DNA from: Pseudomonas beijingensis
Lineage (GTDB): Bacteria > Pseudomonadota > Gammaproteobacteria > Pseudomonadales > Pseudomonadaceae
Length of the DNA: 64,000 nt
NCBI RefSeq assembly: GCF_030687295.1
Contig: NZ_CP117425.1
Coordinates: 6,204,001-6,268,000, forward strand
Reading direction: 5' to 3'
In this document: positions 1 through 64,000 of the stretch, one piece after another
How positions within the stretch are numbered: the first letter of the stretch is position 1
Layout: the number at the start of each line of letters is the position of its first letter
The notes under the pieces: model-generated
What the model saw: only the letters and a program-made list of their open reading frames with translations
The model's database searches: none
What the model was told of the DNA's origin: nothing
Translations under genes and position numbers: made by a program

Positions 1-1
1 G

Positions 2-499
2 GCGATTCTCGAGCTGTTCTATTCTTCGGGCCTGCGGCTTTCAGAGCTGACGGGGCTTAACCTGGAGCAACTGGACCTGGCCGACGGCATGGTCCAGGTG
101 CTCGGCAAGGGCAGCAAGACCCGCCTGCTGCCCGTCGGTCGCAAGGCCCGTGAAGCCCTGGAGCTATGGCTGCCCCTGCGAGCCCTGGCCAACCCCGCCG
201 ACGACGCGGTATTTGTCAGCCAACGCGGTCGGCGCCTCGGCCCGCGGGCGATTCAATTGCGGGTCAAGGCCGCCGGCGAACGCGAGCTGGGGCAGAACCT
301 GCACCCGCACATGCTCAGGCACTCCTTCGCCAGCCATCTGCTGGAATCCTCCCAGGACCTGCGCGCCGTTCAAGAACTGCTGGGGCACTCGGACATCAAG
401 ACCACACAGATCTACACCCACCTGGACTTCCAGCACCTGGCGACGGTCTATGACAGTGCCCACCCCAGGGCCAAACGCATCAAGGGCGACGAATCATGA
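2..499 (+). CDS. xerC: Tyrosine recombinase XerC, C-terminal part (cut by window edge)
   Basis: Site-specific tyrosine recombinase that, with XerD and FtsK, resolves chromosome dimers at dif. The reading frame is open from the first bases, so only about the last 165 residues are present. They hold the catalytic core: the Arg of '[10 protein letters not shown]', the [11 protein letters not shown] box, the [12 protein letters not shown] stretch with the nucleophilic Tyr, and the typical 'THLDFQHLA' tail. Its stop overlaps the start of the HAD phosphatase gene (ATGA at 496-499), so the two are translationally coupled. This xerC-HAD pairing is usual in Pseudomonas. XerD is the main alternative, but the neighbour favours XerC. 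Confidence 0.93.
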
Positions 500-1200
500 C
501 CATCGAGCTCATCACTTTCGACCTGGACGACACCCTGTGGGACACCGCCCCGGTAATCGCCAGCGCCGAAGCCATACTCCGCCAATGGCTGACCGAAAAC
601 GCACCGAACCTGGGCGGCCTGCCGGTGGAGCATCTTTTTTCGATTCGCGAGCAGGTGTTGCGCGAAGAACCCAACCTCAAGCATCGCATCAGTGCGTTGC
701 GCCGACGGGTGCTGTTCCGTGCCTTGCAGGAAGCCGGCTACGACCAGTGGCAAGCCTCCGAACTGGCGGACCAGGCCTTCGAGACATTCCTGCACGCCCG
801 CCACCAACTGGAGATTTTTCCCGAGGTGCAGCCCACCCTGGAAATCCTGGCCAATCATTTCGCCCTCGGCGTGGTCACCAATGGCAACGCCGACGTGCGA
901 CGCCTGGGGTTGGCGGACTACTTCAAGTTCGCCTTGTGCGCCGAAGACATCGGCATCGCCAAGCCTGACGCCCGGCTGTTCCACGAAGCCCTGCAACGCG
1001 GCGGCGCCACGGCACAGACCGCCGTGCACATTGGCGACCACCCGGGCGACGACATCGCCGGTGCCCAACAGGCCGGCCTGCGCGCGGTGTGGTTCAACCC
1101 GGCAGGCAAACCCTGGAATGCCGACCACGCGCCGGACGCGGAAATCCGCAGCCTGACCGAATTACCAGGATTGCTGACCCAATGGCATAGCCAACCCTGA
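496..1200 (+). CDS. HAD-superfamily phosphatase (YigB-like)
   Basis: 234-residue haloacid-dehalogenase-type hydrolase of the subfamily that includes the FMN phosphatase YigB. Motif I is [10 protein letters not shown] near residue 8 (nucleophile Asp plus general acid Asp), motif II is the VVTNGN segment near 137, the motif III lysine lies in [11 protein letters not shown], and motif IV is [11 protein letters not shown] near 178. The helical cap lies between motifs I and II. The ATG overlaps the xerC stop by one base in an ATGA junction, so expression is coupled to xerC. The exact substrate cannot be read from the sequence; dephosphorylation of FMN or another small phosphate ester is inferred from the family. 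Confidence 0.88.
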
Positions 1201-1228
1201 ACCCTGCTTCGCAGCCGCCAAAACCCTT

Positions 1229-1317
1229 TGTGGGAGCGAGCTTGCTCGCGAAGGCGACGGCACATCCAACATCACTGCCAGCAGACCCACCGCTATCGCG
1301 AGCAAGCTCGCTCCCAC
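1229..1317. repeat. REP doublet (REPIN), GTGGGAGCGAGC family
   Basis: Two inverted copies of GTGGGAGCGAGCTTGCTCGC face each other across about 45 bases, between the convergent HAD gene and sutA. Each arm is itself a hairpin. This is the classic layout of a RAYT-mobilised REPIN in fluorescent pseudomonads. Confidence 0.9.
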
Positions 1318-1378
1318 CCTGGATCTGCTGTGTCCTGCGGCTCCGCGCCCGCTGGTCCGAGACATTATCTGGCCCATG

Positions 1379-1407
1379 AAAAAGCCCGCAGCGACGGCGG
1401 GCTTTTT
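1379..1407 (-). terminator. Rho-independent terminator of sutA
   Basis: Stem GCCCGC / GCGGGC with a short loop, flanked by A5 on the left and T5 on the right, so it can act in both directions. It lies 21 bases after the sutA stop and also closes the HAD side. Confidence 0.8.
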
Positions 1408-1428
1408 CAGCAAGCAACAAGCAAATAC

Positions 1429-1752
1429 TCAGATCGGGCGGCTGCCGTACTTGTTGTCAGGCTTCTTGGGCGGATCAGCGACCACGTTGGCTTCCACTTC
1501 CTGCACCTTACCGCCCCTGGCCAGGAATTCCTCCATGGCCTTGGCGAGCGCATCACGCTCCTTGTTCTTGGCCTCTACGCTCGGCAACTCGTCGACCGAC
1601 ACGGCTGCCTTGGCCTTGCCTTTGGCGGTAGGTGCCGGGACATCGGCGCCATCGTCTTCGGCAACGTCTTCAGCCGCCACTTCAAGGCCTTCTTCGGTCT
1701 CGTCTTCGTCGCCTACTTCGAGGTCGTCGTTTTCCAGATCATCGTCGCTCAT
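1429..1752 (-). CDS. sutA: RNA polymerase-binding regulator SutA
   Basis: 107-residue, very acidic, low-complexity protein that matches SutA of P. aeruginosa, which binds RNA polymerase and broadly promotes transcription during slow growth. Residues 1-40 are almost all Asp/Glu with small residues, the middle helix (about 52-80: VDELPSVEAKNKERDALAKAM) is the conserved core, and the C-terminal tail ends in PPKKPDNKYGSRPI, a typical feature. The start has an upstream GAGGTAGAAC. It is monocistronic, closed by the hairpin at 1379-1407. Many databases label it a hypothetical protein; the identification rests on recognition of the sequence pattern. Confidence 0.85.
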   Translation of the reverse strand: MSDDDLENDDLEVGDEDETEEGLEVAAEDVAEDDGADVPAPTAKGKAKAAVSVDELPSVEAKNKERDALAKAMEEFLARGGKVQEVEANVVADPPKKPDNKYGSRPI

Positions 1753-1854
1753 GTTCTACCTCATGACTTGCGAAAAGCAGATTAGTTATAGCCCAGCTTC
1801 GCCATCTGTTCGAAGGCTGCCAGAAAAAATTCAACATCCGCCGGCAATCAGCGG

Positions 1855-2280
1855 TTATGCCCCTTCACCGTACAAGGTGGCGAGGACTTTACGAGCACCG
1901 CCGTGATCACGGTGCTCGCCCAGATAAACACCTTGCCAGGTTCCCAATGCCAGCCGTCCCGCCGTCACCGGCAGGCTGAGCTGGCAACCGAGCACACTGG
2001 CCTTGAAGTGCGCCGGGAGGTCGTCCAGGCCTTCGTCGTTGTGCTCATAGTCGGCGGTTCCTTGTGGGATCAGCCGATTGAAAAATCGTTCGAAGTCTCG
2101 ACGCACCGCCGGATCGGCGTTCTCGTTGATGGTCAACGAGGCCGAGGTATGCTGCAGCCACAGATGCAACAGACCGACACGACAGGCCTGGAGTTCAGGC
2201 AGGCCGGCCAGCAACTCGTCCGTCACCAGATGAAAGCCCCGGGGCTTTGCCCGCAGGGTTATCAGCGTCTGTTGCCACAT
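1855..2280 (-). CDS. YjbQ family protein (UPF0047, secondary thiamine-phosphate synthase type)
   Basis: 141-residue single-domain protein of the UPF0047/YjbQ family. Members have weak thiamine-phosphate synthase activity in complementation tests, but their true role is unsettled. Signature stretches are [28 protein letters not shown] near residue 45 (His, Thr and Asn line the putative active site), [12 protein letters not shown] and the ending [29 protein letters not shown]. The start at 2280 is preferred over a longer version beginning at 2307 because GGAG lies seven bases upstream. It shares its strand with sutA and amtB but is separated by gaps, so it may have its own promoter. Confidence 0.88.
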
Positions 2281-2450
2281 ACAGATCTCCGCACGTTCGG
2301 CGCGCATTCTAGCGCGCTCTGGGAAAAAACAAAGGCCCTAATATTCTTGCTTCGGTGTAAGCCTTTGGCGGTATAAAAACCTATGTCGCATCCACAACAA
2401 AAGGCGTCGGAAAAACCGCGGTACCTTGTGAGCAATGACAAATTCCAGAC

Positions 2451-2482
2451 AAAAAAATGCCCGGCGAACCGGGCATTTTTTA
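2451..2482 (-). terminator. Rho-independent terminator of glnK-amtB
   Basis: Perfect stem TGCCCGG / CCGGGCA with loop CGAA, flanked by A7 and T6, 11 bases beyond the amtB stop. It is symmetrical and could also stop transcription from the other side. Confidence 0.88.
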
Positions 2483-2492
2483 TGGCGCGTAC

Positions 2493-3827
2493 TTACAGGT
2501 TGTAGCCACGCTCGTTGTGCTGGGCCAGGTCCAGGCCCACAGCCTCTTCTTCCTCAGTGACACGCAGACCCATGACGGCGTCCAGGACCTTGAGGATGAT
2601 GAAGGTGACGATCCCGGTGTAGACCACCGTGAAACCCACGCCTTTGAATTGAATCCACACTTGCGCGCCGATATCGGTCACGGTGCCGAAGCCACCCAGG
2701 GCGGGCGCTGCGAACACACCGGTCAGGATCGCGCCGAGGATACCGCCGATGCCGTGCACGCCGAAGGCGTCCAGGGAATCGTCATAACCGAGCTTGCGCT
2801 TGAGGCTGGTGGCGCAGAAGAAGCACACCACGCCCGCCGCCAGGCCGATGACCAGGGCGCCCATCGGGCCCACGGTGCCGGCAGCCGGGGTGATTGCAAC
2901 CAGGCCGGCCACCACGCCCGAAGCAATGCCCAGCGCGCTTGGCTTGCCGTGGGTGATCCACTCGGCAAACATCCAGCCCAGCGCCGCCGCAGCGGTCGCG
3001 ATCTGGGTCACCAGCATCGCCATGCCGGCAGTGCCATTGGCAGCGACAGCGGAACCGGCGTTGAAACCGAACCAGCCGACCCACAGCATGGCCGCACCCA
3101 TCAGGGTGTAACCCAGGTTATGCGGCGCCATTGGCGTGGTCGGGAAGCCTTTGCGCTTGCCCAGTACCAGGCACGCCACCAGGCCGGCGATACCGGCGTT
3201 GATGTGCACCACGGTGCCGCCGGCGAAGTCCAGCACGCCCCAGTCCCACATCAGGCCGCCGTTGCCGGACCAGACCATGTGCGCAATCGGTGCATACACC
3301 AGGGTGAACCACACGCCCATGAAGATCAGCATGGCGGAGAACTTCATCCGCTCGGCAAATGCACCGACGATCAGGGCCGGGGTGATGATGGCGAACGTCA
3401 TCTGGAAGGTGATGAACACCGCTTCAGGGAACAGCGCCGCCGGGCCGGTCAGGCTGGCTGGCGTCACACCCGCCAGGAACGCTTTGCCGAAACCGCCAAC
3501 GAAGGAATTGAAGTTGACGACACCCTGCTCCATGCCGGTGGTGTCGAACGCGATGCTGTAGCCATAGATGACCCACAGAACGCTGATCAGACCGGTAATG
3601 GCAAAGCACTGCATCATCACGGAAAGAAGGTTTTTCGAGCGGACCATGCCACCGTAGAACAGTGCCAGGCCGGGAATGGTCATGAACAGTACAAGAATCG
3701 TGGCCGTGAGCATCCAGGCGGTGTCGCCGGAGTTCAGGACAGGGGCTGCCGCTTCTTCTGCCATGGCCAGGCCAGGCATTGCGAAGGACAACAGGGCTCC
3801 TAGCCCTGCGAATTTACGCAGAGTCAT
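2493..3827 (-). CDS. amtB: Ammonium transporter AmtB
   Basis: 444-residue ammonium channel of the Amt/Rh family in the inner membrane. An N-terminal signal sequence (about residues 1-23, cut after AMA) precedes 11 predicted transmembrane helices. Family motifs are visible: DTAWMLTATILVLFMTIPGLALFYGGM in helix 1, the FAIITPALIVGAFAERMKF stretch, DFAGGTVVHINAG with the first pore His, and AFGVHGIGGILGAILTG with the second. It follows glnK by 33 bases on the same strand, the standard glnK-amtB operon in which GlnK plugs the AmtB pore when nitrogen is plentiful. Expression is expected from the sigma-54 promoter ahead of glnK. Confidence 0.96.
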   Translation of the reverse strand: MTLRKFAGLGALLSFAMPGLAMAEEAAAPVLNSGDTAWMLTATILVLFMTIPGLALFYGGMVRSKNLLSVMMQCFAITGLISVLWVIYGYSIAFDTTGMEQGVVNFNSFVGGFGKAFLAGVTPASLTGPAALFPEAVFITFQMTFAIITPALIVGAFAERMKFSAMLIFMGVWFTLVYAPIAHMVWSGNGGLMWDWGVLDFAGGTVVHINAGIAGLVACLVLGKRKGFPTTPMAPHNLGYTLMGAAMLWVGWFGFNAGSAVAANGTAGMAMLVTQIATAAAALGWMFAEWITHGKPSALGIASGVVAGLVAITPAAGTVGPMGALVIGLAAGVVCFFCATSLKRKLGYDDSLDAFGVHGIGGILGAILTGVFAAPALGGFGTVTDIGAQVWIQFKGVGFTVVYTGIVTFIILKVLDAVMGLRVTEEEEAVGLDLAQHNERGYNL

Positions 3828-3860
3828 ATTGTTTTCTCCTGGGGCGTTGGGTTTGGCGGC

Positions 3861-4585
<725 letters not shown>

Positions 4586-4614
4586 GCCCGCCATCGTTTC
4601 CAGGACACCTGCAC

Positions 4615-4875
4615 ATGCTTGCGCCCAAAGACCTTCTCGACGCCCTGAGCGGCCACGCCTCCCGTATTTTGAGTGGCGACACGTCGCTGCCCAAAAGCGA
4701 AATCGAAAGCCAGTTCAAGGCCTTGCTGCAAAGCGGCTTCAGCAAGCTGGACTTGGTCAGCCGGGAGGAATTCGACAGCCAGATGGTCGTGCTGGCCCGG
4801 ACCCGGGCACGGCTCGAAAGCCTGGAGGCCAAGGTCGCCGAGCTGGAAGCACGATTGGCTCCGGTACAGGATTAA
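4615..4875 (+). CDS. ubiK: Ubiquinone biosynthesis accessory factor UbiK (YqiC family)
   Basis: 86-residue protein of the YqiC/UbiK family. UbiK is a small membrane-associated accessory factor that works with UbiJ in the cytoplasmic ubiquinone-synthesis complex. The N-terminal half is an amphipathic helix (LLDALSGHASRIL). The C-terminal half, from about residue 45, is a coiled coil with the family motif LDLVSREEFDSQMVVLARTR followed by LESLEAKVAELEARL. The ATG at 4615 starts the family-conserved region; longer readings in this frame run through the glnK promoter region and are not supported. It is divergent from glnK and convergent with the kinase gene, 36 bases away. Confidence 0.88.
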   Translation: MLAPKDLLDALSGHASRILSGDTSLPKSEIESQFKALLQSGFSKLDLVSREEFDSQMVVLARTRARLESLEAKVAELEARLAPVQD

Positions 4876-4911
4876 CCCCCCCGGCTCACGTTACAGGCTC
4901 TGACAGGTCAC

Positions 4912-6189
4912 TCAAGCATTCGCCGCCCGCTGAGCCTGGTCCGGTGTGAGCGCCAGCGGCAGCTCCAGGCTAAACAGCGCGCCGCGGCCCGGCCCGGCGC
5001 TCTGCACGGTCAGGTCGCCGCCCATCTCGTGCGCCGCCAGAATGCAGCTATGCAAACCAAAGCCGTGGCCGCCGACACGCGTGGTGAAGCCGTGCTCGAA
5101 CACCCGCGCAAGATTGTCCTGGGAAATCCCCTCGCCATTGTCCTCGACCTCGACCCGCACACGCTCATCGTCAACGAGCTCCAGGCGCAGGATGATCTGT
5201 GGCGGACGGTTCACGCCTGCGTCCAGCGCCTGCTTGGCGTTGTTGATCAGATTGACCAGGATCTGCAGCACTCGGTGCTTATCCAATGGCATTTGCGGGA
5301 TATCGCTGAATTCCTTGATCAGGGTGATGTGGTGGCGGGCCAGGGACACATCGCAAATGCGCACGACATCCTCAAGCAGCTCTCGCAACGAGCCCGGCTC
5401 CAGGACGCTGGCATTGCCGGCATAGGATTGCTGGGTGGCGACGATTTCCTTGATGTGGTCGATCCGGCGGGTCAACTGCGCCAATTCGGCGATCATGACC
5501 TGCTGCTCGATTGCCAGCGCGTCGGCCAGCTTGTCGAGATAGTCCGGTAGCGCGCGCCCTTTCGGGTCGCTGCTGATGAAGTCGCCGAGGTCATCGGGAT
5601 GTTCCTTCATCAACTGGACGACCTTCGCCACCCCCGGTCCCTTGGAGGTGTGCACCTTCTCGTAGAGGACTTGGGCTGACACGTTGACGCTATTGAGCAC
5701 ATTGCCCACGTTGTGCAATACATTGGTGGCGATCTCCGCCATGCCGGCCCGGCGCGCAGTAGTCACCAGCTCGGCCTGCGCCTCGCGCAACTCGTCGTTG
5801 ACCTTGGCCAATTGCCGCGGGCTGGGAATCTTCAGGGCCGCCGGCACCAGCCGGACCAGCAGGATGGCGGTAATCACCGAGGCAATCGCGGTGATCACCT
5901 TGACCAGTGCCGACAACCAGTAATAAGGCTGCCAAATGGTCAGGATTTCCATCACGTGGCTGGTCCCGCAGGCCAGGATAAACACGCCGAAGGCCGCCAG
6001 CATCCAATCGAACGGCACATCCTTGCGCTTGTGGATAAAGTACAGAAGGGTGAAGGGGATGGTGACGTAGGACAGGGTGATCAAGCCATCGGCGATCACA
6101 TTGGTCCACAGCAGATCCGGACGCCACATATAGCAATGTCCGTGGGGCATGAAGCGCTTGTCGGTTAACAAAGCCAGCAGATCGTTCAT
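4912..6189 (-). CDS. Orphan histidine kinase with ethylene-receptor-like membrane domain
   Basis: 425-residue sensor kinase. Residues 18-115 form three membrane helices that align with the ethylene-binding domain of plant ETR1. Asp34, Tyr41, Pro45, Ile71, Cys74 and His78 correspond to ETR1 Asp25, Tyr32, Pro36, Ile62, Cys65 and His69, with the same spacing throughout; Cys and His hold Cu(I) in ETR1. A short coiled coil (about 125-145) leads to the phosphoacceptor H-box GMAEIATNVLHNVGNVLNS with His159, then an ATPase domain with N-box (LVNLINNAKQALD), G1 (EDNGEGI), F-box (FEHGFTTR) and G2 (GHGFGLHS). The ATG at 6189 has GGAGG 8 bases upstream; the GTG at 6195 is only two bases from it. No response regulator is adjacent. 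Ethylene binding is inferred, not shown. Confidence 0.85.
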   Translation of the reverse strand: MNDLLALLTDKRFMPHGHCYMWRPDLLWTNVIADGLITLSYVTIPFTLLYFIHKRKDVPFDWMLAAFGVFILACGTSHVMEILTIWQPYYWLSALVKVITAIASVITAILLVRLVPAALKIPSPRQLAKVNDELREAQAELVTTARRAGMAEIATNVLHNVGNVLNSVNVSAQVLYEKVHTSKGPGVAKVVQLMKEHPDDLGDFISSDPKGRALPDYLDKLADALAIEQQVMIAELAQLTRRIDHIKEIVATQQSYAGNASVLEPGSLRELLEDVVRICDVSLARHHITLIKEFSDIPQMPLDKHRVLQILVNLINNAKQALDAGVNRPPQIILRLELVDDERVRVEVEDNGEGISQDNLARVFEHGFTTRVGGHGFGLHSCILAAHEMGGDLTVQSAGPGRGALFSLELPLALTPDQAQRAANA

Positions 6190-6433
6190 GGCCACTTCCT
6201 CCCTGTGCCGTTGATACCGCCAAGTGCCGACTGGGCAAAATCGAGTCTAGCAGAGGGCCGGTCCCGGACAATTTGCCCGCCGACGGAGCTTTTTGTAGAG
6301 CCCCCGTGATAGTGAAGAAAGCGGAAAGGTCCACAACCTGAAGACACTGTCAGCAGAATGCCAAGGGAGTTGCACAGGATAAGCGCGGAACGCCTTAACG
6401 CTCCGCGCTCTTCACATTGGCTACCGTGAACCT

Positions 6434-7879
6434 TTATGGCCTGTCCAGTTTCACCGCAGACTCAGCCATCCAGTAGCTCTCCCGCCAGAACTTGTAGTCT
6501 GCAAACTCTCCATGTTTTTGTGGCCACTTACCGTGATTATCGATGGGGAAGCGAGTTAAGTGCACCCTATTGCGCAGCGGTCTGTAACATGCCACGTCAT
6601 CAACAACCTGGGCATTCGGGAAAACATCTTCAGCCAACCGCGTCATATTCCACCAAGACCCAGCCGTTCGATCCTTGAATGAATTGACTTCGCCAAACGT
6701 ATAGTCAATCCAGTTCAAGAGACTCCCGCGCGGCATGAAGTCATGAAAGAAATTTTCACCAATTTCTCTGTATGGGTCCAAGCTCAAATTCCAGAAGTCC
6801 ACTTCAGGTCTTGTTACCAACCAAGGCACAACAACGTTCTCGACTTCTTTTACCCGCGCTGCAGCGCCCATAAACACCAGGTTATTCACGTTAATATCCG
6901 GATGCCTGGCAAGGATATTAACCGCGACGATCGCCCCCATACTATGCCCAACAATATTTATCTCACTCCCATCAACGGGATATAGGGAACCCTGTTGATC
7001 GCCCTTTTTTTCCAAACGATGGAGCAGTGCGGTAACGGCTGTATCAGCGTAGCGAACCGGCCCCTTGAACTCTTTATCTGGCTCGGTGATTAAATCGCCT
7101 TCAAACGCGATATTTTTAGTCAGCACCAAGTCAGTACGACGCAGCATTCCATCCCATGCCCCGGTTCCAAAGCCGTCGACCAAGGGGGCCATCCCCAACT
7201 TGACTGGATTCCACACGGTATAGTAATCACTGCCGACACCGACATGGGGTGGCGAATTACTTACTTGAAATCCCATATCGTCCAGTTTATCAACTCTTCT
7301 CTGGTAGTCTGCTTCATCAACGCTATTGACGCTTTTGGACACCGCGACCGGGTCTGAAATTTCCTTGTACATCGATGATGGAACCCTGACCAAGGACCGC
7401 CCTAAATCCTCGATCAACACAACGGGAGAGGTCATCGCACCCAGCACCGGTCTATTAAGCCCTTTTCGAATTCTAAATAGATGGTCAGCATAGTTAGGCC
7501 AGAAATCGGAATTCCAAGCAATAAAGATAGGGTATTGATGATCAGCGAGCATGTCATCGACCATTCTTCCAGGACGATCAACCGCTGTAGAAAAATTATT
7601 CAAGCCGCCGTGTATGAACAAGGTAATTCTTAATTTTTTATCCTTGTTTCGGAGCGCTATATAATTCTGAAAAATCCTCTCGAGATACATCTTCTCATCG
7701 GCTTTTGTTTTCTTCAGATCGCCTCGTTCACCGATGATTGTTTTTTGGTTTGGATCAATGAGGTTTCCATCCCCATCAATGTAAAGCATGTGCAATTTGG
7801 CATTCTGGTAATCCGTCCCTTTATGACCTGCACACCCCACCAACACAATAATTGCTATCAGCCAAGTCAAGAGCTTCAT
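6434..7879 (-). CDS. Putative alpha/beta-hydrolase lipoprotein
   Basis: 481-residue predicted lipoprotein: short charged start, hydrophobic stretch and lipobox LVGC with Cys16. The body looks like an alpha/beta-hydrolase. LRITLFIHGGLNNF near residue 85 fits the oxyanion-hole strand, and IVGHSMGAIVAVNIL near 310 is the GxSxG nucleophile elbow with Ser at about 311. Later Asp and His residues could complete the triad but cannot be assigned safely. The start at 7879 is backed by a strong GGGAGGGGG upstream. Base composition is clearly more AT-rich than in the neighbours, with many AAA, AAT and ATA codons, which suggests acquisition by transfer. It stands alone on its strand, divergent from comM. 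A lipase or esterase role is inferred; the substrate is unknown. Confidence 0.7.
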   Translation of the reverse strand: MKLLTWLIAIIVLVGCAGHKGTDYQNAKLHMLYIDGDGNLIDPNQKTIIGERGDLKKTKADEKMYLERIFQNYIALRNKDKKLRITLFIHGGLNNFSTAVDRPGRMVDDMLADHQYPIFIAWNSDFWPNYADHLFRIRKGLNRPVLGAMTSPVVLIEDLGRSLVRVPSSMYKEISDPVAVSKSVNSVDEADYQRRVDKLDDMGFQVSNSPPHVGVGSDYYTVWNPVKLGMAPLVDGFGTGAWDGMLRRTDLVLTKNIAFEGDLITEPDKEFKGPVRYADTAVTALLHRLEKKGDQQGSLYPVDGSEINIVGHSMGAIVAVNILARHPDINVNNLVFMGAAARVKEVENVVVPWLVTRPEVDFWNLSLDPYREIGENFFHDFMPRGSLLNWIDYTFGEVNSFKDRTAGSWWNMTRLAEDVFPNAQVVDDVACYRPLRNRVHLTRFPIDNHGKWPQKHGEFADYKFWRESYWMAESAVKLDRP

Positions 7880-8091
7880 GCGACCCCCTCCCTTTAAGTA
7901 ACTAGGAGTGTAGAAGAGAACTGGGACCTTAATGGCGTCATGCCACCCACCCTCTATAGCCACTCAGGCTGCTCAGCGCTCCGCAACATCCTGCCAAAAT
8001 TTCCCCCTTCAATTGCCATGCCCAAACTCATCCCACGACTAACCTTCAAAAGCCGCAGGACGCGGCCCCCCATTCACTCAAGGAACGATTC

Positions 8092-9585
8092 ATGTCGCTC
8101 GCCATTGTCCATAGCCGCGCCCAAGTGGGGGTCGAGGCTCCTGCCGTTACCGTTGAAGTTCACCTGGCCAATGGCTTGCCGTCGCTGACGATGGTTGGCC
8201 TGCCGGAAGCGGCGGTGAAGGAAAGCAAGGATCGGGTGCGCAGCGCGATCATCAATTCGGGGCTGAATTTTCCTGCGCGGCGCATCACCCTGAACCTGGC
8301 GCCGGCGGACCTGCCCAAGGACGGCGGGCGCTTCGACCTGGCCATCGCCTTGGGGATCCTATCGGCCAGCGTGCAGGTGCCGACCCTGACGCTGGACGAC
8401 GTGGAATGCCTCGGTGAACTGGCCTTGTCCGGCGCGGTGCGACCGGTGCGCGGGGTATTGCCTGCGGCGCTGGCGGCGCGCAAGGCCGGGCGCACGCTGG
8501 TGGTGCCACGGGCCAATGCCGAGGAAGCTTGTCTGGCGTCGGGGCTGAAGGTGATCGCCGTGGATCATCTGCTCGAAGCGGTAGCGCACTTCAACGGTCA
8601 CACGCCGGTCGAGCCGTTCGTTTCCAATGGACTGCTCTCGGCCAGCAAGCCTTACCCGGACCTGAATGAAGTACAAGGCCAGGCCGGGGCCAAGCGGGCC
8701 TTGCTGATTGCCGCTGCGGGGGCTCACAACCTGTTGTTCAGCGGGCCACCCGGCACCGGCAAGACCCTGCTGGCGAGCCGCTTGCCAGGGCTGTTGCCGC
8801 CGCTGGCCGAGAGCGAAGCCCTGGAAGTCGCGGCCATCCAGTCGGTGGCCAGTTGCGTGCCGTTGAGCCATTGGCCGCAACGCCCGTTTCGCCAGCCACA
8901 CCACTCGGCTTCCGGCCCGGCGCTGGTGGGTGGCGGGTCAAAGCCGCAGCCAGGGGAGATCACCCTCGCCCACCATGGCGTGCTGTTTCTGGATGAGCTG
9001 CCGGAATTCGACCGCAAGGTGCTGGAGGTCTTGAGAGAACCGCTGGAGTCCGGGCACATCGTGGTATCCCGCGCCCGGGATCGAGTCCGCTTCCCTGCCC
9101 GTTTCCAGTTGGTGGCGGCGATGAATCCCTGCCCCTGTGGCTATCTTGGCGAGCCCAGCGGCCGCTGCGCCTGTACACCGGACATGGTGCAGCGCTACCG
9201 CAACAAACTCTCCGGCCCGCTGCTGGACCGCATCGACCTGCACCTGACCGTCGCCCGGGAGGCCACGGCGTTGAACCCCAAGCGCGACCCCGGAGACGAT
9301 ACGGCCACGGTCGCGGAACGCGTAGCCGAAGCCCGGGAACGCCAGCACAAGCGCCAGGGCTGCGCTAACGCCTTCCTCGACCTGCCCGGCTTGCGCCGAC
9401 ACTGCAAGTTATCCACAACCGATGAAACCTGGCTGGAAACCGCCTGCGAGCGGCTGACCCTGTCGCTACGTGCCGCTCACCGCTTGCTCAAGGTCGCCCG
9501 GACACTGGCGGACCTGGAGCAAGCGGGGAGCATTCGCCGCGAGCACCTGGCCGAAGCGTTGCAGTATCGGCCGGCTACGGCTTGA
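8092..9585 (+). CDS. comM: YifB/ComM family AAA+ ATPase (Mg-chelatase-like)
   Basis: 497-residue ComM/YifB protein. In naturally competent bacteria ComM is a hexameric helicase that drives branch migration during integration of transforming DNA. The N-terminal ChlI/Lon-protease-like fold (1-165, with GLPEAAVKESKDRVRSAI) precedes an AAA+ module with Walker A GPPGTGKT at 218-225 and a Walker B in GVLFLDELPEF, then the Cys-rich NPCPCGYLG...CACTP segment and the C-terminal Mg-chelatase domain (FLDLPGLRRHC onward). It is complete and of normal family length, monocistronic, and convergent with the epimerase gene five bases away. The 212-base stretch before it shows no recognisable motif. Confidence 0.92.
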   Translation: MSLAIVHSRAQVGVEAPAVTVEVHLANGLPSLTMVGLPEAAVKESKDRVRSAIINSGLNFPARRITLNLAPADLPKDGGRFDLAIALGILSASVQVPTLTLDDVECLGELALSGAVRPVRGVLPAALAARKAGRTLVVPRANAEEACLASGLKVIAVDHLLEAVAHFNGHTPVEPFVSNGLLSASKPYPDLNEVQGQAGAKRALLIAAAGAHNLLFSGPPGTGKTLLASRLPGLLPPLAESEALEVAAIQSVASCVPLSHWPQRPFRQPHHSASGPALVGGGSKPQPGEITLAHHGVLFLDELPEFDRKVLEVLREPLESGHIVVSRARDRVRFPARFQLVAAMNPCPCGYLGEPSGRCACTPDMVQRYRNKLSGPLLDRIDLHLTVAREATALNPKRDPGDDTATVAERVAEARERQHKRQGCANAFLDLPGLRRHCKLSTTDETWLETACERLTLSLRAAHRLLKVARTLADLEQAGSIRREHLAEALQYRPATA

Positions 9586-9590
9586 CCGCT

Positions 9591-10805
9591 TTACGGTTTG
9601 CTCAGGTCTACCAATGGTGTTTGCCGTACCTCGGTTTTTTGACCGTTCTGGATCGCATCGATGCGCTTGAGCGCCTTATCCACAGCGCCCTTGTCCGCCA
9701 ACAGGCTGTAATGGATCTGGAATTGCTTGTGCTCCTTCGGCCCGATCGTGGGCACCAGGCCCAGGGGGCGCTGATAGCGGCGGTTATAGGAAAAACTGGT
9801 GCCTGGCTCCAACCCGGTCACGTAGCCCTGGCCTTGGGTATCGGTGTTTTTCCACAGGGAGAATACGGGCAGCGTGCTGGTGTTGAAGCCTACCGATACC
9901 CCGAGGCTGCCGGCCTTGTTGTGCAGCACGGTGAGAGTGTCGCCCTTGGCGTCGGCGTAGGGCACGACGTTATAAACGGTTTCGTCGTAATCCTTGGTCG
10001 GGGCCCGGTAGGTTTGCCAATCGGGCAAGTCGCCCTTGGCCTTGTCGTTGAACGGCGAGACCTGCTTGACCGGGGCCGCGAAACGAGCGCCTTGCTCCAG
10101 GAAAGGCGTGCTGAAATTGCTGTGGTAGAGCGCTTGGTATTCCTTCGGGTAATCGCCGTTGTTGGTCAGCGTGTCGTTGAGCGCGAACGTCACGCTGCCG
10201 GGCTCGGTGACCAGTTCGGTTTGCACCGAGAAATCGACCTTCTTGAACGCCTGCTCCTTCAACTCGCCTTGCAGGGTGATGGCGTAGGGTGGTTTTTCAT
10301 CGATGTGCAAGGTGACTTTGTTGGCGGGGATATTGGCGGCGCGACCATGCAGGGTCAGCAGCTCGCCGTTGTCCATGCCGGGATGGCCGACCCATTCGTA
10401 GCCGCAGCGGGTAACCAGCTCGTTGAAGCCTTCGAGCCAGCCCAACCCGCCTCGGCCGTTGAGCTCGATGAACGCCGGGTTGACCACTTCCTTGACGGGC
10501 GAATCCCAACCCATGCGCACATCACCGACCGACGCCTGCAGCACGTTCATGCCACGGGTCGGGACGACTGAAAGCTTCAGGGTGCCGTTGTCGATGTCGA
10601 CCACGCTGACGCCTTCCTGCCGGCCGCCGTGCAGGGTGCGCATCGTCACGGAAAAGGGCTTGTCGGTCTTCACGCCGAGTTGCTGGCTGGTGATTTGCCA
10701 GGGTTGGGCGGCTTTATCGGTATCCAGCAGGACGTAATCCCAAGCCATCGCCTGGGAAGCAGCGCCCAGGGCGCCAAGGGTAACGAGGAGTTTGAGCGGA
10801 GTCAT
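9591..10805 (-). CDS. DUF4432 family protein (aldose 1-epimerase-like), exported
   Basis: 404 residues with a clear signal peptide (MTPLKLLVTLGALGAASQAMA, cut near 21), so probably periplasmic. The body belongs to the DUF4432 group of galactose-mutarotase-like beta-sandwich proteins: SVVPTRGMNVLQASVGDVRMGWDSP, GGLGWLEGFNELVTRCGYEWVGHPG and LLTLHGRAANIPA are recognisable, the last with a His that fits the mutarotase active site. Family members are predicted to epimerise or bind sugars, but the substrate is not established. The ATG has AAGG about 8 bases upstream. Its stop is five bases from that of comM. It is monocistronic and no sugar-utilisation gene is nearby, so context does not help. Confidence 0.8.
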   Translation of the reverse strand: MTPLKLLVTLGALGAASQAMAWDYVLLDTDKAAQPWQITSQQLGVKTDKPFSVTMRTLHGGRQEGVSVVDIDNGTLKLSVVPTRGMNVLQASVGDVRMGWDSPVKEVVNPAFIELNGRGGLGWLEGFNELVTRCGYEWVGHPGMDNGELLTLHGRAANIPANKVTLHIDEKPPYAITLQGELKEQAFKKVDFSVQTELVTEPGSVTFALNDTLTNNGDYPKEYQALYHSNFSTPFLEQGARFAAPVKQVSPFNDKAKGDLPDWQTYRAPTKDYDETVYNVVPYADAKGDTLTVLHNKAGSLGVSVGFNTSTLPVFSLWKNTDTQGQGYVTGLEPGTSFSYNRRYQRPLGLVPTIGPKEHKQFQIHYSLLADKGAVDKALKRIDAIQNGQKTEVRQTPLVDLSKP

Positions 10806-10918
10806 GGACGCGACCTTTTATTGGAGTTGTGCGGTTTTTATAGTCTTGAAGAAACGTTTCAGCAAGCTTAAAAACAGCAATAACCTTAAAAAAGCACGAC
10901 TACACGATCGACAGCTTT

Positions 10919-11099
10919 TTGTGGGAGCGAGCTTGCTCGCGATGACGTCAGCTCGGACAACCCAGAACCCGTGGCGAGGGATTGGCTTGAGGTTCAGCGT
11001 TGAGCTGAGAGGACGGTGGTGAATGCTCGTGATGGCGGTGAGTCAGCTGGCAGGGGTGTGGCTGGAAAGCCGCCTTCGCGAGCAAGCTCGCTCCCACAG
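10919..11099. repeat. Two REP arms about 125 bases apart
   Basis: A forward GTGGGAGCGAGCTTGCTCGC at 10921 and an inverted copy at 11076-11097 flank unrelated sequence. The spacing is larger than in the other doublets, so this is either two single REPs or a REPIN with inserted DNA. Nothing else is recognisable in the gene-free stretch 10806-11133. Confidence 0.8.
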
Positions 11100-11133
11100 G
11101 GAATCTCTGGGAGCGGGCTTGTGACAGGAAGCC

Positions 11134-13110
11134 TCAGCGGAACCGATCAACCTCTTGGCGCAGGTCCTGGGCCAGTTTTTCCAGCTCCTTGGCAGTGAGG
11201 GCCAGGTTCGAGACCACTTGGCGCTGTTCACTGTTGGCCATGGCAATGCTCTGCAGGTTGCTGCTGAGCAGGGTTGCGGTGCTGCTTTGTTCCTGGGTGG
11301 CGGTGGTGATCGCCGCGAATTGCTGGCCAGCCGAGCGGCTCTGCTCGTCGATGCGCGCCAGGGCCGAGGCCACATTGGCGTTGCGCGACAGACCTTCCTG
11401 CATCAACAAATTGCCCTGCTCCATCGTGCTGATGGCATTGCCGGTTTCCTGCTGGATGCTGTTGATCATGCTGGAGATTTCGTCCGTGGCCTGGCGGGTG
11501 CGGGACGCCAGGCTGCGGACTTCATCGGCCACCACGGCGAAACCACGGCCCTGCTCGCCGGCGCGGGCAGCTTCAATGGCCGCGTTCAAGGCCAACAGGT
11601 TGGTCTGCTCGGCAATCGAGGTAATGACCCCCACGATGCCGCCGATTTCCTGGGACCGCTGGCCCAGGGTATTGATGACCGTGGCCGTGCTGTTCAGCGC
11701 GCCGGCGATTTGCTCCAGGGAGGACGACGCTTCATCCATCGAGGTCCGACCAATGCGGGTTTGCTGGGCGTTTTCCTGGGCCAGGCGCTCGGTGTTGCCC
11801 ATGTTGTCGGCAATGTTCAAGGAGGTCGCACTGAACTCCTCCACGGCGCCAGCCATGCTGGTGATCTCGCCGGACTGCTGTTCCATGCCTTCGTACGCTC
11901 CGCTGGACAACCCGGACAGGGCCTGGGCGCGGCTGTTGACCTCCTGGGAGGCCTTGCGGATGTGCTCGACCATGGTCGACAGGGCCTGGCTCATCTGGTT
12001 GAAGGCACGGGCCAACTGACCGATTTCGTCATGGCTCGACACATTCAGGCGCACGCTCAGGTCGCCGGCGCCCAACGCCTCGGCCTGGCGCACCAGATCC
12101 CCCAGCGGTGCCAGTTTGCTGCGCAACAACCACATCGCCGAACCGACCGCCAACAGCATCGCCAGCAGGCTGCCGATGGCCAGTTGCATACCGACGCTCC
12201 AGGTCACGGCGCGGATCTCGGTTTTCGGCATGCTCGCCACCACCGCCCACGGCCCCCCCTCGAACGGTACGGCAACGCTGTAGAAATCTTCGGCGGTATC
12301 GGCCCAGAACGCGCCCTTGCCCGGCTTTTTGATCAAGCCGGTGATGGCCGCGGTAGCGTTGTCCAGCGCCTGCACGCCGGCGGGCGGCACCAGCCATTTG
12401 TTTTGTTCGTCCAGCAGCGCCAGGGAACCGGTCTGGCCGATGCGGAAGCGCTTGAGGTTTTCGAACTGCGCGTTCTGCGCGTCGGTGTAATCGAAGCCTA
12501 CGTACAACACGGCAATGATCTTGCCGCTGCTGTCGCGTACAGGCGTGTACTGCGACATGTAGAAGCGCCCGAAAAGCAGGGCCCGACCAATGTAGCTCTG
12601 CCCACTGATCACCGGGCCGTAGGCCGGGCCGGCGCGGTCGAGCACGGTGCCGATGGCCCGTGTACCGTCCTGTTTACTGACCGAGGTACTGACGCGGATG
12701 AAATCGTCGCCGCTGCGCACGAAGACTGTGGCCACCCCGGCGGTCATCGCCTTGAACTCGTCCACTTCCTTGAAGTTGTTGTTCAACACTTCGCTGCCCA
12801 GGTTCAAGCCTGGAGTTTGTACGCCCGCCACCGTCACCGGCTGGTCCGGATGCACGCTCAGGCCCGCGCTGAAGCGCTTTTCGAACAGACCGGCCAAGCG
12901 CTGAGTGCTCTCGCGCAGGGTGCTGTGGAAGGTATTGAGCTGATCGGCCATCAGGCGCGCTTCGCTGGCCAAGTGCTCTTCACGGGTGGCAAGGTTGGCA
13001 GTGTCCAGCGAACGCAAGGCGAAGACGGTACTGCCGGAGATCACGATCGCCAGTATCACGGCGAGGGCAAGGCCTAGCTGTGAGGCGATTCGGGCGCGGG
13101 GTTGAGACAT
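11134..13110 (-). CDS. Methyl-accepting chemotaxis protein with Cache sensor
   Basis: 658-residue chemoreceptor. Helix 1 (about 10-32, [21 protein letters not shown]) is followed by a periplasmic Cache_3-Cache_2-type sensor of some 270 residues ([48 protein letters not shown]), helix 2 near 310-330, a HAMP linker, and a long coiled-coil cytoplasmic domain. Its highly conserved hairpin tip reads [34 protein letters not shown] and docks CheA/CheW. The ATG at 13110 is chosen because AGGAG lies 7 bases upstream and the first helix follows directly; a longer reading to 13218 adds a charged tail without support. The ligand is unknown. Cache receptors of this type often sense organic acids or amines. 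Confidence 0.92.
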
Positions 13111-13296
13111 GACGGCTCCTGGCCGAGAGACCGGATCATCCTGATCACGTCGCACGCTCGGCATTTTATTCGGGTGAGGTGTGAGTAGACCCTTTCTGAA
13201 CGAGGGTTCCATCTTCACGGATTCGGCGGCAACGCCAAATACTTGAGCGGTTTGGACGGATTAATGCCAAGTGGCTAGCACGCCAACTTCAACGTT

Positions 13297-14217
13297 TCAG
13301 CCCAGGCGCTGTACATCGGGCAGTTGCATGGCCTTGACCTCGCCTTGGAGGAAGTCGCTGAGCCGGCGCAAACGTTCACCTCCCGGCCGGGTTTTCGGCC
13401 AGACCAGGTAATAGTGCTCACCGCTGGCGACAGCCGTCGGCCAGGGCAGGCTCAAGCGTCCCTGGGCAACGTCCTCGGCCACCATCAACAAGTCGCCCAT
13501 GGAAACCCCATAGCCACGCGCCGCAGCGATCATGCCCAGCTCCAGGGTATCGAACACCTGCCCCCCCTTGAGCGAGACCTTGTCGGACAGGCCCATGCGT
13601 TGCAGCCAGTTGCGCCAGTCCCGGCGATCCGGCGTCGGATGCAGCAGTTCAGCACTGGCCAACCGCGCCACATCCCAAGGCTGATCGTTCAACAGGTTCG
13701 GCGCACCCACCGGGATCAATTCCTCGGGGAACAGCAAACTGGCCTCCCAGTCCGCCGGAAAATGCCCGTTGCCCAGCAATACGGCGCAATCGAAGGGCTC
13801 GACGTTGAAGTCCACCGAATCGATGTCCATCCAGGCACTGGTCAGTTGCACCTCGTTGCCGGGCTGCAAATGCCGGAAGCGACTCAGGCGCGCCAACAAC
13901 CAGCGCATGGTCAACGTGGAAGGCGCTTTCATGCGCAGGATGCCGTCTTCGCCATGCAAGGTGTGGCAGGCCCGCTCCAGCGCCATGAAGCCCTCCCGCA
14001 CGCCCGGCAACAACAATCGCGCCGCCTCGGTCAATTGCAGGTTGCGGCCGCTGCGCTGGAACAGCCGGCAGGCAAAGTGATCCTCCAGCGTGCGAATGTG
14101 CCGGCTGACGGCGCTCTGGGTGATCGACAGTTCTTCGGCGGCCCGGGTGAACGAGCTGTAGCGCGCCGCGGCTTCGAATGCCCGCAACGCATAGAGAGGA
14201 GGAAGACGACGGGGCAT
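13297..14217 (-). CDS. LysR-family transcriptional regulator (GcvA-like)
   Basis: 306 residues. The winged helix-turn-helix at 5-65 (YALRAFEAAARYSSFTRAAEELSITQSAVSRHIRTLE) is textbook LysR and most like the GcvA/AmpR branch. The effector-binding domain follows, with the GVSMGDLLMVAEDVAQGRL segment characteristic of that branch near residue 250. The start at 14217 matches the family N-terminus. It is divergent from the MATE exporter gene, and LysR regulators usually control their divergent neighbour, so regulation of that exporter is a reasonable inference. The inducer is unknown. Confidence 0.88.
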   Translation of the reverse strand: MPRRLPPLYALRAFEAAARYSSFTRAAEELSITQSAVSRHIRTLEDHFACRLFQRSGRNLQLTEAARLLLPGVREGFMALERACHTLHGEDGILRMKAPSTLTMRWLLARLSRFRHLQPGNEVQLTSAWMDIDSVDFNVEPFDCAVLLGNGHFPADWEASLLFPEELIPVGAPNLLNDQPWDVARLASAELLHPTPDRRDWRNWLQRMGLSDKVSLKGGQVFDTLELGMIAAARGYGVSMGDLLMVAEDVAQGRLSLPWPTAVASGEHYYLVWPKTRPGGERLRRLSDFLQGEVKAMQLPDVQRLG

Positions 14218-14375
14218 CGCAAAAGCTCCATGGCGTGGTCTGCAAACCCTACCAGAAACCCGTCCAGCATGAGTTTTAATCATGCCAGCGATCTTTTTTA
14301 TCCTTTTGTGCAATCCGCCGAGAGCGCCGAGAATCGTCGCTTTACTGCCTTGTTTAAACATGGAGCGTGATGATC

Positions 14376-15770
14376 ATGCAGCATCCGGTGCGTACCGAAC
14401 TCTGGGCCATCCTGCGGCTGGCGGGGCCGTTGATCGCCTCGCAGTTGGCGCACATGCTGATGGTGCTGACCGACACTGTGATGATGGCGCGCCTGAGCCC
14501 TGAAGCCCTCGCCGGTGGCGGGCTCGGGGCGGCCACCTATTCGTTCGTGTCGATCTTCTGCATCGGCGTGATCGCCGCGGTGGGCACCCTGGTCGCGATC
14601 CGCCAGGGCGCGGGCGATGTCGAAGGCGCCACCCGGCTGACCCAGGCCGGGCTTTGGCTGGCCTGGTTGATGGCGTTGATGGCCGGGTTGCTGCTGTGGA
14701 ACCTCAAGCCCGTGCTGCTGATGTTCGGCCAGACCGAAACCAACGTGCTGTCCGCCGGACAGTTCCTGCTTGCGCTGCCGTTCGCCCTGCCCGGCTACCT
14801 GAGCTTCATGGCCCTGCGCGGCTTCACCAGCGCCATCGGCCGGGCCACGCCGGTCATGGTGATCAGCCTGGGCGGCACGGTGGCCAACTTCCTGCTCAAC
14901 TACGCGCTCATTACCGGCATGTTCGGCCTGCCGAAACTCGGCTTGATGGGCATCGGCCTGGTCACGGCCATCGTCGCCAATTGCATGGCCCTGGCGCTGG
15001 CCTGGCACATCCATCGGCACCCGGCCTACCGTGCCTATCCGCTGCTTGATGGCCTGTCGCGGCCCAATCGCCAATACCTCAAGGAACTGTGGCGCCTGGG
15101 TCTGCCGATTGGCGGCACGTACGCAGTGGAAGTCGGGCTGTTCGCGTTCGCCGCGCTGTGCATGGGCACCATGGGCAGCACGCCGTTGGCGGCCCACCAG
15201 ATCGCCCTGCAAATCGTCTCGGTGGCGTTCATGGTGCCGGCCGGGATGTCCTATGCCATCACCATGCGCATCGGCCAGCACTACGGCGCCGGGCAGCTGT
15301 TGATGGCGCGTCTGGCCGGTCGAGTCGGCATTGGTTTTGGCGCGGCCGCGATGCTAGCGTTTGCCATGGTGTTCTGGCTGTTGCCCCATCAATTGATCGG
15401 TTTGTTCCTGGACCACGACGACCCGGCGTTCCGCGATGTGATCAACCTGGCCGTGAGCCTGTTGGCGGTGGCGGCGTGGTTCGAGCTGTTCGACGGCACG
15501 CAAACCATCGCCATGGGCTGCATTCGCGGGCTCAAGGACGCCAAGACCACCTTCCTGGTGGGCCTGGGTTGCTATTGGCTGATCGGCGCACCGTCGGCCT
15601 GGTGGATGGCGTTCCACCTGAACTGGGGACCGACAGGTGTCTGGTGGGGCCTGGCTCTGGGGCTGGCCTGCGCGGCCGTGAGCCTGACCCTGGCGTTTGA
15701 ATGGAAGATGAAGCGGATGATCAGGCGTGAACCCGGGCAGCAGGGCTTCGAGGTCGTTCAGACTGAATGA
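14376..15770 (+). CDS. MATE family multidrug efflux transporter (NorM/PmpM-like)
   Basis: 464-residue, 12-helix inner-membrane exporter of the MATE family, which uses Na+ or H+ to expel cationic drugs and dyes. The N-terminal motif ELWAILRLAGPLIASQLAHMLMVLTDTVMMARLSPEALAGGGLG and the second-half repeat LWRLGLPIGGTYAVEVGLFAFAALCMGTMGSTPLAAHQIALQ show the two related six-helix bundles. Three in-frame starts lie close together (GTG 14367, ATG 14370, ATG 14376). The last is 10 bases after GGAG and begins the family-conserved part; 14370 is possible. It is divergent from the LysR gene, which may regulate it. Confidence 0.9.
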   Translation: MQHPVRTELWAILRLAGPLIASQLAHMLMVLTDTVMMARLSPEALAGGGLGAATYSFVSIFCIGVIAAVGTLVAIRQGAGDVEGATRLTQAGLWLAWLMALMAGLLLWNLKPVLLMFGQTETNVLSAGQFLLALPFALPGYLSFMALRGFTSAIGRATPVMVISLGGTVANFLLNYALITGMFGLPKLGLMGIGLVTAIVANCMALALAWHIHRHPAYRAYPLLDGLSRPNRQYLKELWRLGLPIGGTYAVEVGLFAFAALCMGTMGSTPLAAHQIALQIVSVAFMVPAGMSYAITMRIGQHYGAGQLLMARLAGRVGIGFGAAAMLAFAMVFWLLPHQLIGLFLDHDDPAFRDVINLAVSLLAVAAWFELFDGTQTIAMGCIRGLKDAKTTFLVGLGCYWLIGAPSAWWMAFHLNWGPTGVWWGLALGLACAAVSLTLAFEWKMKRMIRREPGQQGFEVVQTE

Positions 15771-15777
15771 TTTCCCT

Positions 15778-15867
15778 TGTGGGAGCGAGCTTGCTCGCGA
15801 TGGCGATAGGCCTGTCACATCGACTTTGACTGACACACCGCTATCGCGAGCAAGCTCGCTCCCACAG
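15778..15867. repeat. REP doublet (REPIN)
   Basis: Forward GTGGGAGCGAGCTTGCTCGC and its inverted copy are separated by about 46 bases between the convergent MATE and EAL genes. The inner flanks GATGGCGATAGG and ACACCGCTATCGC resemble those of other doublets in the window. Confidence 0.9.
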
Positions 15868-15876
15868 GGTTTTGGG

Positions 15877-17547
15877 TCAGCTCATTTCCAGTATGGGCTG
15901 CTGATTGCCGTCAAATGTCAGGTACTCAACCAACTCTGGCAGCGGCAACGGCTTGCTGATCAGGAAACCCTGCACCTGGTCGCAACCAAAACCGCGTAGC
16001 AGGTCCAGTTGTTCCTGGGTTTCCACACCTTCGGCCACCACCTCCAGGTTGAGGTTGTGGGCCAGGTTGATCATGGCGTGCACCAGTTTGCGGTTCTCTT
16101 CGCGCTGCTCCATGCCGCCAACGAAGCTCTTGTCGATCTTGAGCAAGGCGATCGGCAGGCTATTGAGGTGCACGAATGAGGAGAACCCGGTGCCGAAGTC
16201 GTCCAGGGAGAAGCGCACCCCCAGGCGGCCCAGGGCATCCATGGTCTGCTTGACCAATTCGCTGCGGCGCATGACGGCAGTTTCGGTGAGTTCGAACTCC
16301 AGCCATTGCGCCTCGACACCTCGCTCGGCAATCAGCCGGCTCAAGGTCGGCAACAACTGGCTGTCCTGGAACTGCCGGAACGACAGGTTGACCGCCATGT
16401 GCAACGGCGCCAGCCCCCGTTCGCGCAGAGCCTGCATGTCCCGCAGCGCCCGGGAAATCACCCAGTAGCCCAGCGGCACGATCAGGCCGCTCTGTTCAGC
16501 CAGCGGCACGAACTCACTCGGTGGCAGCAAGCCGCGTTCACCATGACGCCAGCGCACCAGGGCTTCAAGGCCGACGATGTGGCCGCCATCGAGGTCCAGC
16601 CGCGGCTGGTAATGCAGCTCCAGCTCGTCGCGGCGCAGTGCCCGGCGCAGTTCGCTTTCCAGGTCGGCAAGGCTGCGGGCATTGCGATTGATACGTTCGT
16701 TGAAGATATGAAAGGTGCAGCCCTGGGTGCTCTTGGCCTGCTGCATGGCGATGTGGGCATGCCACATCAGCGGATCGGCGCCAGCCTGGGCGCGAGCATG
16801 GGCAACCCCCAGGCTGCAGCCGATCAGCAGGCTTTCGCCGTCCACCCAATAAGGCTCGGCCAATGCTTCGGTAATCCGCTCGGCCATCCACTCGGCCCGC
16901 TGCGGTGCGCGACGGGTGTCGATCAGCAAGGCGAATTCATCGCTGCCCAGCCGCGCCAATTGATCGCCGGCCTCGAGTGAACCCTTGAGCCGCGACACCA
17001 CTTGCAAGATCAAGCGGTCGCCGGCCTGGTGGCCGAGGGCGTCGTTGGCGTGGCGAAAGTTGTCCAGGTCCAGGTGACCGAGCGCCAGGCCACGGCCGTC
17101 GTTTTCCGCCAGGCGCGCCGCCAGCAAGGTCTGAAAGCCCTGGCGATTGGCGATGCCCGTCAACGGGTCCTGTTCGGCGAGGCGCTGCAAGGTGTTTTCC
17201 AGCACGCCGCGCTCGCGCACATGGCGCAGGCAACGACGCAGGGTCGCACTGTCGAGCACGTCGCGTACCAGCCAGTCGCTGACGCCGTCGGGGGCAGCCG
17301 CCGGCTCGTGCTCAAGCAACAGGATGGTCGGCAGGCTGCAACGGCCCGGCGCTGGTTGCAACGCCGCTACGGTCAACAACACCGCGTTGCGATTGTCTTC
17401 GAACAGGCTGCTGACTGACTCCCAGCTCGGGGCGCTGATCAACACGACCGAGGGCCCCATGGGCACCAGGCACTCGCGCAATATTGCTGACCACTCTGGC
17501 TCTTGGGCCAATAACAGCAAACGCAAGGGTTCGACAGGCGTTGACAA
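15877..17547 (-). CDS. Cyclic-di-GMP phosphodiesterase candidate: receiver-like, degenerate GGDEF, EAL
   Basis: 556 residues. Residues 1-110 resemble a response-regulator receiver fold but show no obvious phospho-acceptor motif. The GGDEF domain (about 120-285) keeps DPLTGIANRQGF, but its active-site motif reads GSDEF at 201-205, so cyclase activity is doubtful. The EAL domain (about 297-545) looks intact: EAL at 328-330 in GLEALVRWRH, DDFGTGFSS at 449, LLKIDKSFV near 468 and EGVET at 506, as needed for metal binding and cyclic-di-GMP hydrolysis. Translation most likely starts at a TTG, supported by AGGGAG five bases upstream. It stands alone, divergent from rep. Confidence 0.87.
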   Translation of the reverse strand: MSTPVEPLRLLLLAQEPEWSAILRECLVPMGPSVVLISAPSWESVSSLFEDNRNAVLLTVAALQPAPGRCSLPTILLLEHEPAAAPDGVSDWLVRDVLDSATLRRCLRHVRERGVLENTLQRLAEQDPLTGIANRQGFQTLLAARLAENDGRGLALGHLDLDNFRHANDALGHQAGDRLILQVVSRLKGSLEAGDQLARLGSDEFALLIDTRRAPQRAEWMAERITEALAEPYWVDGESLLIGCSLGVAHARAQAGADPLMWHAHIAMQQAKSTQGCTFHIFNERINRNARSLADLESELRRALRRDELELHYQPRLDLDGGHIVGLEALVRWRHGERGLLPPSEFVPLAEQSGLIVPLGYWVISRALRDMQALRERGLAPLHMAVNLSFRQFQDSQLLPTLSRLIAERGVEAQWLEFELTETAVMRRSELVKQTMDALGRLGVRFSLDDFGTGFSSFVHLNSLPIALLKIDKSFVGGMEQREENRKLVHAMINLAHNLNLEVVAEGVETQEQLDLLRGFGCDQVQGFLISKPLPLPELVEYLTFDGNQQPILEMS

Positions 17548-17819
17548 GCTGACTCCCTAGACTCTGCAAGGTGGTAGGCGCCGGGCATTATGACCTGCCG
17601 ATGGGCAATGACCAATGCCAACGGTTCTCAAACACGCGCTTTCGGTGGTTTTTCCCGCTCCAAATGCCGCGCAGGACCCAATTGGTTCCACATCCTGCGT
17701 GAAAGTGGCAGAAGCGGCAAATGACAATCCTGTGTGCGTCACAAGTCGGACAGAGCAGCACAATTCTCAGAGCCTGTTAAAATGCCGGCCCATTTCGCAA
17801 ACGACTCCCTGACTCTGTC

Positions 17820-19829
17820 ATGTCCCGACTCAATCCCCGGCAGCAAGAAGCCGTGAACTATGTCGGCGGCCCTCTTTTGGTGCTCGCCGGTGCAGGCTCC
17901 GGCAAGACCAGCGTAATCACCCGCAAGATCGCGCACCTGATCCAGAATTGTGGCATCCGCGCCCAATACATCGTCGCCATGACCTTCACCAACAAGGCCG
18001 CCCGGGAAATGAAAGAGCGGGTCGGCGGCCTGTTGCGCGCCGGCGAAGGTCGCGGCCTGACGGTGTGTACCTTCCACAACCTGGGCCTGAACATCATCCG
18101 CAAGGAGCATGCGCGACTGGGCTACAAACCGGGCTTCTCGATTTTCGACGAGACCGACGTCAAGGCCCTGATGACCGACATCATGCAGAAGGAATACTCG
18201 GGCGACGACGGCGTGGATGAGATCAAGAACATGATCGGCGCCTGGAAAAACGACCTGATCCTGCCGCCCGAAGCCCTGGAAAACGCCCGCAACCCCAAGG
18301 AGCAGACCGCCGCCATCGTCTACACCCACTATCAGCGCACGCTCAAGGCGTTCAATGCGGTGGACTTCGACGACCTGATCCTGTTGCCGGTCAAGCTGTT
18401 CCAGGACCACGCCGACATTCTCGAAAAATGGCAGAACAAGGTCCGCTACCTGCTGGTGGACGAATACCAGGACACCAACGCCAGCCAGTACTTGCTGGTG
18501 AAGCTGCTGATCGGCAAACGCAACCAGTTCACCGTGGTGGGCGACGACGACCAGTCGATCTACGCCTGGCGCGGCGCGCGGCCGGAAAACCTGATGTTGC
18601 TCAAGGACGACTACCCGTCGCTCAAAGTGGTGATGCTGGAGCAGAACTACCGTTCCACCAGCCGCATCCTGCGCTGCGCCAACGTGCTGATTTCCAACAA
18701 CCCCCACGAGTTCGAAAAACAACTGTGGAGCGAGATGGGCCACGGCGACGAGATCCGTGTGATCCGTTGCCGCAACGAAGACGCCGAGGCCGAGCGCGTG
18801 GCCATGGAAATACTCAGCCTGCACCTGCGCACCGACCGGCCGTACAGCGACTTTGCGATCCTCTACCGCGGCAACTACCAGGCCAAGCTGATCGAGCTGA
18901 AACTGCAGCATCACCAGATTCCCTATCGCCTGTCGGGGGGCAACAGCTTTTTCGGACGCCAGGAAGTAAAGGACCTGATGGCCTACTTCCGCCTGATCGT
19001 GAACCCGGACGACGACAACGCCTTCCTGCGGGTGATCAACGTGCCGCGCCGGGAAATCGGTTCGACCACCCTGGAAAAACTCGGCAACTACGCCACCGAG
19101 CGCAAGATCTCGATGTACGCCGCCACCGATGAAATCGGCCTGGGCGAACATCTGGACAGCCGCTTCACCGATCGCCTGGCGCGCTTCAAGCGCTTTATGG
19201 ACAAGGTCCGCGAACAGTGCGCCGGGGAAGATCCGATTTCAGCGCTGCGCAGCATGGTGATGGACATCGACTACGAGAACTGGCTGCGCACCAACAGCTC
19301 CAGCGACAAGGCGGCCGACTACCGCATGAGCAACGTCTGGTTCCTGATCGAGGCATTGAAGAACACCTTGGAGAAAGACGAAGACGGCGACATGACGGTG
19401 GAGGACGCCATCGGCAAACTCGTGCTGCGGGACATGCTCGAGCGCCAGCAGGAAGAGGAAGAAGGCGCCGAAGGCGTGCAGATGATGACGCTGCACGCCT
19501 CCAAGGGCCTGGAGTTTCCCTACGTGTTCATCATGGGCATGGAAGAAGAAATCCTGCCGCACCGCTCCAGCATCGAGGCCGACACCATCGAGGAAGAACG
19601 GCGCCTGGCCTACGTCGGTATTACTCGGGCACGCCAGACGCTGGCCTTCACCTTCGCCGCCAAGCGCAAGCAATACGGCGAAGTGATCGACTGCGCCCCC
19701 AGCCGCTTTCTCGATGAGCTGCCGCCGGACGACCTGGCCTGGGAAGGCAACGACGACACGCCGACGGAAGTCAAAGTCGTTCGTGGCAACAGTGCCCTGG
19801 CGGATATACGCGCAATGTTAAAGCGCTAG
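17820..19829 (+). CDS. rep: ATP-dependent DNA helicase Rep
   Basis: 669-residue superfamily 1A 3'-5' helicase that removes proteins ahead of the replication fork and helps restart stalled forks. The Q motif LNPRQQEAVNYVGGPLLVLAGAG and Walker A GAGSGKTS lie at the start, the TxGx motif AMTFTNKAAREMKERV follows, Walker B is in LLVDEYQDTN near 218, and motifs III-VI are present (GDDDQSIYAWRGA, EQNYRST, MTLHASKGLEFPYVF, RRLAYVGITRA). Length agrees with Rep (about 670) rather than UvrD (about 720). It is followed 55 bases later by xpt, as in other Pseudomonas. Confidence 0.95.
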   Translation: MSRLNPRQQEAVNYVGGPLLVLAGAGSGKTSVITRKIAHLIQNCGIRAQYIVAMTFTNKAAREMKERVGGLLRAGEGRGLTVCTFHNLGLNIIRKEHARLGYKPGFSIFDETDVKALMTDIMQKEYSGDDGVDEIKNMIGAWKNDLILPPEALENARNPKEQTAAIVYTHYQRTLKAFNAVDFDDLILLPVKLFQDHADILEKWQNKVRYLLVDEYQDTNASQYLLVKLLIGKRNQFTVVGDDDQSIYAWRGARPENLMLLKDDYPSLKVVMLEQNYRSTSRILRCANVLISNNPHEFEKQLWSEMGHGDEIRVIRCRNEDAEAERVAMEILSLHLRTDRPYSDFAILYRGNYQAKLIELKLQHHQIPYRLSGGNSFFGRQEVKDLMAYFRLIVNPDDDNAFLRVINVPRREIGSTTLEKLGNYATERKISMYAATDEIGLGEHLDSRFTDRLARFKRFMDKVREQCAGEDPISALRSMVMDIDYENWLRTNSSSDKAADYRMSNVWFLIEALKNTLEKDEDGDMTVEDAIGKLVLRDMLERQQEEEEGAEGVQMMTLHASKGLEFPYVFIMGMEEEILPHRSSIEADTIEEERRLAYVGITRARQTLAFTFAAKRKQYGEVIDCAPSRFLDELPPDDLAWEGNDDTPTEVKVVRGNSALADIRAMLKR

Positions 19830-19862
19830 AATTGATTACTTTTTACCGACTTCAGGCGCTGA

Positions 19863-20456
<594 letters not shown>

Positions 20457-20469
20457 CCCTGTGCCTCCT

Positions 20470-20557
20470 GTGGGAGCGAGCTTGCTCGCGATAGCGGCCT
20501 ATCAGACACATTTTATGTAACAGATACACCGCTATCGCGAGCAAGCTCGCTCCCACA
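20470..20557. repeat. REP doublet (REPIN)
   Basis: Inverted copies of GTGGGAGCGAGCTTGCTCGC with inner flanks GATAGCGG and CCGCTATC, so the complementarity extends further inward than in most other copies. It fills the gap between the convergent xpt and acetyl-CoA hydrolase genes. Confidence 0.9.
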
Positions 20558-20562
20558 GAGTT

Positions 20563-22494
20563 TCAGGCTGGTTGTTGCGCAGTGGTCTTGAGACCGGCGA
20601 GCAACAACCGCTGGGCCAGCTCTTCTTTCAGTCCCTCGGGGCTCGCCAACTGCATCCGCTCCAAATGCTCGGGAAACGCCGAAGGCTCCGGCGCATCCAG
20701 CGCGGCCTTGCCCAGCTCCAGGATCTCGGTGAGCTTGAACTTGCTCTTGAGCCAGTTCAGCGCTCGCAACAGATCCCGCTCTATTGCGTCGAAATCACAC
20801 CCCAGCGGGTATTCGGGAAACAGATTCGGATGCCGTGCCTGGATCGCCTGCAACCGCTCCGACGTGTTGTCGGCGAACCGCGGATCGAGGCGGAAATCCT
20901 TCGGCAACTTACCGGCTTTTTGCGCCTGCTCGATCAGCCCGGGCTGGAAGCGTGAATCGCTGATGTTCAGCAATGCTTCGATCACCGCGGCGTCGGTCTT
21001 GCCGCGCAGGTCGGCGATGCCGTATTCGGTCACCACGATGTCGCGCAGGTGCCGAGGAATCGTGCAATGACCGTACTCCCAGACAATGTTCGAGCTGATC
21101 TCGCCCCCGGCCTCGCGCCAACTGCGCAGCAGCAGGATCGAACGCCCGCCTTCCAGCGCATGGCCCTGGGCAACGAAGTTGTACTGCCCGCCCACGCCGC
21201 TGAGCACCCGCCCGTCTGCCAACTGATCGGCCACCCCGGCCCCCATCAGGGTCATGGTGAAGACCGTGTTGATGAAACGGGCATCGAGGCGCTGCAGGCG
21301 CTTGAGCTGCTCTTGGCCGTACAGCTCGTTGATGTAGCTGATGCGCGTCATGTTGAATTCGAGCAGACGGCTCTGCGGCAACTCGCGCAGGCGCTCATAA
21401 AAACTGCGCGGACCGAGGAAGAATCCGCCGTGTATGCAGATACCGTCGGGTTGTGCCGCCTCGTCGAGGGTCCCGGCGTTGGCCCGTTCCTGGGTCGGCT
21501 CGTCGGGGTAGACCTTGCGCCGGATGATCCCGGCCTCGGCCAGCACCAGCAAACCGTTGACGAACATTTCACTGCAACCGTACAGCCCTTTGGCAAACGG
21601 CTCGACCCCGCCCTCGCGCTCGATCAGTTGCGCCCACTGGCTAAGGTTCAGGTCCGCCAGCAGCGCCTGGTAACCGGCGTTATCGGCTTGGCGCGCCAGT
21701 AACGCCGCCGTCAAGGCATCGCCCATGGCGCCGATGCCGATCTGCAGCGTCCCGCCGTCGCGCACCAAGGTACTGGCGTGCAAGCCGATCAAATGGTCCT
21801 GGAAGCCCACCGGCATGTTCGGCGTGGAAAACAATGTGTGGCTGTCTTTCTCGTCGATCAACAGGTCGAAAGCGTCGATGCCGACTTCCGCGTCGCCCGG
21901 CATGTAGGGCAAATCGTTGTGCACCTGGCCGACCAGGAGAATCGTCTCCCCGGCCGCCCGGCGCTTGGCGATCATCGGCAGCAGGTCGAGGGTGATGTCC
22001 GGGTTGCAGCTCAGGCTCAGGCGATCCGGGTGTTCCGGGGCGCTCGCCACCAGTTGCGCCACCAGGTTCAAGCCGGCGGCGTTGATGTCCCGGGCCGCAT
22101 GGCTGTAGTTGCTGCTGACGTAGTCCTGCTGGGCCGACGCGCTGTGCAGCAGGCTGCCAGGCTGCATGAAAAACTGCTCGACCCGTATGTTGGCCGGCAG
22201 GCTGTCCCGGTGCAGGTCGGCCAGGTAATCCAGCTCCGGGTAATCACCGAAGATCCGTTCGATAAAGGGTTCGAGGAAGCGCTTCTGCAAACCATCGCCC
22301 AGGTTCGGCCGACCCAGGCTCAGGGCGGTGTAGATCGTCAGCTGTCGCTCGGGCAGTTGGGCGATGCGCCGGTACAGCGCGTTGGCGAACAGGTTGGGCT
22401 TGCCCAGCCCCAGGGGCATGCCGAGGTGAATATGCGCGGGCAGGCGCTCGAGCACGTCATCCACCGCCTGTTCGATTGAACACAACTGCACCAT
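20563..22494 (-). CDS. Acetyl-CoA hydrolase/transferase family protein
   Basis: 643-residue member of the acetyl-CoA hydrolase/transferase (CoA-transferase family I-like) group. It has an N-terminal part with AHIHLGMPLGLGKPNLFANALYRR, a central nucleotide/CoA domain, and a C-terminal domain with VSGVGGQYNFVAQGHAL, VVTEYGIADLRGKTDAAVIEALLNI and the Arg-rich tail typical of the family. It is longer than the 430-500 residues of Ach1/Cat1-type enzymes, a variant also seen in other pseudomonads. The ATG has GGAGG six bases upstream. It could move CoA between acetate and another acyl group or hydrolyse acyl-CoA; the substrate cannot be told from the sequence. Confidence 0.83.
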   Translation of the reverse strand: MVQLCSIEQAVDDVLERLPAHIHLGMPLGLGKPNLFANALYRRIAQLPERQLTIYTALSLGRPNLGDGLQKRFLEPFIERIFGDYPELDYLADLHRDSLPANIRVEQFFMQPGSLLHSASAQQDYVSSNYSHAARDINAAGLNLVAQLVASAPEHPDRLSLSCNPDITLDLLPMIAKRRAAGETILLVGQVHNDLPYMPGDAEVGIDAFDLLIDEKDSHTLFSTPNMPVGFQDHLIGLHASTLVRDGGTLQIGIGAMGDALTAALLARQADNAGYQALLADLNLSQWAQLIEREGGVEPFAKGLYGCSEMFVNGLLVLAEAGIIRRKVYPDEPTQERANAGTLDEAAQPDGICIHGGFFLGPRSFYERLRELPQSRLLEFNMTRISYINELYGQEQLKRLQRLDARFINTVFTMTLMGAGVADQLADGRVLSGVGGQYNFVAQGHALEGGRSILLLRSWREAGGEISSNIVWEYGHCTIPRHLRDIVVTEYGIADLRGKTDAAVIEALLNISDSRFQPGLIEQAQKAGKLPKDFRLDPRFADNTSERLQAIQARHPNLFPEYPLGCDFDAIERDLLRALNWLKSKFKLTEILELGKAALDAPEPSAFPEHLERMQLASPEGLKEELAQRLLLAGLKTTAQQPA

Positions 22495-22583
22495 CGGACC
22501 CTCCAGGACATTCCATGAATGTGGGTTGGACCGAGCTTGCCGGGTCTTGGTTGCGATGAACAGCCCCGAAAAATCCCGGGCGC

Positions 22584-22611
22584 AAAAAAGCCGCTCGTAA
22601 GCGGCTTTTTT
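22584..22611 (-). terminator. Rho-independent terminator of cycB
   Basis: Stem GCCGCT / AGCGGC with loop CGTA, flanked by A6 and T6, 18 bases beyond the cycB stop. It separates cycB from the acetyl-CoA hydrolase gene that follows on the same strand. Confidence 0.88.
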
Positions 22612-22629
22612 GTGAAGGATGTCGGCGTA

Positions 22630-23055
22630 TTACAGGCCAGACATCTCTTTGATGGCGCCCTTGAGGTCGTCATCCGAGCAGTCGGCGCAGGTGCCTTTTG
22701 GCGGCATGGCGTTAACGCCGGTGATGGCCTTGGCCAGGATGCCGTCGAGACCGCCCTGATGATCGGCGCGCTCTTTCCAGGCAGCCTTGTCACCGATTTT
22801 CGGCGCGCCCAGCAGGCCAGTACCGTGGCAAGCATTGCAATGTTTTGCAATCACGTCAGCCGGCTTCTTGGCACCGCCAGCGCCGCCAGCCGAAGCCACC
22901 ACTTCCATACCCTTGCATTCCTTGCCCTGGACGCAGACCTGGCCGACGGGTTCAAGGCGCTTGGCGATTTCGTCGTTCGGCGCCGCTTGAGCGGTCGCAG
23001 CCCATAGGGCCAATACGGTTGCTGGTGCAGCCAGCATTTTCATAATTAGGTTCAC
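22630..23055 (-). CDS. cycB: Cytochrome c5
   Basis: 141-residue exported class I cytochrome c. A signal peptide (about 1-25, ending TAQA) is followed by a segment unlike most small cytochromes and then the haem-binding CNACH motif at 73-77. Met117 in AMPPKG is the likely sixth ligand. The paired cysteines in GTCADC give the extra disulphide typical of c5 proteins. It probably carries electrons in the periplasm or at the inner membrane to terminal oxidases. Translation likely starts at GTG 23055, which has GAGGG seven bases upstream; the in-frame ATG at 23043 lacks a binding site. Its position beside pauR matches other Pseudomonas. Confidence 0.9.
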   Translation of the reverse strand: MNLIMKMLAAPATVLALWAATAQAAPNDEIAKRLEPVGQVCVQGKECKGMEVVASAGGAGGAKKPADVIAKHCNACHGTGLLGAPKIGDKAAWKERADHQGGLDGILAKAITGVNAMPPKGTCADCSDDDLKGAIKEMSGL

Positions 23056-23226
23056 GCGTACACCCTCAATGGTGGCTAGTCACGCCTGCGGCCACGGTTT
23101 GCAGGCGGGCGCAAGTATAGCGGTAAGCCTGTCACTCTGAAACAACCCCAAAGTCGCAAGGGTCTTGTTTGTCATGACAGCCCAACAAGTGGGCGCCTTT
23201 GCCACGCGGGCCTGGCGCCTCTTGGT

Positions 23227-23775
23227 CTAGAAATTGGCCGGTGTGGCTGCGCTGATCAGTCGCGCCGGCACGTCGAACGGATTACGGAAACGGTGGGGCT
23301 TGGTGCTTTCGAAATAGTAGCTGTCGCCAGCTTCAAGCACGAAGGTTTCGACACCGACCACCAATTCCAGCCGCCCTTCCACCAGGATCCCGGTTTCCTC
23401 GCCCTCATGGGTGAGCATCTCTTCACCGGTATCGGCACCCGGCGGATAGATCTCGTTGAGAAAGGCAATCGCCCGGCTCGGATGTGCTCGGCCCACCAGC
23501 TTCATGGTCACGGCGCCATCGGAGATGTCGATCAGTTCGTTGGCTTTGTAGACGATCTGGGTCGGTTTTTCCTGAAGGATCTCTTCGGAGAAAAATTCGA
23601 CCATGGACATGGGAATCCCGCCAAGGACCTTACGCAGCGAACTGATCGAGGGGCTGACGCTGTTCTTCTCGATCATCGAAATAGTGCTGTTGGTGACGCC
23701 CGCGCGCTTGGCGAGTTCACGCTGGGAAAGGCCTTTGAGTTTACGAATGGATTGCAGTCGTTCACCGACGTCCAA
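23227..23775 (-). CDS. pauR: XRE-cupin regulator of polyamine catabolism (PauR)
   Basis: 182 residues: an XRE-type helix-turn-helix at about 5-60 (IRKLKGLSQRELAKRAGVTNSTISMIEKN) joined to a C-terminal cupin sensor at about 105-178 (THEGEETGILVEGRLELVVG, YYFESTKPHRFRNP). PauR represses polyamine and gamma-glutamyl-polyamine genes and is relieved by putrescine or cadaverine. The domain layout and the position between cycB and dadX, close to pauB and pauC, support this identity. The start is probably TTG at 23775, with GGAGG eight bases upstream. PuuR of E. coli is the equivalent. Confidence 0.88.
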   Translation of the reverse strand: MDVGERLQSIRKLKGLSQRELAKRAGVTNSTISMIEKNSVSPSISSLRKVLGGIPMSMVEFFSEEILQEKPTQIVYKANELIDISDGAVTMKLVGRAHPSRAIAFLNEIYPPGADTGEEMLTHEGEETGILVEGRLELVVGVETFVLEAGDSYYFESTKPHRFRNPFDVPARLISAATPANF

Positions 23776-23903
23776 TGCTGGAGCCTCCAGGGAATCAGGT
23801 TGTGTGGAAAGTGACCGTTATCATGGCGACAGCGTTCAGTATTTACAACACTTTGACCCGAATCCTGTGCGGTGAAGCGACTTTCGGTAGGTTACGCTTT
23901 GTG

Positions 23904-24977
23904 TCAGGCCCCGGAATAGAGCCGTGGCACCCGCCGCAGGTTGCAGAAAATCTGATAGGGAATCGTGTCAGCGGCCTTGGCGACGTCACTGGCGAGGATG
24001 TTTTTGCCCCACAACTCCACGGCCGAGCCGAGCCCGGCCTGGGGGATATGGGTCAAGTCGACAGCCAGCATGTCCATCGACACCCGGCCGACCAGCTGGC
24101 TGCGCTGTCCATCCACCAGCACCGGGGTCCCGGTGGGCGCCTGGCGTGGGTAGCCGTCGGCATAGCCCATGGCAACCACGCCAACCCGAGTCGGTTGCGT
24201 GGTGACGAAGCGGGCGCCATAGCCCACCGGTTCGCCGGCGGGCAATTCGCGCACGCTGATGATTTTCGACTCCAGGGTCATCACCGGTTGCAGGCGCGAG
24301 GCGACGGCATTGGGCTCGTCAAAGGGCGTGGCCCCGTAGAGCATGATGCCCGGGCGCACCCAGTCGCTGGGTATCTGCGGCCAGCCCAGCACCGCCGGTG
24401 AGTTGCGCAGGCTGATCTGCGCCACCAGGCCCTGGCGGGCCTTGTCGAATATCGCCAGTTGCTCGGTGCTGCTGGGGTCGTGCAATTCATCGGCACGGGC
24501 GAAGTGGCTCATCAAGACAATCTTTGCCACGTTGCCGCTGGCGAGCAGGCGACGGTAGGCCGCCTGGTAATCCGCCGGATGCAGGCCGACCCGGTGCATG
24601 CCGGAATCGAGCTTGAGCCAGACCGTGATCGGCTGGCTCAGCGCGGTTTTTTCAATCGCTTCGAGCTGCCACAACGAATGCACCACGCACCAGAAATCGT
24701 GCTCGACGATCAACGGCAGCTCATCGGCTTCAAAAAAACCTTCCAACAGCAGGACCGGCCCACGGATCCCGCCGGCCCGCAGTTCCAAGGCTTCTTCGAT
24801 ACAGGCCACGGCGAACCCGTCCGCCGTGTCCTGCAGGGCCTCGGCGCAACGCACCGCACCGTGTCCGTAGGCGTCGGCCTTGATTACCGCAAGGGCCTTG
24901 GCCGCCGTGACTTCGCGGGCCAATTGGTAGTTGTGACGCAGGGCTTGGAGGTCGATCAGGGCACGGGCAGGACGCAT
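23904..24977 (-). CDS. dadX: Catabolic alanine racemase
   Basis: 357-residue PLP-dependent fold-type III racemase that converts L-alanine to D-alanine for oxidation by DadA. Lys33 in [11 protein letters not shown] carries PLP, and the second catalytic base Tyr is in [10 protein letters not shown] near 253. The two domains (TIM barrel, then C-terminal beta domain with [12 protein letters not shown] near 310) are complete. The gene lies 96 bases after the RidA-like gene on the same strand as dadA, giving the order dadA-ridA-dadX. Biosynthetic Alr is the alternative, but this neighbourhood identifies DadX. Confidence 0.95.
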
Positions 24978-25073
24978 GGCGGCAGGCTTCTAGGCGGTCA
25001 TGAATAAAAAACCGACGCGGGCTGGCAGGGTGAACCAACCACAGCGCCGGAAGAGGGATCGTTTAGGCCGGAA

Positions 25074-25427
25074 CTAAGGCAGCGCAGCCACGACGGACAG
25101 CTCCACCAGGATCTCTGGCTCACACAGCTTGGCCTCCACCGTGGCCCGGGCCGGGGCAACGCCTTTGGGCAACCAGTTGTCCCAGATGGCGTTCATGCCT
25201 TGGAAGTGGGCCTCGATGTCCTTCAGGTAGATCGTCACCGATAACAGCCGCGTCTTGTCGGTCCCGGACAAATCCAGCAAACGCTCGATATTGGCCAGGC
25301 ATTCACGAGTCTGCTGTTCAATACCGGCGTTCATGTCGTCGCCGACCTGCCCCGCCAGGTAAACGGTGCCGTTGTGCACGACAACCTGGCTCATGCGGTC
25401 ATTGGTGAGCTGGCGCTGGATTGACAT
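25074..25427 (-). CDS. RidA family protein in the dad operon
   Basis: 117-residue YjgF/YER057c/UK114-family protein. RidA proteins hydrolyse reactive enamine/imine intermediates. The catalytic Arg is in the conserved [11 protein letters not shown] segment near residue 92, and [10 protein letters not shown] marks the N-terminal half. The start at 25427 (AGGAG 10 bases upstream) lies inside the 3' end of dadA, so the genes overlap by 29 bases and are probably coupled. DadA produces 2-iminopropionate from D-alanine, exactly the kind of molecule RidA hydrolyses to pyruvate, so the pairing makes biochemical sense. It differs clearly from the second RidA gene at 52168. Confidence 0.9.
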
Positions 25428-26703
25428 GTTTTGCAGACTCCTGGGGTTTGCTGCCATAACGGGAAATATCGAGGCCTTCGGCGCTGATCTGCGGCTTTTT
25501 CTTCGCCATCAGGTCGGCCAACAGGCGACCGGAACCACAGGCCATGGTCCATCCGAGGGTGCCGTGGCCGGTATTCAGAAACAGATTCTTGAACGGTGTG
25601 GCACCCACGATGGGCGTGCCGTCGGGGGTGGTCGGGCGCAAGCCGGTCCAGAAACTGGCCTGGGCCAGATCGCCGCCCTGAGGATAAAGGTCGTTGACGA
25701 TCATCTCCAGGGTTTCGCGCCGACGTGGGTTGAGGGACAGGTCAAAACCGGCGATTTCCGCCATGCCACCCACGCGAATGCGATTGTCGAACCGGGTGAT
25801 CGCCACTTTGTAGGTTTCGTCGAGAATGGTCGAGGTCGGGGCCATCGCCGGGTTGGTGATCGGCACGGTCAGGGAGTAGCCCTTGAGCGGGTACACCGGC
25901 GCGCGGATCCCCAACGGCTTGAGCAGTTGCGGTGAGTAGCTGCCCAGGGCCAGGACGTAGCGGTCGGCGGTTTCCAGCTTGCCGTCGATCCAGACACCGT
26001 TGATGCGGTCACCGGCAAAGTCCAGACGCTGGATGTCCTGGCCGAAGCGGAATTGCACACCCAGCTTCACCGCCATTTCCGCCAGGCGCGTAGTAAACAT
26101 CTGACAGTCGCCGGTCTGGTCATTAGGCAGGCGCAAGGCACCAGCCAGGATGTCGGTGACATTGGCCAGGGCCGGCTCGACCCGGGCGATGCCTTCACGG
26201 TCGAGCACTTCGAATGGTACGCCAGACTCTTTCAATACAGCGATGTCTTTTGCCGCGCCATCGAGCTGGGCCTGGGTGCGGAACAGCTGTGTAGTCCCGA
26301 GGCTACGCCCTTCGTAGGCAATGCCGGTTTCGGCGCGCAGCTCGTCGAGGCAGTCACGGCTGTACTCGGACAGGCGCACCATGCGCTCCTTGTTGATGGC
26401 ATAGCGGCTGGCGGTGCAATTGCGCAGCATCTGGGCCATCCACAGGTATTGATCGATGTCGGCAGTGGCCTTGATCGCCAGTGGCGCATGGCGTTGCAGC
26501 AGCCACTTGATGGCCTTGAGCGGCACGCCCGGCGCGGCCCACGGCGAGGCATAACCCGGCGACACCTGGCCGGCGTTGGCGAAACTGGTTTCCATGGCAG
26601 GCGCTGGCTGACGGTCGACCACCACCACTTCAAACCCGGCACGGGCCAGATAATAAGCACTGACGGTACCGATGACGCCGCTACCCAAGACCAGAACGCG
26701 CAT
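25399..26703 (-). CDS. dadA: D-amino acid dehydrogenase small subunit
   Basis: 434-residue FAD-dependent membrane-associated dehydrogenase that oxidises D-alanine and other D-amino acids to 2-oxo acids and passes electrons to the quinone pool. The dinucleotide motif [20 protein letters not shown] lies at residues 4-23, the acidic end of strand 2 in VVVVDRQP, and the C-terminal FAD contact in [25 protein letters not shown]. The ATG at 26703 has GAGGG upstream; the reading to 26748 adds 15 residues outside the family. It is first in the dadA-ridA-dadX operon, divergent from dadR. Confidence 0.95.
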
Positions 26704-26811
26704 GTTGATGCCCTCATCGCGGATGATCCGCTGACGTTTGTTGTACATAGCTTTGATGGGCGCAGTGTAAAAAAGATCAGCCAGTGCTTTTCACTATATA
26801 AACACCTATAT

Positions 26812-26831
26812 TTGGCGAGAATTCTCGGCAA
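26812..26831. promoter_or_regulatory. Palindrome between dadA and dadR, candidate Lrp-type operator
   Basis: TTGGCGAGAATTCTCGGCAA is a palindrome with only one mismatched pair; its core CGAGAATTCTCG is perfect. It lies in the divergent gap, 29 bases before the dadR GTG and 109 bases before dadA. Lrp/AsnC dimers bind such AT-centred dyads. Assignment to DadR is inferred from position. Confidence 0.5.
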
Positions 26832-26859
26832 AACCCCTTTTCATGGAGGCGCATCACCT

Positions 26860-27348
26860 GTGCGTACCAACACCCAGACCAAACGCGAGCTGGACAAGAT
26901 CGACCGCAACATCCTGCGGATTCTCCAGGCGGACGGACGGATCTCCTTCACCGAGCGGGGGGAAAAGGTCGGCCTTTCGACCACGCCCTGTACCGAGCGG
27001 GTCCGGCGCCTGGAGCGCGAGGGCATCATCATGGGCTACAACGCCCGGCTCAATCCGCAGCACTTGAAGGGCAGCCTGCTGGTGTTTGTCGAGATCAGTC
27101 TCGACTACAAGTCCGGCGACACCTTCGAAGAGTTCCGACGCGCCGTGCTGAAATTGCCTCACGTGCTGGAATGTCACTTGGTGTCAGGAGATTTCGACTA
27201 TCTGGTGAAGGCGCGGATTTCCGAGATGGCGTCGTACCGCAAGCTGCTGGGGGATATCCTGCTCAAACTGCCCCACGTGCGCGAATCCAAGAGCTACATC
27301 GTGATGGAAGAAGTGAAGGAGAGCTTGAACCTGCCGATTCCGGATTGA
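26860..27348 (+). CDS. dadR: Lrp/AsnC-family regulator of alanine catabolism (DadR)
   Basis: 162 residues: a winged helix-turn-helix at 8-60 (LDKIDRNILRILQADGRISFTERGEKVGLSTTPCTERVRRLE) and a C-terminal RAM ligand-binding domain (VLECHLVSGDFDYLVKARI, with the Gly/Asp effector loop). It is divergent from dadA, as in P. aeruginosa where DadR activates dadAX in response to alanine. The start is GTG at 26860, with GGAGG 10 bases upstream; the open frame extends far into dadA antisense and is not coding there. It is also called Lrp in many annotations. Confidence 0.93.
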   Translation: MRTNTQTKRELDKIDRNILRILQADGRISFTERGEKVGLSTTPCTERVRRLEREGIIMGYNARLNPQHLKGSLLVFVEISLDYKSGDTFEEFRRAVLKLPHVLECHLVSGDFDYLVKARISEMASYRKLLGDILLKLPHVRESKSYIVMEEVKESLNLPIPD

Positions 27349-27380
27349 GTCTGGCTCAAGGCAATGGTTATCTGGACGGC

Positions 27381-27480
27381 CGCTTTCGCGAGCAAGCTCG
27401 CTCCCACATCGTGCGGCAGTGAATACCTTCTTGTGAGCAATGAAGATCCATTTGTGGGAGCAAGCTTGCTCGCGAAGGCC
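27381..27480. repeat. Two REP arms in opposite order
   Basis: Here the inverted arm (TCGCGAGCAAGCTCGCTCCCAC, 27386) comes first and the forward arm (GTGGGAGCAAGCTTGCTCGCGA, 27454) second, the reverse of the usual doublet. The second arm carries GAGCAAGC instead of GAGCGAGC. It lies between the convergent dadR and YkgJ-family genes. Confidence 0.85.
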
Positions 27481-27501
27481 GCGACTCGGTATCGCTGCCT
27501 G

Positions 27502-27855
27502 CTAGACCAACACCTGCCGGGTGCTGGCCATGTATTCATGAATCTGTTTCTCGACCCGCGGATGGATCAGCTCCACCGGCCGCCGGCCATTGGGGCAGGG
27601 CAAGGTCGCCGTGGTACCAAACAGTCGGCAGATCAGCGGCCGCTCGTCGTAGACCGTGCAACCGTTGGGCCCCAGGTGCACGCAGTCCAGGGCTTCCAAG
27701 GCCGCGTCCTGTTCGGCGCGGGTCTTGCGGGGCAAGCGGGCCATTTCCTCGGGCGAGGTGGTGACCGGACCGCAGCAGTCATGGCAGCCCGGTACGCACT
27801 CGAACGTGGGAATCTGCTGGCGTAGCGTGCGGATTTTTTGACTGTTGCAGCTCAT
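27502..27855 (-). CDS. YkgJ family cysteine-cluster protein
   Basis: 117-residue protein of the YkgJ/UPF0153 family, predicted to bind a metal or Fe-S cluster through conserved cysteines. The motif CVPGCHDCCGPV lies at about residues 20-31, and the second group is C...GPNGCTVYDERPLICRLF near 60-80, ending with CPNGRRPVELI. The function is unknown in the family. The ATG at 27855 fits the family start, though no strong ribosome binding site is visible; a longer frame to 27921 exists. It sits between dadR and pauB, as in P. aeruginosa. Confidence 0.85.
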   Translation of the reverse strand: MSCNSQKIRTLRQQIPTFECVPGCHDCCGPVTTSPEEMARLPRKTRAEQDAALEALDCVHLGPNGCTVYDERPLICRLFGTTATLPCPNGRRPVELIHPRVEKQIHEYMASTRQVLV

Positions 27856-28000
27856 CGAGGCGGTTACCGAGAGGGACAAACCGGGATTCTGCCTTAAAGG
27901 CCGAGAGCCAGACAGCGCCAACCGACCGGTGTTGCCCAGAAAGGAATCCCCGGCTTATGCTCCGTAAAATTTCTCAAACACAATAATCAGGATTACGCAC

Positions 28001-29314
28001 ATGAACGCCCGTGTTCAGCAACCCGCCCCGAACCACGCGCACGCCGCCTCCTACTACGCCGCCAGCAGCCTGCCGCAACCGGACCATCCGCTGCTGCAGG
28101 GTGAGTTGCGGGCGGATGTCTGCGTCGTCGGCGGCGGGTTCTCCGGGTTGAACACGGCGATCGAACTGGCCGAACGCGGCATGAGCGTGGTGCTGCTGGA
28201 AGCGCACCGGATCGGCTGGGGCGCCAGCGGGCGCAACGGCGGGCAATTGATCCGTGGCGTCGGTCACGGCCTCGACCAGTTCGCGCCGATCATCGGCACC
28301 GATGGCGTGCGCCAGATGAAACTCATGGGTCTTGAGGCTGTGGAAATCGTCCGACAGCGCGTCGAGCGTTTTCAGATCCCGTGCGATCTCACCTGGGGCT
28401 ACTGCGACCTCGCCAACAAACCCAGCGACCTGGAAGGCTTCGCCGAAGACGCCGAAGAATTGCGCAGCCTGGGTTATCGCCACCCAACCCGACTGCTGCA
28501 AGCTGACGAAATGCACAGCGTCGTGGGTTCGGATCGCTACGTCGGCGGACTGATCGACATGGGTTCGGGTCATTTGCATCCGTTGAACCTGGCCCTGGGC
28601 GAAGCCGCCGCCGCGCAGCAACTGGGGGTCCGGCTGTTCGAACAATCGGCGGTCACACGCATCGACTACGGCACCGAGGTGAAAGTGCACACCCATCAGG
28701 GCTCAGTCCGCGCCAAGACCCTGGTGCTGGGCTGCAACGCCTACCTCAATGGACTCAATCCGCAACTCGGCGGTAAAGTCCTGCCGGCCGGCAGCTACAT
28801 CATCGCCACCGAACCCTTGAGCCAGGCCCAGGCACAGGCGCTGTTGCCGCAGAACATGGCCGTCTGCGACCAACGGGTGGCACTGGATTACTACCGGCTT
28901 TCGGCGGATCGCCGCTTGCTGTTTGGCGGGGCCTGTCACTATTCCGGCCGCGACCCGCAGGACATTGGCGCCTATATGCGTCCGAAGATGCTCAAGGTGT
29001 TCCCGCAATTGGCGGAGGTGAACATCGATTATCAATGGGGCGGGATGATTGGCATTGGCGCCAACCGTTTGCCGCAGATCGGCCGGCTCAAGGACCAGCC
29101 CAATGTGTATTACGCCCAAGCCTATTCCGGCCACGGGGTGAATGCCACGCACCTGGCCGGCAAACTGTTGGCCGAAGCCATCAGCGGGCAGCAGAGCAGC
29201 GGTTTTGACTTGTTCGCCCAGGTTCCGCACATGACCTTCCCGGGTGGCAAGCATTTACGCTCACCGCTGTTGGCGCTGGGGATGTTGTGGCATCGATTGA
29301 AAGAGTTGGTTTAA
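28001..29314 (+). CDS. pauB: FAD-dependent gamma-glutamylpolyamine oxidase (PauB/PuuB)
   Basis: 437-residue DAO-type flavoprotein that oxidises gamma-glutamylputrescine or related amides to the aldehyde, ammonia and H2O2. The N-terminal FAD motif is VCVVGGGFSGLNTAIELAERG at about 37-57, followed by GASGRNGGQLIRGVGHG, and the C-terminal FAD contact is VYYAQAYSGHGVNATHLAGKLLAEA. The ATG has AGGA about 9 bases upstream. It probably works with PauC (34542-36035) and is likely repressed by PauR (23227-23775). P. aeruginosa has several pauB paralogues, so the exact polyamine substrate is not certain. Confidence 0.88.
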   Translation: MNARVQQPAPNHAHAASYYAASSLPQPDHPLLQGELRADVCVVGGGFSGLNTAIELAERGMSVVLLEAHRIGWGASGRNGGQLIRGVGHGLDQFAPIIGTDGVRQMKLMGLEAVEIVRQRVERFQIPCDLTWGYCDLANKPSDLEGFAEDAEELRSLGYRHPTRLLQADEMHSVVGSDRYVGGLIDMGSGHLHPLNLALGEAAAAQQLGVRLFEQSAVTRIDYGTEVKVHTHQGSVRAKTLVLGCNAYLNGLNPQLGGKVLPAGSYIIATEPLSQAQAQALLPQNMAVCDQRVALDYYRLSADRRLLFGGACHYSGRDPQDIGAYMRPKMLKVFPQLAEVNIDYQWGGMIGIGANRLPQIGRLKDQPNVYYAQAYSGHGVNATHLAGKLLAEAISGQQSSGFDLFAQVPHMTFPGGKHLRSPLLALGMLWHRLKELV

Positions 29315-29335
29315 AGAACTTCAGCACTACGGATG

Positions 29336-29425
29336 ACGCTATCGCGGGCAGGCCTAGCTCCCACAGGTCAATTTCAAATCTGTGGGAGCAAGCAAATCTG
29401 TGGGAGCAAGGCTTGCCCGCGATAG
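29336..29425. repeat. REP doublet, GGGCAAGCC variant, with an 18-bp tandem duplication
   Basis: Arms read CTATCGCGGGCA...GCTCCCACAG and CTGTGGGAGCAAGGCTTGCCCGCGATAG. In the right arm CAAATCTGTGGGAGCAAG occurs twice in direct succession (29375-29392 and 29393-29410). It lies between the convergent pauB and DUF1127 genes. Confidence 0.88.
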
Positions 29426-29447
29426 CAATCTCAGGACCCACACCGCT

Positions 29448-29693
29448 TCAAAGCCGCCAGAACGGTTTGAGCCCCTCCTCCCGCGCCTGCTCCCGACTCA
29501 GCCCGACGTCACGCAACTGTTCGGGTGTAAGTTCCAACAAGGCCTTGCGTGTATGCAGACGATGCCAGAACAGGGCCCAGCGGCTCAGGCCGGACGGCGC
29601 ATTGCGCAATGTCGCGCTGCGCAGCCCCTTCTCCTGCCCTGCCGCCAGTTCCTGACTGTGTAACGTCAGCCGCACATCGCTCAAGCCGTTCAT
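29448..29693 (-). CDS. DUF1127 domain protein
   Basis: 81-residue protein with the YjiS-like DUF1127 motif in its C-terminal half (LLELTPEQLRDVGLSREQAREEGLKPFW), preceded by an arginine- and tryptophan-containing helix. Short DUF1127 proteins are linked to RNA binding and phosphate or carbon regulation in alphaproteobacteria; in Pseudomonas the role is unknown. AGGAG lies eight bases before the ATG. It is divergent from the MocR regulator gene, with direct-repeat operator candidates in between, so it is a likely target of that regulator. Confidence 0.85.
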   Translation of the reverse strand: MNGLSDVRLTLHSQELAAGQEKGLRSATLRNAPSGLSRWALFWHRLHTRKALLELTPEQLRDVGLSREQAREEGLKPFWRL

Positions 29694-29755
29694 TTTGATC
29701 GCTCCTGTTTACTTGGGTAGCCAGAGGTTTCATGATGCGCGGACGACCGAAAACG

Positions 29756-29795
29756 ATACAGATTCAACCAGTTTCTTTTATAAGCATACAGATTC
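29756..29795. promoter_or_regulatory. Direct repeats, candidate MocR operator
   Basis: ATACAGATTC occurs twice (29756-29765 and 29786-29795), exactly 30 bases apart, about three helical turns. A partial inverted copy CTGTATC lies at 29833-29839. MocR/GabR-type regulators bind direct repeats of this kind near their own promoter. The site lies in the gap between the DUF1127 gene and the MocR gene. Confidence 0.6.
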
Positions 29796-29872
29796 GATAT
29801 TTACGGCACTGAATCGTCATTTTCCACCTCAACTGTATCGGTTGCAGTTGTCCACCTCATCGGGAGCGCACC

Positions 29873-31306
29873 ATGACCCTCTACGTGAACCTCGCCGAAC
29901 TGCTCGGCACCCGCATCGAACAGGGCTTCTACCGCCCCGGCGACCGGCTGCCGTCTGTGCGGGCATTGAGCACGGAACATGGGGTCAGTTTGAGTACGGT
30001 GCAGCAGGCCTATCGCGTGCTGGAGGACAGTGGACTGGCGATGCCTAGGCCCAAGTCCGGCTACTTCGTACCCGTGGGCCGCGAATTGCCGGACCTGCCG
30101 GTGGTAGGCCGGCCGGCCCAGCGCCCTGTGGATATTTCCCAGTGGGACCAGGTGCTGGAACTGATACGCGCCGTACCGCGCCCGGATGTGGTGCAGCTGG
30201 GACGGGGCATGCCGGACATCAACTCACCGACCATGAAGCCGCTGCTGCGCAGCTTGGCGCAGATCAGCCGCCGGCAAGACATGCCCGGCCTGTATTACGA
30301 CAACATCTACGGCAACCTCGCACTGCGCGAGCAGATCGCCCGGCTGTCGCTGGACTCTGGCTGCCAACTGGGGCCCAACGATCTGATCATCACCACCGGC
30401 TGTCACGAAGCTCTGTCGGTCAGCATCCGCGCCACCTGCGAACAAGGCGATATCGTCGCGGTGGACTCACCCAGCTTTCACGGGGCCATGCAAACCCTCA
30501 AGGGCCTGGGCATGAAGGCCTTGGAAATTCCCACCGACCCACTCACCGGCATCAGCCTGGAAGCACTGGAACTGGCCCTGGAACAATGGCCGATCAAGGC
30601 CATACAGTTGACCCCCAGCTGCAACAACCCGCTGGGCTACATCATGCCCGACGCCAATAAACGCGCACTGCTGAACCTGGCACAGCGCTTCGACGTGGCG
30701 ATCATCGAAGATGATGTGTATGGAGAATTGGCCTACACATACCCTCGCCCACGCACCATCAAGTCCTTCGATGAAGACGGCCGCGTCCTGCTCTGCAGTT
30801 CATTTTCCAAGACCCTGGCGCCTGGCCTGCGCATTGGTTGGGTCGCGCCAGGCCGGTACCTGGAGCGGGTGCTGCACATGAAATACATCAGCACCGGCTC
30901 CACCGCGCCACAGCCGCAGATCGCCATTGCCGAATTTCTCAAGGGCGGGCATTTCGAACCCCATTTGCGGCGGATGCGCACGCAATACCAGCGCAATCGC
31001 GACGTGATGATCGACTGGGTCAGCCGCTACTTCCCCTCGGGCACTCGTGCCAGTCGCCCACGGGGCAGTTTCATGCTGTGGATCGAGTTGCCCGACGGCT
31101 TCGACACACTGAAGCTCAATCGGGTCCTGCTGGAGCAAGGCGTGCAGGTCGCCGTCGGCAGTATTTTTTCGGCATCGGGCAAGTACCGCAACTGCCTGCG
31201 GATGAACTACGCTGCCAAGCCAACGGCCCAGATCGAAGAGGCCGTACGCAAGGTCGGAGCCGCCGCTATCGCGCTGTTGAACGAAACCCAGCGCGACGTC
31301 GTCTGA
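29873..31306 (+). CDS. MocR-type regulator (GntR helix-turn-helix fused to aminotransferase fold)
   Basis: 477 residues: a GntR winged helix at about 1-70 (GTRIEQGFYRPGDRLPSVRALSTEHGVSLSTVQQAYRVLEDSGL) and a class I aminotransferase-like domain from about 100 to the end. The PLP lysine is in SSFSKTLAPGLRIGW near 312, with the LTPSCNNPLGYIMP and IIEDDVYGEL segments that hold the cofactor. MocR proteins are regulators that use PLP plus an amine or amino acid as effector. GGGAG lies six bases upstream of the ATG. Its likely targets are itself and the divergent DUF1127 gene. Confidence 0.9.
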   Translation: MTLYVNLAELLGTRIEQGFYRPGDRLPSVRALSTEHGVSLSTVQQAYRVLEDSGLAMPRPKSGYFVPVGRELPDLPVVGRPAQRPVDISQWDQVLELIRAVPRPDVVQLGRGMPDINSPTMKPLLRSLAQISRRQDMPGLYYDNIYGNLALREQIARLSLDSGCQLGPNDLIITTGCHEALSVSIRATCEQGDIVAVDSPSFHGAMQTLKGLGMKALEIPTDPLTGISLEALELALEQWPIKAIQLTPSCNNPLGYIMPDANKRALLNLAQRFDVAIIEDDVYGELAYTYPRPRTIKSFDEDGRVLLCSSFSKTLAPGLRIGWVAPGRYLERVLHMKYISTGSTAPQPQIAIAEFLKGGHFEPHLRRMRTQYQRNRDVMIDWVSRYFPSGTRASRPRGSFMLWIELPDGFDTLKLNRVLLEQGVQVAVGSIFSASGKYRNCLRMNYAAKPTAQIEEAVRKVGAAAIALLNETQRDVV

Positions 31307-31367
31307 ACTTTATCCAGGGAAGCAGCCCCCAACAGCCGATCAATGTGAACAAGCGGAACGATCCTAC

Positions 31368-32933
31368 GTGAGATCCAGACCGATCCTGCCTGCGCTACTG
31401 TTAGTCGCCTCACTGCTGAGCGGCTGCGCCGGTCTTGATATCACCCGTGAGCCCTCCCAGGCCCTGCCGGCCACCGAGTCCTCGTTCGGCCGCTCGGTCC
31501 AGGCCCAGGCCGCTTCCCATGAAGGGCGCTCGGGCTTTCGGCTGCTATCGGACAGCACCGAGGCCTTCACCGCTCGGGCCGAGCTGATTCGCCACGCCCA
31601 AGGCAGCCTGGATTTGCAGTACTACATCGTCCATGACGGCATCAGCACGCGGATGCTGGTGGATGAACTGCTCAAGGCCGCCGACCGGGGGGTGCGCGTT
31701 CGGATCCTGCTGGACGACACCACCAGCGACGGCCAGGATCAGATCATCGCCACCCTCGCCGCCCATCCGCAAATCCAGATCCGCCTGTTCAACCCACTGC
31801 ACTTGGGACGCGCCACCGGCGTGACTCGCAGCCTCGGACGCCTGTTCAACCTGTCGTTGCAGCACCGGCGGATGCACAACAAGCTGTGGCTGGCGGACAA
31901 CAGCATGGCCATCGTCGGCGGTCGCAACCTGGGCGATGAGTATTTCGACGCCGAACCCAACCTGAACTTCACCGACATCGACCTGCTCAGCGTCGGGCCG
32001 GTGGCCGAACAATTGGGCCACAGCTTCGACCAGTACTGGAACAGCGCCCTGAGCAAACCCATCGAACAGTTCCTGTCCCATCGCCCCACGCCCAAGGACC
32101 TGGCCAACAGCCGCCTGCGCCTGCAAGAGTCCCTGGAACAAACCCACAAGGAAAACCACGCGCTCTACCAGCAGCTGACCGCCTACAAGACCCAACCGCG
32201 CCTGGACACTTGGCGCGACCAGTTGATCTGGGCTTGGAACAAGGCGCTATGGGACGCGCCCAGCAAGGTGCTGGCCAAGGACGAACCGGACCCGCAGCTG
32301 TTGCTGACCACCCAACTGGCCCCCGAGCTGACGGGCGTGCGCAAAGAACTGATCATGATTTCCGCCTACTTCGTCCCCGGCCAGCCAGGCTTGGTGTACC
32401 TGACCAGTCGCGCCGATGCCGGCGTGTCGGTGAGCCTGCTGACCAACTCCCTGGAGGCCACCGACGTGCCCGCCGTGCACGGCGGCTATGCGCCGTACCG
32501 CAAGGCCCTGCTGCAGCATGGCGTGCGCCTGTTCGAGTTGCGCCGACAACCGGGCGATTCCGGCAGCAGCCCGCACCTGTTCTACAGCAAATCCTACGGC
32601 GAATCGGACTCCAGCCTGCACAGCAAGGCGATCATCTTCGATCAGCAGAAATCCTTCATTGGCTCGTTCAATTTCGACCCGCGCTCAGTGCTGTGGAACA
32701 CCGAAGTCGGGGTGCTGGTCGACAGCCCTGAACTCGCCGGCCAAGTGCGTGAACTGGCCCTGCAAGGCATGGCGCCGGCCCTGAGTTATCAGGCCAGGCT
32801 GGAAGATGGAACGCTGGTATGGACCACAGAAGACAACGGCAAGATCCACGACCTGGCCCGCGAGCCGGGCAGCTGGTGGCGCCGGTTCAATGCCTGGTTC
32901 AGCACGACGATCGGGTTGGAGCGGATGTTGTAG
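31368..32933 (+). CDS. Phospholipase D-family lipoprotein
   Basis: 521-residue predicted lipoprotein (lipobox LLSGC, Cys20) with two HKD motifs: His170/Lys172/Asp177 in HRRMHNKLWLAD and His418/Lys420/Asp425 in SLHSKAIIFD, each followed by the usual GG/GS-N-D(P) stretch. This is the complete phospholipase D/cardiolipin synthase catalytic pair. Exported relatives of this layout (YmdC/ClsC-like) act on phospholipids in the cell envelope; hydrolysis or transphosphatidylation cannot be told apart here. The start is GTG at 31368 with a weak GGAA site. It follows the MocR gene by 61 bases and may be co-transcribed. Confidence 0.87.
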   Translation: MRSRPILPALLLVASLLSGCAGLDITREPSQALPATESSFGRSVQAQAASHEGRSGFRLLSDSTEAFTARAELIRHAQGSLDLQYYIVHDGISTRMLVDELLKAADRGVRVRILLDDTTSDGQDQIIATLAAHPQIQIRLFNPLHLGRATGVTRSLGRLFNLSLQHRRMHNKLWLADNSMAIVGGRNLGDEYFDAEPNLNFTDIDLLSVGPVAEQLGHSFDQYWNSALSKPIEQFLSHRPTPKDLANSRLRLQESLEQTHKENHALYQQLTAYKTQPRLDTWRDQLIWAWNKALWDAPSKVLAKDEPDPQLLLTTQLAPELTGVRKELIMISAYFVPGQPGLVYLTSRADAGVSVSLLTNSLEATDVPAVHGGYAPYRKALLQHGVRLFELRRQPGDSGSSPHLFYSKSYGESDSSLHSKAIIFDQQKSFIGSFNFDPRSVLWNTEVGVLVDSPELAGQVRELALQGMAPALSYQARLEDGTLVWTTEDNGKIHDLAREPGSWWRRFNAWFSTTIGLERML

Positions 32934-32947
32934 GTCTGCACAAACCT

Positions 32948-33083
32948 CTGTGGCGAGGGGATTTATCCCCGCTGGCGCGCGAAGCGACCCTAAAAAAGGG
33001 TGATCTGCACCGATCCGACTGGCTGGATTCAGATGTTTGGGACTGCTGCGCAGTCCAGCGGGGATAAATCCCCTCGCCACAGG
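32948..33083. repeat. Inverted repeat of a second family (GTGGCGAGGGGATTTATCCC)
   Basis: Outer arms CTGTGGCGAGGGGATTTATC and GATAAATCCCCTCGCCACAG are perfect inverses, with about 95 bases between. The core GGGGATTTATCCCC is itself palindromic. This family differs in core sequence from the GAGCGAGC elements but has the same architecture. It lies between the convergent phospholipase D and MFS genes. Confidence 0.88.
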
Positions 33084-33096
33084 GGTTCCGGGATAT

Positions 33097-34239
33097 TCAG
33101 GCGGGTTGGGTGGCCCCAAACGCCCCTTGACACAACAACAGGATCACCAGCCCGAACGCCCCGGCCGCCATGAACAAAGGCAGTGCATGTCCGCTGACCC
33201 ATTGGCTGCCCGCCCCCGCCACCAGTGGACCGATCAGACAACCGAGCCCCCACAGTTGCGCGACATGGGCGTTGGCCCGCACCAGCGCATCGTCACGATA
33301 ACGCTCGCCGATCAGGATCAGCGACAACGTGAACAAACCGCCCGCACTGGCGCCGAACAGCACCCACAGCGGCCAGATCAACAACGTATCGATCAGCAGC
33401 GGAACCGCCAGGCTCGATAACATCAGCGCCACCGCGCACCCGGTCAACAGGGCCCGGCGAGACACGCGATCGGCCAGGGCGCCGATGGGCAACTGCAGCA
33501 AGGCATCACCGACCACCACGGTGCTGACCATCGCCAACGCAATGTCGGCCGTGAAGCCCTGGCGCAGGCAATACACCGGCAGCAACGTGAGGATCATCGC
33601 CTCGAACGCAGCGAACAACGAGACCGCCCAGGCAATCGCCGGCAAACCTCGGCAAAACGTCCACAAATCGCCGAACGTGACGCTGCCGGCCTCGCTGCTC
33701 GGCGCACCGCTACGACCCAGCAACAGCAAGGGTGCGACCAACAGCAGGCCGACACCCACCCAGAACCCGTAGTCATGATCGGTCCCCAGCGCGCCCAGCA
33801 GCAGCGGGCCGGATAGCTGGCTCAGGGCGTAGCTGCTGCCGTACAGCGCCACCAGCCGTCCACGCCATTTTTCAATGACCAGTTGGTTGATCCAGCTCTC
33901 ACCCAGAATGAACACCAGAGTCAGAACCACGCCAATCATCAGGCGCAGCAGCAACCAGACCGGATAGCTGGGCAGCAGCGCCAGCAACCCGATGGACACC
34001 GCGCCACCCCACAGGCACAGGCGCATCAACGCCGCCGTGCCGAACCGCGCCGCCAGCCGGCTCGATACCTTGGCCCCGAGCAACACCCCCACGGCCGGCA
34101 TGGCAGCCATCACGCCAATGGCGAACGAGCCATAGCCCCAGCCCTCCAGGCGCAGCGACACCAACGGCATGCTCACGCCCAGGGCCAGGCCGACGCTCAG
34201 GACGGACGCCAGCACGGCGAAATAGGTTGCCCAACGCAT
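33097..34239 (-). CDS. Major facilitator superfamily transporter (YcaD-like)
   Basis: 380-residue, 12-helix MFS protein of the YcaD/CynX-like group. Helix 1 begins at MRWATYFAVLASVLSVGLALGVSMP; the loop 2-3 motif is GAKVSSRLAARFG near 60; FILGESWINQLVIEKWRGR after helix 4 is typical of YcaD-type proteins; and GALADRVSRR marks the start of the second bundle. The start at 34239 is chosen because AGGAG lies 7 bases upstream. The substrate is unknown. No regulator is adjacent. Confidence 0.87.
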   Translation of the reverse strand: MRWATYFAVLASVLSVGLALGVSMPLVSLRLEGWGYGSFAIGVMAAMPAVGVLLGAKVSSRLAARFGTAALMRLCLWGGAVSIGLLALLPSYPVWLLLRLMIGVVLTLVFILGESWINQLVIEKWRGRLVALYGSSYALSQLSGPLLLGALGTDHDYGFWVGVGLLLVAPLLLLGRSGAPSSEAGSVTFGDLWTFCRGLPAIAWAVSLFAAFEAMILTLLPVYCLRQGFTADIALAMVSTVVVGDALLQLPIGALADRVSRRALLTGCAVALMLSSLAVPLLIDTLLIWPLWVLFGASAGGLFTLSLILIGERYRDDALVRANAHVAQLWGLGCLIGPLVAGAGSQWVSGHALPLFMAAGAFGLVILLLCQGAFGATQPA

Positions 34240-34289
34240 TTCCACGCTCCTGTGGAGGGTTATCAATCTCAGCCATCACCCAAAACCAC

Positions 34290-34380
34290 TGTGGGAGCGA
34301 GCTTGCTCGCGATGGCGGAGCAACATTCAACAAAGTCGTCGTCTGTCATACCGCTATCGCGAGCAAGCTCGCTCCCACAG
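34290..34380. repeat. REP doublet (first of a tandem pair)
   Basis: Inverted copies of GTGGGAGCGAGCTTGCTCGC around a spacer with CAACATTCAACAAAGTCGTC. A near-identical doublet follows 43 bases later. Together they fill most of the gene-free stretch 34240-34541. Confidence 0.9.
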
Positions 34381-34423
34381 AGGATTTGTGTTGGCCGCCA
34401 ATCTTCCGCTCATCCCGACCAAT

Positions 34424-34513
34424 GTGGGAGCGAGCTTGCTCGCGATGGTGGCGCGACATTCAACAAATTCGTCGACTGTTGTACCGCTATCGCGAGCAAG
34501 CTCGCTCCCACAG
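34424..34513. repeat. REP doublet (second of a tandem pair)
   Basis: Same arms as the preceding doublet, with spacer CGACATTCAACAAATTCGTC. The spacer similarity to the first copy shows that the whole element, not just the arms, was duplicated. Confidence 0.9.
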
Positions 34514-34541
34514 AGGGAATCAGTACTGCATGGCGCCCCTG

Positions 34542-36035
34542 TCAGAGCTTGATCCAGGTCGACTTCAGCTCGGTGTATTTGTCGAACGCATGCAGCGACT
34601 TGTCGCGACCGTTGCCCGACTGCTTGAAGCCACCGAATGGCGCGGTCATGTCGCCGCCGTCGTATTGGTTGACCCATACGCTGCCGGCACGCAGGGCCTT
34701 GGCGGTCAGGTGAGCCTTGGAAATGTCCTTGGTCCACACCGCTGCGGCCAGACCATACGGCGTGTCGTTGGCGATTTCGATGGCCTGCTCGGCGGTGTCG
34801 AAAGCGATGACCGACAACACCGGGCCAAAAATCTCTTCCTGGGCGATTTTCATGGCGTTGCTCACGCTGTCGAAAATCGTCGGCTCGACATACGTGCCGC
34901 CGGTTTCTTCAAGGATGCGCTTGCCACCGGCCACCAGTTTGGCGCCGTCGCTGTGACCGGCCTCGATGTAGGACAGCACGGTGTTCATCTGCTGGGTATC
35001 CACCAGCGCGCCGACGTTGGTGGCCGGGTCCAGGGGATTACCCGGTTTCCAGCCCTTGAGGGCTTCGATCACCAGCGGCAGGAACGTGTCCTTGATGGAG
35101 CGCTCCACCAACAGCCGCGAGCCGGCGGTGCAGACTTCGCCCTGGTTGAAGGCGATGGCGCTGGCGGCGGATTCGGCCGCGGCTTGCAGGTCCGGGGCAT
35201 CGGCGAACACGATGTTCGGGCTCTTGCCGCCGGCTTCCAGCCAGATGCGCTTCATGTTCGATTCGCCGGAGTAAATCATCAGTTGCTTGGCGATTTTGGT
35301 GGAACCGGTGAACACCAGGGTATCGACGTCCATGTGCAGGGCCAGGGCCTTGCCGACGGTATGACCGTAGCCCGGCAGCACGTTCAGCACGCCTTTCGGA
35401 ATGCCGGCCTCAATCGCCAGTGCGGCAATGCGGATGGCGGTCAGCGGGGATTTTTCCGAGGGCTTGAGCACCACCGAGTTACCGGTGGACAGCGCCGGGC
35501 CGAGCTTCCAGCAGGCCATCATCAAGGGGAAGTTCCACGGCACGATAGCGCCCACGACCCCCACCGGCTCGCGGGTCACCAGGCCCAACTGATCGTGGGG
35601 GGTAGCAGCCACTTCATCGTAGAGCTTGTCGATGGCTTCACCGCTCCAGCTCAACGCTTGAGCTGCACCGGGAACATCGATGTTCAAGGAGTCGCTGATC
35701 GGCTTGCCCATGTCCAAGGTTTCGAGCAGTGCCAGCTCTTCGGCGTTCTGCTTGAGCAGGCCGGCAAAACGAATCATGGTCGCTTTGCGCTTGCTCGGCG
35801 CCAGGCGCGACCAGACACCAGAGTTGAAGGTGGCGCGGGCATTTTCGACAGCACGCTGGGCGTCGGCCACGTCGCAGCTGGCGATCTTGCCCAGCACACG
35901 GCCATCGACCGGGCTGAGGCAATCGAAGGTTTCGCCGGACACCGCATCGGTGTACTCACCGTTGATGAAGGCGCGGCCTTCGATCTTCAGGTCGCGGGCG
36001 CGTTGTTCCCAATCGGTACGAGTCAGGGTGGTCAT
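34542..36035 (-). CDS. pauC: Aldehyde dehydrogenase of polyamine catabolism (PauC/KauB)
   Basis: 497-residue NAD(P)-dependent aldehyde dehydrogenase. The catalytic Cys is in NQGEVCTAGSRLLVE near 302, the general-base Glu in WLEAGGKSPNIVF near 268, the proton-relay Asn in VVPWNFPLMMACWKL near 168, and the cofactor loop in FTGSTKIAKQL near 245. Closest by pattern to PuuC/PauC/KauB enzymes that oxidise gamma-glutamyl-aminoaldehydes or 4-guanidinobutyraldehyde. With pauB and pauR nearby, oxidation of the PauB product is the likely role. It is divergent from a cupin gene. An imperfect dyad TCAATATATTTGA lies at 36171-36183 in the shared promoter region. Confidence 0.9.
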   Translation of the reverse strand: MTTLTRTDWEQRARDLKIEGRAFINGEYTDAVSGETFDCLSPVDGRVLGKIASCDVADAQRAVENARATFNSGVWSRLAPSKRKATMIRFAGLLKQNAEELALLETLDMGKPISDSLNIDVPGAAQALSWSGEAIDKLYDEVAATPHDQLGLVTREPVGVVGAIVPWNFPLMMACWKLGPALSTGNSVVLKPSEKSPLTAIRIAALAIEAGIPKGVLNVLPGYGHTVGKALALHMDVDTLVFTGSTKIAKQLMIYSGESNMKRIWLEAGGKSPNIVFADAPDLQAAAESAASAIAFNQGEVCTAGSRLLVERSIKDTFLPLVIEALKGWKPGNPLDPATNVGALVDTQQMNTVLSYIEAGHSDGAKLVAGGKRILEETGGTYVEPTIFDSVSNAMKIAQEEIFGPVLSVIAFDTAEQAIEIANDTPYGLAAAVWTKDISKAHLTAKALRAGSVWVNQYDGGDMTAPFGGFKQSGNGRDKSLHAFDKYTELKSTWIKL

Positions 36036-36268
36036 GCGTGTGTCCTCCTCTTATTGAGTACGAACGCCGCGCAATGCGCAGCGCTCAAAAGAATTCTGCC
36101 CGGCCAGCTGTTTTCGGCGCCGTTTTCGGCTTAGGGCACCCGCCACCCTAAACCAGCGGCTGGTCATGTTTCAATATATTTGACACAACAGTGGCAAACG
36201 GCCTTGCGATGTTCGTTTTAATAAACATAGACTCGAGGCCTTCCACACGATCACTGGGGATCACCCGC

Positions 36269-36628
36269 ATGAGCATTCAGGACATCGTCGACTTCAGCCA
36301 GGCCAATACCACCGCCGAACGTTATCGCCCGGATCCGGCCAAGGTGTTCAAGGGCGATCCCGAGCAAACCGTGTTCAACCACTACAGCAGCCCCTGCGGC
36401 CAGATGAACGCTGGCGTATGGGAAGGCGCCGTCGGCCAATGGATGGTCAATTACACCGAGCATGAATACTGCGAGATCGTCCAGGGCGTTTCCGTGCTGC
36501 GGGACAACGATGGCAACGCCAAGACCCTGCGGGCCGGCGACCGCTTCGTGATCCCGGCCGGGTTCAAGGGCACCTGGGAAGTGCTGGAGCCGTGCCGCAA
36601 GATCTATGTGGTGTTCGAGCAGGCCTGA
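36269..36628 (+). CDS. Cupin domain protein (DUF861/Cupin_3)
   Basis: 119-residue single cupin of the DUF861 group, related to the (S)-ureidoglycine aminohydrolase fold. Metal-site motifs are seen in NYTEHEYCEIVQGVSVLRD and the second-motif segment GDRFVIPAGFKGTWEVLEPCRKIYVVFE. The ATG at 36269 has GGGGA eight bases upstream; longer readings run into the promoter region. It is divergent from pauC, and related cupin genes are often found with polyamine or amino acid catabolic genes. The substrate is unknown; it may be a small catabolic enzyme or a binding protein. Confidence 0.85.
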   Translation: MSIQDIVDFSQANTTAERYRPDPAKVFKGDPEQTVFNHYSSPCGQMNAGVWEGAVGQWMVNYTEHEYCEIVQGVSVLRDNDGNAKTLRAGDRFVIPAGFKGTWEVLEPCRKIYVVFEQA

Positions 36629-36798
36629 ACCACACCGTAAAAGACCGTGACACTTAATCATTGGTCAATAACCGCGGTGACGATTAAAACCTGCCATAGG
36701 CACCGCGCAATTTATCCTCACAGCGGGACGCGCAGGATGCGCGCCCCACCCAACCGGTGAGTGCCTTAACTTTTTAACTATCAGCAAGGAAGCTAGAA

Positions 36799-37044
36799 AT
36801 GCCTAATCAAAACGACACCGTTGTCGTGCCGACGCCAAACGATCAGTGCGATATCGCTATCGCCCAGTACACCATTGGCCAAAAATACACCCCTGAGCTG
36901 CGTGAAGAAGTTCGCGCCCTGGCCAACGGAGCCCCGGTTCGCCCCGCAGGCCCAAAACACCCGATAACCTACGATCTGCGCCCGCGCCGCATCAACCTTG
37001 TAACCGATGTCGACGGCATTATCATCGGCATTAAATGCGGTTGA
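36799..37044 (+). CDS. Small protein of the I78 peptidase-inhibitor family
   Basis: 81 residues. The region from about 23 onward (AQYTIGQKYTPELREEVRALANGAPVRPAGPKHPITYDLRPRRINLVTD, ending in IGIKCG) has the layout of I78 inhibitors, which block serine proteases such as subtilisins. In contrast to most members there is no signal peptide or lipobox: the protein begins with polar MPNQNDTVVVPTPNDQ. It would therefore act inside the cell, or the real function differs. AAGGAAG lies 7 bases before the ATG. A terminator at 37066 closes the gene. Confidence 0.75.
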   Translation: MPNQNDTVVVPTPNDQCDIAIAQYTIGQKYTPELREEVRALANGAPVRPAGPKHPITYDLRPRRINLVTDVDGIIIGIKCG

Positions 37045-37065
37045 TCCACAAGATCCAAACGCAAC

Positions 37066-37101
37066 AAAAAAGGCCCGTATCTCGCGATACGGGCCTTTTT
37101 T
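37066..37101. terminator. Bidirectional terminator between I78-like gene and rpmG
   Basis: Stem AGGCCCGTAT / ATACGGGCCT with loop CTCGCG, flanked by A5 and T5, perfectly symmetrical. It lies 21 bases after the I78-like stop and 18 bases beyond rpmG, serving both. Confidence 0.9.
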
Positions 37102-37119
37102 GTAAGACGGAAAAATCAA

Positions 37120-37275
37120 TTACTTGATTTTGCCTTCCTTGTAGATCACGTGCTTGCGAACAACCGGATCATATTTCTTGATCTCGATTTTGTCCGGGGT
37201 AGTACGCTTGTTCTTGTCGGTAGTGTAGAAGTGACCAGTACCGGCGCTCGAGATCAAACGAATCAATTCACGCAT
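37120..37275 (-). CDS. rpmG: 50S ribosomal protein L33
   Basis: 51-residue ribosomal protein L33, read directly from the bases because it is too short for many ORF callers. The sequence begins [19 protein letters not shown], continues with [19 protein letters not shown], and ends in [10 protein letters not shown]. It has no CxxC motif, so it is the zinc-independent form. GGGAG lies six bases before the ATG. It follows rpmB by 11 bases, the usual rpmB-rpmG operon. Confidence 0.95.
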
Positions 37276-37286
37276 GATTAGCTCCC

Positions 37287-37520
37287 TTAAACCTTGCCAT
37301 CGCGACGAAGTTCGGCCAGCACGACACTGATGCCACGCTTGTCGATGATACGCATGCCCTTGGCAGATACGCGCAGACGCACAAAACGTTTCTCTTCTTC
37401 AACCCAGAAGCGGTGATGCTGCAGGTTCGGCAGGAAACGACGACGGGTTTTGTTGTTTGCGTGGGAAATGTTATTCCCAGTCACCGGACCCTTACCGGTA
37501 ACTTGACAGACTCTCGACAT
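37287..37520 (-). CDS. rpmB: 50S ribosomal protein L28
   Basis: 77-residue ribosomal protein L28. The start [34 protein letters not shown] and the segment [27 protein letters not shown] are diagnostic. Only Cys5 remains, so it is the zinc-free form. First gene of rpmB-rpmG. A hairpin in its leader is listed separately. Confidence 0.96.
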
Positions 37521-37957
37521 GCCTCAGCCCTCTAAAACCACATGCCCAACCCGGCATGGGTTGGCCGCTTAATCTCTCAGTCATTTGGCGCCAGGCGCCG
37601 CGTTTCTTTAAGGGTCTTACCGGCTACACCTACAGTGAAGGAACCGGGCCCCTAGAAAAGAGCGCTGCTTTATACCAGAAAGACCACAGCGCAACAACAG
37701 CCGATGTGATTTGTCTTCCTGGAGAAGCATCGACTAACCGCCCCGGACGGCGGGGGCAGAGGCTGGCACGGCCCCTGACCGCTCGTCGCTGCACGCAGGT
37801 TTTTTTCACGCGCGGCAGGTTCTGGCCATCCACACCGTCGCCGCAGCGTGCCGGAAAATGCAAAAAGGGGATAGTCATTTGGCAGCGAGCCCACTAGGGT
37901 AGGCCTTTTCCAGACTGCACTCGCAGATGGGCCTTCGACTTGCACAGGAAACCGACC
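37521..37957. other. Gene-free region between divergent rpmB and the peptide-binding protein gene
   Basis: 437 bases that must hold both promoters. Apart from the rpmB leader hairpin I see a GC-rich block near 37740-37800 ending in CAGGTTTTTTT, and no open frame with a ribosome binding site or family resemblance. A small RNA cannot be excluded, but nothing specific supports one. Confidence 0.5.
37546..37564 (-). promoter_or_regulatory. Hairpin in the rpmB leader
   Basis: Seven-base stem CCAACCC / GGGTTGG with loop GGCAT, about 26 bases upstream of the rpmB start. It has no T-tract, so it is not a terminator. It could be part of a leader structure or of a ribosomal-protein control site; this is inference. 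Confidence 0.35.
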
Positions 37958-39544
37958 ATGCGCCTCGCTGCCCTACCGTTGTTGCTCGCCCCTCTGCTGA
38001 TCACCCCGCAGGCCTTGGCCGCCGCCCTGAGCGTCTGCACCGAAGCCAGCCCGGAAGGGTTCGATGTCGTCCAGTACAACTCCCTGACCACCACCAACGC
38101 CTCCGCCGACGTGCTGATGAATCGCCTGGTGGATTTCGATACCGCCAGCGGCAAGGTGGTCCCCAGTCTGGCCGAGCGCTGGGAAGTCTCCACCGATGGC
38201 CTGACCTACGTGTTCAAGCTGCGGCCACGGGTCAAGTTCCATCACACCGATTACTTCACGCCGCGCCGCGACCTGACCGCCGAGGACGTGAAGTTCAGCT
38301 TTGAGCGCATGCTCGACCCGGCGAACCCGTGGCACAAGGTGGCGCAAAGCGGCTTCCCCCACGCCCAGTCCATGCAATTGCCGGTGCTGATCAAGAAAAT
38401 CGACGCCCTGGACCCGCTGACCGTGCGCTTCACCCTCGATCACGCCGACTCGACCTTCCTGGCGACGTTGAGCATGGGCTTTGCCTCCATCTATTCAGCC
38501 GAATACGCCGATCAGTTGATGCAGGCCGGCACGCCGGAGAAACTCAACAACCAGCCGGTCGGCACCGGCCCGTTCATTTTCAACCGATTCCAGAAAGACG
38601 CTTCGATTCGCTACAAAGCCAACCCGGATTATTTTGGCGGCAAGCCCCAAGTGGACCCCTTGATCTTCGCCATCACGCCGGACGCCAACGTGCGCCTGCA
38701 GAAATTGCGCCGCAACGAATGCCAGATCGCCCTGTCGCCCAAGCCACTGGACGTGCAAGCCGCCCGACAGGAAGCGACCCTGAGCGTGGCCCAGACCGAA
38801 GCCTTCATGACCGCGTTCGTGGCGATCAACAGCCAGCACCCGCCACTGGACAAGCCTGAGGTGCGACAAGCCATCAACCTGGCGTTCGACAAGGCCAGCT
38901 ACCTCAAGACCGTCTTCGAAGGCACCGCCGAAGCCGCTAACGGCCCTTACCCGCCTAACACCTGGAGCTACGCCAAAAGCCTGCCCGGCTACGCCCATGA
39001 CCCGGCGAAGGCCCGTGACCTGCTGGCCAAGGCCGGTTTGAAGGAAGGCTTCAAGACCACGATCTGGACCCGTCCCTCCGGCAGCCTGCTCAACCCCAAT
39101 CCGAGCCTTGGTGCGCAGTTGCTGCAATCGGACCTGGCGGAAATCGGCATCCAGGCCGAAATCCGCGTGATCGAATGGGGCGAACTGATCCGCCGCGCCA
39201 AGGCCGGCGAACATGACCTGCTGTTCATGGGCTGGGCCGGTGACAACGGCGACCCGGACAACTTCCTCACGCCGCAGTTTTCCTGCGCGGCAGTCAAATC
39301 CGGTACCAACTTCGCCCGCTACTGCAACCCGGACCTGGACAAACTGATCAGCGCCGGCAAGACCACCGGCGAACAAGGTGTGCGTGCCAAGCTGTACGAG
39401 CAGGCCCAGGCACAGATCCAGCAGCAGGCCCTGTGGCTGCCCCTGGCCCACCCCACCGCCTTCGCGCTGACCCGCAAGGATGTGCAGGGTTATTCGGTGA
39501 GCCCGTTTGGGCGGCAGGATTACGCCAAAGTCAGCCTCAAGTAA
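37958..39544 (+). CDS. Peptide ABC transporter substrate-binding protein (DppA-like)
   Basis: 528-residue periplasmic binding protein, SBP_bac_5 family. The signal peptide (about 1-24, cut after ALA) is followed by LSVCTEASPEGFDVVQYN, and the family signature is TDGLTYVFKLRPRVKFHHTDYFTPRRDLTAEDVKFSFERML. The C-terminal half includes LMFMGWAGDNGDPDNFLTP-like sequence (LLFMGWAGDNGDPDNFL), typical of DppA. The ATG at 37958 has AGGA nine bases upstream and directly begins the signal peptide. No permease or ATPase genes follow, so it probably serves a dpp transporter encoded elsewhere. Dipeptide binding is inferred. Confidence 0.9.
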   Translation: MRLAALPLLLAPLLITPQALAAALSVCTEASPEGFDVVQYNSLTTTNASADVLMNRLVDFDTASGKVVPSLAERWEVSTDGLTYVFKLRPRVKFHHTDYFTPRRDLTAEDVKFSFERMLDPANPWHKVAQSGFPHAQSMQLPVLIKKIDALDPLTVRFTLDHADSTFLATLSMGFASIYSAEYADQLMQAGTPEKLNNQPVGTGPFIFNRFQKDASIRYKANPDYFGGKPQVDPLIFAITPDANVRLQKLRRNECQIALSPKPLDVQAARQEATLSVAQTEAFMTAFVAINSQHPPLDKPEVRQAINLAFDKASYLKTVFEGTAEAANGPYPPNTWSYAKSLPGYAHDPAKARDLLAKAGLKEGFKTTIWTRPSGSLLNPNPSLGAQLLQSDLAEIGIQAEIRVIEWGELIRRAKAGEHDLLFMGWAGDNGDPDNFLTPQFSCAAVKSGTNFARYCNPDLDKLISAGKTTGEQGVRAKLYEQAQAQIQQQALWLPLAHPTAFALTRKDVQGYSVSPFGRQDYAKVSLK

Positions 39545-39580
39545 CCCCGCCCCCCCCAGAGCCCCTCCGGGGGAGCCTGG

Positions 39581-39671
39581 GGGGAGCAAAGCTTGCTCGC
39601 GATGACGTCGTCACATACAACCCTTGTGTTGGCTGTAAAACCGCTATCGCGAGCAAGCTTTGCTCCCACAA
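39581..39671. repeat. REP doublet, GAGCAAAGC variant
   Basis: Arms GGGGAGCAAAGCTTGCTCGC and GCGAGCAAGCTTTGCTCCCA around a spacer with CATACAACCCTTGTGTTGGC. The same complete element, spacer included, occurs in inverted orientation at 53372-53466. It lies between the convergent peptide-binding protein and radC genes. Confidence 0.9.
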
Positions 39672-39695
39672 GGAATTGTTCAAGCCTAATCGGGC

Positions 39696-40370
39696 CTACA
39701 TCCACCCATACTCCGCCATCGACAGCGGCTCCCCATCGCCAACAATGAAGTGGTCGAGCACCCGCACGTCGATCAGCTCCAGGGCCTCCTGGAGCCGCTC
39801 GGTGAGCACCCGGTCGGCCTGGCTGGGCTCGGTGTTGCCGGAGGGGTGGTTGTGGCACAGGATCAACGCAGCGGCGTTGTGGGCCAGGGCGCGCTTGACC
39901 ACCTGCCGGGGATGGACACTGGCGCTGTCGATAGAACCGCGAAACAGCGCTTCGAAGGTCAGCACCTGATGCTTGGAATTGAGAAACAGGCAACCGAACA
40001 CCTCGTGGGGCTCGTGGCGCAGCATGGACTTCAGGTATTCACGCACCGCGAACGGGCTTTCCAGCATGGTCTTTTCCCGCGCCCGTTCAGCCAAATGCCG
40101 CCGACTCATTTCCTGAGCCGCCTGCAGTTGGGCAAACTTCGCCGGCCCGAGCCCCATGTGATTGCTGAATGTGATCTGATCCGCTTCAAGCAGTGCGCGC
40201 AGGCTGCCAAATTGAATCAACAGTTGTCGCGCCAGATCCACAGCGCTTTTGCCCGACACGCCGGTGCGTAAAAAAATCGCCAGCAGCTCGGCGTCCGAAA
40301 GACTCCCCGCCCCCAGCGCCAATAACCTCTCCCGTGGCCGTTCGGCCGCAGGCCAATCGCGAATACTCAT
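39696..40370 (-). CDS. radC: RadC family JAB/MPN domain protein
   Basis: 224-residue RadC/YicR protein. The N-terminal helix-hairpin-helix-like part ([27 protein letters not shown]) precedes a JAMM metalloprotease-like domain whose metal motif is His173-x-His175 and Asp186 in [15 protein letters not shown], with Glu140 in position to act as general base. The old link to DNA repair is not supported for the family and the function is unknown. The ATG at 40370 has GGGAG 5 bases upstream. It is divergent from coaBC, a constant neighbour in gammaproteobacteria. Confidence 0.93.
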
Positions 40371-40514
40371 GGCATCTCCCTGATTGTGGGCGCCGCTGTT
40401 CCGTAGCGGTCGCTGTGATATCGTAGCCCATCTTTTTTGCAGGCGATTAGCACCCTGGCAGCTGCTGCCAAGGGGTTCGCCTTGCACTGACCACTGAAAT
40501 CGAAAGGCAGGCCT

Positions 40515-41723
40515 ATGCAGCGGCTGTATCGGAAACGCATCGTTCTGGGCGTCGGCGGCGGCATTGCCGCCTACAAGAGCGCCGAGCTGGTTCGCAGGCT
40601 TATCGACCAGGGCGCGGAAGTACGGGTCGTCATGACCCGTGGTGGCAGCGAGTTTATTACCCCGCTGACCATGCAAGCCCTGTCCGGGCACCCGGTCCAC
40701 CTGGATTTGCTCGACCCGGCGGCCGAAGCCGCCATGGGCCATATCGAACTGGCCAAATGGGCCGACCTGGTGCTGATCGCCCCGGCCACGGCCGACCTGA
40801 TCGCCCGTCTGGCCCAAGGCATCGCCGACGACCTGCTGACCACCCTGGTGCTCGCCACCGACGCCGTGGTCGCCGTTGCACCCGCCATGAACCAAGCCAT
40901 GTGGCGCGACCCGGCCACCCAGGCCAACCTGCAATTGCTGGAAAGCCGCGCCCTGAAAGTCTTCGGCCCGGCCTCAGGCAGCCAGGCCTGCGGCGATGTC
41001 GGCATGGGGCGCATGCTCGAAGCCACGGACCTGGCCCAGTGCGCCGCCGACTGCTTCCAGCGCCAGGCCCTGACCGGCAAGCATGTGCTGATCACCGCCG
41101 GGCCGACCCAGGAAAACATCGACCCGGTGCGCTACATCACCAACCACAGCTCCGGGAAAATGGGCTTCGCCCTGGCCGAAGCCGCCGTGGAAGCCGGCGC
41201 CCGGGTGACGCTGATTACCGGCCCGGTGCACCTGCCGACCCCGGACCGGGTCACGCGCATCGACGTGGTCAGTGCCCGGGACATGCTCGCGGCCTGCGAA
41301 GCGGCCATCCCGTGCGACCTGTTCATCGCCTCGGCTGCGGTAGCGGACTACCGCCCCGAAGTCGTTGCCCCGCAAAAATTGAAGAAAGACCCTACAAGCG
41401 GTGACGGCCTGCTACTACAAATGGTGCGCAACCCGGATATCCTGGCCAGCATCGCCACCCGCCCCGACCGTCCGTTCAGTGTCGGCTTCGCCGCCGAGAC
41501 CGAACACCTGCTCGACTACGCCGCCCGCAAGCTCAAGGACAAGAACCTCGACTTGATCGTCGCCAACGACGTCGCCAACCCGAGCATCGGCTTCAACAGC
41601 GAAGAAAACGCCTGCAGCGTGATCGACCGCCAGTTGCACGCCACGCTTTTCGCCCAGACCAGCAAGAGCAAGATTGCCCGCCAGCTGATCACTTTTATCG
41701 CCGAACGTCTGAACCAGGTTTAA
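40515..41723 (+). CDS. coaBC: Bifunctional phosphopantothenoylcysteine decarboxylase/synthetase
   Basis: 402-residue CoaBC, two steps in coenzyme A synthesis. The N-terminal flavoprotein decarboxylase (1-185) has [18 protein letters not shown], the catalytic His in [20 protein letters not shown] near 75, and PAMNQAMW near 123; the catalytic Cys is in [12 protein letters not shown] near 158. The C-terminal synthetase (about 190-400) has [26 protein letters not shown], the Lys residues of PQKLKKD and [10 protein letters not shown]. dut starts four bases after its stop, so the two genes form an operon. Confidence 0.96.
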
Positions 41724-41727
41724 TGTC

Positions 41728-42183
41728 ATGCACGCCCTACAAGCCAAGATCCTCGACCCACGCATCGGTAGCGAATTCCCGCTGCCGCAATACGCCACAC
41801 CGGGCTCCGCCGGCCTCGACCTGCGGGCGATGCTCAAGCAGGACACGATCCTGGAACCAGGCCAGACCCTGCTGATTCCTACCGGCCTGTCGGTGTACAT
41901 CGGCGACCCGGGCCTGGCCGCGCTGATCCTGCCGCGCTCGGGCCTGGGCCACAAGCACGGCATCGTGCTGGGCAACCTGGTGGGCCTGATCGACTCCGAC
42001 TACCAGGGCGAATTGATGGTGTCGTGCTGGAACCGCGGCCAGACGGCCTTCAACATTGCCGTGGGCGAACGCATCGCGCAGTTGGTGCTGGTGCCGGTGG
42101 TCCAAGCCCACTTCGAACTGGTCGAGGAATTCGACGAGAGCCAGCGCGGCGCCGGTGGTTTCGGGCATTCCGGCAGCCATTGA
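41728..42183 (+). CDS. dut: dUTP pyrophosphatase
   Basis: 151-residue trimeric dUTPase that hydrolyses dUTP to dUMP and pyrophosphate, keeping uracil out of DNA and feeding dTMP synthesis. The five family motifs are present: [20 protein letters not shown] (with the catalytic-site Ser), [15 protein letters not shown] with the catalytic Asp, [12 protein letters not shown], and the flexible C-terminal arm [12 protein letters not shown]. It follows coaBC by four bases. Confidence 0.97.
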
Positions 42184-42195
42184 CCGTGCGATTCC

Positions 42196-42226
42196 GGGCC
42201 GGGCGTCCTGCCCGGCCCGTTTGTTA
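42196..42226 (+). terminator. Terminator after dut
   Basis: Nine-base stem GGGCCGGGC / GCCCGGCCC with loop GTCCT, followed by GTTTGTT. It is strong in the stem and weak in the T-tract, 12 bases after the dut stop. The remaining gap to algC has no clear motif. Confidence 0.7.
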
Positions 42227-42441
42227 AGCTTCTGTTTCAGGACAAAAAATGCGCAATGGCTTTCTGCTAGGTTTCCCATCCGGAATCAATGTATTAGGCG
42301 AGCGAGGCCGGGGTAACGCTGTCTCATGGCAATTTCCCACCACGAACTCTCTGTCAAAAACGCCGTCATACCCTTCAGCTTGAGCCTGCCGACGCCCAGT
42401 GCCGGCCTGTCCAGTCACTTTCCTGATAGAGCGCCCCGCCC

Positions 42442-43839
42442 ATGAACACCCCAGCCGCAATCGCCCCGATCTTCCCTGAAAGCATTTTCCGCGCCTACGA
42501 CATCCGTGGCGTGGTACCGGAAACCCTCACCGCCGAAACCGCCTATTGGATCGGCCGCGCCATTGGCTCCCAGAGCCTGGCCCAGGGCGAACCGAACGTG
42601 TGCGTCGGCCGTGATGGCCGCTTGTCGGGCCCTGAGCTGGTAGAACAGTTGATCAAAGGCGTTGCCGACAGTGGCTGCCACGTCAGCGACGTGGGCCTGG
42701 TACCGACCCCGGCGCTGTACTACGCCGCCAACGTGCTGGCCGGCAAATCCGGTGTGATGCTCACCGGCAGCCACAACCCGTCGAACTACAACGGCTTCAA
42801 GATCGTCATTGCCGGCGACACCCTCGCCAACGAGCAGATCCAGGCCCTGCACACCCGCCTCAAGACCAACGACCTGAGCAGCGGCCAGGGCAGCGTGACC
42901 AAGGTCGACATCCTCGAGCGCTACAACGACGAGATCGTCAAGGACGTGAAGCTCGCCCGACGCCTGAAAGTGGTGGTCGACTGCGGCAACGGTGCGGCCG
43001 GCGTGATCGCCCCGCAACTGATCGAAGCCCTGAATTGCGAAGTCATCCCGCTGTTCTGCGACGTGGACGGCAACTTCCCTAACCACCACCCGGACCCGGG
43101 CAAGCTGGAAAACCTGCAAGACCTGATCGCCAAGGTCAAGGAAACCAACGCCGACCTGGGCCTGGCCTTCGACGGCGACGGCGACCGCGTCGGCGTGGTG
43201 ACCAATACCGGCAGCGTGGTGTTCCCCGACCGCCTGCTGATGTTGTTCGCCCGTGACGTGGTGGCGCGCAATCCGAACGCCGAAATCATCTTCGACGTGA
43301 AATGCACCCGTCGCCTGGTGCCACTGATCAAGGAATATGGCGGTCGTCCGCTGATGTGGAAAACCGGTCATTCGTTGATCAAGAAGAAAATGAAACAGAG
43401 CGGTGCCCTGCTGGCCGGTGAAATGAGCGGCCACATCTTCTTCAAGGAGCGCTGGTTCGGTTTCGACGACGGTATCTACAGCGCCGCGCGCCTGCTGGAG
43501 ATCCTCAGCAAGGAAAAATCCACGGCCGAAGAGCTGTTCGCAACCTTCCCGAACGATATTTCTACGCCAGAAATCAATATCCATGTGACCGAAGAGAGCA
43601 AATTCAGCATCATTGATGCACTGCACGACGCCCAGTGGGGCGAAGGCGCCGAACTGACCACCATCGACGGTGTGCGGGTCGACTACCCACAAGGCTGGGG
43701 CCTGGTCCGCGCGTCCAACACCACCCCGGTGCTGGTGCTGCGCTTCGAGGCCGACAACGAGGCCGAACTGCAGCGCATCAAGGACGTGTTCCACACCCAA
43801 CTCAAACGTGTTGCACCTGATCTCCAACTACCGTTTTGA
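42442..43839 (+). CDS. algC: Phosphomannomutase/phosphoglucomutase AlgC
   Basis: 465-residue alpha-D-phosphohexomutase that interconverts mannose- or glucose-6-phosphate and the 1-phosphates, feeding alginate, lipopolysaccharide and Psl-type polysaccharide. The phosphoserine is Ser110 in LTGSHNPSNYNG, the Mg loop is Asp244/246/248 in FDGDGDRVG, the sugar loop is GEMSGHIFF near 325, and the phosphate-binding loop is RASNTTPVLVLRFE near 421. N-terminal RAYDIRGVVPETL is typical. Followed by argB after 27 bases. In P. aeruginosa some strains have a longer AlgC (DUF4059-like N-terminal extension); this is the short form. Confidence 0.96.
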   Translation: MNTPAAIAPIFPESIFRAYDIRGVVPETLTAETAYWIGRAIGSQSLAQGEPNVCVGRDGRLSGPELVEQLIKGVADSGCHVSDVGLVPTPALYYAANVLAGKSGVMLTGSHNPSNYNGFKIVIAGDTLANEQIQALHTRLKTNDLSSGQGSVTKVDILERYNDEIVKDVKLARRLKVVVDCGNGAAGVIAPQLIEALNCEVIPLFCDVDGNFPNHHPDPGKLENLQDLIAKVKETNADLGLAFDGDGDRVGVVTNTGSVVFPDRLLMLFARDVVARNPNAEIIFDVKCTRRLVPLIKEYGGRPLMWKTGHSLIKKKMKQSGALLAGEMSGHIFFKERWFGFDDGIYSAARLLEILSKEKSTAEELFATFPNDISTPEINIHVTEESKFSIIDALHDAQWGEGAELTTIDGVRVDYPQGWGLVRASNTTPVLVLRFEADNEAELQRIKDVFHTQLKRVAPDLQLPF

Positions 43840-43866
43840 TTTTTTGAAGCACTACCGGAGCCCTGA

Positions 43867-44772
<906 letters not shown>

Positions 44773-44783
44773 GCGACACCGGT

Positions 44784-44827
44784 AAAAAAAGACCCCGCTC
44801 AACCTGGTTGAGCGGGGTCTTTTTTTG
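44784..44827. terminator. Bidirectional terminator after argB
   Basis: Twelve-base stem GACCCCGCTCAA / TTGAGCGGGGTC with loop CCTGG, flanked by A7 and T7, 11 bases after the argB stop. One of the strongest terminators in the window. Confidence 0.93.
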
Positions 44828-44850
44828 CACCTCTTTTTCAGATGATGCTT

Positions 44851-44947
44851 TTGTGGCGAGGGAGCTTGCTCCCGCTCGATTGCGCAGCGATCGCCAAAAT
44901 GTTGGGGCCGCTGCGCAGCCCAGCGGGAGCAAGCTCCCTCGCCACAA
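44851..44947. repeat. Inverted repeat of a third type (GTGGCGAGGGAGCTTGCTCCC)
   Basis: Arms TGTGGCGAGGGAGCTTGCTC and GAGCAAGCTCCCTCGCCACA are perfect inverses, with inner pairs GATTGCGCAGC / GCTGCGCAG. It combines the GTGGCGAGGG head of the 32948 family with the AGCTTGCT core of the common REP. It lies between the convergent argB and pyrE genes. Confidence 0.9.
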
Positions 44948-44967
44948 GATCAAAATCAGGAGCCATT

Positions 44968-45612
44968 TCAGACGCCGAACTGGGCGCGGTAGGCTTCCAC
45001 CGCCGGCAAATGCTGCTTGAGTTGCGGATCGTCGGCCAAAAACTCCAGCACCTGGTTCAGCGACACAATGCTGATCACCGGAATGCCGAAGTCGCGTTCC
45101 ACTTCCTGGATCGCCGACAACTCACCGTTGCCGCGCTCCTGACGGTTCAGGGCGATCAGCACGCCGGCCGCCTTGGCGCCTTCCTGGGAACCGATGATCT
45201 GCATCACTTCGCGAATGGCAGTGCCAGCGGTGATGACGTCGTCGATGATCAATACTTCGCCGGTCAGCGGCGCGCCGACCAGGCTGCCGCCTTCGCCGTG
45301 GGCCTTGGCTTCCTTGCGGTTGAAACACCAGGGCAGGTCGCGGCCGTGGTGTTCGGCCAGGGCGACGGCGGTGGTGGCGGCCAGGGGGATGCCTTTGTAG
45401 GCCGGGCCGAACAGCACGTCGAACGGGATGCCGCTCTCGACGATGGCTGCCGCGTAGAAACGCCCCAACTGCGCCAGGGCAGTACCGCTGTTGAACAGGC
45501 CGGCATTGAAGAAGTACGGGCTGGTGCGCCCGGACTTGAGGGTGAATTCACCGAAGCGCAAAACGCCGCGATCGATGGCAAAGCGAATGAAATCGCGCTG
45601 ATACGCCTGCAT
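44968..45612 (-). CDS. pyrE: Orotate phosphoribosyltransferase
   Basis: 214-residue pyrimidine-synthesis enzyme converting orotate and PRPP to OMP. N-terminal [38 protein letters not shown] is diagnostic, the flexible catalytic loop is [12 protein letters not shown] near 100, and the PRPP loop is [17 protein letters not shown] near 120. It is complete and of family length, and divergent from crc with an 82-base gap, the same arrangement as in P. aeruginosa. Confidence 0.97.
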
Positions 45613-45658
45613 GAAAAAAGCCTCAAATACCGCGGATTTAGCTAAATAGGTACACGCC

Positions 45659-45671
45659 GTGTATCATACAC
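45659..45671. promoter_or_regulatory. Perfect palindrome between pyrE and crc
   Basis: GTGTATCATACAC is a 13-base perfect dyad, extended by CC/GC flanks, in the 82-base divergent gap. It contains a -10-like TATCAT. It may be a protein site or part of overlapping promoters. Confidence 0.4.
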
Positions 45672-45694
45672 GCACGTGATTTTTGGGGCCATTT

Positions 45695-46474
45695 ATGCGG
45701 ATCATCAGTGTGAACGTCAATGGTATTCAGGCTGCAGTCGAGCGTGGTTTGCTCAGTTGGCTGCAAGCACAGAATGCCGACGTCATCTGCCTGCAGGACA
45801 CCCGCGCCTCCGCCTTTGAACTGGACGATGCAGCCTTCCAACTGGATGGTTACTTCCTTTATGCCTGCGATGCCGAAGTCCCCGCCCAGGGTGGCGTGGC
45901 TTTGTACTCGCGGCTGCAACCGAAGGCTGTCATCAACGGTCTCGGTTTCGAGACGGCGGACCGCTACGGGCGCTACCTGCAAGCCGATTTCGACAAGGTC
46001 AGCATCGCGACCTTACTGCTCCCTTCGGGGCAGAACGGCGATGAAGATTTGAATCAGAAATTCAAGTTGATGGACGACTTCGCCCGTTACCTGGATAAAC
46101 AGCGGCGCAAACGTCGCGAGTACATCTATTGTGGCTCGCTGTACGTGGCGCAACAGAAGCTGGATATCAAGAACTGGCGTGACAGCCAACAATCTCCTGG
46201 TTTCCTGGCGCCGGAACGGGCCTGGATGGACGAGATCATTGGCAACATGGGTTATGTCGATGCCCTGCGTGAAGTCAGCCGCGAAGGCGACCAATACAGC
46301 TGGTGGCCGGACAACGAGCAGGCCGAAATGCTCAACCTCGGTTGGCGTTTCGACTACCAGTTGCTGACGCCCGGGCTGCGCCGCTTCGTACGCAGCGCCC
46401 GCCTGCCGCGCCAGCCACGGTTCTCACAGCATGCGCCGCTGATCGTGGATTACGACTGGACGCTGACGATCTGA
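45695..46474 (+). CDS. crc: Catabolite repression control protein Crc
   Basis: 259-residue Crc, the partner of Hfq that blocks translation of catabolic mRNAs carrying A-rich motifs when preferred carbon sources are present. It has the exonuclease-endonuclease-phosphatase fold: MRIISVNVNGIQAAVERGLLSWL, ADVICLQDTRA and the final DYDWTL are the relics of nuclease motifs, but Crc proteins lack nuclease activity. The ATG at 45695 is the family start. The gene stands alone, divergent from pyrE, and ends at a terminator. Confidence 0.96.
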   Translation: MRIISVNVNGIQAAVERGLLSWLQAQNADVICLQDTRASAFELDDAAFQLDGYFLYACDAEVPAQGGVALYSRLQPKAVINGLGFETADRYGRYLQADFDKVSIATLLLPSGQNGDEDLNQKFKLMDDFARYLDKQRRKRREYIYCGSLYVAQQKLDIKNWRDSQQSPGFLAPERAWMDEIIGNMGYVDALREVSREGDQYSWWPDNEQAEMLNLGWRFDYQLLTPGLRRFVRSARLPRQPRFSQHAPLIVDYDWTLTI

Positions 46475-46492
46475 GTGTCGTTTCGCAGCCAC

Positions 46493-46523
46493 AAAAAAAC
46501 CGACAGCCGTGTCGGTTTTTTTG
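46493..46523 (+). terminator. Terminator after crc
   Basis: Stem AACCGACA / TGTCGGTT with loop GCCG, flanked by A6 and T7, about 19 bases after the crc stop. Works in both directions in principle. Confidence 0.9.
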
Positions 46524-46540
46524 TGGACACCCATTTCTAC

Positions 46541-46631
46541 TGTGGGAGCGAGCTTGCTCGCGATGGCGGCGGATCAACCAACATCGATGTTGAATGAAAA
46601 ATCGCAATCGCGAGCAAGCTCGCCCCCACAG
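46541..46631. repeat. REP doublet (REPIN)
   Basis: Forward GTGGGAGCGAGCTTGCTCGC and inverted GCGAGCAAGCTCGCCCCCAC; the second arm has one T-to-C change in the outer part. It lies between the convergent crc and DUF4870 genes. Confidence 0.9.
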
Positions 46632-46651
46632 GGACAGGCGTTTACTGATCG

Positions 46652-47020
46652 TTATTTGACCAACCGCCAGGTAAACGGATACCGATACGGCAGCCCTTCA
46701 TTGGCCTTCACGCCGCCAATGATGGTCAGCACCAGCGCACCGATGGCCACCAGGCCGAACAGGAAGAAGCCAATCACCACGATCATCAACAGCAGGCAGA
46801 TCGCCGAGGCAATCGCCACAGTGATCTGGAAGTTCAGCGCTTCCTTGCCCTGGGCATCGATGAACGGGTCGGATTCACGCTTGAGCTGCCAGAGCACCAA
46901 CGGCCCGATCAGCGTGCCAAACGGAATCCAGATCCCCAACAAGGCGGACAGGTGACAAAACATTGCCCATTGACGCGCCTCTTTGCTCGGCTGGGGCAGT
47001 AGGACTTGCTCATCACTCAT
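46652..47020 (-). CDS. DUF4870 family membrane protein
   Basis: 122-residue small membrane protein of the DUF4870 (Tic20-like fold) family. After a soluble head (about 1-20) there are three predicted helices: WAMFCHLSALLGIWIPFGTLIGPLVLWQL, a re-entrant or second helix after DPFIDAQGKEALNFQITVAI, and LLLMIVVIGFFLFGLVAIGALVLTIIGGVKA. The motif FIDAQGKEALNFQ is diagnostic. The start at 47020 is chosen because AGGAG lies 8 bases upstream. Function unknown. It follows rph by 30 bases, as in other Pseudomonas, so the two may share a transcript. Confidence 0.88.
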   Translation of the reverse strand: MSDEQVLLPQPSKEARQWAMFCHLSALLGIWIPFGTLIGPLVLWQLKRESDPFIDAQGKEALNFQITVAIASAICLLLMIVVIGFFLFGLVAIGALVLTIIGGVKANEGLPYRYPFTWRLVK

Positions 47021-47050
47021 GACACTCTCCTTGTCTGAAGCGCGAAACAA

Positions 47051-47773
47051 TCAGTCAGCCAATGCGGCTTTTTGCAGTTCGAAAATCTCGTTCATGCCTT
47101 TCTTCGCCAATTCCAGCATAGCGTTCAAATCTTCCGGCTGGAACGGCGCGCCTTCGGCGGTGCCCTGGACTTCGATGAAACCGCCAGCACTGGTCATGAC
47201 CACGTTCAGATCGGTCTCGGCGGCGGAGTCCTCCAAGTAATCCAGGTCCAGCACCGGCTCGCCCTGATACATGCCCACGGACACGGCGGCGATCATTTGC
47301 TTGAGCGGGTCGCCGCCCTTGAGGCCGCCGCGCTTCTTGATCACTTTCAAGGCATCGACCAGCGCAACCATGGCCCCGGTGATGGAGGCCGTACGTGTGC
47401 CGCCGTCGGCCTGGATCACGTCGCAGTCCACATACAGCGTCACGTCGCCCAGCTTGGACATGTCCAGCGCGGCGCGCAGCGAACGGCCGATCAGGCGCTG
47501 GATTTCCAGGGTACGACCGCCCTGCTTGCCACGGCTGGCCTCACGCTGGTTCCGCTCACCGGTGGCGCGCGGCAGCATGCCGTATTCGGCGGTCAACCAG
47601 CCCTGGCCCTGGCCCTTGAGAAACCGTGGCACGCCGTTTTCGACACTAACAGTGCAGATGACCTTGGTATCACCGAATTCGACCAGTACAGATCCCTCGG
47701 CGTGTTTGGTGTAGTTGCGGGTAATGCGGATCGAGCGAAGCTGATCGGCAGCGCGACCACTTGGACGTTTCAT
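47051..47773 (-). CDS. rph: Ribonuclease PH
   Basis: 240-residue phosphorolytic 3'-5' exoribonuclease that trims tRNA precursors and takes part in rRNA decay. N-terminal [38 protein letters not shown], the RNA-binding [34 protein letters not shown] and the phosphate/metal region [18 protein letters not shown] are all intact, as is the C-terminal part that E. coli K-12 lost by frameshift. The start at 47773 gives the family length. It is divergent from yicC. Confidence 0.96.
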
Positions 47774-48035
47774 AGGGAACACCTGTACAGAGGACGGAAA
47801 ACTGCCGGACATTATAGAGCCGTGGGCCGCCAGAGGGCAGTTTAAAAAAACTGACGCGGCAGGTGAGCGCGCTCAAAACCCCGGCCGACGGGCTGCAGCG
47901 CTTTGTTGCCGGAGCTGTTTGGGCGCTTGCGTCCCACTGCGCTACAATCCTGCGCCTTTGCTGCCCTCGGGCTTTTATCTACAGATCCCAGGCCCACGAC
48001 CACCGTCGTGCCGGCCTGCATTGCGAGGAACCTCC

Positions 48036-48900
48036 ATGGTGCACAGCATGACCGCCTTCGCCCGCGTCGAAAAAGCCGGTGCCCAAGGCACGCTGAGCTG
48101 GGAACTGCGCTCGGTCAACAGCCGTTACCTGGAGCCGCACCTGCGCCTGCCCGAGTCCTTCCGCGACCTGGAAGGCGGAGTGCGCGAAGCGCTGCGCCAG
48201 GGCTTGTCCCGGGGCAAGCTGGAATGCACCCTGCGTTTCACCGAAGAAAGCACCGGCAAAGCCCTGCAAGTGGACCGCGAGCGCGCCGCGCAATTGGTCG
48301 CCGCCGCCGAAACCGTCGCCAGCCTGATCAAGAATCCGGCAGCCCTGAACCCGCTGGAAGTCCTGGCCTGGCCCGGCGTGCTGGTGGGTGACGCGAGCGA
48401 CCCGCAAGCGCTGAACGCCGAGGCGCTGGCACTGTTCAACCAAGGCTTGCAAGAACTCAAGGCCGGTCGCGAGCGTGAAGGCGCGGAGCTGGCCCGGCTG
48501 ATCAACGAGCGCCTGACCTCCATCGAAGAAGACGTCAGCACCCTGCGCGAGCTGGTCCCACAGATGCTCGCCACCCAGCGCCAGAAAGTCCTCGACCGCT
48601 TCGCCGACATGAAGGCCGAGCTGGATCCGCAACGCCTGGAACAGGAAATGGTCATGCTCGCGCAAAAGAGCGACGTGGCCGAAGAACTGGATCGCCTGAG
48701 CACCCCACATCATCGAAGTTCGCCGGGTGCTCAAGTCCGGCGGCGCGGCCGGTCGCCGCCTCGACTTCCTGATGCAGGAGCTCAACCGCGAAGCCAATAC
48801 ACTGGGCTCCAAAGCCTTTGACCCGCGCAGCACCCAGGCAGCGGTCAACCTCAAGGTGTTGATCGAGCAAATGCGCGAACAAGTGCAGAACATTGAGTAA
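48036..48900 (+). pseudogene. yicC: yicC family endoribonuclease gene, broken by a one-base insertion
   Basis: YicC-family gene (YicC is a widely conserved RNase that targets the small RNA RyhB in E. coli). Residues 1-223 read normally: MVHSMTAFARVEKAGAQGTLSWELRSVNSRYLE and the helical region are intact. An extra C in the CCCC run at 48703-48706 then shifts the frame; translation ends at 48821 after about 38 unrelated residues. Removing one C restores THIIEVRRVLKSGGAAGRRLDFLMQELNREANTLGSKA to the normal end at 48900. Only the DUF1732 C-terminal domain is lost. Given a similar flaw in gmk just downstream, a sequencing or assembly error is more likely than true decay. First gene of the yicC-gmk-rpoZ-spoT run. 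Confidence 0.88.
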
Positions 48901-48912
48901 GGCTAACCCGAC

Positions 48913-49534
<622 letters not shown>

Positions 49535-49701
49535 TCAGCCCTTCCCAAAACCGCTGCGACGGCTTTACATTGGTAGTCGCAGCGCGCCGAGGGGTTTGGT
49601 TAAAAAATCAGCGCTTCCCTAAACGCTGGTGTTTTTTTAAACTGTCGAGTCCGCTCGCCCAACCGGGCAGCGCGCATATTGCATTCGCTCCGAGGAATAC
49701 C

Positions 49702-49965
49702 ATGGCCCGCGTAACCGTTGAAGACTGCCTAGAACACGTGGAAAACCGCTTTGAGCTGGTCATGCTCTCTACCAAGCGTGCCCGTCAACTGGCCACCGGC
49801 GGCAAAGAGCCATTGGTCCAGTGGGAAAACGACAAGCCTACCGTGGTAGCGCTGCGTGAAATCGCCGAAGGCCTGATGAGCTACGAGTTCATCGCCAACG
49901 CTGAAATCGTCGAAGACGAACCGCTGTTCGCAGCGTTCGAGGACGAGTCCAACGAGGCGGTCTAA
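49702..49965 (+). CDS. rpoZ: RNA polymerase omega subunit
   Basis: 87-residue omega subunit. [58 protein letters not shown] is diagnostic, including the beta-prime-binding helix and the N-terminal MAR segment that forms the (p)ppGpp site 1 with beta-prime. The ATG at 49702 has GAGGAA upstream; the frame is open further left without support. It lies between gmk and spoT, which links ppGpp synthesis to its RNA polymerase target. Confidence 0.96.
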
Positions 49966-50025
49966 GCCTATGCCTGGTCGACGTAGCACGGCGCGGGGTC
50001 ACAGCAAACGGCAGGAGTCATCATC

Positions 50026-52131
50026 ATGCCGAGCATAGACGCCCTCGCCGATCGCTTATCGGCCTACCTCGGCACGGACCAGGTCAACCTGGTCCGCCGA
50101 GCCTATTTCTACGCTGAACAAGCCCACGACGGCCAACGCCGCCGCAGCGGCGAAGCGTACGTCACGCATCCTCTTGCGGTGGCGAATATTCTTGCCGACA
50201 TGCACATGGACCATCAGAGCCTGATGGCGGCGATGCTGCATGACGTGATCGAAGACACCGGCATTGCCAAGGAAGCGCTGCAAGCGCAGTTCGGCGAAAC
50301 CGTGGCCGAACTGGTCGACGGGGTCAGCAAGCTGACCCAGATGAACTTCGAGACCAAGGCCGAGGCCCAGGCCGAAAACTTCCAGAAAATGGCCATGGCC
50401 ATGGCGCGCGACATCCGCGTGATCCTGGTCAAGCTCGCCGACCGCCTGCACAACATGCGCACCCTGGAAGTACTCTCCGGCGAAAAACGCCGGCGCATCG
50501 CCAAGGAAACCCTGGAAATCTATGCGCCCATCGCCAACCGCCTGGGCATGCACGCGATCCGCATCGAGTTCGAAGACCTGGGCTTCAAGGCCATGCACCC
50601 GATGCGTTCGGCGCGAATCAACCAGGCCGTCAAGCGCGCCCGGGGCAACCGCAAGGAAATCGTCAACAAGATCGAAGAGTCCCTGAGCCACTGCCTGGCC
50701 ATCGACGGCATCGAAGGCGAAGTCAGCGGGCGACAGAAACACCTCTACGGCATCTACAAGAAAATGCGCGGAAAGCGTCGGGCCTTCAACGAGATCATGG
50801 ACGTCTACGCGTTCCGGATCATCGTCGACAAGGTCGATACCTGTTATCGCGTGCTCGGTGCTGTACATAATTTGTACAAACCGTTGCCGGGGCGCTTCAA
50901 GGATTACATCGCGATCCCCAAGGCCAACGGCTACCAATCGCTGCACACCACGCTGTTCGGCATGCACGGCGTCCCGATCGAAATCCAGATCCGCACCCGC
51001 GAAATGGAAGAGATGGCCAACAACGGCATCGCCGCCCACTGGCTCTACAAATCCAGCGGCGACGAACAACCCAAGAGTACCCACGCCCGCGCCCGGCAAT
51101 GGGTCAAGGGTGTGCTGGAAATGCAGCAGCGCGCCGGCAACTCCCTGGAATTCATCGAGAGCGTGAAGATCGACCTGTTCCCGGACGAGGTCTACGTGTT
51201 CACGCCCAAAGGCCGGATCATGGAGCTGCCCAAAGGCTCCACGGCCGTGGACTTCGCCTATGCGGTGCACACCGACGTCGGCAACAGCTGCATCGCCTGT
51301 CGCATCAACCGTCGCCTGGCACCGTTGTCCGAGCCGCTGCAAAGCGGCTCCACGGTGGAGATCGTCAGCGCCCCCGGCGCACGGCCCAACCCGGCGTGGC
51401 TCAACTTCGTGGTCACCGGTAAGGCCCGCACGCACATTCGTCACGCGCTGAAGCTGCAACGCCGCTCCGAATCCATCAGCCTCGGCGAACGCCTGTTGAA
51501 CAAGGTCCTGAACGGCTTCGACAGCTCCCTGGACAAGATTCCAGGCGAGCGCGTGCAAGTGATGCTCCACGAATACCGCCTCGAATTGATCGAAGACCTG
51601 CTCGAAGACATCGGCCTGGGCAATCGCATGGCCTATGTCGTCGCCCGCCGCCTGCTTGGCGAAGGCGAACAGCTGCCAAGCCCCGAAGGCCCGCTGGCGA
51701 TTCGCGGCACCGAAGGCCTGGTGCTCAGCTATGCCAAGTGTTGCACGCCGATCCCGGGCGACCCGATTGTCGGCCACCTGTCCGCCGGCAAGGGGATGGT
51801 GGTGCACCTGGACAACTGCCGCAACATCAGCGAAATCCGCCACAACCCGGAAAAATGCATCCAGCTCTCCTGGGCCAAGGATGTCACCGGCGAATTTAAT
51901 GTCGAGTTGCGGGTCGAGCTGGAACACCAGCGTGGCCTGATCGCCCTGCTGGCCAGCAGCGTCAACGCCGCCGACGGCAATATCGAAAAAATCAGCATGG
52001 ACGAGCGCGATGGCCGCATCAGCGTCGTCCAATTGGTGGTCAGCGTGCACGACCGTGTGCACCTGGCCCGCGTGATCAAGAAACTGCGCGCCCTGACCGG
52101 CGTTATCCGCATCACTCGGATGCGCGCATAG
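50026..52131 (+). CDS. spoT: Bifunctional (p)ppGpp synthase/hydrolase SpoT
   Basis: 701-residue long RelA/SpoT homologue that makes and degrades (p)ppGpp. The hydrolase HD motif is His72-Asp73 in AAMLHDVIEDTG, with SGEAYVTHPLAVANILADM before and KLADRLHNMRTL after it. The synthetase domain (about 230-370) contains KMRGKRRAFNEIMDVYAFRIIVD and GVPIEIQIRTREME. Then come TGS (about 385-445, DEVYVFTPKGRIMELPKGSTAVDFAYAVHTD), the helical region, and a C-terminal ACT domain. The intact HD marks SpoT rather than RelA. rpoZ lies 60 bases upstream and ridA 36 bases downstream. Confidence 0.97.
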   Translation: MPSIDALADRLSAYLGTDQVNLVRRAYFYAEQAHDGQRRRSGEAYVTHPLAVANILADMHMDHQSLMAAMLHDVIEDTGIAKEALQAQFGETVAELVDGVSKLTQMNFETKAEAQAENFQKMAMAMARDIRVILVKLADRLHNMRTLEVLSGEKRRRIAKETLEIYAPIANRLGMHAIRIEFEDLGFKAMHPMRSARINQAVKRARGNRKEIVNKIEESLSHCLAIDGIEGEVSGRQKHLYGIYKKMRGKRRAFNEIMDVYAFRIIVDKVDTCYRVLGAVHNLYKPLPGRFKDYIAIPKANGYQSLHTTLFGMHGVPIEIQIRTREMEEMANNGIAAHWLYKSSGDEQPKSTHARARQWVKGVLEMQQRAGNSLEFIESVKIDLFPDEVYVFTPKGRIMELPKGSTAVDFAYAVHTDVGNSCIACRINRRLAPLSEPLQSGSTVEIVSAPGARPNPAWLNFVVTGKARTHIRHALKLQRRSESISLGERLLNKVLNGFDSSLDKIPGERVQVMLHEYRLELIEDLLEDIGLGNRMAYVVARRLLGEGEQLPSPEGPLAIRGTEGLVLSYAKCCTPIPGDPIVGHLSAGKGMVVHLDNCRNISEIRHNPEKCIQLSWAKDVTGEFNVELRVELEHQRGLIALLASSVNAADGNIEKISMDERDGRISVVQLVVSVHDRVHLARVIKKLRALTGVIRITRMRA

Positions 52132-52167
52132 CGCCTCAACAGCCCTATTGCTTACAAGGAGTCATCA

Positions 52168-52548
52168 ATGACCAAGACTGTAATCACCAGCGACAAGGCC
52201 CCGGCCGCCATCGGTACTTACTCCCAGGCGATCAAGGCCGGCAACACCGTGTACATGTCGGGCCAGATCCCACTGGACCCGAAAACCATGGAGCTGGTGG
52301 AAGGCTTCGAGGCCCAGACCGTGCAGGTGTTCGAAAACCTCAAGGCCGTGGCCGAAGCTGCTGGCGGTTCGTTCAAGGACATCGTCAAGCTCAACATCTT
52401 CCTCACCGACCTGAGCCACTTCGCCAAGGTCAACGAGATCATGGGCAAGTACTTCGATCAGCCTTACCCTGCCCGCGCCGCCATTGGCGTGGCGGCCCTG
52501 CCAAAGGGCGCGCAGGTCGAGATGGATGCCATCCTGGTCATCGAGTAA
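52168..52548 (+). CDS. ridA: Reactive intermediate/imine deaminase RidA
   Basis: 126-residue RidA proper. It hydrolyses 2-aminoacrylate and related imines produced by PLP enzymes such as threonine dehydratase. The catalytic Arg is in [24 protein letters not shown] near residue 105, Tyr17 in [23 protein letters not shown], and Glu120-equivalent in the final VEMDAI segment. It follows spoT by 36 bases with AAGGAG before the ATG, the constant spoT-ridA order of gammaproteobacteria. Confidence 0.95.
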
Positions 52549-52603
52549 TAAGGTCGGCGCAGCCTCCCCCGCTGCGCCGTTTTCGTCTTGAAAGGATTCC
52601 ACC

Positions 52604-53344
52604 ATGCGCAAAGCGCTTGCTCTCTCGCTGCTCGCCCTCTTTCTGGGCGGTTGCGCCAGCGACCCTGCCGACCGTGACATCAGCGGCACCTGGATCAACC
52701 AGGCGGCCATCGACGCTGCAGCCAAAGGCGGCCCGCTGCGCGAAGCGCTGCAAGGCTATGGCCCTAACCTGGAATGGGACGTCAACACCCGGGCCGGCCA
52801 GGCGCGCTACACCAACGGCTTTGAAAACGTCGAAGGCAAGTTGCTGGGCGAAGAAGACGGCGCCTGGAAAGTCGACTTTTACGGCAGCTCCGCCAGCGAA
52901 CTCAAGCGTGACGGCGACCAGTTGAGCCAGGCGGCTACCGAGAACGAACCGCAGCAGGTGTTCGACCGTGCGCAAGTCCAGGTGCCGGAAGGCGCACCCA
53001 TCGGCGCCAGTTTCGAACGGGCGCTGTATGCCGCCTACCTCGGTGGCACCTGGAACATCGTCAACGGCCCCGGCCAAGGCGCCACCGTGCAATTCCAGCC
53101 TGACGGCCAGGTCAGCGGCCTGCCCGGCGCCGATCGCTACGCCTTATGCCTGGCGGGCGATTGCGCCTCCATGAGTGGCGGCAACGACAACATCTGGCTG
53201 CAACAGAACGGCCAGGGCAACACCTGGATCTTCGCTCGCGACGGCAAGAAGCTGGAAATTTTCCAGACCGTGAATGCCGCGCTGGCCGATGAAATGCCGT
53301 CATTCACACCGGGTGATCGCAAGTGGGTGCTTGAAAAGCAGTAA
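52604..53344 (+). CDS. Conserved lipoprotein of unknown function
   Basis: 246 residues with a clear lipoprotein signal (MRKALALSLLALFLGGCASDP, lipobox LGGC, Cys17; the +2 Ala favours the outer membrane). The mature part has ISGTWINQAAIDAAAKGGPLREAL and a second YLGGTWNIVNGPGQGATVQFQPDGQVSGLPGADRY segment, so two GTW-containing units that resemble lipocalin- or META-type beta modules, one per half. I do not recognise a named family. It lies 55 bases after ridA on the same strand, with AAGGA before the ATG, and may belong to that transcript. Confidence 0.8.
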   Translation: MRKALALSLLALFLGGCASDPADRDISGTWINQAAIDAAAKGGPLREALQGYGPNLEWDVNTRAGQARYTNGFENVEGKLLGEEDGAWKVDFYGSSASELKRDGDQLSQAATENEPQQVFDRAQVQVPEGAPIGASFERALYAAYLGGTWNIVNGPGQGATVQFQPDGQVSGLPGADRYALCLAGDCASMSGGNDNIWLQQNGQGNTWIFARDGKKLEIFQTVNAALADEMPSFTPGDRKWVLEKQ

Positions 53345-53358
53345 CCCGAACTCCCTAA

Positions 53359-53478
53359 TGTGGGAGCGAGCCTGTGGGAGCAAAGCTTGCTCGCGATAGC
53401 GGTTTTACAGCCAACAGAAGTGTTGTATGTAGCGACGTCATCGCGAGCAAGCTTTGCTCCCACAGGCTCGCTCCAACA
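53359..53478. repeat. Nested REP doublet with duplicated heads on both arms
   Basis: Inner arms GGAGCAAAGCTTGCTCGCGA and TCGCGAGCAAGCTTTGCTCC are flanked by an outer partial pair, TGTGGGAGCGAGCC on the left and GGCTCGCTCCAACA on the right. The whole forms an almost continuous stem of about 38 base pairs. Inner element and spacer are an inverted paralogue of 39581-39671. It lies between the convergent lipoprotein and SDR genes. Confidence 0.88.
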
Positions 53479-53501
53479 GTTTGTTTTGGGGTGGCTGTAA
53501 G

Positions 53502-54359
53502 TCAGCAACGCCCTTCCAGAATCGCCGCATACCCCTCGCGAAAACTCGGATAACGCGGCGTCCACCCCAAGGCCTTCGCCCGGGCATTGCTGCAGCGCTT
53601 GCTGCCGGCGCGACGCACGCTGGCGTCTTCGGCCCACTCGGTAACCCCCATGTATTCCCGCAACCAGCCCACCACTTCGGCCAGTGGCGCGGGGGCGTCA
53701 TCGACGCCGATGTAGCAATCGTCCAACACCTGGCCCTGGCGATCAGCCTCCAGCAGAAACGCCAGCAAGCCGGCGGCATCGTCGGCATGGATACGATTGG
53801 CGTACAGCGGCGGGTCGATCACCACGCGATAACCTTGGCGCACCTGGCTCAGCAACCACTCCCGACCCGGCCCATAGATGCCGGTCAGGCGCACGCGACT
53901 GGCCGGGATGCCACTGTCCAGGGCGATTTGTTCGGCTTCAAGCATCAGCCGACCGGAATAACCGCCGGCCACGGTAGGCGAAGTTTCATCCACCCACTCG
54001 CCCTGCTGCTGCCCATAAACACTGCTGCTGGACACAAACAACAGGCGCTTGGGCCGCTGGCCATGCTGCTTCAACCAGCCCAACACATGCTGCAACCCTT
54101 CGACATAAGCCGTGCGATAGCCCGCCTCGTCGTGGTCGGTGGCGGCGGCGCTGTACACCAGGTAGTCCAGCGGACCGATGGGCCAATCAACGGGGCATTG
54201 CTCGCTGAACAAATCCCCTGCCACCCCGATGACGCCGGTCGGCAGGCTCGAAACCGTACGCCGCAAGCCATGGACTTGCCAACGTTCGGCCAATAATTGG
54301 CGGGCCAGGCGGCCGCCGATATCACCGCAGCCGGCAATCAAAACAGAAGGCGCGGACAT
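53502..54359 (-). CDS. SDR family NAD(P)-dependent epimerase/dehydratase-like protein
   Basis: 285-residue atypical short-chain dehydrogenase (YeeZ-like). The nucleotide motif is VLIAGCGDIGGRLARQLLAERW, with the variant GxGxxG spacing of this subgroup. The active-site Tyr region is SSSSVYGQQQGEWVDETSP near 120, but the usual YxxxK is replaced by YSGRLMLEAEQ, so the Lys is absent and the chemistry uncertain. ANRIHADDAAGLLAFLL matches extended-SDR proteins. The start at 54359 has GAGGAG 6 bases upstream. It is divergent from exbB. Role unknown. Confidence 0.85.
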   Translation of the reverse strand: MSAPSVLIAGCGDIGGRLARQLLAERWQVHGLRRTVSSLPTGVIGVAGDLFSEQCPVDWPIGPLDYLVYSAAATDHDEAGYRTAYVEGLQHVLGWLKQHGQRPKRLLFVSSSSVYGQQQGEWVDETSPTVAGGYSGRLMLEAEQIALDSGIPASRVRLTGIYGPGREWLLSQVRQGYRVVIDPPLYANRIHADDAAGLLAFLLEADRQGQVLDDCYIGVDDAPAPLAEVVGWLREYMGVTEWAEDASVRRAGSKRCSNARAKALGWTPRYPSFREGYAAILEGRC

Positions 54360-54546
54360 TAAAAACTCCTCTGGCAAAGCCGCAGACTAGCCTCCGTAGG
54401 GGATGAGCGGCTAGCCATGTGAGAAAAAAAGTTACTGTATTACTTTTGTTAACAAGAATTACTTGCAATAATGCTCGCCACTTTTGTTCTCGGCCCACGA
54501 GGCCTGGAAGAGCATCAACCTTCTTTTTTTCTCAGGTCCGGCCAGC

Positions 54547-55530
54547 ATGAAACGCTCTCTATCCCCCGCTTCGCCAACCAATCGACCTCGTGCCTGGAGC
54601 ACGGTAGCCGCCTTGCTATTCAGCCTGCTGCTGGCACCTGCCGCCGCGTTCGCTGATGCACAGACGCCCGCCACGCCCCCAGCCACAACCCCGACCGCCG
54701 CACCTGCTGCCGCCCAGGCACCGACGGACCCGGCCGCTCCCGTTGCGACGCCGGTAGCCACCGATCCGGCCCAAGCCGTCGAGGCCCAGGCACCTGAAGT
54801 GCTCGAAGCCGACAACACCCTGGGCATGGCCCACGACCTGTCGCCATGGGGCATGTACAAAAACGCCGACATCATCGTCAAGATCGTGATGATCGGCCTG
54901 GCCATCGCCTCGATCATCACCTGGACCATCTGGATTGCCAAAGGCTTCGAGCTGTTGGGGGCCAAGCGTCGCTTGCGCGGTGAAATCGCCGCCCTGAAAA
55001 AAGCCGCCACCCTCAAGGAAGCCAGCGCCACCGCCGCCAAGGAAGGCACCCTCGCCAACCTGCTGGTGCATGACGCACTCGAAGAGATGCGCCTGTCGGC
55101 CAACAGCCGCGAGAAGGAAGGCATCAAGGAACGCGTGAGCTTCCGTCTTGAGCGCCTGGTTGCCGCCTGCGGTCGCAACATGAGCAGTGGCACCGGCGTG
55201 CTCGCCACCATCGGTTCCACTGCCCCCTTCGTCGGCCTGTTCGGCACCGTTTGGGGCATCATGAACAGCTTCATCGGCATCGCCAAGACCCAGACCACCA
55301 ACCTCGCCGTCGTCGCCCCCGGCATCGCCGAAGCCCTGCTGGCAACGGCATTGGGCCTGGTCGCGGCCATTCCAGCCGTGGTGATCTACAACGTCTTCGC
55401 CCGCTCCATTGCCGGCTACAAGGCCCAAGTCTCCGACGCTTCGGCCGAAGTCCTGCTGTTGGTCAGCCGCGACCTCGACCATCTGCCGCCCGAGCGCGGC
55501 GCGCAACCGCACATGGTGAAAGTGGGGTAA
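54547..55530 (+). CDS. exbB: TonB-system energiser ExbB
   Basis: 327-residue inner-membrane proton-channel subunit. A signal peptide (about 1-38) and an Ala/Pro/Thr-rich periplasmic extension (to about 95) precede three helices: IVKIVMIGLAIASIITWTIWIAKGFELL, VLATIGSTAPFVGLFGTVWGIMNSF (the ion-path helix), and GIAEALLATALGLVAAIPAVVIYNV. The long N-terminal extension is the Pseudomonas/Serratia type. First gene of exbB-exbD-tonB, six bases from exbD, as in P. putida. The AT-rich 187 bases upstream probably hold the promoter; I cannot fit a convincing Fur box. Confidence 0.95.
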   Translation: MKRSLSPASPTNRPRAWSTVAALLFSLLLAPAAAFADAQTPATPPATTPTAAPAAAQAPTDPAAPVATPVATDPAQAVEAQAPEVLEADNTLGMAHDLSPWGMYKNADIIVKIVMIGLAIASIITWTIWIAKGFELLGAKRRLRGEIAALKKAATLKEASATAAKEGTLANLLVHDALEEMRLSANSREKEGIKERVSFRLERLVAACGRNMSSGTGVLATIGSTAPFVGLFGTVWGIMNSFIGIAKTQTTNLAVVAPGIAEALLATALGLVAAIPAVVIYNVFARSIAGYKAQVSDASAEVLLLVSRDLDHLPPERGAQPHMVKVG

Positions 55531-55536
55531 TCGGCC

Positions 55537-55965
55537 ATGGGCCTGCATTTGAAAGAAGGCGCAGACGACGATCTGGCCGAGAACCACGAAATCAACGTCA
55601 CGCCGTTCATCGACGTGATGCTGGTGCTGTTGATCATCTTCATGGTGGCCGCCCCGCTGGCCACCGTGGACATCAAAGTCGACCTGCCGGCGTCGACGGC
55701 CAAGCCTTCGCCACGGCCGGAAAAACCGGTGTTCCTCAGCGTCAAGGCCGACCAACGCCTGTTCCTGGGTGAGGACGAGGTCAAAGCCGATACCCTCGGC
55801 GCGACCCTCGACGCCAAGACCCAAGGCAAGAAAGACACGACGATCTTCTTCCAGGCCGATAAAGGCGTGGACTACGGCGACCTGATGAGCGTGATGGACG
55901 CGCTACGAAGCGCCGGCTACCTGAAGGTCGGCCTGGTCGGCCTAGAGACGGCGCCCAAGCAATGA
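55537..55965 (+). CDS. exbD: TonB-system protein ExbD
   Basis: 142 residues. The cytoplasmic head GLHLKEGADDDLAENHEINVTPFIDVMLVLLIIFMVAAP includes the single membrane helix with the essential Asp in PFIDVMLVLL near residue 27. The periplasmic domain follows (VDIKVDLPAST, VFLSVKADQRLFLGEDEV, ALRSAGYLKVGLVG). ExbD works with ExbB to convert the proton gradient into TonB motion. Its stop overlaps the tonB start (ATGA at 55962). Confidence 0.96.
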   Translation: MGLHLKEGADDDLAENHEINVTPFIDVMLVLLIIFMVAAPLATVDIKVDLPASTAKPSPRPEKPVFLSVKADQRLFLGEDEVKADTLGATLDAKTQGKKDTTIFFQADKGVDYGDLMSVMDALRSAGYLKVGLVGLETAPKQ

Positions 55966-56720
55966 TCACGACGCGCCAAAAGCTGACGCGTTACAGCGGT
56001 AGCCTGGTGGTCGTGCTGGGCGTGCATGCGCTCGCCATCGCCCTGGCGCTGAACTGGACCTCGCGCCCGCCCATCGAATTGCCGCCCCAGGCGATGATGG
56101 TCGAGCTGGCGCCAGTGCCCGCCCCGCCGCCACCGGCACCGCCAAAAGTCGTCACACCGCCGCAACCGCCCGAGCCGGTGGAAGAGCTGCCGCTGCCTAA
56201 GCTTGCCGATGCGCCGAAGCCGGAAATCGCCGTGCCCAAGCCGGTCAAGCCCAAGCCCAAGCCTCAACCGCCCAAACCCAAGCCCGTGGTCGAGAAGAAG
56301 CCGGAGCCGCCGAAGGAAGAGCCGTCGGAGCAGAAACCGAGCGACACCCAGCCGACCCAGGCACCGACCGAGAAGTCCGCGCAACCGGCGCCTGGCCCGT
56401 CACCTGCGCAAACAGCCGCCAAGGCCAATTGGCAGGGCACGCTGCTGGCGCACTTGGGCAAGTACAAGAAGTACCCGCCCAGGGCCCAGCAAATGAACAA
56501 GGAAGGCACCAACCGCCTGCGTTTCGTGGTGGATGCCAACGGCAACGTGCTGTCATTCGAGTTGGTGGGCAGTTCCGGCACGGAGTTGCTGGACCGGGCC
56601 ACCCTGGAAATGATCCGCCGCGCCCAACCGCTGCCCAAGCCACCGGCGGAGCTGCTGACCAACGGCACCATCGAACTGACGGCACCGTTTGTGTACTCCA
56701 TCGACAAGCGCCGGCGTTGA
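55962..56720 (+). CDS. tonB: Energy transducer TonB
   Basis: 252 residues: an N-terminal membrane anchor (YSGSLVVVLGVHALAIALALNW, with the conserved Ser/His pattern), a long Pro/Lys/Glu spacer that crosses the periplasm (about 45-150), and the C-terminal TonB domain (LLAHLGKYKKYPPRAQQMNKEGTNRLRFVVDANGNV ... ATLEMIRRAQPLPKPPAEL). It couples ExbB/ExbD to outer-membrane receptors for siderophores and cobalamin. Overlaps exbD by four bases. Confidence 0.96.
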   Translation: MITTRQKLTRYSGSLVVVLGVHALAIALALNWTSRPPIELPPQAMMVELAPVPAPPPPAPPKVVTPPQPPEPVEELPLPKLADAPKPEIAVPKPVKPKPKPQPPKPKPVVEKKPEPPKEEPSEQKPSDTQPTQAPTEKSAQPAPGPSPAQTAAKANWQGTLLAHLGKYKKYPPRAQQMNKEGTNRLRFVVDANGNVLSFELVGSSGTELLDRATLEMIRRAQPLPKPPAELLTNGTIELTAPFVYSIDKRRR

Positions 56721-56732
56721 CCTCAAATTTGC

Positions 56733-56760
56733 AAGCCCCTGTAACAGGGGCTTCTTGTTT
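56733..56760 (+). terminator. Probable terminator after exbB-exbD-tonB
   Basis: Stem AAGCCCCTG / CAGGGGCTT with loop TAA, followed by CTTGTTT. The stem is good and the T-tract interrupted, 12 bases after the tonB stop. Confidence 0.65.
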
Positions 56761-56824
56761 CTAGTAACGAGGTTTTTGGAGCCCAGGTAATTCGCAGCAA
56801 AGACATCTGTGGAGCCAGGACATC

Positions 56825-56913
56825 TGTGGGAGCAAAGCTTGCTCGCGATACAGGCACCTCGGTTCCAGTGAGCACCGCGTTAACTTCATCGCGGGCAAGC
56901 CTTGCTCCCACAG
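56825..56913. repeat. REP doublet, mixed variant
   Basis: Left arm GTGGGAGCAAAGCTTGCTCG, right arm GCGGGCAAGCCTTGCTCCCA: the two arms belong to different sequence variants. A partial copy of the left flank (GACATCTGTGG) sits at 56802, 17 bases before the full one at 56819. The rest of the gene-free stretch 56721-57046 holds the tonB terminator and presumably the oxyR promoter, not identified. Confidence 0.85.
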
Positions 56914-57046
56914 ACAATTCCACATTCTCAAATAAATCCCTGTCCACACAGACATTCGACAGTGTCACACCGCGCCCCCAGTCTGATAACGTGCGTCTAT
57001 CGATTGCAGCCGGTATGCTTGGCTCGCAACTTCACGGACGCTCGCC

Positions 57047-57967
57047 ATGACCCTCACAGAATTACGCTACATCGTGACCCTCGCCCAAGAGCAGCATTTC
57101 GGCCATGCGGCCGAGCGCTGTCACGTCAGCCAGCCGACGCTGTCGGTGGGTGTGAAAAAGCTTGAAGACGAACTCGGTGTGCTGATTTTCGAGCGCAGCA
57201 AAAGCGCCGTGCGCCTGACCCCGGTGGGCGAAGGCATCGTTGCCCAGGCACAGAAAGTCCTGGAGCAGGCCCAAGGCATTCGCGAACTGGCCCAGGCCGG
57301 CAAAAACCAACTGACCGCCCCGCTGAAAGTCGGCGCGATCTACACCGTCGGCCCGTATCTGTTCCCGCACCTGATTCCGCAACTGCACCGGGTTGCCCCG
57401 CAGATGCCGTTGTACATCGAAGAAAACTTCACCCACGTGCTGCGCGACAAGCTGCGCAACGGCGAGCTGGACGCAATCATCATCGCCTTGCCGTTCAACG
57501 AAGCCGATGTCCTGACCCTGCCGCTCTACGACGAACCGTTCTACGTCCTGATGCCGGCTCAACACCCCTGGACCCAGAAAAAAACCATCGACGCCGCCCT
57601 GCTCAACGACAAGAGCCTGCTGCTGCTCGGCGAAGGCCATTGCTTCCGCGACCAGGTGCTCGAAGCCTGCCCGACCCTGACCAAGGGCAGCGAAGGCGCC
57701 AAGCACACCACGGTGGAATCCAGCTCCCTGGAAACCATTCGCCACATGGTCGCATCCGGCCTGGGCATTTCGATCCTGCCGCTGTCGGCGGTGGACAGCC
57801 ATCATTACTCCCCCGGCGTGATCGAAGTCCGCCCGCTGACGCCGCCCGTTCCGTTCCGCACCGTTGCCATCGCCTGGCGCGCCAGTTTCCCGCGGCCCAA
57901 GGCCATCGAAATCCTCGCCGACTCGATCCGCCTGTGCTCCGTGGCCAAGCCGCCTGCCGCCAAGTAA
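57047..57967 (+). CDS. oxyR: Peroxide-sensing regulator OxyR
   Basis: 306-residue LysR-family activator of peroxide defence. The helix-turn-helix is at 4-60 (LRYIVTLAQEQHFGHAAERCHVSQPTLSVGVKKLE). The redox pair is exactly Cys199 and Cys208 (GEGHCFRDQVLEAC), the same numbering as in E. coli OxyR; they form a disulphide on H2O2 exposure. It is followed nine bases later by recG, the usual oxyR-recG order in Pseudomonas. Confidence 0.97.
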   Translation: MTLTELRYIVTLAQEQHFGHAAERCHVSQPTLSVGVKKLEDELGVLIFERSKSAVRLTPVGEGIVAQAQKVLEQAQGIRELAQAGKNQLTAPLKVGAIYTVGPYLFPHLIPQLHRVAPQMPLYIEENFTHVLRDKLRNGELDAIIIALPFNEADVLTLPLYDEPFYVLMPAQHPWTQKKTIDAALLNDKSLLLLGEGHCFRDQVLEACPTLTKGSEGAKHTTVESSSLETIRHMVASGLGISILPLSAVDSHHYSPGVIEVRPLTPPVPFRTVAIAWRASFPRPKAIEILADSIRLCSVAKPPAAK

Positions 57968-57976
57968 GCCGCTGCC

Positions 57977-60052
57977 ATGACTGAGCTGTCGAAAGTGCCG
58001 GTCACGACACTCAAGGGTGTCGGTGAAGCCATGGCCGAAAAACTGGCCAAGGTCGGCCTGGAAAACCTCCAGGACCTGCTGTTTCACCTGCCGTTGCGCT
58101 ATCAGGATCGCACCCGCGTGGTGCCCATCGGCCATCTGCGCCCGGGGCAGGATGCGGTGATCGAAGGCACCGTCAGCGGCGCCGACGTGGTCATGGGCCG
58201 CCGTCGCAGCCTGGTGGTGCGCCTGCAGGACGGCACTGGCGGGCTCAGCCTGCGCTTCTATCACTTCAGCAATGCTCAGAAGGAAGGCCTCAAGCGCGGT
58301 ACCCGCGTGCGCTGCTACGGTGAGGCGCGGCCCGGAGCATCGGGGCTGGAGATCTACCACCCGGAATACCGCAGCATTACCGGCGACGAACCGCCGCCCG
58401 TGGATGAAACCCTGACCCCGGTCTATCCGCTCACCGAAGGCCTGACCCAGCAACGCCTGCGCCAGCTCTGCCAGCAAACCCTGACATTGCTTGGCCCCAG
58501 CAGCCTGCCCGACTGGCTGCCCACGGAACTGGCCCGGGATTATCAACTGGCGCCGTTGGCCGATGCGATCCGCTACCTGCACCATCCGCCTGCCGACGCC
58601 GATGTCGACGAACTCGCCCTCGGCCATCACTGGGCCCAGCACCGCCTGGCGTTCGAAGAACTGCTGACCCATCAACTGTCCCAGCAACGCCTGCGCGAAA
58701 GCCTGCGTTCCCTGCGCGCCCCGGCCATGCCCAAGGCCAGGGACCTGCCGGCCCGCTACCTGGCCAACCTCGGATTTACTCCCACGGGCGCCCAGCAACG
58801 GGTCGGCAACGAAATCGCCTACGACCTGAGCCAGCCCGAGCCCATGCTGCGGCTGATCCAGGGCGATGTCGGCGCCGGCAAGACCGTGGTCGCCGCCCTT
58901 GCGGCCTTGCAAGCCTTGGAGGCCGGTTATCAGGTGGCGTTGATGGCGCCCACCGAAATCCTCGCCGAACAACATTTCATCACCTTCCAGCGCTGGCTCG
59001 AACCGCTGGGCATCGAAGTCGCCTGGCTGGCCGGCAAGCTCAAGGGCAAGAACCGCGCCGCCGCCCTGGCGCAGATCGCCGAAGGCGCACCGATGGTGGT
59101 CGGCACCCATGCGCTGTTCCAGGACGAAGTGCAATTCAAGAACCTGGCCCTGGTGATCATCGACGAACAGCACCGCTTCGGCGTGCAACAGCGCCTGGCC
59201 CTGCGGCAGAAAGGCGTCGGCGGGCGGATGTGCCCTCATCAACTGATCATGACCGCCACGCCGATCCCGCGGACTCTGGCAATGAGCGCCTACGCCGACC
59301 TCGACACCTCGATCCTCGACGAACTGCCCCCCGGCCGCACGCCGGTCAATACCGTGCTGGTCACCGATACCCGACGGGTGGAGGTGATCGAGCGCGTGCG
59401 CAGCGCCTGTGCCGAGGGTCGGCAGGCCTATTGGGTGTGCACATTGATCGAAGAGTCGGAAGAACTGACCTGCCAGGCGGCCGAAACCACCTTTGAGGAC
59501 CTCACCGCCGCCCTCGGCGAGTTGAAGGTCGGGCTGATCCACGGCCGCATGAAACCCGCCGAGAAAGCCGCGGTGATGGCTGAATTCAAGGCCGGCGCCC
59601 TGCAATTGCTGGTCGCCACCACGGTGATCGAGGTCGGTGTGGACGTGCCCAACGCCAGCCTGATGATCATCGAGAACCCCGAACGCCTGGGCCTGGCGCA
59701 GTTGCACCAACTGCGCGGCCGGGTGGGCCGGGGCAGCGCCGCCAGCCATTGCGTCTTGCTCTATCACCCGCCGCTGTCGCAGATCGGCCGCCAACGGCTG
59801 GGGATCATGCGCGAAACCAACGACGGTTTCGTCATCGCCGAAAAAGACCTCGAATTGCGCGGCCCCGGTGAAATGCTCGGCACACGCCAGACGGGTCTGC
59901 TTCAATTCAAGGTAGCCGACCTGATGCGCGACGCCGATCTGCTCCCCGCCGTACGCGACGCCGCCCAGGCCCTGCTGGAACGCTGGCCCGACCACGTCAG
60001 CCCGCTGCTGGATCGCTGGCTGCGTCATGGGCAGCAATACGGCCAAGTGTGA
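57977..60052 (+). CDS. recG: ATP-dependent DNA helicase RecG
   Basis: 691-residue fork-remodelling helicase. The wedge/OB domain is N-terminal (LKGVGEAMAEKLAKVGLENLQDLLFHLPLRYQDRT, VVRLQDGTGGLSLRFYHF), Walker A is QGDVGAGKTVVA near 296-303, the DEAD-like box is IIDEQHRFGVQQR near 396, and motifs V-VI are ATTVIEVGVDVPNASLMIIE and QLRGRVGRG. The C-terminal TRG hairpin region ELRGPGEMLGTRQTGLLQFK is intact. Nine bases after oxyR. Confidence 0.97.
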   Translation: MTELSKVPVTTLKGVGEAMAEKLAKVGLENLQDLLFHLPLRYQDRTRVVPIGHLRPGQDAVIEGTVSGADVVMGRRRSLVVRLQDGTGGLSLRFYHFSNAQKEGLKRGTRVRCYGEARPGASGLEIYHPEYRSITGDEPPPVDETLTPVYPLTEGLTQQRLRQLCQQTLTLLGPSSLPDWLPTELARDYQLAPLADAIRYLHHPPADADVDELALGHHWAQHRLAFEELLTHQLSQQRLRESLRSLRAPAMPKARDLPARYLANLGFTPTGAQQRVGNEIAYDLSQPEPMLRLIQGDVGAGKTVVAALAALQALEAGYQVALMAPTEILAEQHFITFQRWLEPLGIEVAWLAGKLKGKNRAAALAQIAEGAPMVVGTHALFQDEVQFKNLALVIIDEQHRFGVQQRLALRQKGVGGRMCPHQLIMTATPIPRTLAMSAYADLDTSILDELPPGRTPVNTVLVTDTRRVEVIERVRSACAEGRQAYWVCTLIEESEELTCQAAETTFEDLTAALGELKVGLIHGRMKPAEKAAVMAEFKAGALQLLVATTVIEVGVDVPNASLMIIENPERLGLAQLHQLRGRVGRGSAASHCVLLYHPPLSQIGRQRLGIMRETNDGFVIAEKDLELRGPGEMLGTRQTGLLQFKVADLMRDADLLPAVRDAAQALLERWPDHVSPLLDRWLRHGQQYGQV

Positions 60053-60131
60053 GCACGCGCTCAGTTTTCAAGACCCGCGTGCCGGACAAGCTGGTTATAC
60101 TGACCAACTTGTAGGAAAACGGATACAGACC

Positions 60132-61529
60132 ATGACAGAAGCTGCCCTCGTCCCCGAAGCCCCGCACGCTCCGTCTGTTATTCGGCTGTTGCTCGAGAAA
60201 TTGGGCATCGGCTATGACGAAGTACTCGAACACCCCGGCCTGAACCCTGCCCGCAAAGTCCAGGCGGTGTTGCTGCACGATGCCGTTGGCGCGCTCATGG
60301 TGCTGTTTCCGCAAAGCCAGCTGCTGGACCTCAATCGCCTGGCCGAACTCACCGGTCGCAAGCTCACGGCGGTGCCGACCGAACGCCTGGAGCGCATGCT
60401 CGGCAAACACAGCCTGAGCCTGCTGCCCGGCCTGCCGGCACTGACCAGCTCACCGTGCCTGTACGAAGAAAGCCTGCTGCGCGAACCGAAGCTGCTGATC
60501 AACTCCGGCGAGCCGGGGCTGCTGCTGGAAGTGACCAGCGAAGCGTTCAAGACCATGCTCACCAAGGCCAGCGCCGCGACGTTCGGCGAAGCCGTGAGCA
60601 ACATCACCCCCAACCTGGACCGCCCGCACGACGACCGCGCGGAAATCACCCAGGCCGTACAGGCGTTCACCGCCCGGCGTATCCAGCAACGGCTGGAAGA
60701 AACCATCGAGATCCCGCCGCTGGCTGAAACCGCGCAAAAGATCATCAAGCTGCGGGTCGACCCCGACGCCACCATCGACGACATCACCGGTGTGGTGGAA
60801 ACCGACCCGGCCCTGGCCGCGCAAGTGGTGAGCTGGGCCGCCTCGCCCTACTACGCCTCGCCCGGCAAGATTCGCTCGGTAGAGGACGCCATCGTCCGCG
60901 TCCTGGGCTTCGACCTGGTGATCAACCTGGCGCTGGGCCTGGCCTTGGGCAAGACCCTCAGCTTGCCCAAGGACCACCCGCAACACACCACGCCGTACTG
61001 GCACCAGTCGATCTATACCGCCGCCGTCATCGAAGGCCTGACCCGCGCCATGCCCCGCGCCCAGCGCCCCGAAGGCGGCCTGACCTACCTCTCCGGCCTG
61101 CTGCACAACTTCGGTTATCTGCTGCTGGCCCACGTGTTCCCGCCGCACTTCTCGCTGATCTGCCGGCACCTGGAGGTCAACCCGCACCTGTGCCACAGCT
61201 ACGTGGAACAGCACCTGCTGGGCATCAGCCGCGAACAGATCGGCGCCTGGCTGATGCGCTACTGGGACATGCCCGACGAACTGGCCACCGCCCTGCGCTT
61301 CCAGCACGATCCGCACTACGACGGCGAATACGCCGCCTACCCGAACCTGGTGTGCCTGGCTGTGCGCCTGCTGCGCGCCCGCAGCATCGGCTCCGGCCCG
61401 GATGAAGAAATCCCGGACGCGTTGCTCGAACGCGTGGGCTTGACCCGGGAAAAGGCCAACGACGTGGTCAGCAAAGTGCTTGAGGCTGAAGTGCTGCTGC
61501 GGGAACTGGCTTCGCAGTTCAGCCACTGA
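60132..61529 (+). CDS. YbaK-domain/HDOD-domain protein
   Basis: 465 residues. The N-terminal half (about 12-165) resembles the YbaK/aminoacyl-tRNA deacylase fold (VIRLLLEKLGIGYDEVLEHPGLNPARKVQAVLLHDAVGALMVLFP). The C-terminal half (about 190-420) is an HDOD domain: PPLAETAQKIIKLRVDPDATIDDITGVVETDPALAAQVVSWA and LSGLLHNFGYLLLAHVFPPHF, an HD fold without a complete metal site. HDOD proteins are signalling modules. The ATG at 60132 begins the family-conserved region. It lies 79 bases after recG on the same strand. Function unknown; a role in surface behaviour or stress signalling would be guesswork. Confidence 0.87.
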   Translation: MTEAALVPEAPHAPSVIRLLLEKLGIGYDEVLEHPGLNPARKVQAVLLHDAVGALMVLFPQSQLLDLNRLAELTGRKLTAVPTERLERMLGKHSLSLLPGLPALTSSPCLYEESLLREPKLLINSGEPGLLLEVTSEAFKTMLTKASAATFGEAVSNITPNLDRPHDDRAEITQAVQAFTARRIQQRLEETIEIPPLAETAQKIIKLRVDPDATIDDITGVVETDPALAAQVVSWAASPYYASPGKIRSVEDAIVRVLGFDLVINLALGLALGKTLSLPKDHPQHTTPYWHQSIYTAAVIEGLTRAMPRAQRPEGGLTYLSGLLHNFGYLLLAHVFPPHFSLICRHLEVNPHLCHSYVEQHLLGISREQIGAWLMRYWDMPDELATALRFQHDPHYDGEYAAYPNLVCLAVRLLRARSIGSGPDEEIPDALLERVGLTREKANDVVSKVLEAEVLLRELASQFSH

Positions 61530-61554
61530 TTGCAGGTTGGGAGTGGAGCTTTTT

Positions 61555-61584
61555 GTGGCAGGGGAGTTGGCTTCCCCCGCCACC
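61555..61584. repeat. Single palindromic element, GTGGCAGGGGAG type
   Basis: GTGGCAGGGGA GTTGGCT TCCCCCGCCAC forms one hairpin with a GTGGC...GCCAC outer stem. It resembles a degenerate single arm of the GTGGCGAGGGAG element at 44851 and lies between the convergent HDOD and delta-60 repeat genes. Confidence 0.65.
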
Positions 61585-61597
61585 GATCCATAGCCAT

Positions 61598-62977
61598 TCA
61601 AGCCAGGTAGCGTATGAACCAGCTTCCAAAGGTGCGGCCCCAATATACGGCGCCGGGTCGCCGCGTAAAACCGCCAACGACAATCCGTCCGTCAGGCATT
61701 AGCCCCATATCCTCGACAGTCGCCTCATAGCCTTCTTCGTTAAAACGCACAAAACCACTGCCATTGAAGGTCGGGTCCAGCGAACCATCAGAGCGCAAAC
61801 GCGCTGTCAGCGCTAACACCCCCGTCTCAACACCCCCCCTGCCGGTAGTGCCCGCGACGACGATGGAACCGTCTGCCTGCCATGCGCAGCGATACCAGTC
61901 ATGCCCCTTATCCACCAACTTAGAGAACAGTGGCTGCCCGCTATTGAAAGCAAAATCGAAGAATCCATCGCGACTTAACACGAACATCAGACCATGCCTG
62001 TCGAAGCCTTGATCGGGATTGGGCCAACAATCCCCTGCAACAACAATCGCGTCGTCGCTTTCTCTCAGCGCCATCGCATTCGCGTTCGCATAATGAAGAT
62101 TCGGAACGGTCACAACGCCGACGCCGCCATTGAAACTGGTATCGAAACGTCCCGTTGCATCCAGACGCGCCACATAAATACTGGAAGCCAGAGTGTTTTG
62201 GAAAAAATCCCCGAAAACTAACACCTTGCCATCTGATTGAAGGGCAACACCTTTGACACTGGTAGCGACACGGGGCACACCTGGAAACTCGATGACCACG
62301 GATCCAGTCTCATTAAACGTTTCGTCAGTAGAGCCATCCGGGTTAAGACGAAGCACCACCCAGTGCGATAGGTCGTCGGAGCCGCTATTGACCACATTGC
62401 GCAGAATGATCTTTCCATCCGGCTGCTCAACCGCAGAAGAGCCATTATTGCCTGAAGATCGCGGAGCCTGTGCGGAGGGTTCTCGGTCCCGCCAACTAAA
62501 CGTCAGCGGCCCATCTTCCATACCTCCACTCTTTGGCTCAAGACGAAACGGAAGCCAGCGCACACCGTCCTCGCCAAAGAGTGTATTCAGCCGCCCATCT
62601 TCCAAGAACCGCACGACATAAATGCCGGAATCACCGAACGATGCATATCCGCCCATCACCAGCCATCCACCATCGCTCAGGCCGCAGATGTCGACGATCT
62701 CGTCCACATATGTATTTTCTTTGGAGAATTCCACCACGCCCGTCCCGGCTCCACCAAACTCCCTATCGATCGACCCATCCTCGTTCACTTTAGACAGTCC
62801 GAAAGCGCCGGGTTTTTCCGGTATGAGCACGGTGATCAGTAGCTTGTTTTCAGCTAGCGGCAGCATGGCTAACGTGCGGTAGCCTCCTAATTCGCGGGTG
62901 GGCAGCGTCAGCACCCCACCTTCGGCAAAGGTGGGGTCGAGCGTTCCAGCTTGAACGGCGCTTGATGCATAGGCCAT
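61598..62977 (-). CDS. Delta-60 repeat protein
   Basis: 459 residues with no signal peptide, made of about seven degenerate repeats of 55-60 residues. Each carries the motif G-[ST]-x-D-x-x-F-x-x-x-G: GTLDPTFAEGG (11), GSIDREFGGAG, GRLNTLFGEDG, GSTDETFNETG, GRFDTSFNGGVG, GFFDFAFNSG, GSLDPTFNGSG. Such delta-60 repeats build beta-propeller-like folds. The ATG has GGAG 8 bases upstream. Base composition is somewhat lower in GC than the neighbours, and the gene is not part of the conserved recG region I know, so it may be a recent arrival. Function unknown. Confidence 0.8.
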   Translation of the reverse strand: MAYASSAVQAGTLDPTFAEGGVLTLPTRELGGYRTLAMLPLAENKLLITVLIPEKPGAFGLSKVNEDGSIDREFGGAGTGVVEFSKENTYVDEIVDICGLSDGGWLVMGGYASFGDSGIYVVRFLEDGRLNTLFGEDGVRWLPFRLEPKSGGMEDGPLTFSWRDREPSAQAPRSSGNNGSSAVEQPDGKIILRNVVNSGSDDLSHWVVLRLNPDGSTDETFNETGSVVIEFPGVPRVATSVKGVALQSDGKVLVFGDFFQNTLASSIYVARLDATGRFDTSFNGGVGVVTVPNLHYANANAMALRESDDAIVVAGDCWPNPDQGFDRHGLMFVLSRDGFFDFAFNSGQPLFSKLVDKGHDWYRCAWQADGSIVVAGTTGRGGVETGVLALTARLRSDGSLDPTFNGSGFVRFNEEGYEATVEDMGLMPDGRIVVGGFTRRPGAVYWGRTFGSWFIRYLA

Positions 62978-63118
62978 GATCGTTACTCCATCAAGGTGTA
63001 TGAAACCACGCTGGCTTCATCATCAATGGAGCGCCCAAACACCGGTCCACACACCTGTCAGGGTTGACAGAGCCATGATCCCTGGCGGCCAAATCATTGG
63101 CCTTTCAGGCCAAACCAA

Positions 63119-63502
63119 TCAAGCCTTGGGCTTGGCCTTCTTCGGCTTCAAGTACTTGGTCAGCCCCTGGAACCAGATCACCAGCGCCGGGTTGCCCTTG
63201 ATCTGGATCGACTTGTCCTGAATCCCTGTCATGAACGCCAACTGCTTGTTCTTGGCCTGCATCGTGGCGAAGCCATAGGCCGCGTCCTTGAAGGCGATGG
63301 CGAACGCAGGCTCTGGGTAGATGCCCGACTGACTGGTGATGCGCTGGTTTTTCACGGTGAAATGCCGGGCGACCTTACCGTCCAGGGTTTGTAGCTGGAA
63401 AACCAACTCCTTGTCGCCCAACTGCTGCTGGAACGCCGGATTGGTCCGGCTGGCCTTGCCCATCAACAACCCCAGCATCCACAGCAGAAAACGAAATTTC
63501 AT
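63119..63502 (-). CDS. Small SCP2-like helicase-adjacent protein of unknown function
   Basis: 127 residues beginning with a hydrophobic segment (MKFRFLLWMLGLLMGKASRTNP), which is a membrane anchor or uncleaved signal. The core LVFQLQTLDGKVARHFTVKNQRITSQSGIYPEPAFAIAFKDAAYGFATM ... IQIKGNPALVIWFQGLTKYL resembles the sterol-carrier-protein-2 fold in its pattern of a beta sheet followed by IQGN/IKGNP and a hydrophobic helix. The tail is Lys-rich. GAGG lies 8 bases before the ATG at 63502; a TTG reading at 63529 is less likely. It might bind a hydrophobic ligand; this is inference. It stands alone. Confidence 0.8.
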   Translation of the reverse strand: MKFRFLLWMLGLLMGKASRTNPAFQQQLGDKELVFQLQTLDGKVARHFTVKNQRITSQSGIYPEPAFAIAFKDAAYGFATMQAKNKQLAFMTGIQDKSIQIKGNPALVIWFQGLTKYLKPKKAKPKA

Positions 63503-63632
63503 GGGCACAGCCTCGTGAGAAAAGATCAATGGCTGGCAGTTTAGCGATTCTTCGGCGCAACGCCATCATCGTATCGATTTGTCGGAAGATAAGCTGGTTT
63601 TCGCGAAAGATGACTGCCAAGTCACGAAACCA

Positions 63633-63716
63633 AAAATCAAAAGATCGCAGCCTACGGCAGCTCCTACATCGATTTCCGTAGGAGCTGCCGAAGGCTGCGA
63701 TCTTTTGATCTTTTTT
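63633..63716. repeat. Inverted repeat of a fourth type (GATCGCAGCC...)
   Basis: Arms AAAAGATCGCAGCCTACGGC and GCCGAAGGCTGCGATCTTTT with inner GCAGCTCCTAC / GTAGGAGCTGC make a stem of over 30 base pairs with one mismatch. The AAAA/TTTT ends mean it could also terminate transcription. Its core is unrelated to the GTGGGAGC repeats. Confidence 0.88.
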
Positions 63717-63824
63717 ACCTTCCTGCTCCTCGGACATTTCCTTCAATACGCCGGGCTGTTCATGAACTAGGCAGCGCTTTCGAGCGCCGCTAACCTCTGT
63801 TCGTCATCGCAAAAAACGGTGACA

Positions 63825-64000
63825 CGGACGTGCAAGTCCGATCTAGGAACGTATTCGTTATGGCTATTCGCTGAGCATTTTTTTATGCTCGCCGACTGTT
63901 ATGGCGGCTGCGCGTGGGAGACCTTCGGGTCTGCCGGGCTCCTGGACCGGTCTTGCACACCTACGTACAGCTGCCACCCATTTTTCGACGTGCAATCGGA
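63825..64000 (+). other. Structured non-coding stretch, candidate leader of a gene beyond the window
   Basis: Three perfect hairpins: CGGAC / GTCCG (63825-63840), GAGCAT / ATGCTC (63873-63890) and AGACC-TTCG-GGTCT with a stable UUCG tetraloop (63919-63932). GGCGGCTG at 63904 can pair with CAGCTGCC at 63968, enclosing the third hairpin. GACGTGCAA occurs twice, at 63827-63835 and 63987-63995. No coding frame with a ribosome binding site is seen, and nothing else in 63503-64000 beyond the inverted repeat. It may be the 5' leader of a plus-strand gene just outside. Confidence 0.5.

Follow-up and report, generated by a model that had tools for sequence, protein, structure and literature searches.

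Bacterial ethylene receptors have already been published, one of them in a plant-associated proteobacterium (PMC11819568), which makes the finding of an ethylene-binding domain (EBD) on a Pseudomonas histidine kinase less surprising than it would otherwise be. In the plant receptor AtETR1, D25, C65, H69 and K91 are named as pocket residues, and ethylene inhibits the AtETR1 kinase, with indirect evidence for the same effect in SynEtr1 of Synechocystis (PMC11819568). According to a review, a change of the Asp to Asn lowers the affinity about 100-fold (PMC13012798), and the plant receptors ERS1 and ERS2 have a GAF domain (PMC6682694). In Azospirillum brasilense, ethylene lowered cyclic di-GMP, biofilm formation and root colonisation by a pathway that the authors call unknown, whereas it raises biofilm formation in Synechocystis (both PMC11819568), so that the direction of the response is not transferable between organisms. 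Ethylene chemotaxis of Pseudomonas has been reported (Kim 2007, as cited in PMC4686702). Neither a Pseudomonas EBD kinase nor a link of one to diguanylate cyclases was found in the accessible portions of the open-licence literature; the bacterial EBD surveys cited in PMC11819568 may include Pseudomonas.

The gene described here lies in a stretch of 64,000 nucleotides of the Pseudomonas beijingensis genome (GCF_030687295.1, contig NZ_CP117425.1, positions 6,204,001 to 6,268,000), which we refer to as the window and from whose first letter all positions in Table 1 are counted. The original prediction had recognised a kinase reading frame without giving its strand; the frame is real and can now be assigned to the minus strand, the plus strand of the same interval being broken by three in-frame stops. 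The long open reading frame between the kinase gene and yifB has no Pfam match at 1e-5 and no NCBIfam match at 1e-10, lacks a counterpart at any other EBD-kinase locus compared and is missed by a codon model that had the window as its training sequence; it is possibly a recent acquisition. Promoter-like and terminator-like sites found by a pattern scan were not above those in shuffled sequences.

Table 1. Position, strand and supporting evidence of features at and around the EBD kinase gene in the window.
Feature	Position	Strand	Evidence or remark
EBD histidine kinase gene, 425 aa	4912..6189	-	ATG at 6189; alternative GTG start at 6195
ETR1_N ethylene-binding domain (EBD), residues 26-121	5827..6114	-	Pfam PF25487, residues and helices
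DHp-like region, residues ~126-257, with likely phosphoacceptor H159 in LHNVGN	5419..5814	-	Box common to sibling kinases
HATPase_c catalytic domain, residues 303-413	4951..5283	-	Pfam, E 1.8e-19
ubiK, left flank of insertion point	4615..4875	+	NCBIfam UbiK, 72 bits, below the cut-off of 100 bits; conserved neighbour
yifB/comM, right flank of insertion point	8092..9585	+	NCBIfam; conserved neighbour
509-aa ORF between kinase gene and yifB	6434..7963	-	Unmatched in Pfam and NCBIfam
amtB (2493-3779) and glnK (3861-4199), next genes to the left	2493..4199	-	NCBIfam

The N-terminal part of the window protein matches the Pfam family ETR1_N with an E-value of 6.3e-37 (126 bits, cut-off 27). This domain is single-copy in the window's genome and was found in none of 14 control genomes. 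All six pocket residues listed in the original prediction (D34, Y41, P45, I71, C74 and H78) are confirmed, and I44 and K97, which it missed, are also present. The seven ethylene-binding residues are thereby all kept, D34, Y41, I44 and P45 in helix 1 and I71, C74 and H78 in helix 2, as is the helix 3 lysine (K97) that pairs with the Asp. Besides Asp, Cys and His, the four other members of this set also contribute to ethylene binding. The intervals of 40 residues from Asp to Cys and 44 from Asp to His equal those in AtETR1 (25/65/69), as had been claimed, and those in AzoEtr1 of A. brasilense (35/75/79), and the Asp-Lys interval of 63 residues equals that in AzoEtr1 (35/98) and differs from the 66 residues in AtETR1 (25/91) (numbering from PMC11819568). 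At the position where Asn lowers the affinity, the window protein has Asp. ETR1 has a GAF domain, and the Pfam scan found none in the window protein; together with the AzoEtr1-like Asp-Lys spacing, this makes the earlier label "plant-type" wrong in detail. The core of the claim, a histidine kinase whose EBD pocket is intact, holds on the ETR1_N match and the conserved residues, and the window protein is assigned by homology, which also supplies its presumed ligand and copper, to the bacterial ethylene receptors of the ETR1_N family.

Three membrane helices, likewise part of the original prediction, are placed at residues 24-54, 61-86 and 90-118 by a low-confidence AlphaFold model together with hydropathy peaks. 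The model (one job, alignment of 15 rows) has a mean pLDDT of 60.9, which supports the helix layout only: three helices of membrane length, two long helices in the DHp-like region with further helices between them and, in the ATPase part, strands that alternate with helices. No solved EBD structure was matched by sequence at an E-value of 1. As C74 and H78 stand at positions i and i+4 of one predicted helix, they would lie on the same face by geometry. A structure in which the two do not face each other, which had been proposed as grounds for rejecting the pocket, is a weak discriminator when a single predicted helix carries both.

The kinase half has the ATPase boxes that had been reported, within a HATPase_c domain (Table 1). 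The assignment of H159 as phosphoacceptor is retained as likely, because the LHNVGN box around it is kept in related kinases; it is less firm than the original prediction stated, since the window protein has no match to a Pfam DHp family, and an alignment of H159 to the phosphoacceptor His of ZraS gave 3.4 bits, which is not significant. The Pfam scan recognised neither a GAF nor a PAS domain between the EBD and the kinase. Four other kinases of the window's genome are 52-56% identical to the kinase half: two have a DAHL sensor (a term absent from the papers listed in one literature search), a third has no sensor matched by Pfam, and the fourth is a hybrid kinase. The segment AGMAEIATNVLHNVGNVLNSVN is shared unchanged by the EBD kinase, the two DAHL proteins and the third kinase; in the hybrid it carries one change. 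In a midpoint-rooted kinase tree, the EBD kinase forms its own clade among these siblings, and 19 EBD kinases group together, with one hybrid kinase (L087) placed inside the group on a branch without star support. With this branch unstarred and a single clade recovered for the EBDs of Pseudomonas (SH-aLRT 98), the fusion of an EBD to such a kinase may have had a single origin, and we do not claim two separate events. The gene for the hybrid, which has an LHNVGN kinase end (G000:3596885-3600538 in the window's genome), lies 3.7 kb from an ACC deaminase gene (3604214-3605221).

The EBD has a scattered distribution. It was detected in 15 of 249 sampled Pseudomonas genomes, 20 of 298 in a second sample that overlaps the first, 15 of 303 in a sample of the class (11 over the cut-off) and 23 of 329 in a sample of the phylum, with the window's genome counted in each of the four. 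A scan for close copies of the EBD kinase yielded 16 Pseudomonas loci with 85-96% identity in the best segment and 8 more distant loci; these locus counts include duplicate genome records, so that the loci cannot be equated with separate species. Among the named carriers are P. brassicacearum, P. thivervalensis, P. kilonensis, P. corrugata and P. mediterranea, which we take to be members of the P. corrugata subgroup and to be plant-associated. Other EBD carriers (L079-L081) are presumably marine bacteria, so that the signal need not be plant ethylene. The acdS gene exceeded its cut-off in 8 of the 15 EBD-carrying Pseudomonas genomes and in 21 of the 234 non-carriers (Fisher p 5e-5, kinship ignored). 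We only note this association, because it ignores kinship and because 7 of the 8 acdS-bearing carriers share the copy between ubiK and yifB described below.

Conservation is high within Pseudomonas. All eight residues, K97 included, are kept in the 31 tabulated Pseudomonas loci, and so is the LHNVGN box (LHNIGN in L002). Among 40 non-Pseudomonas EBDs, some of which come from the same genome and from which L128-L132 and L157 were left out as below the phmmer threshold, all seven ethylene-binding residues occur in 20 and the Cys and His in 35. No LHNVGN box was seen in the 40 frames, 19 of which extend past the compared stretch; 26 show other His boxes (e.g. SHEIRTP or AHDFNN), and 14, including 4 incomplete frames, show no His box of the forms sought. 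An HGHC motif was considered as a general mark of bacterial EBDs and rejected, as it occurs in only 11 of the 40 non-Pseudomonas frames; the query peptide of the close-copy scan contained HGHC, so that hits with this motif were favoured there. The EBD is 91-99% identical among the copies between ubiK and yifB. In the G010 orthologue, it is 94% identical to that of the window protein and the kinase part 83%, pointing to the sensor as the more constrained half.

Genomic placement was compared for 35 fetched copies in addition to the window. Three of these (G070, G079 and G149) are located near gyrB, with both ubiK and yifB missing from the vicinity. The other 32 loci, a count that includes duplicate genomes, divide into 28 in which the stretch holds both ubiK and yifB and 4 in which it holds one of the two; the EBD kinase gene stands directly between ubiK and yifB in 16 of the 32, and elsewhere other genes sometimes intervene. 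In two relatives without an EBD kinase (G205 and G158), ubiK and yifB are about 0.2 kb apart, as expected of an empty site; this arrangement was seen in 2 of the 5 genomes tried, the remainder having ubiK not near yifB or yifB split between contigs. The interval looks like an insertion hot spot. Its cargo in relatives includes a chemoreceptor gene (L024 and L028), a set of GMC oxidoreductase, sorbitol-dehydrogenase-type and cytochrome c genes (L024) and a gene for a deaminase-domain protein (L067). In G124 (L015, L029 and L071), the reading frame of the EBD kinase is broken within its kinase part.

The kinase had been described as an orphan with partner and output open. The orphan status is borne out in the window, where the neighbours are ubiK, the unmatched reading frame and yifB and no response regulator is adjacent; the partner can now be narrowed to a family of receivers joined to GGDEF-EAL or kinase outputs. 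A cluster elsewhere in the window's genome (L084, G000:474000-493000) encodes a receiver-PAS-GGDEF-EAL protein, a receiver-GGDEF-EAL protein, a MauG-like protein, a DAHL kinase and a receiver-kinase. Its three receivers, at 482-490 kb and thus distant from the EBD kinase gene, have in common the motif DDTPxIHxDFRKIL near the N-terminus, and two of the three carry GGDEF-EAL. A receiver gene adjoining an LHNVGN kinase gene, absent from the window, is present for the homologue in G149. There, the genes for the EBD kinase (71% identical to that of the window) and for a receiver-PAS-GGDEF-EAL protein are convergent with a 14-base overlap (L018:7687-8931 and 8918-11161). The G149 receiver protein is 65% identical to its counterpart in the window's genome, and the next-best match in G149 to that counterpart, in a search of ten EBD carriers, covers the later domains only.

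The two families are found together well beyond the EBD carriers. Among the 249 Pseudomonas genomes, with up to 9 kinase and up to 13 receiver candidates scored per genome, an LHNVGN kinase was found in 97 (E 1e-50), a receiver of the DDTPxIHxDFRKIL type in 99 (E 1e-25) and both in 97; all 15 EBD carriers have both among the candidates scored. In 62 genomes with a single kinase match, the place of the kinase is among the matches listed for 56 and that of the receiver for 38 of these, and in all 38 with both places listed the two genes start at most 6.1 kb apart. This shows that the LHNVGN kinase family and the DDTPxIHxDFRKIL receiver family belong together. Most of the co-occurrence stems from a single conserved cluster that has a kinase of its own, so that it speaks for a pairing of the families and not of the EBD kinase in particular. 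In ten genomes, each family has a single match among the candidates scored. In G149, one of the ten, the two matches are the EBD kinase and the receiver next to it; in the other nine, the EBD search gives no sign that the kinase carries an EBD. The tie of the EBD kinase itself to the receivers is thus suggested by one genome, G149, in which the genes are convergent and do not form an operon. Besides the cluster's own kinase, the three other LHNVGN kinases of the window's genome could also use the L084 receivers.

The output domains allow provisional functional assignments from their motifs. All four receivers (three from L084 and that of G149) retain the Asp and Lys typical of receivers, and GGDEF is kept in the receiver-PAS-GGDEF-EAL proteins of both the window's genome and G149. 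In the former, the EAL motif is altered (MGVQVRW), so this protein is probably a cyclase, while the latter keeps MEALLRW and may be either a cyclase or a phosphodiesterase. The receiver-GGDEF-EAL protein of the window's genome, with GSDEF, VEALVRW and DDFGTG, is probably a phosphodiesterase.

Building on the observed domain anatomy, conservation and distribution of the EBD kinase, the co-occurrence of the two families and the one adjacent gene pair, we lean by a narrow margin towards a model in which the EBD kinase is an ethylene receptor that acts in trans on the DDTPxIHxDFRKIL receivers and thereby changes cyclic di-GMP and root attachment; its ligand, copper, phosphoacceptor, phosphotransfer and direction of response are inferred. 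A copper ion would be held by C74 and H78 in the three-helix membrane domain and would bind ethylene, and D34, paired with K97, would position the copper site and relay the change to the Pseudomonas LHNVGN kinase to which the EBD is directly fused. Ethylene on the copper would shift the helix bundle and, by analogy with ETR1 and SynEtr1, lower autophosphorylation of H159. The kinase would phosphorylate in trans one receiver-PAS-GGDEF-EAL protein, one receiver-GGDEF-EAL protein and one receiver-kinase, and reduced phosphorylation of the cyclic-di-GMP regulators would alter cyclic di-GMP and root attachment. Such control of cyclic-di-GMP enzymes by ethylene fits the published drop in cyclic di-GMP in Azospirillum (PMC11819568). 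The broader reading, to which we give somewhat less than even credence, is that a gaseous plant hormone may directly set cyclic di-GMP in these Pseudomonas: an ETR1-type sensor would have been joined to a native kinase type already serving cyclase and phosphodiesterase regulators, giving a two-component phosphorelay with an enzymatic instead of a transcriptional output that acts on root attachment.

An ethylene receptor could also signal through another response regulator and have an output other than cyclic di-GMP, a rather unlikely alternative. No receiver adjoins the EBD kinase gene in the window, half of the ubiK-yifB loci (16 of 32) have the gene directly between ubiK and yifB, and the inserts checked against Pfam in three such loci contained no receiver. 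AzoEtr1 has a stand-alone 135-aa receiver alongside (PMC11819568). In G070 (L016), the EBD kinase gene lies beside Pfam-checked CheA, CheY and MCP genes, and the gene order in G079 (L017) is the same, judged by size and start sequence. Against such a partner, G149 has a single kinase match of this type, the EBD kinase, whose gene adjoins that of the single match to the paired receiver type, and around H159 the EBD kinase is almost the same in sequence as the L084 cluster kinase. The EBD kinases of L016 and L017, near gyrB, are 61-62% identical to that of the window; in the three ubiK-yifB loci checked against Pfam for inserts or neighbours, an MCP gene was found in two and CheA in none.

The natural signal could be something other than ethylene if what the membrane domain binds is copper or some other small hydrophobic molecule. 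We regard this as improbable: the eight residues are kept in all 31 Pseudomonas loci, against seven in 20 of the 40 non-Pseudomonas copies, which indicates that membership of the family does not entail the full set, and ethylene binding is on record for the EBDs of both AzoEtr1 and SynEtr1 (PMC11819568 and PMC6682694). Pulling the other way, copper is the cofactor of ETR1, which makes copper sensing conceivable, and the EBD is confined to 15 of the 249 Pseudomonas genomes. EBD proteins are, moreover, scattered across class and phylum genomes and occur in bacteria that we take to be marine. A relic that no longer signals is suggested by the interrupted frame of G124 and is very improbable for the window copy, which keeps the kinase boxes; the other 29 tabulated Pseudomonas loci have open frames of at least 418 codons, and ubiK-yifB copies of the EBD show 91-99% identity. 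For the preferred reading, a receptor that acts on the DDTPxIHxDFRKIL receivers, the G149 pair, together with the three L084 receivers, makes up a short list of candidates for a direct link from ethylene to cyclic di-GMP, which bears on how plants may tune root colonisation. Overall, the original prediction is partly supported.

Compared with the described systems, the plant receptors ETR1 and ERS1 have the seven ethylene-binding residues and the Asp-Lys pair in common with the window protein, but their output is mainly kinase-independent, and the Asp-Lys interval of ETR1 is 66 against 63 residues (PMC11819568). SynEtr1 likewise combines an EBD with a histidine kinase and a phosphorelay output; it also senses light and signals via Slr1213 to a small RNA (PMC6682694 and PMC11819568), whereas the window protein showed no additional sensor domain. 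AzoEtr1, described in a root-associated host (A. brasilense, PLoS Genet 2025, PMC11819568), shares the N-terminal three-helix EBD, the seven residues, the Asp-Cys-His-Lys intervals and the histidine kinase. It has 525 aa, a PAS domain and an adjacent 135-aa response regulator; the window protein has 425 aa, no recognised PAS domain, an LHNVGN kinase and no adjacent regulator. In spacing, as judged from the aligned residues, the window protein is closer to AzoEtr1 than to plant ETR1. The nearest relatives of its kinase half are the DAHL-domain Pseudomonas kinases (e.g. L084:9467-11269), which are 53% identical to it there and nearly the same around the His, but which carry a DAHL sensor in place of the EBD and whose genes stand beside receiver-GGDEF-EAL genes. 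What appears new relative to all of these is the pairing of an EBD with an LHNVGN kinase and its predicted cyclic-di-GMP receivers.
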